Shown: positions 1 through 32,903 of the stretch, one piece after another
Layout of the letters: each line of letters starts with the position of its first letter
Position numbering within the stretch: position 1 is the stretch's first letter
Assembly (NCBI RefSeq): GCF_030530745.1
Contig: NZ_JAUMUI010000020.1
Coordinates: 1 to 32,903, forward strand
DNA length: 32,903 bases
DNA from: Neisseria sp.
GTDB taxonomy: Bacteria; Pseudomonadota; Gammaproteobacteria; Burkholderiales; Neisseriaceae
Direction of reading: 5' to 3'
The notes under the pieces: generated by a model
Database searches by the model: none
What the model saw: the letters and a program-made list of their open reading frames with translations, nothing else
Told to the model about the DNA's origin: nothing
Translations under genes and position numbers: made by a program

Positions 1-866
1 TCCGTTAGGGGGAATTTAGAGGAGTTTTGGGATTTTTGCAAAGGTCTCGGCCTGTAAAACCTCAAAAGGGGTGTCGCCTTTCAGGCTCTTGTGGGGCTTG
101 ACGGTGTTATAAAAGTTAGCAAAACGACATAACTCTTTTTGCCGGTGGGCCGAATCCTTAAACGGATGCTTGTCATGCCACATTTCCATTAAGGTACGGA
201 TAACCCGCTCGGCTTTACCATTGGTTTGCGGCCGGGCAACACGGGTGAATTTTTGGCTTATGTTGTTTTGCACACAGGCAATGCCAAACGGGTTCCCCGC
301 ATTGCCACGATATTCCACACCGTTGTCGGAATAGGCGCATTCGATGGTATAGGGACAACAATCTATCACATCGCGCAAAAGAAATTTGGCTGCGCTGGCT
401 GCTGTACGGTCCGGCAATATTGCAGCATACAGCTCGCGGGAAAAATCATCAATGGCAACAAACAGATAATCCCGAGGGTCGGTTGCTTTTTGGTTTTGTA
501 GCAAAGGCAGCCGTTTGGTATCGAAATGAACCATTTCGCCGGGATAGGATTTGTTGTAACGCTTTGCCTGTTTTTTGAGTTTCTCTTCGATTTCCCGCTC
601 AACTTTAGCCAGGCGTTTCATGCCGTATTTGGCTTGTTTAAAGCGGTTGTTGGTGCTTTTTTGCGGGGTGAGTAGCCGCAACCGGGCTGCTTTGAGTATG
701 CGGTAAATCGTTACTCTGCTGACACGGTATTGTTGTGCCAACGAAGTTACACTGATTTTGTCTTGTGTATAAGCGCGCCAAATGGCCTGGCGGTTATGCG
801 GAGTTAGCCGGGTATTTTTATGGATGTTCATGCAGTATTGTCTTTCAAATACTGTAAACAACGCTA
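1..866 (-). mobile_element. IS481-like insertion element, one end outside the window
   Basis: The segment is almost filled by a DDE transposase gene whose stop codon lies 16 bases from the window edge, so the downstream end of the element cannot be seen. On the upstream side, reading the minus strand from about 866, a TGTTTACAG-type sequence precedes the start codon. It resembles an IS481-type end, but I could not pair it with a second terminal repeat inside the window. The boundary near 866 is therefore an estimate, and no target duplication can be checked. Confidence 0.5.
16..831 (-). CDS. IS481-family-like transposase
   Basis: DDE-superfamily transposase that would catalyse strand cleavage and transfer for its own element. 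The 271-residue protein has an N-terminal helix-turn-helix (about residues 10-55, with SRVTIYRILK) followed by an rve integrase core. The likely catalytic residues are D104 (VHFDTKR), D169 (YSDNGVEY) and E208 (NGKAER). The start is the ATG of MNIHKN; an upstream in-frame codon would add ten residues that do not look conserved. The last dozen residues are odd: the DNA encoding QAETFAKIPKLL contains GAGACCTTTGCAAAA, a motif that recurs elsewhere in this window as the edge of another repeat. The original C-terminus may thus have been replaced. The catalytic core is intact. Family assignment is from recognition of the fold and N-terminus and was not searched. Confidence 0.85.
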   Translation of the reverse strand: MNIHKNTRLTPHNRQAIWRAYTQDKISVTSLAQQYRVSRVTIYRILKAARLRLLTPQKSTNNRFKQAKYGMKRLAKVEREIEEKLKKQAKRYNKSYPGEMVHFDTKRLPLLQNQKATDPRDYLFVAIDDFSRELYAAILPDRTAASAAKFLLRDVIDCCPYTIECAYSDNGVEYRGNAGNPFGIACVQNNISQKFTRVARPQTNGKAERVIRTLMEMWHDKHPFKDSAHRQKELCRFANFYNTVKPHKSLKGDTPFEVLQAETFAKIPKLL

Positions 867-906
867 GCTTTTCCTACATCCAGGGTTTTAAAAAGCCCCG
901 CTTGCC

Positions 907-1323
907 TTACTCTGCCTGCAACAGCACGTGGCCGTTTTCATCCAGCAATTCCAAACGGTTGTTTTGAATGCGGTAACTGCGGGTGTGTTGGACGGCCTCG
1001 CCTGCCAAATCATCGGTTTCCATCAGCCGGCTGTCGGCGGCACAGGCCATCAGGGTGGACATGGCACTGTCAAACTTTAAACGGTTGCCGTTTTGAGTGT
1101 AGCCGGTAAACAGGCGGTTGCAACCGCCGTGTGTGGAAAACGAGCCGTCGCGACGAAATTCAACCGACAGCTTGGTCGGAGGCGGGGTTTGGTTGATTTG
1201 GAGAACCTGCCAGACTTTGTGTAGGGCATTGTCTGGGACGGCTGAAGCCGGGCCTGAATTTGAAATAGAAGTACTGCAGGCACTCAGTGTCAGTGTGGTA
1301 AGAAGCATGCAGAATTTCATCAT
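907..1323 (-). CDS. META-domain (HslJ-like) lipoprotein
   Basis: Small predicted outer-membrane or periplasm-facing lipoprotein. It starts with a lipoprotein signal peptide whose lipobox ends LTLSAC, making C16 the lipidation site. The mature part is a META domain of the HslJ type: W38 region (KVWQVLQI), the signature HGGCNRLFTGY, then STLMAC and a closing NNRLELLDENG strand. HslJ of E. coli is linked to novobiocin resistance, but the role of stand-alone META lipoproteins is generally unknown, so no substrate is claimed. The ribosome site AAAGGAG lies just upstream; either of the two adjacent ATG codons (1323 or 1320) is possible. It sits between the transposase and the hydrolase on the same strand, apparently as its own unit. 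Confidence 0.85.
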   Translation of the reverse strand: MMKFCMLLTTLTLSACSTSISNSGPASAVPDNALHKVWQVLQINQTPPPTKLSVEFRRDGSFSTHGGCNRLFTGYTQNGNRLKFDSAMSTLMACAADSRLMETDDLAGEAVQHTRSYRIQNNRLELLDENGHVLLQAE

Positions 1324-1392
1324 ATTTTCTCCTTTGTTTCGGCTTGGGCGGGGTCGGTAGAAGTTCCGATAAACTGCGTGCTATTTCACAAA

Positions 1393-1430
1393 GCCGCCTG
1401 AAAGCGGTTTTTCACTTTCAGGCTGTTTTT
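1393..1430 (-). terminator. Hairpin downstream of the hydrolase gene
   Basis: Inverted arms GCCTGAAAG (1396-1404) and CTTTCAGGC (1415-1423) with a 10-base loop lie about 30 bases beyond the stop of the minus-strand hydrolase. The longest T run is on the plus strand, so its efficiency for the minus-strand transcript is uncertain. Confidence 0.5.
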
Positions 1431-1453
1431 ATTGTCTAACCGGGTTATGAAAA

Positions 1454-2422
1454 TCAACCCATATATTTCGCCAGAAAATCCAAAATCATCTTCGGCTCTT
1501 TACCGAACCAATTATAACCGTCTCGGAAACGCTTGGTACTGTCCAGCCAGAAGATTTCTTTTTCGGGGGCGTTCACCAGTGCATCAAAGGTTTTCATGCC
1601 GTCGTGCGGTTGGCGTGTCCATTCGTCGTTTTTCACCTGCATTACGAAAGTCGGTACTTTCACGGCAGAAGCCCAATTGGCCGCCTGCATTTCTTCGGCA
1701 GTAAAACCACCCAATTTAATCAGCTCCAAATCAATGAGCTCCTGATATTGGTTGATGCCGTAAAGTTCCGAGAATGCATCAAAAATAAACGGCATATTCA
1801 CGACGAGTGGATTGACCATACATTTCACATTTTCAAATAATTCGGGACGTTCCAACATCGCACGGTATTGGCTGTCCGCGCCCAAACATTGGCTGTACAA
1901 CGCCACTTTCATTTTGGAAAGCTCGGGGTGCCCGTTTACCCACTTTTTCACGCCCACGCAGTCGCGCCATTCAAAATTGCCCACGCCCGCCACACCATTA
2001 TTTGCTGCACCGCTGTTGCCGTGGTTGCGGAAATCGTAGGTTAAGACGTTGTAGCCTGCATCGGTCAGGTGTTTGTATTGGATCACAAAATCGATTTCCA
2101 CCGCATCGAAGCCCGCCCACGGCATACCGAAATGACCGGGGAAGCCCGCACGACACATCGGCAGTGCGTGGTTGAAAATCACCAGCTTGTCGCTTTTTTC
2201 TTTGGCGGGAATGTACCACGCTTCCAAAGGCACGCCGTCATCGGAAGGAATGGTGTGGGTGGTAAAGCTCATGCCTTCTTCATCAGGCGTTTTAAAAATA
2301 AAACTGCGAATCGGTTTTGCCATGCTTTCCGCCAAGCCTTTGACTTTTGCCAAGTCTTCGGCGGAGATGGTTTTTTCCTGCTCCAAGGCTTTTGCCAAAC
2401 GTTCTTTTGATATGCGGGCCAT
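1454..2422 (-). CDS. Alpha/beta-hydrolase-fold protein with atypical catalytic residues
   Basis: Predicted cytoplasmic alpha/beta hydrolase of 322 residues. The fold is supported by the strand and oxyanion region KLVIFNHALP (79-88), the YDFRNHGNSG segment (129-138) and the KVPTFVMQVKNDEW strand (255-268) that usually carries the catalytic Asp. The nucleophile elbow is unusual: instead of G-x-S-x-G it reads S-Q-C-L-G (177-181), suggesting Cys179, and I see no clear catalytic His near the C-terminus, where STKRFRDGYNWFG stands. The start at 2422 is chosen because AAGGAAAAC precedes it; an upstream in-frame start adds 19 unlikely residues. It lies 63 bases behind the oxidoreductase gene on the same strand, so the two probably form an operon controlled by the divergent LysR regulator. 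Substrate unknown. Confidence 0.82.
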   Translation of the reverse strand: MARISKERLAKALEQEKTISAEDLAKVKGLAESMAKPIRSFIFKTPDEEGMSFTTHTIPSDDGVPLEAWYIPAKEKSDKLVIFNHALPMCRAGFPGHFGMPWAGFDAVEIDFVIQYKHLTDAGYNVLTYDFRNHGNSGAANNGVAGVGNFEWRDCVGVKKWVNGHPELSKMKVALYSQCLGADSQYRAMLERPELFENVKCMVNPLVVNMPFIFDAFSELYGINQYQELIDLELIKLGGFTAEEMQAANWASAVKVPTFVMQVKNDEWTRQPHDGMKTFDALVNAPEKEIFWLDSTKRFRDGYNWFGKEPKMILDFLAKYMG

Positions 2423-2485
2423 AAAGTTTTCCTTATTTGAGAGTTGTGGTTGGAAACAGTGATACACTGGGTTTAACAATTTGGG

Positions 2486-3046
2486 TTAAAGTGAAGATAA
2501 TGCCTTTACCAATTTCTCGGCATGGGCTTTGGCACTGTTTTGCACTCTTGCTAAATCATCGGCACTGCCCACACCGTCAATATAGTGCATTTCATAAGAA
2601 TAAATCACGGGCTTGAAATCCATTCCGCACAAATGGGCAGTGGCTTCAAATTGATGGAAGAAATCGCCGATTTCCCGCCCTTCGTGTCCGCCTTTGCTGT
2701 ATCCGGTTTCGTCTCCGCCTGCGGTTAGGGAAACAATTAGGGGTTTGCCGTGCAATTTGTTGCCCGTGCTACCATAAGCAAAGCCATAAGTATGTACATC
2801 GTCAATCCATTTTTTCATCAAAGCCGGCATGGCGTACCAATAAAACGGAAACTGCCAAACGATAATATCGGCATTGGCGAGTGCGTTTTGTTCGTCCGCC
2901 ACATTGATATTGAAATCGGGATAGAGTTTGCCCAAATCACGGATTTGTACATTGGGCATGGCGTTTTTGACTTCTTTTAAAATCAGTCGGTTGGCAGTAG
3001 ATTCAGACAAGTCGGGGTGTCCGGAAACGATGACGGTATTTTTCAT
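2486..3046 (-). CDS. NAD(P)H-dependent flavodoxin-fold oxidoreductase (KefF/MdaB-like)
   Basis: Predicted FMN- or FAD-binding NAD(P)H quinone reductase of the flavodoxin-like family, 186 residues. The N-terminal beta-strand and phosphate loop MKNTVIVSGHPDLSES is typical, as is the central ADIIVWQFPFYWYAMPALMKKWIDDV segment, shown here at about residues 58-83. These enzymes reduce quinones, azo compounds or nitroaromatics by two electrons in the cytoplasm. It is the first gene of a probable two-gene unit with the hydrolase and is divergent from a LysR-type gene across 147 bases containing two palindromes. That arrangement is usual for electrophile or quinone responses. The exact substrate cannot be read from the sequence. 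Confidence 0.85.
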   Translation of the reverse strand: MKNTVIVSGHPDLSESTANRLILKEVKNAMPNVQIRDLGKLYPDFNINVADEQNALANADIIVWQFPFYWYAMPALMKKWIDDVHTYGFAYGSTGNKLHGKPLIVSLTAGGDETGYSKGGHEGREIGDFFHQFEATAHLCGMDFKPVIYSYEMHYIDGVGSADDLARVQNSAKAHAEKLVKALSSL

Positions 3047-3106
3047 TTCGTGTTACTCGCACGTTCAATTCAATGATGAGATTATAAGCGAATATTATTA
3101 AAAATA

Positions 3107-3150
3107 AAATTCCTAATTTTGGAATTTATTATTCGTAATATCAGAATAAT
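3107..3150. promoter_or_regulatory. Candidate LysR operator, two palindromes
   Basis: The divergent intergenic region contains AAATTCC (3107-3113) with GGAATTT (3121-3127), spacer 7, and ATTATTC (3128-3134) with GAATAAT (3144-3150), spacer 9. Both contain TTC/GAA-type half sites and the second has the T-N11-A form expected for LysR-type regulators. The surrounding DNA is very AT-rich. Assignment is inference from position and symmetry. Confidence 0.55.
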
Positions 3151-3193
3151 ATGCTATCATTCCGTCAAGTTTCCACCCCAACAGCCTTGTAAA

Positions 3194-4093
3194 ATGAACC
3201 GATTAGAAAGTCTGAAAGTTTTCATCAGTCTTGCCGAAACCCTGCATTTTAAAGAAACCGCCAACCGTTTGGCGGTTTCCCCGCAAGTTATCACCCGTAT
3301 GATCAGCGAACTGGAAAAAGATCTGGGCGAAACCTTGTTTCAAAGAAGTACAAGGCAAGTCAAATTAAGTGATTTCGGGCAGGCTTTTTTGCCCAAAGCC
3401 ATTGCGGTGGTTAAGGATGCGGACGCTCTGTTTGAGTATGGTAAAAGGGAAGATAACACGCGCATTGCGGGCGTTGTCCGTATTGCCGTGCCCGATATGC
3501 CGCTGATGTCGGAAGTGTTGGCAGAATTGCTTGAAAAAACACGGGATTTTCCGGAGCTTGTGATTGACTGGCAGGCGGATTTGGGCTTGCAGGACGTGGT
3601 GGATAAACAAATCAATGTCGGCATCCGTTTCGGCACGCCCGAAGACAGCCGTCTGATTGTGAAAAAAATCGGTACGGCAGATGATTGCATTGTGGCAGGC
3701 CCGAAATTGATCGAACGGCTCGGCATGCCGAAAGACTGGCAGGATTTGCAACGGAACTATCCGCTTTCGGCATTGCTCAACCCGAATACGGGGCGGGCGT
3801 GGGCATGGTATTTGTCCGATCAATATCAGTTTGTGCCAAGCAGTCCCAAGCTTATCAGCCGTTCAATGGAGAATGAACTGATTGCGGTGTTGGGCGGGCA
3901 TACTTTTGCGTGTCTGCCAAGATTGATGTGCCGTCCTTATTTGCAACGTGGCGAACTGATTGAAATTTTCCCCAAACTAAAACGCAAACAATGGGTTTGC
4001 TATGTTTACCGCCCCAATCAAAATGTGGTGCATCCAAGGGTGAAGCGGGTGTTTGAGTGGCTTTGCGGGATTATGCGGGATAAATTGGAATAG
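3194..4093 (+). CDS. LysR-type transcriptional regulator
   Basis: Predicted DNA-binding regulator of 299 residues. The N-terminal winged helix-turn-helix spans about residues 1-60 (MNRLESLKVF, FKETANRLAVSPQVITRMISELE, then GETLFQRSTRQVKLSDFG), followed by a LysR substrate-binding domain with a typical ending (WVCYVYRPNQ, PRVKRVFEWL). The start at MNRLES fits the family; the longer reading frame begins inside the operator region. Being divergent from the oxidoreductase-hydrolase pair, it most likely controls them and itself through the palindromes at 3107-3150. The inducer is unknown. The next gene on the strand lies beyond a Correia element. Confidence 0.92.
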   Translation: MNRLESLKVFISLAETLHFKETANRLAVSPQVITRMISELEKDLGETLFQRSTRQVKLSDFGQAFLPKAIAVVKDADALFEYGKREDNTRIAGVVRIAVPDMPLMSEVLAELLEKTRDFPELVIDWQADLGLQDVVDKQINVGIRFGTPEDSRLIVKKIGTADDCIVAGPKLIERLGMPKDWQDLQRNYPLSALLNPNTGRAWAWYLSDQYQFVPSSPKLISRSMENELIAVLGGHTFACLPRLMCRPYLQRGELIEIFPKLKRKQWVCYVYRPNQNVVHPRVKRVFEWLCGIMRDKLE

Positions 4094-4189
4094 ATTTTGA
4101 ATTAATTGTCTTTAAATGGGGAACTATCTACTATCTTTATCCGAATATCTGCTTGTCGGATAGGGGGGTGAAGCTTGAAGGCGCAGAAT

Positions 4190-4346
4190 TATAGTGGCTT
4201 AAATTTAAAAGAGGACAAGGCGGTGAAGCTGCAGGTGGTACAGATAGTACGGAACCGGTTCTATTGCCGCTTCAGCGGCTTACAAAACCGTTCTCTTTGA
4301 GCTAAGGCAGGGCAATGCTGTCCTCTTTTAAATTTAAACCACTGTA
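4190..4346 (+). repeat. Correia repeat-enclosed element (CREE/NEMIS), 157 bp
   Basis: A full-length Correia-type element. The termini are inverted repeats of about 26 bases (left TATAGTGGCTTAAATTT, right the complement with two differences) ending in GAGGAC, and the interior carries the conserved ACAGATAGTACGGAACCG and CGTTCTCTTTGAGCTAAGG blocks. It sits at a TA, as expected. An outward TATAAT is formed at the left edge (4188-4193, minus strand). The right edge gives only TATCTT towards yacG, 20 bases before its start. Confidence 0.92.
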
Positions 4347-4367
4347 TCTTAATTTGCAGAGGATTGT

Positions 4368-4583
4368 ATGACAGAAAAAACTATGTGGGTGAAATGCCCG
4401 ACTTGCCGCACATTAACCGAATGGTCTGCCGGTAATGTTTTCCGGCCGTTTTGCAGCAGACGCTGCAAACTGGTTGATTTGGGTGCTTGGGCCAATGAAG
4501 ATTATGCTGTGGAAACACAGGCGGAAGAGTGGTTGCAGTCGGAGGAACAGGGGGACAGCAAAAATAAAAGTTGGTTGGCATAA
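4368..4583 (+). CDS. yacG: DNA gyrase inhibitor / zinc protein YacG
   Basis: Small zinc protein of 71 residues that in E. coli binds GyrB and inhibits gyrase. The four zinc ligands are visible as C10-x-x-C13 (VKCPTC) and C29-x3-C33 (CSRRC), followed by the family signature [13 protein letters not shown]. The C-terminus is acidic and probably disordered. It is usually near pilD or coaE; here it stands alone, directly after a Correia element that may supply or modify its promoter, and is followed by its own terminator. Start ATG at 4368 with AGAGGA 5-10 bases upstream. Confidence 0.93.
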
Positions 4584-4587
4584 AAGT

Positions 4588-4607
4588 GTCGGTGCCCCGA
4601 CTTTTTT
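4588..4607 (+). terminator. Intrinsic terminator of yacG
   Basis: GTCGG-TGCC-CCGAC stem-loop followed by six T, starting five bases after the yacG stop codon. It also separates yacG from the convergent tsaD. Confidence 0.8.
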
Positions 4608-4615
4608 CCAACATG

Positions 4616-5680
4616 TCAGTTTTTTACAATATCCGCCAGCGGCCAGCGCGGTTTTACATCGAAGCTGCCCGCCGCCTGCGCGTTTTGCAGGCGCATGGCG
4701 CCGGCAAAGGCGATCATGGCGCCGTTGTCGGTGCAGTATTCCATCGGCGGAAAATACACGTTCACCGCTTCGGCGGGCGGTTTGGCGCGGCCTTTGGCGT
4801 ACGGCGGCTGCACGGTGAGCGATAGCAGGGTTTCGCGCAGCTTCCAGTTGGCGCCCACGCCGCCGGCTACCACCAGAGTGCGGTAACCCGTGTCGAGCAG
4901 GGCTTTTTGCGACTTGGCCGCCAGCACGTCCACTACTGCGTCTTGAAACGCGCGGCAGATGTCGTTGCGGGTTTGCTCGGGGATTTCGCCGCCGTTTTCC
5001 GCGCGCACTTTCTGCACGGCGGTTAACACGGCGGTTTTCAGGCCGGAAAAACTCATCTGCAAGTCGGGCGAATGCAGCATAGGGCGCGGAAATTCAAACG
5101 CATCGGGCGAGCCGAGTTTGGCCAGCTGCGACAGTTTGGCGCCGCCCGGATAGGGCAGGCCGAGCAGTTTGGCGGTTTTGTCGAAGGCTTCGCCTGCCGC
5201 ATCGTCAACGCTTTCGCCCAAGAGCGTGTAGTCGCCGATACCCCGCACCGCCATAAACTGCGTATGCCCGCCGGAAACCAGCAGTGCCACAAACGGAAAG
5301 GCGGGTTTGTCGTCGGCCAGAAGCGGCGAGAGCAGGTGGCCTTCGAGATGGTGCACCGGCACCACGGGTTTGCCGAGCGCAAACGCCAGCGCGTTGGCGT
5401 AGCCCGAGCCGGCCAGCAGCGCGCCGCCCAAACCCGGCCCCTGCGTGAACGCCACCGCGTCGATGTCGGCGTAGTCTGCGCCTGCTTCCCGCAGGCAGCT
5501 TTGGGTGAGCGGCACCAAGCGGCGGATATGGTCGCGGCTGGCCAGCTCGGGCACCACGCCGCCGTATTCGGCGTGCATCGCCATCTGCGTGTGCAGGCGG
5601 TGTGCGAGCAGGCCGCGTTCGGTGTCGTAAAGCGCAACGCCGGTTTCGTCGCACGAAGATTCTATTCCCAATACCAACAT
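4616..5680 (-). CDS. tsaD: tRNA N6-threonylcarbamoyladenosine transferase TsaD
   Basis: Cytoplasmic enzyme that transfers the threonylcarbamoyl group from threonylcarbamoyl-AMP to A37 of ANN-decoding tRNAs, working with TsaB and TsaE. The protein of 354 residues has the ASKHA-fold motif [10 protein letters not shown] at the N-terminus, the metal-binding pair H111 and H115 (HHLEGH), the SGGHT motif and VAGGVGAN near the C-terminus. The start at 5680 ([10 protein letters not shown]) matches the family; an in-frame ATG at 5686 is also possible. A DUS lies immediately upstream (5688-5699). Convergent with yacG; metF follows upstream on the same strand. Confidence 0.97.
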
Positions 5681-5728
5681 AATCATCAGGCCGTCTGAAA
5701 AGTAAAAGGCGGTATTTTAACGGATTTA

Positions 5729-5751
5729 CGGCCGGCGTGCCTTGCCGGCCG
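5729..5751 (-). terminator. GC-rich hairpin after metF
   Basis: Perfect arms CGGCCGGC (5729-5736) and GCCGGCCG (5744-5751) with a 7-base loop lie 8 bases beyond the metF stop. No long T tract follows on the minus strand, so it may act as an mRNA 3' stabiliser or weak terminator. Confidence 0.5.
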
Positions 5752-5758
5752 GTGCACA

Positions 5759-6604
5759 TCAGTAACCTAAACGCTGGCAGATCGTCGAAACCAAACCGGC
5801 TTGGTTGAGGGTGTAGAAATGCAGGCTGGGCGCGCCTTCGCGCAGCAGGCGTTCGCACATGTCGGTTACCACGTCGAGCGCCAGCGCTTTGATGGAGGCG
5901 GTGTCGTCGGCATACGATTGCAGCTTCAGCCGCAGCCAGCGGGGGATTTCGGCACCGCAGGTGTCGGAAAAACGCGCCAGTTTGGAAAAGCTGGCAATCG
6001 GCATGATGCCGGGGATAATCGGGATGTCCACGCCGCGCCCGTGCACATCGTCCACGAAGCGGAAATAGGCGTCGGCGTTGTAAAAATATTGGGTGATGGC
6101 CGAATCGGCGCCGGCTTTGGCTTTGCGCACGAAGTTGTTCAAATCGTCTTCCGCGCTGCGCGCCTGCGGGTGGTATTCGGGGTAGGCGGCTACCTCGATG
6201 TGGAAATCGCTGCCGAACTCGGTTTTAATCAATGAAACCAGTTCGTTGGCATAACGCAGGCCGCCCAGCCCTGCGCCCATGCCGGAGGGGATGTCGCCGC
6301 GCAGGGCGACGATGTGGCGCACACCGAGGGATTTGTATTCGTTGAGCAGGTTGATGATTTCCTGCGGCTGCATGCCCACGCAGGGCAGGTGGGGGGCGGC
6401 GGCCACGCCTTCGCTCAAGATATCTTGAATCGCCTGCATGGTGCCTTCTTTGGTGGAACCGCCCGCGCCGGAGGTGCAGGAAAAGAATTCGGGGTCGAAC
6501 TGGCTCAGCTGCTTGCGCGTAATCACTTGTTTGGCGCGGCCTTCGGGTGTGCGGGTGGGGAAAAATTCAAAACTCAGTTTTTTGCGTTGTTTGCTGCTTA
6601 ACAT
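5759..6604 (-). CDS. metF: 5,10-methylenetetrahydrofolate reductase
   Basis: FAD-dependent enzyme that reduces 5,10-methylene-THF to 5-methyl-THF, the methyl donor for methionine synthesis. The 281-residue protein has a complete TIM-barrel MetF sequence: SFEFFPTRTPEG at the N-terminus with the catalytic Glu (E13), FSCTSGAGGS, HIVALRGD, EVAAYPEYHP, then AGADSAITQYFYNADAYFRFVDD and PGIMPI. Length is normal. It is separated from potD by about 370 bases that contain a long palindromic repeat. No obvious regulatory element such as a SAM riboswitch or MetJ-type box is seen upstream. Confidence 0.97.
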   Translation of the reverse strand: MLSSKQRKKLSFEFFPTRTPEGRAKQVITRKQLSQFDPEFFSCTSGAGGSTKEGTMQAIQDILSEGVAAAPHLPCVGMQPQEIINLLNEYKSLGVRHIVALRGDIPSGMGAGLGGLRYANELVSLIKTEFGSDFHIEVAAYPEYHPQARSAEDDLNNFVRKAKAGADSAITQYFYNADAYFRFVDDVHGRGVDIPIIPGIMPIASFSKLARFSDTCGAEIPRWLRLKLQSYADDTASIKALALDVVTDMCERLLREGAPSLHFYTLNQAGLVSTICQRLGY

Positions 6605-6632
6605 GGTGCGGCCTTTTGGTTTTCAGTATGCC

Positions 6633-6799
6633 CTAGGGAGTGCAGTCAGAAGGCTTGCGGAGCGGTTTTTTGAGGAAAAATCCGCAGATGCAAGGCAAAA
6701 AGCGCAGCAAGGTTGAACACCTTGCGAGCATTTTTAACGCAGCAGATGCGGATTTTAACCAAAAATACCGCCGCAACGCCTTCTGACCGCATTCCCTAG
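6633..6799. repeat. 167-bp palindromic (MITE-like) element
   Basis: A long imperfect palindrome. The outer arms CTAGGGAGTGCAGTCAGAAG and its near-complement at 6778-6799 match at 20 of 22 positions. The exact centre (about 6716) is a perfect hairpin GCAAGGT (6707-6713) and ACCTTGC (6719-6725). No coding sequence. It lies between metF and potD, 28 bases upstream of the metF start, so it also lies in the metF leader. Consistent with a non-autonomous foldback element; I do not recognise a named family. Confidence 0.75.
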
Positions 6800-6904
6800 A
6801 TTATGCGGCATGATGTTTTTAAATCAAGCGGTAATGTGCGGTGTTTGCGTGAAAAATATTCGTTCGGATATGGGTCGGATGGTTGGACGGTATGGTGGGG
6901 TTTG

Positions 6905-6969
6905 AGGCCGTCTGAAAAAAACCGGAGCACCGTGTCTGCAATGCGGTGATCCGGTTTTTCAGACGGCCT
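6905..6969 (-). terminator. Terminator of potD made of an inverted DUS pair
   Basis: AGGCCGTCTGAAA with an extension CCGG on the left pairs with its complement on the right, ending a few bases from the potD stop. The stem extends beyond the DUS into CCGGAGCACCG and CGGTGATCCGG, giving a long hairpin with U-rich ends. Confidence 0.8.
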
Positions 6970-6975
6970 TTGTGA

Positions 6976-8136
6976 TTATTTGTTGGCTTTCAAACCCTGC
7001 CACAGGCGCACGCTCAGTTTGACGGCGTCGGCCGACTTGGGCAGCACCACGAAGCTCTTGGCTTTCACTTCTTCGCCGGGGAAGATGGAGTTGTCGTCGG
7101 AATATTGTTTTTCCATCAGTTCGCGCGCCGGTTTGCTGGCGGGGGCGTAGGTAACGAAGTTGCCGTTTTGCGCCGCCGCTTTCGGGTCGAGCGAGTGGTT
7201 GATGTATTTGTGGGCGTTCACAACGTTTTGCGCGTCTTTCGGAATCATAAACGAATCGATCCATATGCCCACGCCGGTTTTCGGGGTGAGCACTTCAATG
7301 TTCACGCCGTTTTTCGCGTCTTTGGCGCGGTTTTTGGCAATGTTGAGGTCGCCGCCGTAGCCCACGGATACACACAGGTTGCCGGCCGCCATATCGTCGA
7401 TATAGCCGGAGGAGCTGAAGCGTTTAACGTCGGGGCGCACTTTTTTCATCAGCTCGATTGCGGCTTTCAAGTCGTCGGCGTTTTCGCTGTTCGGGTCTTT
7501 GCCCAGATAGTTCAGTGCCAGCGGAATCTGCTCGGTGGGGCTGTCGAAGAAGCTGATGCCGCACGATTTCAGTTTGGCGGTATATTCGGGGTTGAACACC
7601 AAATCCCATTCGTTGGCGGGCAGCCGGTCGGTGCCGAGCGCTTTTTTCACTTGGTCTTTGTTGACGGCCAGCGTGTTGATGCCCCAGAAGTAGGGCACGG
7701 CGTATTTGTTGCCGGGATCGACTTTATCCATCATCGCCATCAGGTCGGGATCGAGGTTGACATAGTTGGGAATCAGGTTTTTGTCGATTTCCTGATAGGC
7801 GCCGGCTTTAATCTGGCGGCCCACGTTGGCAATAGAGGGGGCGACCAAATCGTAACCCGATCTGCCGGTCAACACCTTGGCTTCAAGCGTTTCGTTGCTG
7901 TCGTAATAGTCGTAGCGCACTTTTACGCCGTTGGCTTTTTCAAATTCGGTAACGGTGGCAGGATCGACATAGTCCGACCAGTTGTAGATGTTTAGTTTGG
8001 CCGTGCCTGCGGCAGAAGCCTGCTGCGCGCCGCCCGCCGGTGTGTCGCCCGCCTGTTGGGTGCCGGAGCCGCCCGATCCGCCGCAGGCGGCCAGAAACAG
8101 GCTTGCCAGCGCAGAAAACAATAAAGTTTTTTTCAT
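6976..8136 (-). CDS. potD: PotD/PotF-type polyamine-binding lipoprotein
   Basis: Substrate-binding component of a spermidine/putrescine ABC importer, predicted to be lipid-anchored on the periplasmic side. The 386-residue product has a lipoprotein signal peptide with LFLAAC (C18), a Gly/Ser/Ala-rich linker to about residue 45, then the type-2 periplasmic binding fold: NIYNWSDYVDP, EAKVLTGRSGYDLVAPS, VPYFWGINTLAVNK and GVGIWIDSFMIPKDAQN. These are PotD/PotF hallmarks. The start at 8136 is selected because AAGGATAAC precedes it and it begins the signal peptide. No potABC genes are adjacent, so the permease must be elsewhere; Neisseria genomes often carry scattered potD paralogues. The leader has a terminator-like hairpin (8150-8175). 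Confidence 0.92.
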   Translation of the reverse strand: MKKTLLFSALASLFLAACGGSGGSGTQQAGDTPAGGAQQASAAGTAKLNIYNWSDYVDPATVTEFEKANGVKVRYDYYDSNETLEAKVLTGRSGYDLVAPSIANVGRQIKAGAYQEIDKNLIPNYVNLDPDLMAMMDKVDPGNKYAVPYFWGINTLAVNKDQVKKALGTDRLPANEWDLVFNPEYTAKLKSCGISFFDSPTEQIPLALNYLGKDPNSENADDLKAAIELMKKVRPDVKRFSSSGYIDDMAAGNLCVSVGYGGDLNIAKNRAKDAKNGVNIEVLTPKTGVGIWIDSFMIPKDAQNVVNAHKYINHSLDPKAAAQNGNFVTYAPASKPARELMEKQYSDDNSIFPGEEVKAKSFVVLPKSADAVKLSVRLWQGLKANK

Positions 8137-8149
8137 CTTGTTATCCTTC

Positions 8150-8175
8150 AAAAAAACGTACCGTTTGCGCGGTAC
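8150..8175 (-). promoter_or_regulatory. Terminator-like hairpin in the potD leader
   Basis: On the minus strand GTACCG-CGCAAA-CGGTAC is followed by G and seven T, ending 13 bases upstream of the potD start codon. It has the form of an intrinsic terminator inside the 5' untranslated region, so premature termination or masking of the nearby ribosome site is possible. No ligand-binding domain is recognised. Confidence 0.5.
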
Positions 8176-8450
8176 AAAAAAATAGAGAAATATGTAAAAC
8201 GGCATATTGCCGGATACAGCGGGCACCGGCGGGCCGGCGTAGTGCGGATTAAACGGCAAAAGCCTTTCTGATGCAATACCTTAGCGCGTAAAAACCAACA
8301 TTTTTTAACATTTTCCAGATAGGCGTTTCATCATAAACAAAAAATTTTTTCACACAGTGCCGCAGCCGCCGCGCTCACCGTGGCGGATTTGTCAAAGCCC
8401 CTGCATTTATGGGAAAATCATCCGATTGGATTTTATGCAAAGGGCGAATG

Positions 8451-8969
8451 ATGCTCGACCGTGAAGGATATCGCCCCAACGTCGGTATTATCTTAACCAA
8501 CGACCGCAACGAGGTTTTCTGGGGCAAGAGGGTGCGCGAACATTCGTGGCAGTTTCCTCAAGGCGGAATCAAGCCCGGGGAGAGCCCGGAAACCGCAATG
8601 TACCGCGAACTTCTGGAAGAAGTGGGCCTGCTGCCGCATCATGTGAAAATTCTGGGCCGTACGCGCGACTGGCTGCGCTACGACGTGCCTTCGCATTGGG
8701 TGCGCCGCGAATGGCGGGGCTCTTACCGCGGCCAAAAGCAGATATGGTATCTGCTGCGCCTTATCGGCCGCGAAAGCGACGTTCACCTGCGCGCCACCAG
8801 CCACCCCGAGTTCGACGGCTGGCGCTGGCACCAGTATTGGGCGCCGATAGATGAGGTAATCGATTTCAAACGGGATGTGTATGAGGGTGCGCTAAGCGAG
8901 CTGTCGCGCTTTCTCCGCGGTTTGGAAACCTTGGAAGAGTTCAACCGCAGGCAGCCGCAAGAGCGCTGA
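8451..8969 (+). CDS. rppH: RNA pyrophosphohydrolase RppH
   Basis: Nudix hydrolase that removes pyrophosphate from the 5' end of RNA and so starts 5'-dependent mRNA decay. The 172-residue protein begins [14 protein letters not shown], has the full Nudix box at residues 39-61 ([12 protein letters not shown], then RELLEEVGL) and the family-typical [19 protein letters not shown] and WRWHQYWAP blocks. AGGG sits about 8 bases before the ATG at 8451; the neighbouring ATG at 8448 is nearly as good, and a longer frame from 8409 is not supported by conservation. Transcribed alone, divergent from potD. Confidence 0.95.
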
Positions 8970-8991
8970 GCGCGCCTGTTTAATCACGCTT

Positions 8992-9045
8992 CAGGCTGTC
9001 TGAAATGTCCTGTACGGCGAAACCGGCAGGTTTTCAGACGGCCTG
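8992..9045 (+). terminator. Imperfect DUS-pair hairpin after rppH
   Basis: CAGGCTGTCTGAAA (a DUS with one changed base) pairs with TTTTCAGACGGCCTG about 25 bases later, beginning 22 bases beyond the rppH stop. One arm is degenerate, so this is a weaker copy of the usual inverted-DUS terminator. Confidence 0.6.
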
Positions 9046-9186
9046 TTTCATCAAGTTTTCTTTTCGGTTGAGACTCCGCCATTTATGGCGGTAGAATTTG
9101 GGTTTATCGGGTAGGAGTGTAACCCCTTTCCAATCAGGGCAACACGTAGGGCGGCGCTTTATGTGTCGTCCTGTGTGTTGAAACAT
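9043..9186 (-). repeat. 144-bp dispersed repeat, copy A
   Basis: Read on the minus strand from 9186, this matches the stretch 27245-27389 with about 85% identity by eye and no obvious large gap. It begins ATGTTTCAACACACAGGACG and includes a hairpin (CAACACACAGGACG pairing with CGCCCTACGTGTTG, imperfect). Both copies have an open frame reading [18 protein letters not shown] and KPKF; this copy stays open to about 9034, the other stops after 35 codons. It is probably a repeat whose translation is fortuitous, though the frame conservation is noted under findings. Confidence 0.75.
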
Positions 9187-9253
9187 ACAGGCAGGTTTTT
9201 TCTGAAAAATAAGGCCGTCTGAAAGAAGGCGGAACACCGAGGATGCAGACACC

Positions 9254-9706
9254 ATGTATGACCACGTGCAGTTCCACACCGACGAAAACTACCCCGCCGG
9301 CCTGCCGCCGGAAAATGCGGCCACCCATATCGGCATGTATTGGGCGTGGGCGGCATCCCAGCGCCTGACCAACCCCGTTTGGCAGAGCGCGCCCGAAACC
9401 GCCGCCGATTTCGCCACCATGCTCGAAGGCGGCATCAGCGGTGCCGAATTTCTTCGCCGCCATATGGACGGCGCACTCACGCGCGACGATTTCAACGAAT
9501 TCGGCCAACGTTTCACCGATTTTTATTACGACGATGAAGAAGACGGCTACGGCGCGTTTATGGAAGACTATGTGCGCACCATGAACACCCCCGCGCTCGG
9601 CAGCTTTTATCATGTTGCCGACAACGCGGAAAACCGCGCCGCTTTGGAAGCTGTGTTTCAAGCCGCTTTTGAAGCGTGGGATGCCAGTCTGCGCGGCAAA
9701 CCCTAA
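9254..9706 (+). CDS. Conserved uncharacterised protein, 150 residues
   Basis: Predicted soluble cytoplasmic, acidic protein with no signal peptide or membrane segment. It begins MYDHVQFHTDENYPAGLPPE and THIGMYWAWAASQRL, and has an acidic centre (FYYDDEEDGYGAFMEDYV). The opening resembles a family of small bacterial proteins with MYDHxxFH and HxGMxxAW patterns (annotated as DUF7832 or similar in databases, from memory and not checked). The function is unknown; some relatives have been suggested as immunity-type proteins but nothing here shows that. Codon use matches the neighbouring genes, and a DUS lies about 35 bases upstream. It appears monocistronic, with a terminator at 9832-9863. Confidence 0.8.
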   Translation: MYDHVQFHTDENYPAGLPPENAATHIGMYWAWAASQRLTNPVWQSAPETAADFATMLEGGISGAEFLRRHMDGALTRDDFNEFGQRFTDFYYDDEEDGYGAFMEDYVRTMNTPALGSFYHVADNAENRAALEAVFQAAFEAWDASLRGKP

Positions 9707-9831
9707 GCCCCGCAGACACAACGTAACAGCGGTATTTTGAGCCGGAATCCCCCGTTCTGCGGTATTAAAGTGCCTGCAAGATGTTTAACCCTGCCGCGCT
9801 TTTTGCTTCAAAAACCGCTTTACCGGCCAAG

Positions 9832-9863
9832 CAGCCCCCGTTATCCGGGGGCTGTTTCTTTTT
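9832..9863 (+). terminator. Intrinsic terminator, convergent junction
   Basis: CAGCCCCCG-TTATC-CGGGGGCTG followed by TTTCTTTTT on the plus strand. It serves the plus-strand gene ending at 9706 and overlaps the last codons of the minus-strand ATP-grasp gene, whose stop codon lies in the loop. Confidence 0.85.
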
Positions 9864-10692
9864 GATGTATCCAATCAGCCAAGACTCCGGCAAAACGCTC
9901 TGCGGCACCCGGGGCGGTGTCCAGATACAGTGTAGGCTCGATTAGTTCGAGCTCGCCGAGCAGAAAGCGCCCTTCGGCAGGTATGCCGTCTACACGGGCA
10001 TAAACGGGAATTTCAGGCAGGGCGGATAAAGTTCGGGCGGCGGCGGCCAAAGCATAATCGGGCGGGGCGGCGGGAAAAACGGTTGCTCCATAGGCAGAAT
10101 TGGCGCGCCATTCGTTTGCAGCAGGCTGCCTGCATACGGCGTGGCTGAAACGGCCGTTGAAAAACACCAAGGAAATTTCCCCTTTATTTTCTACGGATCT
10201 GATAAAAGGCTGTAGCACTGCGCCCTGCCTATAGGGATGCAGATCGGGCAGCGGCCGGCCGGCACGGATGCGCACCACATGCCGCCCGCTTTGGCCGACG
10301 GCGGGTTTCAATACCGCTTCATGCCAGCCGTTTTGCCGCATCGTCTGCACAATAAGCCGCGCTTCTGCAGGCAGGATGGCGGTGGGAATCACGGCCGTGC
10401 CTGCTGCGGCCAAGCCGGGCAGGTAGCTTTTGTGCATATTCCAACGCATCAGGGCGGGCGGATTGGCAAAGCGGCTGCCTGCCTTTTCGGCCTCTTGCAG
10501 CCATGCCGCAAATGCCTGCGGTTCGGCGGCATAATCCCATGCGCACAGGGGCAGGACAAACGGTGCCGCCGGGCGGTTCTGCCAGATATCGGATTTTACG
10601 GAAATACCGTGCCGCTCCTGCAGCAGGCGGGCAAGTTCCTGCAGGGAAAGCGGCGGATCGGGCCAGGTGCGGCAGGTGGTAATGGTGAGCAT
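9841..10692 (-). CDS. ATP-grasp ligase-like protein (DcsG-type)
   Basis: Predicted cytoplasmic ATP-dependent carboxylate-amine ligase of 283 residues. ATP-grasp features in order: WDY (52-54), PPALMRWNMHKSYL (78-91) with K88, VLKPAVGQSGRHV (127-139) with K129 as ATP-binding Lys, QPFIRSVENKGEISLVFFNG (161-180), and metal-binding residues in YARVD (231-235) and GELELIEP (246-253). The pattern resembles D-cycloserine ligase DcsG and related RimK/glutathione-synthetase-like proteins. The substrate is unknown. It starts 7 bases after the pseudoazurin-like gene and so is very likely translated from the same message, at the end of the Fur-box operon. That places an enzyme of small-molecule or peptide ligation in a metal-import cluster. 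Confidence 0.85.
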   Translation of the reverse strand: MLTITTCRTWPDPPLSLQELARLLQERHGISVKSDIWQNRPAAPFVLPLCAWDYAAEPQAFAAWLQEAEKAGSRFANPPALMRWNMHKSYLPGLAAAGTAVIPTAILPAEARLIVQTMRQNGWHEAVLKPAVGQSGRHVVRIRAGRPLPDLHPYRQGAVLQPFIRSVENKGEISLVFFNGRFSHAVCRQPAANEWRANSAYGATVFPAAPPDYALAAAARTLSALPEIPVYARVDGIPAEGRFLLGELELIEPTLYLDTAPGAAERFAGVLADWIHQKETAPG

Positions 10693-10699
10693 AAGGCAG

Positions 10700-11134
10700 T
10701 TATTCCACCATCTGCATATATTTTTTCAGACGGCCTTTGTTTTGCATGGAGCGGTTGTCCAGCTCGTCGGCGGCAGCCTGCGCCTGCGCCTTGTTGGTTG
10801 CAGCGCCCACTTGGATGATGCCGCTCATGTTCATCATGCGGTGCGGCGGGCAGGTGTAGACATACACGCCTTCTTTGTCGAATTTGATTGTGAATTCTTG
10901 GTTTTCTTGCGATAAAAATTCTTCGGCGCCTTCAGGAACGGCTTTGCTCTGTACCCAATGTCCTTTATTCACGGGCTTGAATGTAACGGTGTCGCCGGGC
11001 TGCACTTTTAAAAAACCCGGTTCGAACACCATGCCGCCGTCTTGGCCGTTGTCGAGCATTTTGACCTCGTGCGTGGTGTCCGGTGTGCAGCCTGCGGCGG
11101 TCAGAAGCAAGAGTAGGAGGTATTTTCTCATCAT
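10700..11134 (-). CDS. Pseudoazurin-like cupredoxin lipoprotein
   Basis: Predicted blue-copper electron-transfer protein anchored by lipid in the periplasm or outer membrane. The signal peptide ends in a lipobox (LTAAGC, C16). The cupredoxin domain spans about residues 20-110 and type-1 copper ligands are all present: H59 (GHW), C95 and H98 (TCPPH) and M103 (five residues after H98), the spacing of pseudoazurin. After the domain come about 35 residues rich in Ala, Gln and Lys, ending in KKYMQMVE, with a DUS embedded in the DNA at 10726-10736. Start at either of two adjacent ATGs, preceded by AAAGG. It lies 45 bases after the ABC ATPase gene and overlaps no gene. Partner enzyme unknown. Confidence 0.88.
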   Translation of the reverse strand: MMRKYLLLLLLTAAGCTPDTTHEVKMLDNGQDGGMVFEPGFLKVQPGDTVTFKPVNKGHWVQSKAVPEGAEEFLSQENQEFTIKFDKEGVYVYTCPPHRMMNMSGIIQVGAATNKAQAQAAADELDNRSMQNKGRLKKYMQMVE

Positions 11135-11179
11135 TATGCCTTTCTTTCTGCATTGTAATATCGGGCGGGCAAACGGGTT

Positions 11180-11947
11180 TCAGACGGCCTCCCGAACGGG
11201 ACGGATAACGGGGGCACCCCTGCTGTCGTAGAGCAGTTCCACATTCACACGGTAGAGGCGGCTCAAGGTTTCTGCCTGCAATACTTCGGCAGGTGCGCCC
11301 TGCCCCTGAACTTTGCCGTTGCCCAAAAGAATCAGGCCGTCTGAAAATTGGGCGGCCAGGCTTAAATCGTGCAATACCATCAGCGTAATCAGGCCTTTTT
11401 CGCGGGTGTGGCGGCATACATGTTCGAGCAGGTTGAGCTGGTGGTACATATCGAGCGCGCTCACCGGTTCGTCGAGCATCAGGATTTCGGGGTTGCGCAT
11501 CAAAACCTGGGCAAACATCACCAATTGGCGCTGGCCGCCGCTCAGGCGCATCACGTCGCGGTGGGCGAGGCGGGCGATGCCCAGCCGCTGCATGATTCCG
11601 GCAGCCTCCGCTATCAGTTCGTCGCCGATGTGCATATGCAGCGCGTCCGTGCGGCCGAGCAGCACCACCTCAAGCGCGGTCAGCGAGGCTTCGACGGCGG
11701 TGTCCTGCGGCATGTAGCCGATGCGTTTGCGCCAGCCCGATACGCGCGTTCTGTTTAAAACCTCGCTGCCGTAGCTGATACGGCCGCCGTAGGGGATGTC
11801 GCCGAACACGGTTTTAAGCAGCGACGATTTGCCGGCACCGTTGGGGCCGAGCACGGTATAGACTCTGCCCTGCTCCAGCGTGAGGTTGATGCGGTCGGCC
11901 ACGGTGGCTGTGCCGCGCTTGACGGTGAGGTTTGCCAGTTTCAGCAT
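11180..11947 (-). CDS. FecE/FepC-type ABC transporter ATPase
   Basis: Cytoplasmic ATP-binding subunit of an iron-chelate, heme or cobalamin-type importer. All motifs are present: Walker A GPNGAGKSS, Q-loop MPQD, signature LSGGQRQ, Walker B ILMLDEP, D-loop SALD and H-loop LHD. The 255-residue size is normal. The start at 11947 (MLKLANLTVKRG) matches the family; a longer frame begins inside the preceding gene. It begins 13 bases after the stop of the binding-protein gene. Three components of one importer (permease, binding protein, ATPase) are thus contiguous. A DUS lies inside the gene (11333-11344). Confidence 0.95.
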   Translation of the reverse strand: MLKLANLTVKRGTATVADRINLTLEQGRVYTVLGPNGAGKSSLLKTVFGDIPYGGRISYGSEVLNRTRVSGWRKRIGYMPQDTAVEASLTALEVVLLGRTDALHMHIGDELIAEAAGIMQRLGIARLAHRDVMRLSGGQRQLVMFAQVLMRNPEILMLDEPVSALDMYHQLNLLEHVCRHTREKGLITLMVLHDLSLAAQFSDGLILLGNGKVQGQGAPAEVLQAETLSRLYRVNVELLYDSRGAPVIRPVREAV

Positions 11948-11960
11948 GTTCGGGCGGCCT

Positions 11961-13181
11961 TTAAAACCATCCGGCAAACCAAGCCTTCACCCGCTCCAGC
12001 CATGTTTTCCACCAGCTGTCAGGAGAGGCGGCCGCTTGTGTTTGTGCCGCACCGTTGCCGGGGCATTCTGCGGGCGTTTCGCAGCCCAAGCGGATGAAAA
12101 ACGTGCCTTTAGGGGTAACGGGCAGGTATTTGCGGTGAAAGTCGAGGTAGTTTTTTTCGGGATCGATGTCGGCAAAGGCATCAGGGTAGAGGGCTTTGGC
12201 GATAAATTGTGCAGAGGCTAAGTCGGAAAGCGAGCGCGAGGCGGTGTGGTAGATGCCGTAGACGCGCCGGTTTTTTACGGCAGGCAGATCCTGCCAGCCT
12301 GCACGGCGGGTGAAGCCTGCCAGCCGCCGCCCGGCCTCTTCGGCCTCTACACCGATGCCCATTGCCATCGCTTCGGGTTGTTCCAGCCCTGTTTCGGTTC
12401 CGGAAATAACCACTACATCGGGCTTGGCGGCCAGAACCTGTTCGGGGTTGGCCGGCCCCCAGTCTTTGACAAACGGCGCGGCGATATTGTTTCCTCCTGC
12501 CATTGCGGCAATCGCGCCCCACATGTTGCTGCCGAACGTGTAGCTGTGTTCGGCCGGTCCTTTGTCGCCGAATTCGATGTAGATTTTCGGTTTGGCCTGT
12601 TTGGCGGCGGCCACGCGTTTTTCAATATCGGCAATGCCCTGTGCGTATTCGCCGGCTACTGCTTCGGCGCGTTCGGGCGTGCCTGCGATTTCTCCGAAGA
12701 GCTTGGTGCTGGCGGTGTGGCGTTCAACCGTTTGCGCGTTGAAGTCAACCACCAGCACGGGGATGCCTGCCTGATCGAAGCGCGGCATTTCGCCGGCTAG
12801 GGTTTCATATTGCCAATCGGCCAAAACCACCACGTCGGGCTTCATCGCCAGCGTTTTTTCAAACGAAAACGTGCCGGTGTTGATGTTGCCGATGTCGCCG
12901 ATATTTTGCAGCGAGGGGATTTTTTCACGGTAAAGCGTCCAGCTTCCCGGGTTGAATTTTTCCCAAAATTCGCGCGAAATGCCGACTACGTTTTTGAAGT
13001 TTTCTGCACCGGTTGCGGCGATGTAGTCGGGGTAGTAAAAGCCCAGTACTACGCGTTTGGCGGGCACGTCGAGTTTCACTTCGCGGCCGCGCACGTCGGT
13101 GAGGGTTTTTATTCCGGCATGGGCGGAAAATGCGGCAGCAAGCAGCACGGCGGCGGCAAAAAATTTGAGTGCGGTTTTCAT
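11961..13181 (-). CDS. Periplasmic metal/chelate-binding protein 1 (FecB/TroA fold)
   Basis: Substrate-binding protein of the ABC importer, 406 residues, type-III periplasmic fold (Peripla_BP_2). A cleavable Sec signal peptide (AAAFSAHA before GIK) is followed by the first lobe with TDVRGREVKLDVPAKRVV, FYYPDY and VVLADWQYETL, and a second lobe with IYIEFGDKGPAEHSYTFG, NPEQVLAAKPDVVVISG and a NRRVYGIYHTASRS strand. There is no lipobox. The C-terminus has a Cys pair (GCETPAEC) and a terminal aromatic, basic stretch (SWWKTWLERVKAWFAGWF), which may be an amphipathic helix holding the protein to the membrane. It is a paralogue of the protein at 14415. RBS AAGGAAATCACC precedes 13181. The ligand (heme, siderophore, nickel or another metal) cannot be inferred with confidence. 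Confidence 0.9.
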   Translation of the reverse strand: MKTALKFFAAAVLLAAAFSAHAGIKTLTDVRGREVKLDVPAKRVVLGFYYPDYIAATGAENFKNVVGISREFWEKFNPGSWTLYREKIPSLQNIGDIGNINTGTFSFEKTLAMKPDVVVLADWQYETLAGEMPRFDQAGIPVLVVDFNAQTVERHTASTKLFGEIAGTPERAEAVAGEYAQGIADIEKRVAAAKQAKPKIYIEFGDKGPAEHSYTFGSNMWGAIAAMAGGNNIAAPFVKDWGPANPEQVLAAKPDVVVISGTETGLEQPEAMAMGIGVEAEEAGRRLAGFTRRAGWQDLPAVKNRRVYGIYHTASRSLSDLASAQFIAKALYPDAFADIDPEKNYLDFHRKYLPVTPKGTFFIRLGCETPAECPGNGAAQTQAAASPDSWWKTWLERVKAWFAGWF

Positions 13182-13200
13182 GGTGATTTCCTTATTAAGG

Positions 13201-13254
13201 TTTTCAGACGGCCTTGCAGGGTCAATTACCGACAGCCCTCGGGCCGTCTGAAAA
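13201..13254 (-). terminator. Inverted DUS pair inside the operon
   Basis: TTTTCAGACGGCC (13201-13213) and GGCCGTCTGAAAA (13242-13254) form a 13-bp stem with a 28-base loop between the permease stop and the binding-protein-1 start. It looks like other terminators in this window but sits within an otherwise continuous gene row, so partial termination is possible. Confidence 0.6.
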
Positions 13255-13261
13255 CAGGGTT

Positions 13262-14317
13262 TTATTTTTTGGTCAGTACAATCCAAAAGAAAAACGGCAC
13301 GCCTACAAACGAGGTAACGATGCCCACGGGGAAAAGCGCGCCGGGGATAATTACTTTGGAGAGCACTGAGGCCACCGACAAAAACGCCGCTCCTGCCAGC
13401 ATGGATCCCGGCAGGAAAAAACGCTGGTCTTCGCCGAGCAGGAGCCGCGCCACATGCGGTGCCACCAGCCCGATAAAGCCGATGATGCCCACGAAACTGA
13501 TAGCCGTTGCCGTCATCACCGCCACCAGCACCAGCGTTTGGATGCGCAGCCGCTGCAGGTTGATGCCCAGGCCGGCGGCGCGCTCCTCACCCAGCCGCAG
13601 GGCGGTGAGTTTCCATACGTCTTTGGCCAGCAGCGACACGCATACCGCCGTTACCGCCGTGGTTACAGCCAGTGTTTCCCAAGTGGCTTTGGTGAGGCTG
13701 CCGAACAGCCAGAACATAATCTGCTGTGAGATTTCCGGTGCGGAAACAAACTGAATCAGCGAGAGCAGCGATTGGAACAGAAACAGCAGGGCAATCCCCA
13801 CCAGCACCAGCATGGCTGAATTGAAACGGCGCATCGAGGCAAAAAGAAACAGCACCGCCGAAGCCAGCATGGTCATGGCAAACGCCCCGACGGGCACGGT
13901 CAGGGCGGCAGGCAGGCCGAAACCGCCGAATGCGATCACCACCGATGCCCCCAACCCTGCCGCCGCCGCCAGACCCAGCGTATAAGGGCTTGCCATGGGA
14001 TTGTTGAGCAGCGTTTGGATTTCCGCACCGCCCACACCCAGCGCAGCCCCCACCACCAGCGCCATCAGTGCCATCGGCAGGCGCAGGTCGTAAACGATAA
14101 CCTTGCTCATGGCATCGGCGCTTTCCATATTCAGCAGCGATTTCACCACTTCGGAAACCGGCAGCATAGACGGACCGGTGGCAATGTCGAACACCAGTCC
14201 GGCAAGGCTGACCGTTAGAAAAAAAGCCACAACCAGCCAGCGTTTGCGCTCGAGGGCGCGCTGGCTTTTTACAATGTCGGCAACGGCGGACTGCGTGTCT
14301 GAGGCGGAATTTGTCAT
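13262..14317 (-). CDS. FecCD-family ABC transporter permease
   Basis: Inner-membrane channel subunit of the iron-chelate/vitamin-B12 type, 351 residues with about ten predicted hydrophobic segments. Recognisable family motifs are the DLRLPMALMALVVGAALGVGG stretch (a typical LRLPR variant), PLASPYTLGL-like NNPMASPYTLGLAAAAGLGAS, GEERAAGLGI (cytoplasmic loop contacting the ATPase) and GFIGLVAPHVARLL. The start at 14317 gives MTNSASDTQ; the in-frame TTG at 14338 is less likely. A DUS-containing gap of about 80 bases separates it from binding protein 1 and about 97 bases from binding protein 2. Only one permease gene is present, so it should act as a homodimer. Confidence 0.95.
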   Translation of the reverse strand: MTNSASDTQSAVADIVKSQRALERKRWLVVAFFLTVSLAGLVFDIATGPSMLPVSEVVKSLLNMESADAMSKVIVYDLRLPMALMALVVGAALGVGGAEIQTLLNNPMASPYTLGLAAAAGLGASVVIAFGGFGLPAALTVPVGAFAMTMLASAVLFLFASMRRFNSAMLVLVGIALLFLFQSLLSLIQFVSAPEISQQIMFWLFGSLTKATWETLAVTTAVTAVCVSLLAKDVWKLTALRLGEERAAGLGINLQRLRIQTLVLVAVMTATAISFVGIIGFIGLVAPHVARLLLGEDQRFFLPGSMLAGAAFLSVASVLSKVIIPGALFPVGIVTSFVGVPFFFWIVLTKK

Positions 14318-14380
14318 CGGTTTGTGTGTGCGGAACAATCGGCAGGGATAGGAAATGGGGTTTCAGACGGCCTTAGGCCG

Positions 14381-14400
14381 AACGGGCTTTAAAAGCCGTT
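14381..14400 (-). terminator. Short hairpin between binding protein 2 and the permease
   Basis: AACGGGCTTT faces AAAGCCGTT with one bulged base, preceded by CGGCC-TTA-GGCCG next to a DUS. It could weaken read-through from the first gene, which would leave more binding protein than permease. Confidence 0.4.
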
Positions 14401-14414
14401 TAAAACGCCTGTGT

Positions 14415-15638
14415 TTAACCGAACAGTGATTTGAACCAGGCTATTAAGCGGCCCCACCAAGACTCGGAAGACGTTTCCTGACTGCCGCTTTTATCTGCAT
14501 TATCGGTCGTGCAGTTCAAATCTTTACAGCCTTCCTGAATATAAAACGTGCCCTCGGGCACCACCGGCAGATAATTGCGGTAGAAATCCTGATAGGTTTT
14601 ATCGGGGTTCAAGTCGCCGAAAAGCTGCGGATACACGGCTTTGGCCATAAACTGCAGCGATGCGCCGTCTGAAAGCGTACGCGAATTGGCATGGTAGGCA
14701 CCGTAGAGGCGTTGGTTCCGAACGGCGGGCAATGCATCCCAGCCTGCGCGTTTGGCAAAACCGGCCAGGCGGGTTTCGGCTTCTGCGCGGGGAACGCCCC
14801 AGCCCATCACCATGGCCGTCGGGTTTTTCCCCAGCTCGGTTTCGCGGCCGGTAACCACAATCACATCGGGCTTGGCCGCCAGCACCTGCTCCGGGTTGAT
14901 AGGGGCGTAAAACTCCACCGAAGAAGCGGCAATATTTTCGCCGCCGGCCAGATCGATCATCGGCCCCCACATCGCCTTGCCGAAAGTGAAGCTGTGTTCT
15001 TCCGGCCCTTTGTCGCCGAACTCCACATAAACCTTGGGTTTGGGCAGGCCGGCCTTAGAAATACGGTTTCGAATATCGTCGGCAACGGCCTTATATTCTG
15101 CCGATAGTTTGGCCGCCTGCTCTTTCCGGCCGGTCAGCGTGCCGATGATTTCGGTGGATTTCATATGTTTTTCCACCGTTTGTGCGTTGTAGTCGACCAC
15201 TACTACCGGTATGCCCGCTTTTTCGATTCTGTCCAAATCCGATCCCAGCGCCTGATACTGCCAGTCGGCCAACAGCAGCAGGTCGGGTTTCAGCGAAAGC
15301 ACTTTCTCAACCGAAAACGTGCCCACTTCCACTTCGCCCACATCGGCCAGCTCATTGAGTTTGGGCACGGCTTTGCTGAACGCTTCCCAGCTTGCCGGCG
15401 CCCAGTCCGACCAGACGGCTTTGGAAAAGCCCACTACATTGTCCAGCGCATCTTTGCCGCCGACGGCCATATAGTCCTGATAATAAAAACCAAGCACAGC
15501 CCGCTTCACGGGCAGGTCGACCGTTACCTTGCGTTCGTTGACGTCGGTGATTTCAACCGGTGCGGAAAAAGCGGAAGCTGCGGCCAATAACAGGGATGCG
15601 GCAAGGGCGGATAGAGCGGAGTTGGGTTTGGGAAACAT
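14415..15638 (-). CDS. Periplasmic metal/chelate-binding protein 2 (FecB/TroA fold)
   Basis: First gene of the Fur-box operon; 407 residues, type-III periplasmic binding fold. Signal peptide with cleavage after AFSA, then the same landmarks as its paralogue: TDVNERKVTVDLPVKRAV, FYYQDY, LLADWQYQAL, VYVEFGDKGPEEHSFTFG, NPEQVLAAKPDVIVVTG and YGAYHANSRTLSDGAS. The two proteins align along their length and differ mostly at surface positions. The C-terminus again has a Cys pair (GCKDLNC) and ends in a tryptophan-rich stretch (SWWGRLIAWFKSLFG) that could bind membrane. No lipobox. Two binding proteins with one permease suggests two ligands or a delivery relay. Confidence 0.9.
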   Translation of the reverse strand: MFPKPNSALSALAASLLLAAASAFSAPVEITDVNERKVTVDLPVKRAVLGFYYQDYMAVGGKDALDNVVGFSKAVWSDWAPASWEAFSKAVPKLNELADVGEVEVGTFSVEKVLSLKPDLLLLADWQYQALGSDLDRIEKAGIPVVVVDYNAQTVEKHMKSTEIIGTLTGRKEQAAKLSAEYKAVADDIRNRISKAGLPKPKVYVEFGDKGPEEHSFTFGKAMWGPMIDLAGGENIAASSVEFYAPINPEQVLAAKPDVIVVTGRETELGKNPTAMVMGWGVPRAEAETRLAGFAKRAGWDALPAVRNQRLYGAYHANSRTLSDGASLQFMAKAVYPQLFGDLNPDKTYQDFYRNYLPVVPEGTFYIQEGCKDLNCTTDNADKSGSQETSSESWWGRLIAWFKSLFG

Positions 15639-15700
15639 GCTTGAACCTCGATGGAAAATAGAAAAAGCGGAAATAAAATTCAGAGGCCGTCTGAATATTT

Positions 15701-15723
15701 TTTAAAACAGATTTTGTTTTAAA
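15701..15723. promoter_or_regulatory. Palindrome in the leader of the iron operon
   Basis: TTTAAAACA (15701-15709) and TGTTTTAAA (15715-15723) form a nine-base perfect inverted repeat with a 5-base centre, located between the Fur box and the start of the first binding-protein gene. It may be a second operator or an RNA stem. Confidence 0.4.
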
Positions 15724-15731
15724 TAAAATAA

Positions 15732-15746
15732 AGACAATAATTATCA
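15732..15746 (-). promoter_or_regulatory. Fur box upstream of the iron-chelate operon
   Basis: On the minus strand the sequence TGATAATTATTGTCT matches the 7-1-7 Fur consensus TGATAATnATTATCA at 12 of 14 positions. It lies about 95 bases upstream of the start of the first binding protein, in AT-rich DNA containing TTGAAC and TTTACA as possible -35 elements. Iron-dependent repression of the whole downstream row is inferred. Confidence 0.75.
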
Positions 15747-15798
15747 TTTAAAGTTCAATGCGGAAATGTAAAAAGACCATATTGAAGCTTCTGTAAAA

Positions 15799-15850
15799 AT
15801 ACCCGGCCGTCTGAAACATTTGAATATCGCTGTTTCAGACGGCCGGGTAT
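15799..15850. terminator. 19-bp perfect stem, terminator of ligE
   Basis: ATACCCGGCCGTCTGAAAC (15799-15817) and its exact complement (15832-15850) flank a 14-base loop. It lies downstream of the minus-strand ligE gene and upstream of the Fur-box promoter, insulating the two. It contains an inverted DUS pair. Confidence 0.85.
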
Positions 15851-15956
15851 GTAAAGGATTTTTCAGCCCGGGTTTTGCTTGTTACACCGGTTTTGCAACA
15901 GATTCTGCCTGCATTCGGAATCTTTCGGTGCTGCTGCCCGACACCGGGAAACTGTT

Positions 15957-16781
15957 TCAGGGCTTGGGCGGCAGATCGTTCCTTACCCGCAAAAAGGTGG
16001 CGAACCTGGGCGTGCCCTTTTGAGTGAAGCCGCGGTGGCGGTAGGTTATGGTGCTGCCGACGGCGGGCGGGTCGGCGCGGTCGCTGTCTTTCAAGCCGCT
16101 GCCGATTTTGAATTCGCCGTGTTGGTTTTTGCAGCCGAGTGCGCCGAGTTTTCCTGCGTATTTGCCTTTTCCTTCATAATGGCGGGTAACGGTGCATTCG
16201 GCATCGTGCAGGCTTTTCAGTTTCAGCAGATAGTCGCTGCGGCCGCTCCGGTAGGGCATTTCGGGGTGGCGCAGCATAACGCCTTCACCGCCTTTGGCTT
16301 CTATTTGTTTTAAAAACGCCTGTGCGTGTGCGTTGTCTTTTACCGGTATCTGTTTGATGATTTCAATCGGTGCCTGCGGGTGGCGGCGCAGCCATTTTTC
16401 GAGCACGGCCAGGCGTTGGTAGAGGTTGCCGGGAGCCTGAGGTACGTCGAACACGTGCAGTTTGATATTTTGCCAGTTGCCCGATGTGGTGCGTACGGCG
16501 GCAGAAATCTGTTCGAACTGCCCGCGCCGGCTGAACAGTTCGCCGTCGACGGGGTAGGGCGGGAAATGGTCGAGGTAGCCTGCGGGCGGGGTGAACGGAT
16601 AGCCTTGACGGCTGACGAGCTGCCTGCCGTTCCAATAGGCGCGCACGCCGTCGAGTTTTTCGCTCATCGCCCAGCCGGAGATGTTTTGTGCGCGGTATTC
16701 TTTGGCGAGCAGCAAACCGGATGCAGCTGCCGGTAAGGCCGGCGTGAAAAGTAAGGCGCAAGAGAGTATGATGCTTTTCAT
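15957..16781 (-). CDS. ligE: Secreted ATP-dependent DNA ligase Lig E
   Basis: Minimal ATP-dependent DNA ligase (nucleotidyltransferase plus OB domain, no extra domains), 274 residues, with an N-terminal signal peptide (ending near ALPAAAS). The nucleotidyl-lysine is in motif I SEKLDGVRAYW (K42); motif III PVDGELF (E81), motif IV EGVMLR and motif V LLKLK follow. An OB domain ends with GFTQKGTPRFATFLRVR. Lig E proteins of Neisseria and Haemophilus are known minimal ligases with predicted export to the periplasm and are proposed to work on extracellular or incoming DNA, in line with natural competence. Divergent from the MBL-fold gene; terminator at 15799-15850. Confidence 0.93.
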   Translation of the reverse strand: MKSIILSCALLFTPALPAAASGLLLAKEYRAQNISGWAMSEKLDGVRAYWNGRQLVSRQGYPFTPPAGYLDHFPPYPVDGELFSRRGQFEQISAAVRTTSGNWQNIKLHVFDVPQAPGNLYQRLAVLEKWLRRHPQAPIEIIKQIPVKDNAHAQAFLKQIEAKGGEGVMLRHPEMPYRSGRSDYLLKLKSLHDAECTVTRHYEGKGKYAGKLGALGCKNQHGEFKIGSGLKDSDRADPPAVGSTITYRHRGFTQKGTPRFATFLRVRNDLPPKP

Positions 16782-16849
16782 TTTGTTTTCCCTGTGTTGT
16801 TTGTAACTATAAATATTATTACATACCGTCTGAAAAATAAAGGAAGTTT

Positions 16850-17494
16850 ATGACCCTGCACTATGAAATAATTGCGGTAACGCCGTTCAGGCAGAACTGC
16901 ACGCTGCTCTGGGACGGTGAAACCGGAGAGGCCGTGCTTACCGATGTGGGCGGCGATGTGCCGTTTGTACTGGAGGAAGTTGCCAAACGCGGCCTGAAGT
17001 TGACAGCCGTTTGGCTGACACACGGCCACTTGGATCATGCGGGCGGAGTGGTGGAGCTGCTTTCGCAGCATGAGGTGCCGGTGTTGGGGCCGCATGAAGA
17101 AGACAGCTTTCTGTTGGAACAGCTGCCGCAGGTAACGGCGCAATACGGTTTTCCCGTTTCGCCCCCGTTCGAACCGTCGCGCTGGCTGCAGGAAGGAGAC
17201 ACGCCGGCGGTGGGAAACCACACGTTCGAAGTGCTGCACATTCCCGGCCACACGCCCGGGCATATTGTGTTTTATTGTAAAGATGCGGAATTATTAATCG
17301 CGGGCGATGTCTTGTTCTATGAAACAATCGGCAGAACCGATTTCCCACGCGGAAACCATGCCGATTTAATCCGCAATATTGCAGGCAAACTGCTGGTATT
17401 GCCCGAACACACAACGGTGGTTGCGGGGCACGGCAGAACCACTACCGTCGGCCACGAAAAACGGCACAATCCGTTTTTGCAGGGGTTGAGTTAG
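16850..17494 (+). CDS. Metallo-beta-lactamase-fold hydrolase (glyoxalase II-like)
   Basis: Cytoplasmic zinc hydrolase of 214 residues in the short glyoxalase II / YcbL group. The zinc ligands are H58-x-H60-x-D62-H63 (THGHLDH), H134 (PGHTPG), D153 (AGDVLF) and H194 (AGHG). The absence of the longer C-terminal helical domain of GloB and the size fit the YcbL-type group, which hydrolyses thioesters; the true substrate is unknown. RBS AAAGGAAGT is spaced well before the ATG, and a DUS-like ACCGTCTGAA overlaps the leader. It is divergent from ligE and followed by an unlinked OmpA-family gene. Confidence 0.9.
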   Translation: MTLHYEIIAVTPFRQNCTLLWDGETGEAVLTDVGGDVPFVLEEVAKRGLKLTAVWLTHGHLDHAGGVVELLSQHEVPVLGPHEEDSFLLEQLPQVTAQYGFPVSPPFEPSRWLQEGDTPAVGNHTFEVLHIPGHTPGHIVFYCKDAELLIAGDVLFYETIGRTDFPRGNHADLIRNIAGKLLVLPEHTTVVAGHGRTTTVGHEKRHNPFLQGLS

Positions 17495-17588
17495 GGTTAA
17501 GAAGTGTAAATTTCTAAAGGCAGTATTGCCTGCAAAACGGCGGGTGCAAATTTTTTCCACACCATCTCAATTTTTTAAGGAGTGAGTA

Positions 17589-18863
17589 ATGTCTTTTGAT
17601 TTGGGCAGTTTGCTGCAAAACCAGTTGGGCGGCGTTTTGGGTCGTTTTTTAACTCAAAACGGCGAAAGCGCCGAAAACAGCACCAAAGCCGCAGGCTTGG
17701 CGGTTCCGGCCGTTGTGGCGGGTTTGCTGAAGCATGTAGGCGGTAACCCAAGCAATGCTGCCGGCTTGTTTGAACTGATTAAAGGCAGTGCGGGCAGCCA
17801 GCTGAATAATGCTGTGGCACAGGCTGAAGAAGGCGGCAGCGGCTTGGAAGGCCTGATCGGCTGGGGTAAGGCCAAACTGCCCGAACTGCTGGGCGGCAAT
17901 GCAGCCGATGTGTCCGACCAAATTGCACAGGAAAGCGGTGTGTCGAAGGCGGCTGCCGGCTCGCTGCTGTCGCTGTCGCTGCCGTTGGTGTTGTCGGTTT
18001 TGCGCGGTAAGGTACAGGGCGACAACCTCAGCCAAGGCCAGTTGCTGGGACTGCTCGGCCAGCAGCAAAACTGGCTGTCCGGCGCATTGGGCGGCGGCAT
18101 GCTTTCGGCTTTGGGCATCAGCAGCCTGAGCGGCCTGTTCGGCAGCCTGAGCGGTCTGACCGGCGGTATCGGCCAAGCCGCATCCGCCGCGGCAGGCGGT
18201 GCGGCTGCAGCAACTGCCGCCGCAGGCAAGGGTTCGGGTTTGGGCAAATGGATTGCCTTGGTAATTGCCGCACTGCTGGCTTTGTTTGCCTATAAGAGCT
18301 GCGGCACCCAGAGCGGCCAAAGCGGCGGCTCGGCCGCATCCGGCGAAGCTTCGGCACCCGTTGCCGCTGAAGAGGCTTCCGGGGCGGAAGATGCGGCCGT
18401 GTCTGCCGTGATGCCGTCCGAGCCTTCCGCAGTATCAGATTCCGAAGCTTCTGCCCCCTCTGAAGTATCAGCTTCCGAAGCTTCGGCATCTGCCGCCTCA
18501 GAGGCTTCAGCCCCTGCAATCAACCCCAACAACGCCCATGTGAGCTATGAAGACGGTGTGGCCAAATTCTATTTTGCCACTGCCAAAGCCGAAGTGGCCG
18601 AAGGTGCCGAAACTGTGGTGGCCGAAGTGATTGCAGCCGGTAAAGAAGGTAAAAAACTGGTGGTCAGCGGCTTTACCGACAGCACCGGCAGTGCGGCGGC
18701 AAACGAAAAATTGTCGAAAAAACGTGCCGATGCAGTGAAAGCTTTCTTTGAAGCACAGGGCGTGGATGCTGCCAATATCGTTCTGCGTGAGCCTGAAAGC
18801 ACTATCGGCGCGCAGGGCAATGATGCCGAAGGCCGCCGTGTGGAAGTGAAAGTGGAAGGTTGA
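17589..18863 (+). CDS. DUF937-OmpA fusion, membrane-anchored envelope protein
   Basis: A 424-residue modular protein. Residues 1 to about 200 are rich in Gly, Leu and Ala and match the DUF937 (YidB-like) pattern (VVAGLLKHVGGNP, then VSDQIAQESGVSKAAAGSLLSLSLPLVL). A hydrophobic membrane segment lies at about 220-235 (WIALVIAALLALFAY), followed by an Ser/Ala/Glu-rich linker (about 240-312), and an OmpA-like peptidoglycan-binding domain (315-424) with D364 and R379 at the usual diaminopimelate-binding positions. There is no signal peptide; the domain after the membrane segment should face the periplasm. It probably tethers the inner membrane to peptidoglycan. The DUF937 part has no known function. 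Monocistronic, with AAGGAG upstream and a DUS-hairpin terminator. Confidence 0.88.
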   Translation: MSFDLGSLLQNQLGGVLGRFLTQNGESAENSTKAAGLAVPAVVAGLLKHVGGNPSNAAGLFELIKGSAGSQLNNAVAQAEEGGSGLEGLIGWGKAKLPELLGGNAADVSDQIAQESGVSKAAAGSLLSLSLPLVLSVLRGKVQGDNLSQGQLLGLLGQQQNWLSGALGGGMLSALGISSLSGLFGSLSGLTGGIGQAASAAAGGAAAATAAAGKGSGLGKWIALVIAALLALFAYKSCGTQSGQSGGSAASGEASAPVAAEEASGAEDAAVSAVMPSEPSAVSDSEASAPSEVSASEASASAASEASAPAINPNNAHVSYEDGVAKFYFATAKAEVAEGAETVVAEVIAAGKEGKKLVVSGFTDSTGSAAANEKLSKKRADAVKAFFEAQGVDAANIVLREPESTIGAQGNDAEGRRVEVKVEG

Positions 18864-18900
18864 GCGGTTAACCGCCGGCATTAAAACTGTTTTGACATAA

Positions 18901-18935
18901 AAGGCCGTCTGAAAGTCAAGCTTTCAGACGGCCTT
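18901..18935 (+). terminator. Inverted-DUS terminator
   Basis: AAGGCCGTCTGAAAG and its perfect complement with a TCAAG loop, 37 bases after the OmpA-family stop. Confidence 0.85.
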
Positions 18936-19161
18936 ATTACGCCCCATGTAAGGCATATCTTGTCTGTTTGGTTTAATTGTTTGGATACTGATTTCTGTGC
19001 ATTGCAGGCGGATAACCGTGCCGGTGTTGCACTTGCTGTGCGGAAGCAAGGCCGTCTGAAAAAACGGGAGGAAAATAAACGCCAAGCCGGACAAGGTTTA
19101 GTCGGATATAGTGGTTCCTCTATATTTTCAGACGGCCCGAATGATGGTTTCTGAAAAGGAT
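18936..19161. other. Gene-poor gap with a second DUS pair
   Basis: No convincing gene is seen between the terminator and the convergent valS. A small plus-strand frame (18960-19154) lacks a ribosome site and family resemblance. GGCCGTCTGAAAA (19050-19062) and TTTTCAGACGGCC (19125-19137) form a widely spaced inverted pair that may help terminate valS. Confidence 0.55.
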
Positions 19162-21999
19162 TCAGCTTTTCAGTTTCGCTAATTGTGCTTCCACCTTGGC
19201 CATTTTGTCCTGCAAATCGGCCAGTTCGGCTTTATCTTTTTCCACCAGGTGAGCGGGGGCTTTTTCGGTGTAGCCGGGTTTGGCCAGTTTGGCGGTAAGT
19301 TTGTCTAAAGCCTTTTGCAGTTTTTCCGCTTCCTTGTTCAGGCGGGCGGTTTCGACGGCTTTGTCGATTTCCACTTTCAGCATCAGGCGGGCGTTGCGGG
19401 CGGCCTGGCACACGGCAACCGGTGCGTCTTCGCCTTCGGGCAGTTTGTCGACCGGCTTGGCTTCGGTGAGGCGGGTGAGCGCCGGCAGGTATTTCAGCAT
19501 GTCGGCCAGCTCTTGGCCGCCTTCGACCAACAGCGGCGCCTTCACGCCGGGGCCCAAGCCCATTTCGCCGCGCAGGTTGCGCACTGACTCCACCAAACCT
19601 TGCAGTACGCTCATTTTTTCAAAAGCGGAGGGCACGATTTTTTCGGGTTGGGCTTTGGGGAAGGGGGCCAGCATGATGCTGTCGGCGGTTTTTCTGCCGC
19701 ACATCGGGGCGACGGTTTGCCACAATTCTTCGGTGATAAACGGGATAATCGGGTGCAGCAGGCGCAAAATCACTTCCAAAACGCGCAACAGGGTGGCTCG
19801 GGTGGTGCGCTGGGTGGCGGGACAGCCGGTTTGGATTTGCACTTTCGCCAGCTCGATATACCAGTCGCAATATTCGTTCCACACGAATTCATACAGCGTT
19901 TGCGCGGCGAGGTCGAAGCGGTAGGTGTCGAACGCGGTGGCCACTTCGGCTTCCACCTGCTGCAAACGGCCGATAATCCATTGGTCGACAAAGGTATAAG
20001 CGCGCGGAGCGCTTTCGTCTAAGCCGCAATCCTGGTTTTCGGTGTTCATCAGCACGAAGTTGGTGGCGTTCCACAATTTGTTGCAGAAATTGCGGTAGCC
20101 TTCGGCGCGTTTGAAGTCGAAATTGATGCTGCGGCCGAGGCTGGCGTAGCTGGCCATGGTGAAGCGCAGCGCGTCGGTGCCGAACACGGGAATGCCTTCG
20201 GGGAACAGCTTTTCGGTGGCTTTTTTCACTTGCGGCGCTTTTTCGGGGCGGCGCAGGCCCGTGGTGCGTTTCACCAGCAGGCTTTCCAAGTCGATGCCGT
20301 CGATTAAGTCTACCGGATCAATCACATTACCTTCCGATTTCGACATTTTCTTGCCTTCGTGGTCGCGCACCATGCCGTGGATATACACGTCTTTAAACGG
20401 CACTTGGCCGGTGAAGTGGGTAGTCATCATAATCATGCGCGCCACCCAGAAGAAGATGATTTCGTAGCCGGTAACCAGCACGCTGCTGGGCAGGAAAGCT
20501 TTCAATTCGGGCGTTTCAGACGGCCAGCCCAAAGTGGAGAAGGGCACGAGGGCGGAGGAGAACCAAGTGTCGAGCACGTCTTCGTCGCGGGTCAAACCGC
20601 TTTTACCCGCCAGCTTTTCGGCTTCTTCTTGGTTACGGGCAACGTACACCTTGCCGTCTGAATCATACCAAGCGGGAATCTGATGCCCCCACCACAGTTG
20701 GCGCGAGATGCACCAGTCTTGGATATTGTTCATCCATTGGTTGTAGGTGTTGACCCAGTTTTCGGGGATAAACTTCACCGCGCCGCTGTCCACCGCGTGT
20801 TTGGCTTTTTGTGCCAGGCTCATGCCTTTGAATTCGGATTCGGGTTCGCCGCCCTTGGGCACGGCACTCATGGCCACAAACCATTGGCTGGTGAGCATGG
20901 GCTCAATCACCGAGCCGGTGCGGTCGCCTTTCGGCGTCATCAGCGTGTGCGGCTTCACTTCGGCCAGCAGGTTTTGCGCTTCCAAGTCGGCCACGATTTG
21001 TTTGCGCGCGGCGAAGCGGTCGAGGCCGGCATAGGCTTCAGGCAGCCTGAAACCCGCTTGCGCTTCGCCTTTGTAGTTGAACACTTCGGCATCGGCCAAT
21101 ACTTTGGCTTCCAAATCAAATACATTGATCAAGCGGGTGTCGTGGCGTTTGCCGACTTCATAATCGTTGAAGTCGTGCGCGGGGGTGATTTTCACGCAGC
21201 CGGTGCCGAAATCTTTTTCCACATATTCGTCGGCAATCACGGGGATGGTGCGGCCGGTGAGCGGCAGCACCAGCTCTTTGCCGATTAAGTGGGCGTAGCG
21301 CTCGTCTGCGGGGTGTACGGCCACGGCCACGTCGCCCAACAAGGTTTCGGGGCGGGTGGTGGCCACAATCACGCTTTCAGACGGCCTCTCGGCAATCGGA
21401 TAACGGATGTGCCACATCGAGCCTTGCTCTTCCACACTTTCCACTTCCAAATCGGATACTGCCGTGCCCAATACCGGATCCCAGTTCACCAAGCGTTTGC
21501 CGCGATAGATCAGCCCCTGCTCGAACAGGCGTACGAACACTTCGGCAACAATCGGAGCGCGCACGTCGTCCATGGTGAAATATTCGCGGCTCCAGTCGGC
21601 CGAACAACCCATACGGCGCATTTGTTCGGTGATGGTGCCGCCGGACTGTTCTTTCCATTCCCATACTTTTTCGAGGAATTTTTCACGGCCGAGCTCATGG
21701 CGCGAAATGCCCTGCCCGGCCAGTTGGCGCTCCACCACAATCTGGGTGGCGATACCGGCGTGGTCGGTGCCGGGAATCCAGCAGGTGTTGCGGCCTTTCA
21801 TGCGGTAGTAGCGGGTGAGGCCGTCCATAATGGTTTGGTTGAAGGCGTGCCCCATATGCAGCGTGCCGGTAACGTTAGGCGGCGGCAGTTGGATGGCAAA
21901 GGATTCGGAACGGGAAAAATCTGGCCGGAAGCAGCCTTTTTCTTCCCAGTTGCGGTAATGTTTGGCTTCGATTTCGGCGGGGTTGTATTTGTTTAGCAT
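19162..21999 (-). CDS. valS: Valyl-tRNA synthetase
   Basis: Class I aminoacyl-tRNA synthetase of 945 residues that charges tRNA-Val and edits mischarged threonine. The HIGH-type motif is LHMGHA (48-52) and the KMSKS motif is complete (about residue 552, [12 protein letters not shown]). The editing CP1 domain with [10 protein letters not shown] and the C-terminal coiled-coil arm (residues about 880-945, [18 protein letters not shown] to [16 protein letters not shown]) are present. Length and order are normal. Two DUS copies lie inside the gene (about 20515 and 21374), which is common in Neisseria. The start at 21999 fits the family; the ribosome site is weak. Confidence 0.98.
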
Positions 22000-22054
22000 G
22001 ATGTTTCTTTGAATGCGGCGTTAAGTTTGTAAAATTGTGGAATTATAACGCAAA

Positions 22055-22091
22055 GGCCGTCTGAAACCTATAAAAGGCGTTTCAGACGGCC
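22055..22091 (-). terminator. Inverted-DUS hairpin
   Basis: GGCCGTCTGAAAC (22055-22067) pairs with GTTTCAGACGGCC (22079-22091) with an 11-base loop. It lies downstream of the HTH gene and upstream of valS. Confidence 0.75.
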
Positions 22092-22094
22092 ATG

Positions 22095-22133
22095 AAACTG
22101 CCCGTTAGGCCGGCCGGCGCTAACGGGCAGTTT
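22095..22133 (-). terminator. Second hairpin after the HTH gene
   Basis: AAACTGCCCGTTA and its perfect complement TAACGGGCAGTTT flank a 13-base GC-rich loop. It lies 12 bases beyond the HTH gene stop; together with the preceding DUS hairpin it forms a tandem terminator pair. Confidence 0.75.
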
Positions 22134-22145
22134 TATTTTCTCGGC

Positions 22146-22442
22146 TCATTTGTTTTTCGCTTCGGCTTTGGCTTCTTTTTTCAAAGAGGCATATAAATCC
22201 GGCTGGCGGCTTTTCAGCAGCGAAGCAATCGCGAGATCATCGCGGTTTACTTTGGCCAAGTCGATTTTTTCGATATGCACCAAACGCAGCAATTCGCGCA
22301 CGGGCTTGGGCATGTTACGGCCCGATTCATAACGGGAACCGCCGGACTGGGTAACGCCGATGCGGCTCCAAAAGTCCATTTGGTTTAAACCGAGTTTTTT
22401 GCGGATATCGCGGATATTTTCGATTTTCTCGAACGACTTCAT
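22146..22442 (-). CDS. Small HTH transcriptional regulator
   Basis: DNA-binding protein of 98 residues. A Cro/C1-type helix-turn-helix occupies about residues 10-55 (IRDIRKKLGLNQMDFWSRIGVTQSGGSRYESGR), with the recognition helix at TQSGGSRYE. The tail is rich in Lys, Ala and Glu. It is similar to small regulators common in Neisseria genomes, whose targets I do not know. The start at 22442 has AAGGGAATTTC before it. An inverted repeat 40 bases upstream (22482-22533) may be its own operator. Confidence 0.85.
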   Translation of the reverse strand: MKSFEKIENIRDIRKKLGLNQMDFWSRIGVTQSGGSRYESGRNMPKPVRELLRLVHIEKIDLAKVNRDDLAIASLLKSRQPDLYASLKKEAKAEAKNK

Positions 22443-22704
22443 GAAATTCCCTTCTTTTGTTGTAAAGCTCAATCTGGCAGTTACTTATTCAATAATAATA
22501 TCTCAAACGGGTATATTATATTCGGAATAAGTATAAATGCTTAGACAGCAAAATTAGGATAAGTTTAATCGGATTTTCTATCAAGCGGTAAAAAAACGCG
22601 ATAAACGTGATATGTTGTTTTTATTATCTTTTTAAAACAATGGGTTGTGTTTTTTAGTAAAGATCCTGTCCGGAAAATAATTTACATAAAAAAACGTAAC
22701 GAAA
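22443..22704. other. AT-rich intergenic region
   Basis: About 260 bases with no gene seen, strongly AT-rich, holding the control region of the HTH gene and the 3' end of map. No good hairpin terminator for map was found. Confidence 0.5.
22482..22533 (-). promoter_or_regulatory. Inverted repeat upstream of the HTH gene
   Basis: TACTTATTC (22482-22490) and GAATAAGTA (22525-22533) are perfect complements 34 bases apart. The spacing is about three and a half helical turns between facing ends and the DNA between is AT-rich with TATAAT-like words. Candidate operator for autoregulation by the HTH protein. Confidence 0.4.
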
Positions 22705-23481
22705 TCAAGGTTTACCTGTTTGGGGGCTGATTGTGAGGATTTCATACCCCGTTTCGGTAACCAAAACTTCGTGTTCCCATTGGGCGGAAAGAGACCGGTC
22801 TTTGGTAACGACCGTCCAGCCGTCGGCCAAAATGCGCAGGTGGCGTTTGCCTTGATTAATCATCGGCTCTACCGTAAAAATCATGCCCGGCTGCAACACC
22901 AAACCTTGTCCTTTGCGGCCGTAATGCAGGATTTGCGGTTCTTCGTGAAAGCCGCGGCCGATGCCGTGGCCGCAGAATTCCTGAACCACCGAATAACCTG
23001 CGTTTTCGGCAACCTGCTGGCAGGCGTGGCCGATGTCGCCCAGCGTGGCGCCGGGCCTGACGGCTTCGATGCCGGCCATCATAGATTGGTGGGTAACGTC
23101 GATCAGGCGTTGGGCATGCGGGCTGATTTTGCCCACAGCAAACATGCGGCTGGAATCGCCATGGAAGCCGTCTTTTTTAATGGTAACATCAATATTGAGA
23201 ATATCGCCGTTTTTCAAAGGCTTGTCGTCTGGGATGCCGTGGCAGATAACGTGGTTGACCGAGGTGCAGCATGATTTGGGGTAGGGCGGGTTGCCGTAGT
23301 TGAGCGGTGCGGGGTAGCCGCCCTGTACTTCGGTATGGTAGTCGTGAATCAGTTTGTCCAGCTCGTTGGTGGTTACGCCGGGTTTGACGAATTGGCCGAT
23401 ATAGTCGAGTGCTTCGGCGGCCAGGCGGCCCAATTCGCGCATTTTTTCGATTTCTTCGGCAGTTTTGATGATAACGGCCAT
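22705..23481 (-). CDS. map: Type I methionine aminopeptidase
   Basis: Essential cytoplasmic enzyme that removes the initiator methionine from nascent proteins. The 258-residue protein has the metal ligands D98, D109, H173, E206 and E238 in the conserved contexts NIDVTIKKDGFHGD, CGHGIGRGFHEEP, FTVEPM and QWEHEV, and the substrate histidine H81 (CHGIPDD). Length is standard for type Ia without an N-terminal extension. The start is preceded by AAAGGAAGCATT. It lies downstream of the Ala/Pro-rich gene but a strong inverted-DUS terminator (23520-23559) separates them, so it likely has its own promoter. Confidence 0.98.
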   Translation of the reverse strand: MAVIIKTAEEIEKMRELGRLAAEALDYIGQFVKPGVTTNELDKLIHDYHTEVQGGYPAPLNYGNPPYPKSCCTSVNHVICHGIPDDKPLKNGDILNIDVTIKKDGFHGDSSRMFAVGKISPHAQRLIDVTHQSMMAGIEAVRPGATLGDIGHACQQVAENAGYSVVQEFCGHGIGRGFHEEPQILHYGRKGQGLVLQPGMIFTVEPMINQGKRHLRILADGWTVVTKDRSLSAQWEHEVLVTETGYEILTISPQTGKP

Positions 23482-23519
23482 AATGCTTCCTTTATTGTTT
23501 CCTGTGTTCGTATTTGATA

Positions 23520-23559
23520 TTCAGACGGCCTTTCGGTAATGCACGAAAGGCCGTCTGAA
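23520..23559 (-). terminator. Inverted-DUS terminator upstream of map
   Basis: TTCAGACGGCCTTTCG (23520-23535) and CGAAAGGCCGTCTGAA (23544-23559) form a 16-bp perfect stem with an 8-base loop. Confidence 0.85.
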
Positions 23560-23636
23560 AGAGGGCGGTGCCGGTTTGCTGCCGAAAAAAGGGCTGCGGC
23601 GGGAATGATGAACCGCCGTTTCCAGCGGGCGGCAGG

Positions 23637-24293
23637 TTAAAACAGGTTGTCGGCTACGCCGGCGGGTTTGGCAGGTTGTGCAGGCGCGGTTTCTGCCGCA
23701 GGAGCCGGCTTGTCGGCGGCGGGTTTGGGTTCGGGTTTTTCTGCTGCGGATTTGGCCGGGGCGGTTTTCTCGGCTGCTTCGGCTTGCAGTGCGGGCGCTT
23801 CGGCTGCCGCAGGCTGTTCTTTGGGTGCAGCAGCAGGAGTTTCGGCTTCGGCCTGCTGTACGGCGGCCGGTTTGGCTGTTTCTGCCGGTGTGTTTTTACG
23901 CTGCGGTTTGGATCGGGTTTGGCGGATCGGTTTTCTGGGTTGGGTAGCGGTTTGCCCGAGGGAAGATGCGGCAACAGTTTGTGTTTCGGTTCCGGATGCC
24001 GCCGCTTCGGCATCGGTTTCCGATGCTTGTTGTGCAGTGTCTTCTGATGCTTGCTGTAAGGCAGTATAGGTTTGTGCTGCGGCTGCAGCCGGAGCGCCGC
24101 GCGGTGAAAGTATTTCAACTTCCGATACGGCGGCAGTTTGTGGCACGGAGGCTTCCTGCCGTGCGGATTCTTGGGTGTCGAAGGTTTGCATGATGCCGAT
24201 TACCACACCTGCCACGGCGATGAAGGCAATGGCGAAGAGGGAGCCCAGCAGGTGTTTGGGCTTGAGCATGAAACCGGGTTTGCGGTTGTTCAT
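23637..24293 (-). CDS. Ala/Pro/Glu-rich single-pass membrane protein
   Basis: Unrecognised protein of 218 residues. Residues 1-13 are basic, a single hydrophobic segment follows (about 14-36, LLGSLFAIAFIAVAGVVIGIM) without a clear signal-peptidase site, and the rest is low-complexity and rich in Ala, Pro, Glu, Gln and Lys with no Cys. This looks like an N-in, C-out membrane anchor with an extended periplasmic tail, a shape seen in TonB- or FtsN-like and SPOR-protein linkers, but I see no SPOR, TonB or other end domain. The final VADNLF might be a small conserved tip. It follows dolP on the same strand, separated by a DUS hairpin. Function not inferred. Composition makes similarity searches unreliable. 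Confidence 0.75.
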   Translation of the reverse strand: MNNRKPGFMLKPKHLLGSLFAIAFIAVAGVVIGIMQTFDTQESARQEASVPQTAAVSEVEILSPRGAPAAAAAQTYTALQQASEDTAQQASETDAEAAASGTETQTVAASSLGQTATQPRKPIRQTRSKPQRKNTPAETAKPAAVQQAEAETPAAAPKEQPAAAEAPALQAEAAEKTAPAKSAAEKPEPKPAADKPAPAAETAPAQPAKPAGVADNLF

Positions 24294-24316
24294 TTTGTTT
24301 TCCGTTTAGCTGGTAG

Positions 24317-24347
24317 AGGCCGTCTGAAAATCTGTTTCAGACGGCCT
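24317..24347 (-). terminator. Inverted-DUS hairpin after dolP
   Basis: AGGCCGTCTGAAA (24317-24329) pairs with TTTCAGACGGCCT (24335-24347), loop of 5 bases, lying between dolP and the Ala/Pro-rich gene. Confidence 0.8.
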
Positions 24348-24388
24348 TTTGCCCGTACGGCAAAATAGGTTTGAAGCGGTAAAGCTTA

Positions 24389-24994
24389 TCATTTGTTGTA
24401 GGTTTGATAAAGCGTTACTACTTTTTTCACGCCCGAAGTGGTGCTGACGCGTTCGGTAACGGCTGCCTGTTCGGCGGGGGTGAGAATCCCCATCACATAG
24501 GTTACGCCGTCGTAGGTAACGATTTTCACGCGGCTGGGAATCACGCCTTGGATACCCAGCAGGGTGGTGCGTACTTTCGATGTGCTCCAAGTGTCGCTGC
24601 TCACGTTGCCGAAGGTACGTTTCTGCGGCGATACGCTGATGTAGTTATACACTTCTTGCGCTGCCTGCTCCGAGCGCGCCACTTGTTCTACGAATGCGCG
24701 GTCGCTTTCGTTGGCAACATGGCCGAGCAGCAGGATGTGGCGGTTGTAGCCTACTACCGACAGTCTCGGTTCGAAGCCTCCGTTTTGGCTGTTTTGGCGC
24801 AGGTGGGACAGGGCGGTGTTTTTGATGCGTACTTCCATTACGTTGTCGTCGGCCTGTGTGCCGGTGCTGCGGCGGTCGAGGGCGGATGTGCCGCCTACTG
24901 CGGCTCCGCCCAGAACGGCTCCCACGCAGCCGCTCAGCAGTGCGGCGGTTAAGGCGGCGGCGAGCAGGGTTCGGGTGTGTTGTTTGAGGTTCAT
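24389..24994 (-). CDS. dolP: Outer-membrane lipoprotein with two BON domains (DolP/YraP)
   Basis: Lipoprotein of 201 residues, the homologue of E. coli DolP (YraP), known in Neisseria as GNA2091. The lipobox ends LLSGC (C23), followed by a Gly/Ala-rich segment and two BON domains, about 48-115 (VMEVRIKNTALSHL, RHILLLGHVANESDRAFVEQVARS) and 122-198 (DTWSTSKVRTTLL, VTYVMGILTPAEQAAVTERVSTTSGVKKVVTLY). DolP supports outer-membrane integrity and envelope stress tolerance. It is the last of the yraN-gmhA-dolP group and probably shares their transcript in part; a DUS pair at 25019-25054 lies between it and gmhA. Confidence 0.92.
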   Translation of the reverse strand: MNLKQHTRTLLAAALTAALLSGCVGAVLGGAAVGGTSALDRRSTGTQADDNVMEVRIKNTALSHLRQNSQNGGFEPRLSVVGYNRHILLLGHVANESDRAFVEQVARSEQAAQEVYNYISVSPQKRTFGNVSSDTWSTSKVRTTLLGIQGVIPSRVKIVTYDGVTYVMGILTPAEQAAVTERVSTTSGVKKVVTLYQTYNK

Positions 24995-25018
24995 CTCGAA
25001 TGTGTCCTTTCTGGATGG

Positions 25019-25054
25019 TTTTCAGACGGCCTGGTGTGCAGGGGCCGTCTGAAA
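25019..25054 (-). terminator. Inverted-DUS pair between gmhA and dolP
   Basis: TTTTCAGACGGCC (25019-25031) and GGCCGTCTGAAA (25043-25054) with an 11-base loop, 11 bases after the gmhA stop. It suggests dolP can be transcribed independently. Confidence 0.7.
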
Positions 25055-25065
25055 GCTGAAAACGG

Positions 25066-25659
25066 TTACATGCCTTCCAGCAGCATGGTATCGATGCAGT
25101 CGCACAGGGCGTGAATCAGCAAGATGTGGATTTCCTGTATGCGGGCGGTGCGCTGGTGGGGCGCGTTCAATAGAATATCGCTGTCTTTGAGCATGGCGGC
25201 GATTTTGCCGCCGTCGCGGCCGGTGAGGGCGATAACGTGCATATCGCGCTCGTGGGCGGCTTTGATGGCTTCGATAACGTTGGCGGAATTGCCCGAGGTG
25301 GAAATGCCGACAAGCACGTCGCCTGCCCGGCCCAACGCGCGCACCTGTTTGCTGAAAACGTGGTCGAAACCGTAATCGTTGCCGATGGCGGTGAGGGCGG
25401 AGGTATCGGTGGTGAGCGCCACGGCGGCCAGTTCCATGCGTTCTTTTTCAAAACGGCCGGTCATTTCGGCGGCGAAGTGTTGGGCATCGGCCGCGGAACC
25501 GCCGTTGCCGCAGGCGAGGATTTTGCCGTCGTTCATCAAGCATTGCAGCATCAGCCCGGCCGCTTCGGCGGCAGGCCCGCTGAGAATATCCGCCGCCTGC
25601 CTTTTGGCTTCGATGCTTTCGGCGAAATGGGCGGCTACGCGTTCTTGTAAAGTAGTCAT
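25066..25659 (-). CDS. gmhA: Phosphoheptose isomerase / DiaA-type SIS protein
   Basis: SIS-domain protein of 197 residues. GmhA converts sedoheptulose 7-phosphate to D-glycero-D-manno-heptose 7-phosphate for lipooligosaccharide core synthesis. The zinc ligands of E. coli GmhA appear to be kept: H61 and E65 (AQHFAAE), Q175 and H183 ([13 protein letters not shown], the right eight-residue spacing). The active-site loops [10 protein letters not shown] and [11 protein letters not shown] are complete. Its position between yraN and dolP is that of E. coli diaA, a DnaA-binding relative, so a replication role cannot be excluded; the metal ligands favour GmhA. The start at 25659 is 7 bases after the yraN stop. 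Confidence 0.9.
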
Positions 25660-25666
25660 CTGAAAA

Positions 25667-26014
25667 TCAGCCTGTGATGTTCTGCACCCATTGCGGGGCA
25701 TCGTTACCCTGAATCAAAACCGCGTCCAAACGGCACGCTGCATGGCTCAGGCGGTGTTGCTGCAGATAGTGCTCGGCACTTTTTTGCAGTTTTAACAGTT
25801 TGGCGGGCGTAATGCTGTAGGCCGCGCCGCCGAAGCCGCTATTTTTGCGGTATTTTACTTCAACAAACAAAATCGTGTTGCCGTTTTTGACAATCAAATC
25901 GATTTCCCCAAACGGGCAGTGCCAGTTTCGCGCCAGCAGTTTGCAGCCCTGCTTTTGCAGAAACGCGAGCGCGGCATCTTCGCCTGCCGCGCCTTGAGTA
26001 TGAGTTAAGCGCAT
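25667..26014 (-). CDS. yraN: YraN family (UPF0102) nuclease-fold protein
   Basis: Small protein of 115 residues with the restriction-endonuclease-like fold of the UPF0102 family. Active-site-like residues are visible as E9 region (GAAGEDAA), GEIDLIV and FVEVKYR, a D/E-x-K arrangement. The biochemical role is unsettled; homologues sit next to dolP and gmhA in many Gram-negative genomes. The start at 26014 (MRLTHTQG) agrees with the family, and GGGGATAAAC lies just before it. The promoter is likely supplied by the left end of the Correia element, whose outward TATAAC is 14-19 bases upstream of the start codon. Confidence 0.92.
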
Positions 26015-26029
26015 ATTGTTTATCCCCGT

Positions 26030-26184
26030 TATAGTGAACAGCACAAAACGGTACGGCGTTGCCTCGCCTTAGCTCAAAGAGAACGATTTTGTAAGCCGCT
26101 GAAGCGGCAACAGAATCGGTTCCGTACTATCTGTACTGCCTGCGGCTTCGGCGCCTTGTCTCCTTATTGTGTTGTTTCACTATA
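26030..26184 (-). repeat. Correia repeat-enclosed element (CREE/NEMIS), 155 bp
   Basis: Full-length second copy, inverted relative to the one at 4190. Ends TATAGTGAACA on the left and its near complement TTTCACTATA on the right; the interior has GCCTTAGCTCAAAGAGAACG and CGGTTCCGTACTATCTGTAC. It lies exactly between the divergent yraN and rsmI genes. The right end plus flanking DNA creates TATAAT (26183-26188) towards rsmI, and the left end creates TATAAC (26028-26033) towards yraN, so the element may serve as promoter for both. Matching -35 boxes are weak. Confidence 0.92.
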
Positions 26185-26229
26185 TAATCCGGCTTTTCAG
26201 ACGGCCTTCCGAAAAGCGGTTTGTTATTT

Positions 26230-27102
26230 ATGATGATGCAGAAACATTACCAAAAAGCCTGCGACAGCCTTGAGGCGCAAACATTATACGTGGTTGCCAC
26301 GCCCATCGGCAATTTGGCCGACATCACCCTGCGCGCGCTGGCAGTGCTGGCCCGTGCCGATTTGGTGTGTGCCGAAGATACCCGTGTTACCGCACAACTT
26401 TTGGGTGCTTACGGCATACAGACTAAGCTGCTGAGCGTGCGCGAGCACAACGAACAGCAGATGGCGGGCAAAGTAATCGAAGCGCTTTCAGACGGCCTGA
26501 CAGTGGCGCAGGTGTCGGATGCGGGCACGCCCGCCGTGTGCGACCCCGGTGCCAAACTGGCCGCCCGCGTGCGCGAAGCCGGGTTCAAGGTGGTGCCGGT
26601 GGTCGGTGCCAGCGCCGTGATGGGGGCGTTGAGTGCGGCGGGTATTGCCGAGCCGGGCTTTTATTTTCACGGGTTTCTGCCTGCCAAAGCGGGCGAGCGC
26701 CAAAAACTGCTGGCAGGCTGGGTGCAGGCCGAACATCCTGTGGTGGCGTTTGAAACCCCGCACCGCATCGCCGCCGCATTGGCCGACATGGCGGCGCTGT
26801 TCCCCGGGCGCAGGCTGACGCTGGCGCGGGAAATCACCAAAACGTTTGAAACGTTTTTAAGCGGCAGCGTAACCGATATTCAGACGGCCTTGGCCAACGA
26901 TGCCAACCAGAGCCGCGGTGAAATGGTATTGGTGCTCCACCCCGCGCCGAAAGAAAAAAACAGCACGCTGCCCGAAGCGGCCCAAAACGTGATGAAGGTG
27001 CTGGTGGCCGAACTGCCCACCAAACAGGCGGCGGAGCTGGCGGCTAAAATCACCGGCGAGAGCAAAAAAGCCCTTTACGATTTGGCGCTGACCTGGAAAT
27101 AA
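26230..27102 (+). CDS. rsmI: 16S rRNA (cytidine1402-2'-O)-methyltransferase
   Basis: RsmI methylates the 2'-O of C1402 in the ribosomal decoding centre, using S-adenosylmethionine; it belongs to the tetrapyrrole-methylase fold. The 290-residue protein shows VATPIGNLADITLRAL, CAEDTRVTAQLL, SDAGTPAVCDPGAKL, VVGASAVMGALSAAG and FETPHRIAAAL in order, and the C-terminal ELPTKQAAELAAKITGESKKALYDLAL. Three ATGs in a row (26230, 26233, 26236) are candidate starts; I use the first. It is divergent from yraN across the Correia element, which may supply its promoter. DUS copies occur inside the gene (about 26484 and 26879). Confidence 0.96.
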   Translation: MMMQKHYQKACDSLEAQTLYVVATPIGNLADITLRALAVLARADLVCAEDTRVTAQLLGAYGIQTKLLSVREHNEQQMAGKVIEALSDGLTVAQVSDAGTPAVCDPGAKLAARVREAGFKVVPVVGASAVMGALSAAGIAEPGFYFHGFLPAKAGERQKLLAGWVQAEHPVVAFETPHRIAAALADMAALFPGRRLTLAREITKTFETFLSGSVTDIQTALANDANQSRGEMVLVLHPAPKEKNSTLPEAAQNVMKVLVAELPTKQAAELAAKITGESKKALYDLALTWK

Positions 27103-27141
27103 AACCGGCGGGAATGGAGGAAAGGAAATTTTGTGTGATAC

Positions 27142-27169
27142 AAAAACTCATGCTGTTTGAGTTTTTTTT
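27142..27169 (+). terminator. Intrinsic terminator of rsmI
   Basis: AAAAACTCA and TGAGTTTTT flank a seven-base loop and run into eight T, 40 bases past the rsmI stop. Confidence 0.8.
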
Positions 27170-27180
27170 GCAAAGGCCTC

Positions 27181-27213
27181 AGGCCGTCTGAAAACTATTT
27201 TTTCAGACGGCCT
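27181..27213. terminator. Inverted-DUS hairpin
   Basis: AGGCCGTCTGAAAA (27181-27194) and TTTTCAGACGGCCT (27200-27213) with a 5-base loop, placed right after a TTTGCAAAGGCCTC motif. Second terminator after rsmI, and usable in the opposite direction. Confidence 0.75.
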
Positions 27214-27244
27214 GAGTAGGTTTAAATGCTGCTGTTTGTTTAAT

Positions 27245-27389
27245 ATGTTTCAACACACAGGACGGCACATAAAGCGTCGCCCTGCGTGTTGCCCTGATTG
27301 GGAAGGGATTACGCCCCTCCCCAATAAACCCAAATTCTGCCGCCATAAATAACGGGGTTTCAACCGTAAAGGAATTTTTGATGAAGAAA
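27245..27389 (+). repeat. 144-bp dispersed repeat, copy B
   Basis: Second copy, in opposite orientation, of the repeat at 9043-9186. It starts ATGTTTCAACACACAGGACGG. A 35-codon frame from 27245 reads [20 protein letters not shown] and KPKFCRHK and then stops. No gene can be claimed. Confidence 0.75.
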
Positions 27390-27448
27390 CGGCGGTTTCA
27401 AACAGATAGCTGCGGAGGGGGAAGGGCGTTTTATCAAGTCCTGCTTGT

Positions 27449-28849
27449 TTACTGCGCCTGAAACCCGCCGCCGAGACGGGCGTGGACGCCGCTCCAAGCG
27501 GTCAGTAAGTCTGCACGGCTTTGCGCCAGCTGCATTTGCTGCTGCAAGGCTTCGTCTTGTTTTTGCAGGGGAACCAAACCGTTTTCCAGCCCGGCATGCT
27601 TGCGTCGGGAGGCGGCCGCTGCTGATTTTTCAGCGGTTTCCACCATGCGCTGCTGCAATGCGGTTTGGCTGAGCAGGCTTTGATAATCGCTGACGGCATC
27701 GGCTGCCGAACGCATGGCATTCAGCACGGTTTGGTCATACACCGCCACCTGCTCGTTAAAGCGGGCGTGGCGTGCCCCCAGTTTCGACTGTAATGCGCCC
27801 GAGGTGAAAACAGGCAGGCTGAGTGCGGGCATAATGCCCAACATACCGGAGCTTTTTCCTCTAACTACATTGAAAGCGTCTACATGTGCCAATCCGGCCA
27901 GCAGTTTCAATTCGATGTTGGGGTAGAACGCCGCTTTCGCTTCGCGGACATCTTGAGCGCGTGATTCCAAGAGGGCGCGTTGGGCGGCAATGTCGGGCCG
28001 CTTACCCAGCAGGTCGGCACGGATACGGTTGACCGCCAATATCGGTGCGGTTGCTTGCGGAGCGGGCTGCCAATTCCGCAAAGCGTCGGGTGATTGGCCT
28101 GCCGTTACCGCCAAGCTGTTGCGTATACGCGAGATATTGCGTGCCAACTGCAATTGCTGCACCTGCAATTGCTGCCGGGCCTGCTCGGCCTGATAAATCG
28201 CGGAGGCGGGCAGAATGTTAGCCTGTATGCGCTGCTTTAATAGTTTTTCGGTGCCGTCGGCCACTTGCAAGCGTTTTTGCAGGGTTTGACGCTGGGTTTC
28301 CAAAGCCTGCCAGGCAAAATATTGGGCAGCTACGGCATTGGCCACTTCCAAACGGGTTTGCACCGCCTCGTATGCTGCCGCCCGGCTGCGGCCTAAGGCG
28401 GATTGGATACGGGCTTTGTTTTTGCCCCAGAAGTCGAATGTCCAGCTGCCTTGCAAAGCGGTTGCCGCCACCAGCAGGGTATGGTCGGTGTTTGCTGTGT
28501 TGGAAACGGGTTTGGGGCTGACATACGCCCCTATGCCTTGCGAAACCAGGCCGGCTTGAACGCCGTCGGCGGCACGGTTCACGCCGAGTTCGGCCTGCGC
28601 CTGCTCGAAACGTGCCCGGGCAATCCGCATTTGCGGCGTGCTGCGGAGGGCTTCTTTGATCAAGCGGTTGAGTTTGGGGTCGCGCAACTGAGTCCACCAG
28701 CCGTCGCGTATTTCGCGGGTGGATTCGCCTTGCGGCAATGAATAAGCCGTTGGGGTGTCCAACGGCACTTGTTTGCCAAACGGCGCGCAGGCAGCGGTGA
28801 ACAGCAAGCCGAGCAACACCGCGCCGTGTGTGATAAGGGTAAATTTCAT
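27449..28849 (-). CDS. Outer-membrane efflux lipoprotein (NodT/TolC family)
   Basis: Predicted trimeric outer-membrane channel for tripartite efflux, 466 residues. A lipoprotein signal peptide ends LLFTAAC (C21). The mature protein has the NodT/OprM pattern: DGWWTQLRDPKLNRLI, duplicated helical hairpins with SWTFDFWGKNKAR and PALSLPVFTSGALQSKLGARHARFNEQVAVYDQTVLNAM, and LLGKRPDIAAQRALLESRAQDVREAKAAFYPNIELK. The start at 28849 begins the signal peptide; a longer frame from 28888 is possible. It lies 54 bases after the EmrR-like regulator and has no EmrA/EmrB or other pump genes beside it, so its partner must be encoded elsewhere. Confidence 0.9.
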   Translation of the reverse strand: MKFTLITHGAVLLGLLFTAACAPFGKQVPLDTPTAYSLPQGESTREIRDGWWTQLRDPKLNRLIKEALRSTPQMRIARARFEQAQAELGVNRAADGVQAGLVSQGIGAYVSPKPVSNTANTDHTLLVAATALQGSWTFDFWGKNKARIQSALGRSRAAAYEAVQTRLEVANAVAAQYFAWQALETQRQTLQKRLQVADGTEKLLKQRIQANILPASAIYQAEQARQQLQVQQLQLARNISRIRNSLAVTAGQSPDALRNWQPAPQATAPILAVNRIRADLLGKRPDIAAQRALLESRAQDVREAKAAFYPNIELKLLAGLAHVDAFNVVRGKSSGMLGIMPALSLPVFTSGALQSKLGARHARFNEQVAVYDQTVLNAMRSAADAVSDYQSLLSQTALQQRMVETAEKSAAAASRRKHAGLENGLVPLQKQDEALQQQMQLAQSRADLLTAWSGVHARLGGGFQAQ

Positions 28850-28903
28850 CGAACTGTCCGCCTTGCTTTTGCCCGGGTGCAGCATCATGACAAAACGGCG
28901 GAA

Positions 28904-29395
28904 TCAACCAAGCTTGGTCAGCAGTTTGCCTAAAAGATGTTGCAGCTGGGCATAATCTTCATCAGTGAAGTCTTCCCATGCCTCACCGCTTTTACTGGAA
29001 ATCTGCGGCCAGATTTTTTGGATAAAGGCTTCACCCTCGGGAGTTAATTTTAACACGATTTGGCGGCGGTCTTGTTGGTTGATATGCCGTTCTACCCAGC
29101 CGCGGTCCACCATTTCGTCGGAAAGGCGGGTGGCACTGGTGCGGGTTAAATCCATCAGATCGCTCAGACGTGAGGGCAGGATTTCGCTGTTGGGGCTCAC
29201 ATAAACCGCCATCACGGCAAACCACAGGTTTTCGTTGATGCCGAATTCTTTCAGGCTGTCGTTCAAATGGCTGCTCAAACGCTCCGTAACGACGCGCAGC
29301 AGGCGGCCGGACTGGGTTTGTTGTTCGGAAAACTCAGGCAGGCGCCCGGAAAGTAACCGTAGCGCATTAACCAATTCGGCTTGTGAAAAACTCAT
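28904..29395 (-). CDS. MarR-family regulator, EmrR-like
   Basis: Winged helix-turn-helix repressor of 163 residues. The pattern GINENLWFAVMAVYVSPN, then LSDLMDLTRTSATRLSDEMVDRGWVERHINQQDRRQIVLKLTPEGEAFI is very close in layout to EmrR (MprA), which represses a multidrug efflux operon and is released by hydrophobic drugs and uncouplers. It differs from the Neisseria FarR type as I recall it. It precedes the NodT-type channel gene on the same strand and presumably controls it. RBS GGAAGAGAAATATA is upstream. Inducer not known. Confidence 0.9.
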   Translation of the reverse strand: MSFSQAELVNALRLLSGRLPEFSEQQTQSGRLLRVVTERLSSHLNDSLKEFGINENLWFAVMAVYVSPNSEILPSRLSDLMDLTRTSATRLSDEMVDRGWVERHINQQDRRQIVLKLTPEGEAFIQKIWPQISSKSGEAWEDFTDEDYAQLQHLLGKLLTKLG

Positions 29396-30017
29396 TATAT
29401 TTCTCTTCCCAAGGTGATGTTGGTAAATTGATTGTTTTGGCGAAATGCAGGTATCTGCTTTTAAATTCCTGTAAAATTACCGTTTTTACTTAAAAGTGCG
29501 ACAAATTTTTAATTTGGCTGCAGGTATTTTAATCTTAATGTTTATAGTTTCCCAAAAAAACAGATAATCGGTTTACCTTTCTTACAAACGGCTTGATATT
29601 GTCATAAATCGGTCTGTATAAACCGTCGGGTGGATGAAATCAACCGTTTATCTGCGGCTTCAAGTGCTGTTTGGGATTTTCGGCGGGCTGTCTGCAGTGT
29701 AAGGGGATATTGTTTTTTTAGAGTAGGCCTCCTATGTATAGTTCGGCAAAAAAACATATTTTTACGCATTATGCATTTATAAAAAGACGAACGGCATTTT
29801 AAATTTCTTTTTTATTCAGTATATTGAATTATTTTATAAAACAGATGTCAGTAAATTTGTTTTTGAGTTTCCTGTTCCATAAACCATTTTTAACAGTCTT
29901 GCTTTGTGTTTCTGCCTGCCGGGTGATACAAGTTTGAGCTTTTTGTATTAAAATGCAAAAATTTGTATTGCGGTTCGCAAAACTCCCGCATTGATGAAAA
30001 CCAAGGAAGCTCCACTT
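29396..30017. other. AT-rich region between the MarR gene and queF
   Basis: About 620 bases without a credible gene. Strongly AT-rich, with T- and A-runs. The part next to queF contains TTGTAT, a 17-base gap and TATTGC as a weak promoter candidate, and a small ATACAA/TTGTAT stem. There is no clear preQ1 riboswitch and no DUS. A 78-residue-scale antisense frame inside is not supported. Confidence 0.5.
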
Positions 30018-30494
30018 ATGACCCGCAGCAGCGACGAATTGCACGGCATCACTTTGCTGGGCAGTCAAAACGTTTCGTACCGCAACGAATATGCGCCCGA
30101 AGTTTTGGAGGCATTCGACAACAAACACCCGGGCAATGATTATTTTGTCAAATTCATCTGCCCTGAATTCACCAGCCTGTGCCCGATGACAGGCCAACCG
30201 GATTTCGCCACCATTTATATCCGCTATATTCCTGCCGAAAAAATGGTAGAAAGCAAATCGCTCAAGCTTTATCTGTTCAGTTTCCGCAATCACGGTGATT
30301 TTCATGAAGACTGTGTCAATATCATCATGAAAGATTTGATTGCGCTGATGCAGCCGAAATATATCGAGGTTTATGGTGAATTTACGCCGCGCGGCGGGAT
30401 AGCCATCCACCCGTTCGCCAATTACGGCCGTCCGGGCACCGAGTTTGAGCAGCTTGCCAAAACACGCTTGTTTTCCCACGATGCTCAATCCTGA
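30018..30494 (+). CDS. queF: NADPH-dependent preQ0 reductase QueF (unimodular)
   Basis: Cytoplasmic nitrile reductase that turns preQ0 (7-cyano-7-deazaguanine) into preQ1 for queuosine synthesis. The 158-residue unimodular form is of the B. subtilis type: the catalytic cysteine C55 and D62 lie in [10 protein letters not shown], the NADPH-binding [13 protein letters not shown] and FHED (E97) follow, and the numbering agrees with the B. subtilis enzyme. The start at 30018 ([10 protein letters not shown]) has AAGGAAGC before it; the upstream TTG start is less likely. It is followed by the queuosine precursor transporter yhhQ. Confidence 0.97.
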
Positions 30495-30631
30495 GCGCGC
30501 GCGGCGGCATTTCCAATATCTGCAATATTTTAAAAACTGATTGAAAGCTGCCTGTTGCGGTTGGTTGGTGGGGGCCGTCTGAAAAAAAGCGGCGCACTGC
30601 CGACACAGCGCGGGCAGGCGGGAGCATGACT

Positions 30632-31312
30632 ATGTATCGATTTACTTCTGCACAATTGCAAAAAGCCCTGATTTGTCTTGCCTTTTTTCATATTTTAATT
30701 ATTGCGGCCAGCAATTACCTAGTGCAGTTTCCGTTTGAAGTGTTCGGATTCCACACCACTTGGGGGGCGTTTACGTTTCCGTTTATTTTTCTGGCTACCG
30801 ATTTGACCGTGCGCATTTTCGGCCGGCACCTTGCCCGTCGGATTATTTTTTGGGTAATGCTGCCGGCGTTGGCTTTGTCGTATGCGGTGTCGGTGCTGTT
30901 TCACGAGGGTGCTTGGACGGGTTGGGCTGCGTTGGCTTCATTCAACGGTTTTGTCGGCCGCATTGCGTTGGCCAGCTTTGCCGCATATGCGCTCGGGCAG
31001 TTGCTGGATATTTTTGTGTTCAATAAATTGCGCCGCTTGAAGTATTGGTGGATTGCGCCCACGGCTTCGACGTTTTTGGGCAATGCGCTGGATACGTTGG
31101 TTTTCTTCAGTGTGGCTTTTTATGCCGGCAGCGATGCGTTTATGGCGGCAAACTGGCGGGAAATCGCGTTTATCGACTATCTTTTCAAGCTTGTTATCTG
31201 CACGCTGTTTTTCCTGCCCGCCTACGGCATATTGTTGAACGTGCTGACGAAAAAGCTGACTACACTCAAGCAGCAGGAAGAGCAGGCAGCTTTGGCGGTT
31301 CAAGAGCCTTGA
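30632..31312 (+). CDS. yhhQ: Queuosine precursor transporter YhhQ
   Basis: Inner-membrane protein of the VUT/YhhQ family, 226 residues with six predicted membrane segments, that imports preQ0/preQ1. Recognisable blocks: IIAASNYLVQFPFEVFGFHTTWGAFTFPFIFLATDLTVRIFG, GRIALASFAAYALGQLLDIFVFNKLRR and ASTFLGNALDTLVFF. The start at 30632 (MYRFTSAQ) is best: the CGGGAG ribosome site is 8 bases away, whereas the in-frame ATG at 30626 is too close. It sits 137 bases after queF, with a DUS in between, making a small queuosine pair: one gene makes preQ1, the other brings precursors in. Confidence 0.95.
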   Translation: MYRFTSAQLQKALICLAFFHILIIAASNYLVQFPFEVFGFHTTWGAFTFPFIFLATDLTVRIFGRHLARRIIFWVMLPALALSYAVSVLFHEGAWTGWAALASFNGFVGRIALASFAAYALGQLLDIFVFNKLRRLKYWWIAPTASTFLGNALDTLVFFSVAFYAGSDAFMAANWREIAFIDYLFKLVICTLFFLPAYGILLNVLTKKLTTLKQQEEQAALAVQEP

Positions 31313-31338
31313 TGGGAAGAGCGGTATTGAAAAAGGCC

Positions 31339-31503
31339 GAGGCCTTTGCAAAATTCCCTTCGGCATCTTAAAGCCTCTGCGTCATGCTCGGGCTTGACCC
31401 GGGCATCTTTTTGTTTCAAAAGAAATAACAGATACCCGGGTCAAGCCCGGGTATGACGAAACATAAATAAATTCAGGGTTAAAACGTGTTTTGCAAAGGT
31501 TTC
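31339..31503. repeat. 165-bp MITE-like repeat with nested inverted repeat
   Basis: Bounded by GAGGCCTTTGCAAAA (31339-31353) and its near complement TTTTGCAAAGGTTTC (31489-31503). Inside, GTCATGCTCGGGCTTGACCC (start of the 28-base arm 31381-31408) and its near complement (31430-31457) form a 21-base-loop stem, each arm itself nearly palindromic (CCCGGG-CTTGA-CCCGGG). It carries no frame worth calling and lies between yhhQ and tRNA-Arg. The edge motif also occurs at 27166-27180 and in the transposase C-terminus. Confidence 0.65.
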
Positions 31504-31531
31504 AGGCCGTCTGAAAGTTTTCAGACGGCCT
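31504..31531. terminator. Tight inverted-DUS hairpin
   Basis: AGGCCGTCTGAAA (31504-31516) and TTTCAGACGGCCT (31519-31531) with a two-base loop. It is located between the repeat and tRNA-Arg; it may terminate the minus-strand tRNA transcript and the plus-strand yhhQ transcript. Confidence 0.75.
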
Positions 31532-31560
31532 TTGATATTTTGATTCGGCTGATATTGGAG

Positions 31561-31635
31561 TGGCCCCGCCGACAGGAATCGAACCTGTATTTTACGCTTA
31601 GGAGGCATACGTTCTATCCGTTGAACTACGGCGGG
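31561..31635 (-). tRNA. tRNA-Arg (anticodon CCT)
   Basis: Full cloverleaf on the minus strand, 75 nt including encoded CCA. Acceptor stem CCCGCCG/CGGCGGG with G73, D stem GTTC/GAAC, anticodon stem TATGC/GCGTA with loop CTCCTAA (anticodon CCT at 31600-31602), T stem ACAGG/CCTGT with loop TTCGATT. This tRNA reads AGG. It ends near the ispB 3' end. Confidence 0.97.
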
Positions 31636-31656
31636 GTTTTCAAACAAAACAGTAGG

Positions 31657-32631
31657 TTAAGAAACCCGCGCCAGCGATTCTTGCGCCAGCGCGCGCATGG
31701 CCCGGGTAACTTCGTTGTCGGGTAGGGTGTCTAAACAGGCCACCGCTTTTTCAACGGCTTTGGCGGCTTCGGCGGCGGCGTAGGCCAGCGCGTCGGAATT
31801 TTTCACATAACCGTAGATTTTTTCAAAATAACTGCGGTCGGCATTTTGCAGGGCGGTGCGAACGTCGGAGGCTACCGCTTCGCTGCCTTGCTGCATCAGA
31901 TAAATCAGCGGCAGCGTGGGTTTGCCCTCGGCCAAATCGTCGCCGACGTTCTTGCCGATTTCGTCGGGATGGCCGGAATAATCCAGCACGTCGTCGATAA
32001 TTTGGAAAGCGGTGCCGACATACATGCCGTAATCTTTCAATGCCTGCTCCTGATCGGGTGTGGCGCCCGCCAAAATCGCGCCCACTTGTGCGGCGGCCTC
32101 GAACAGTTTGGCGGTTTTATATTGGATAACCTGCACATATTCGGCTTCGGTGATATTGGTATTGCCGATGTTCATCAGCTGCATCACTTCGCCTTCGGCA
32201 ATGATATTGGTGGCGTCGGCCATCACTTCCAGAATCCTCATATTGCCCGAACCTACCATCAGCTGGAAGGCGCGGGTGTAGAGAAAGTCGCCAACCAGCA
32301 CGGCTGCGGCGTTGCCGAACAGGCTGTTGGCGGTTTGGCGGCCTCGGCGCAGCCCGCTTTCGTCTACCACATCGTCGTGCAGCAGTGTGGAAGTGTGGAT
32401 GAATTCCACCATGGCGGCCAGCGAATACAGTTTTTCATTGTCGTAACCCAAAGCCTTGCCTGCCAGAACCGTGATAATCGGGCGCAGGCGTTTGCCGCCG
32501 GCGCTGATGATGTAGGTGCCGATTTGCGAAATCAGCGCCACTTCAGACTGTACGGCCCGATTGATGACCACATTGACCTTGGCGAGGTCGTCGTTGAGGT
32601 GGCGTTGGAAGTAGGGCAGGTTTTCGAGCAT
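31657..32631 (-). CDS. ispB: Octaprenyl diphosphate synthase IspB
   Basis: Trans-prenyltransferase of 324 residues that makes the C40 side chain for ubiquinone. The first Asp-rich motif is HDDVVDE (D86, D87, D90), the second IIDDVLDY (D213, D214, D217), and GGKRLRP (45-51) is intact. The protein is divergent from rplU, as in E. coli, where ispB and rplU-rpmA are also divergent. A -10 TATAAT is at 32694-32699. Its ribosome site is weak and the start at 32631 is chosen by conservation (MLENLPYFQ). Confidence 0.96.
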   Translation of the reverse strand: MLENLPYFQRHLNDDLAKVNVVINRAVQSEVALISQIGTYIISAGGKRLRPIITVLAGKALGYDNEKLYSLAAMVEFIHTSTLLHDDVVDESGLRRGRQTANSLFGNAAAVLVGDFLYTRAFQLMVGSGNMRILEVMADATNIIAEGEVMQLMNIGNTNITEAEYVQVIQYKTAKLFEAAAQVGAILAGATPDQEQALKDYGMYVGTAFQIIDDVLDYSGHPDEIGKNVGDDLAEGKPTLPLIYLMQQGSEAVASDVRTALQNADRSYFEKIYGYVKNSDALAYAAAEAAKAVEKAVACLDTLPDNEVTRAMRALAQESLARVS

Positions 32632-32693
32632 GGCGTTTGCGGGTTCGGTTGGTCAAAGCAAAAGGAGGGGGGAAGAAAAATATGCAGCGCGCA

Positions 32694-32699
32694 ATTATA
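32694..32699 (-). promoter_or_regulatory. -10 element of ispB
   Basis: TATAAT on the minus strand, preceded by TGC (TGCTATAAT, an extended -10). No good -35 lies at the usual distance. It is 63 bases upstream of the ispB start. Confidence 0.6.
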
Positions 32700-32773
32700 G
32701 CAGCAATCATACCCGTACGCACCGCCGCAGCCGTATTTTTCAGACGGCCTGTGCCGGTTGGTGAAAATAAACT

Positions 32774-32802
32774 TTGACAAAACAGGCAAATAAACATAAA
32801 AT
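32774..32802 (+). promoter_or_regulatory. Promoter of rplU
   Basis: TTGACA (32774-32779), 17 bases, TAAAAT (32797-32802), placed 58 bases upstream of the rplU start. A near-consensus sigma-70 promoter. A DUS lies just upstream, at about 32739. Confidence 0.85.
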
Positions 32803-32860
32803 TCACGGCTTCGCGCATGGTGCGCGGATATTTTGAACCAAAACCCTTATGGAGTTGAGT

Positions 32861-32903
32861 ATGTACGCGGTCGTAAAAACCGGCGGTAAACAATACAAAG
32901 TTA
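32861..32903 (+). CDS. rplU: 50S ribosomal protein L21 (start only)
   Basis: Fourteen codons before the window end read MYAVVKTGGKQYKV, the typical L21 N-terminus. GGAGTTGAGT precedes the ATG and a near-consensus promoter lies upstream. The gene continues past the edge and would be expected to be followed by rpmA. Confidence 0.93.
   Translation, partial: MYAVVKTGGKQYKV

Follow-up and report, generated by a model that had tools for sequence, protein, structure and literature searches.

A conserved gene module in Neisseria and other bacteria joins a FecBCD-type importer to a pseudoazurin and an ATP-grasp enzyme

The window analyzed here is a 32,903-nucleotide stretch of DNA from Neisseria sp. 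(contig NZ_JAUMUI010000020.1). Six ORFs on its minus strand (9841–15638) encode, in this order, a substrate-binding protein of the FecB/YiuA class (SBP2, 14415–15638), a single FecCD permease (13262–14317), a second substrate-binding protein (SBP1, 11961–13181), an ABC ATPase (11180–11947), a pseudoazurin, which is a type-1 copper protein (10700–11134), and a presumably cytoplasmic ATP-grasp enzyme with a DcsG-like predicted fold (9841–10692). The ORF list together with Pfam and NCBIfam searches bears out the labels and order given to these genes in a preliminary description of the DNA. The permease, SBP1, and ATPase ORFs begin at 14338, 13286, and 11977, and internal ATGs at 14317, 13181, and 11947 are, judged by eye, the likely start codons. 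The pseudoazurin and ATP-grasp genes are 7 bases apart, the terminator-like sites listed for the minus strand are all intragenic with none in an operon gap, and a hairpin with a 12-pair stem and a T run on the plus strand (9829–9857) marks the operon end between convergent genes. An Rfam search of the window returned one tRNA and nothing else. Organization of the six genes as one gene cluster is supported. Ahead of SBP2, a minus-strand sigma-70-like promoter (15743–15772; TTTACA-18-AATGAT, 9/12, a consensus match only) overlaps a minus-strand Fur-like box (15727–15751), whose best register (15727–15745) matches 15 of the 19 positions of the Fur consensus, and whose second register reaches 15751.

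The permease (PF01032, 267.9 bits), both substrate-binding proteins (Peripla_BP_2; PF01497, 86.4 bits for SBP1), and the ATPase (PF00005, 104.9 bits) all score above Pfam cut-offs, placing the system among FecBCD-type ABC importers. The predicted fold of SBP2 is closest to 4mo9 from Veillonella and to Yersinia YiuA with iron/DHB-Arg-Ser, so that the overall fold is that of YiuA. The basic triad described for YiuA (Arg64, Arg165, and Arg223; PMC5683015) falls in the HMMER alignment on a gap, Asn151, and Gly208, while YiuA His331 aligns to His316. Because the arginine triad is not kept, a YiuA-like ligand for the binding proteins is doubtful. Heme import was considered and rejected: the best NCBIfam match of the ATPase is a heme ATPase at 211 bits against a cut-off of 261, both binding proteins score far under the heme SBP cut-off, and the fold of SBP2 lies nearest to 4mo9 and YiuA. 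Vitamin B12 import was likewise set aside, the NCBIfam cut-offs being missed. FecBCD/BtuFCD-type chelate importers are a known class, from which this operon differs in its pseudoazurin and ATP-grasp companions.

The pseudoazurin scores 114.6 bits against TIGR02375 (cut-off 109.85), and the four type-1 copper ligands reported earlier (His59, Cys95, His98, and Met103) show no variation across the 11 aligned pseudoazurins, from which copper binding is predicted. It shares this family score and ligand set with known pseudoazurins but differs from them in its setting, a Fur-linked importer operon. Its description as a lipoprotein may hold for this species, where the alignment contains a lipobox cysteine, and does not extend to the seven other aligned sequences that span the N-terminus and lack it; the remaining three rows begin beyond this position. 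Pseudoazurin has a potential of about +0.27 V, and the potentials of ferric siderophores lie well below 0 V. The presence of a redox protein within an iron-import operon had suggested copper-dependent redox release, in which the cupredoxin reduces a periplasmic ferric chelate and the freed metal is imported. The data lend this no support, and we consider it very improbable, since reduction by a protein whose potential is so far above that of ferric chelates would be unfavorable, and an importer and binding proteins of a chelate-binding class would be needless were the metal freed first.

Copper proteins have a place in other iron importers. In EfeUOB, EfeO carries a cupredoxin. FtrABCD resembles the present module in that a copper protein, FtrB, serves iron import, and FtrB oxidizes Fe2+ in vitro (as described in PMC11966278). 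FtrB has copper ligands Asp118/His121, whereas the pseudoazurin here has the type-1 set, and the ferrous importers FtrABCD and EfeUOB use an Ftr1-type permease, in contrast to the FecCD ABC importer of the window; Pfam searches found no Ftr1-type permease among the six operon genes, and the operon is thus not an FtrABCD system.

The ATP-grasp enzyme matches Pfam GSH-S_ATP weakly (24.3 bits, cut-off 23) and passes no NCBIfam cut-off, its best match being the D-cycloserine synthetase DcsG (NF058666). ATP-grasp enzymes of DcsG-like fold make amide bonds. The ATP-binding residues previously assigned to this protein are in line with the charged residues conserved at the DcsG ATP/Mg positions; together with the predicted ATP-grasp fold, which resembles that of DcsG (6jil), they are consistent with a carboxylate-amine ligase. 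Identity with DcsG itself was rejected: the family requires 360 bits and the score is 115.6, and none of the other five operon genes is a cycloserine gene.

In order to determine how the three components are distributed, 84 genomes of the family were searched separately with the ATP-grasp enzyme (E ≤ 1e-10), the pseudoazurin (1e-15), and the permease (1e-80). Each search matched 20 genomes, and the 20 were identical. All belong to Neisseria (20/47 within the genus and 0/37 outside it) and are related rather than independent. The importer adjoins the pseudoazurin in every one of the 20, one assembly stopping within the pseudoazurin gene, and SBP1 is an optional part, found in the operon in 8. 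The ATP-grasp gene stands at the operon end in 10 genomes, divergently upstream in 4, and apart from the importer in 6; five of these six have closely similar ATP-grasp loci, which probably reflect one relocation. In the sixth (G040) it is on a different contig from the importer, flanked on both sides by over 8 kb of other sequence. The linkage of importer, pseudoazurin, and ATP-grasp enzyme is not due to chance.

When named genomes were scanned for the ATP-grasp enzyme, 53 stretches matched a peptide pattern, and the profile confirmed 31 loci. Importer, pseudoazurin, and ATP-grasp enzyme occur together in 19 of them, from Neisseria, Actinobacillus, Mesocricetibacter, Aggregatibacter, Haemophilus, Pelistega, Nitrincola (where the permease is in pieces), Marinomonas, and Candidatus Helicobacter avistercoris; the core is thus found in Pasteurellaceae, and further bacterial families have it with an identical or very similar gene order. 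A Vibrio coralliilyticus plasmid encodes a binding protein, permease, ATPase, pseudoazurin, and ATP-grasp enzyme in a row. One further locus, in Rhodobacter capsulatus, has the importer and ATP-grasp genes, with no cupredoxin found in the locus, and neighbors encoding a TonB-dependent siderophore receptor, a second binding protein, and a siderophore-interacting FAD protein. In the other 11 loci the ATP-grasp gene is present with this importer not in view: one (L070) is from the same genome as G040, one (L080) starts 94 bases before the ATP-grasp gene and has SBP1 on its other side, three are from Paracoccus and SAR324 (L087, L090, and L099), and six are from Microvirga. At the Microvirga loci, where ORFs were inspected for two (L089 and L100), the ATP-grasp gene has no clear partner; three show a weak ATPase hit, and hits to the binding proteins, permease, and cupredoxin were not found. 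In midpoint-rooted trees of hits of at least 900 bases and free of stops, Haemophilus and Aggregatibacter group with one Neisseria, separate from other Neisseria (SBP2 100/99; permease 93/94), and this grouping speaks for transfer between families. The search for the same gene order in relatives, proposed in the preliminary description, thus found the cupredoxin and ATP-grasp genes regularly beside this importer clade rather than absent in most relatives. Their characterization as unusual companions may stand for FecBCD importers at large and does not hold for this clade.

Sampling at higher ranks sets limits to the linkage. Among 200 evenly sampled genomes of the order (E limits 1e-90 for the permease, 1e-25 for the pseudoazurin profile, and 1e-20 for the ATP-grasp profile), the permease was matched in 6, the pseudoazurin in 5, and the ATP-grasp enzyme in 16, the genome of the window being included in each count. 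In two genomes (G092 and G222) a binding protein, permease, ATPase, and pseudoazurin are encoded, and the search found no ATP-grasp gene; G186 has a permease, ATPase, and binding protein with neither cupredoxin nor ATP-grasp; and G135 lacks this importer, encoding pseudoazurin and ATP-grasp, with a generic FecCD pair only elsewhere. The permease of G110 and G198 is distant (~49% identity) and branches outside the clade; these genomes have the ATP-grasp gene on another contig and no such cupredoxin. The ATP-grasp enzyme occurs alone in 12 further genomes and the cupredoxin alone in one. The class sample of 369 genomes gave matches to the permease in 2, to the pseudoazurin in 24, and to the ATP-grasp enzyme in 7; only the genome of the window has all three, or indeed more than one, and the other permease match is distant. 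On the basis of these two samples, importer and pseudoazurin form the tighter unit, to which the ATP-grasp enzyme is often added, and relatives of both small proteins also serve in other settings (23 pseudoazurin-like and 6 ATP-grasp matches in the class besides the window).

Pseudoazurins are classic electron donors to copper nitrite reductase, and members of both families are also found where the importer is absent, as would be expected if the cupredoxin were an ordinary respiratory donor and the ATP-grasp enzyme an unrelated one, both carried along with the importer. We consider this quite improbable in view of the identical set of 20 among 84 genomes, the same order in several families and a Helicobacter, and the cupredoxin still beside the importer in the two genomes where no ATP-grasp gene was found.

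A chance origin of the Fur-like site, which had been placed ahead of the operon on first reading and is confirmed here as a 15/19 match at a promoter-like site, was ruled out. None of 200 dinucleotide shuffles reached 15/19, and in the 250 bases upstream of SBP2 a match of at least 14/19, a threshold picked after the shuffle result was known, was present at 20 of 37 operons, which are not independent and include many close relatives (e.g., four loci from Haemophilus and five from Neisseria that are nearly identical). Of the 315 remaining ORFs at these loci, 7 had such a match, and each of the 7 was among the 113 with AT-rich upstreams. The survey left out two loci with incomplete SBP2 hits (L072 and L073), four duplicates (L074, L075, L076, and L088), and loci without SBP2. 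Such a match was absent in 17 of the 37 operons; no good match was found in the N. sicca-like loci, the R. capsulatus copy, G092, or G222, and none of the upstreams of ATP-grasp genes scored 14. The predicted sites suggest that the module is most likely under Fur in many hosts.

An iron response is strongly suggested overall, although protein and transcript data disagree in Actinobacillus pleuropneumoniae, where APPSER1_09785–09810 have six annotations identical to those of the Actinobacillus loci recovered here (PMC12507848). According to that study, which terms them an operon of putative iron transport-associated proteins and names DFO in a supplement legend, iron starvation raises the level of each of the six proteins (log2 +2.98, +2.93, +1.49, +2.38, +2.38, and +0.91), and the transcripts are down or flat (−1.64, −0.88, −1.39, −1.85, −1.38, and −0.14) (PMC12507848). 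The likeness to the window operon is by annotation; the gene order is that of three other Actinobacillus species, and differs from the window in that SBP1 follows the cupredoxin. The main text of two older microarray papers does not mention “azurin” (PMC3091793, PMC1832192). We read the import module as probably iron-responsive.

The same ATP-grasp family also ends importer operons of Nik/Cnt or Opp type in Paracoccus (L087 and L090) and SAR324 (L099), in one case beside a His-rich protein (L090) and in another near a ZigA-like zinc GTPase (L087), and the metal at the Nik/Cnt-type loci may be zinc or nickel. These associations, along with a copper protein built into the operon, would fit uptake of a copper (or nickel/zinc) chelate, with pseudoazurin as copper recipient or chaperone and the Fur link secondary. 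This alternative appears unlikely, given Fur-like boxes at more than half of the operons surveyed, the R. capsulatus neighbors that encode a TonB-dependent siderophore receptor and a siderophore-interacting protein, and the protein rise in iron-starved A. pleuropneumoniae (PMC12507848). Since the same family closes nickel/opine-type importer operons, the context suggests that the enzyme may act on imported chelators, and this setting favors the earlier proposal of a chelator-directed ligase, whose activity is predicted.

Taken together, we tentatively favor, with a probability of roughly 0.45, a horizontally moving metal-chelate import module, most likely for ferric iron, that includes a pseudoazurin electron carrier and a chelator-acting ligase. 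One or both YiuA/FepB-class binding proteins would hand the chelate to a FecCD homodimer powered by the one ATPase, steps that follow family knowledge on FecBCD-type importers. The periplasmic pseudoazurin would be a dedicated electron carrier, most likely in the oxidizing direction, so that the metal is kept ferric and stays with its chelator; we infer this role as electron acceptor from the potentials and by analogy with FtrB. Once the chelator is in the cytoplasm, the ATP-grasp enzyme would couple an amine to one of its carboxylates, or remake the chelator, and the product would bind metal more weakly or allow the ligand to be recycled. We regard as unlikely the more specific proposal of a new route of iron release inside the cell, in which capping the chelator's carboxylate with an amine makes it let go of the metal without reduction or siderophore hydrolysis, while pseudoazurin keeps periplasmic metal ferric for loading, and two unrelated importer classes (FecBCD and Nik/Cnt) have recruited the ligase. 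The amide-bond chemistry of the fold and its association with two unrelated metallophore importer classes could also point to synthesis of a small amide metallophore, exported by another route and re-imported here. That possibility is unlikely: 59 loci were compared across 16 genera or groups, and in no case did an exporter or an additional biosynthetic family recur in at least three of these. The genes outside the core that did recur were relatives of ABC, SBP, ATP-grasp, and Nik/Cnt genes, together with genes that by eye resemble response regulators and LysR regulators. An MFS-like gene, identified by eye, is present at a single related importer locus (L119), which has no ATP-grasp gene.

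Searches of the open-access PMC literature found no paper containing “pseudoazurin” and “ATP-grasp” together and, among the papers listed, no functional study of the six-gene operon. The importer class, pseudoazurin, and the ATP-grasp fold are known, while the conserved combination and its possible chemistry are new. The module is real, conserved, and probably iron-responsive, with a proposed mechanism that its few-gene core makes testable. If this reading is true, it would provide a concrete link between copper and iron in import and a possible third way to free metal from a chelator, besides reduction and hydrolysis, and host-associated Neisseria, Haemophilus, Aggregatibacter, and Actinobacillus would have in common an uncharacterized iron-import route with a copper protein and a ligase.

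Both substrate-binding proteins (SBPs) of the window close with a similar Trp-rich tail (SWW...WF; window positions 14418-14480 and 11964-12030), possibly a membrane anchor. When aligned to this C-terminal end, SBP1 copies of other Neisseria reach that far, and the aligned Pasteurellaceae, Pelistega, and marine SBPs stop short of it.

Upstream of the operon, an acetyltransferase gene matching Acetyltransf_18 is immediately adjacent in Vibrio, where it is divergent, and in G092, a genome with no ATP-grasp found, where it lies on the same strand. In Marinomonas, a divergent ORF resembles these two acetyltransferases, as judged by eye. The three genes occupy L028, 5401-6318, L092, 5477-6340, and L116, 9897-10922. 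The genome G135, which lacks this importer, encodes an ORF that by eye appears transposase-like (L118, 7246-8859) upstream of its lone pseudoazurin-ATP-grasp pair, and this ORF may have separated the pair from its importer.

The Nitrincola permease is split into three overlapping or adjoining matches (L091, 6850-7876), reflecting either a pseudogene or a sequencing error. Separately, the ATP-grasp gene of genome G054 (L030, 3738-4816) carries a tandem repeat of its 3′ end, with two further copies of approximately 44 codons.

In Paracoccus versutus, a His-rich, repeat-bearing protein with no match in Pfam or NCBIfam is encoded between the importer and ATP-grasp genes (L090, 7549-7983). The Rhodobacter capsulatus copy (L095) is adjoined by genes for a heavy-metal P-type ATPase (10895-13042) and a small Gly/Met-rich ORF (13666-14223), a pairing tentatively reminiscent of iron-storage organelle (fez) genes.
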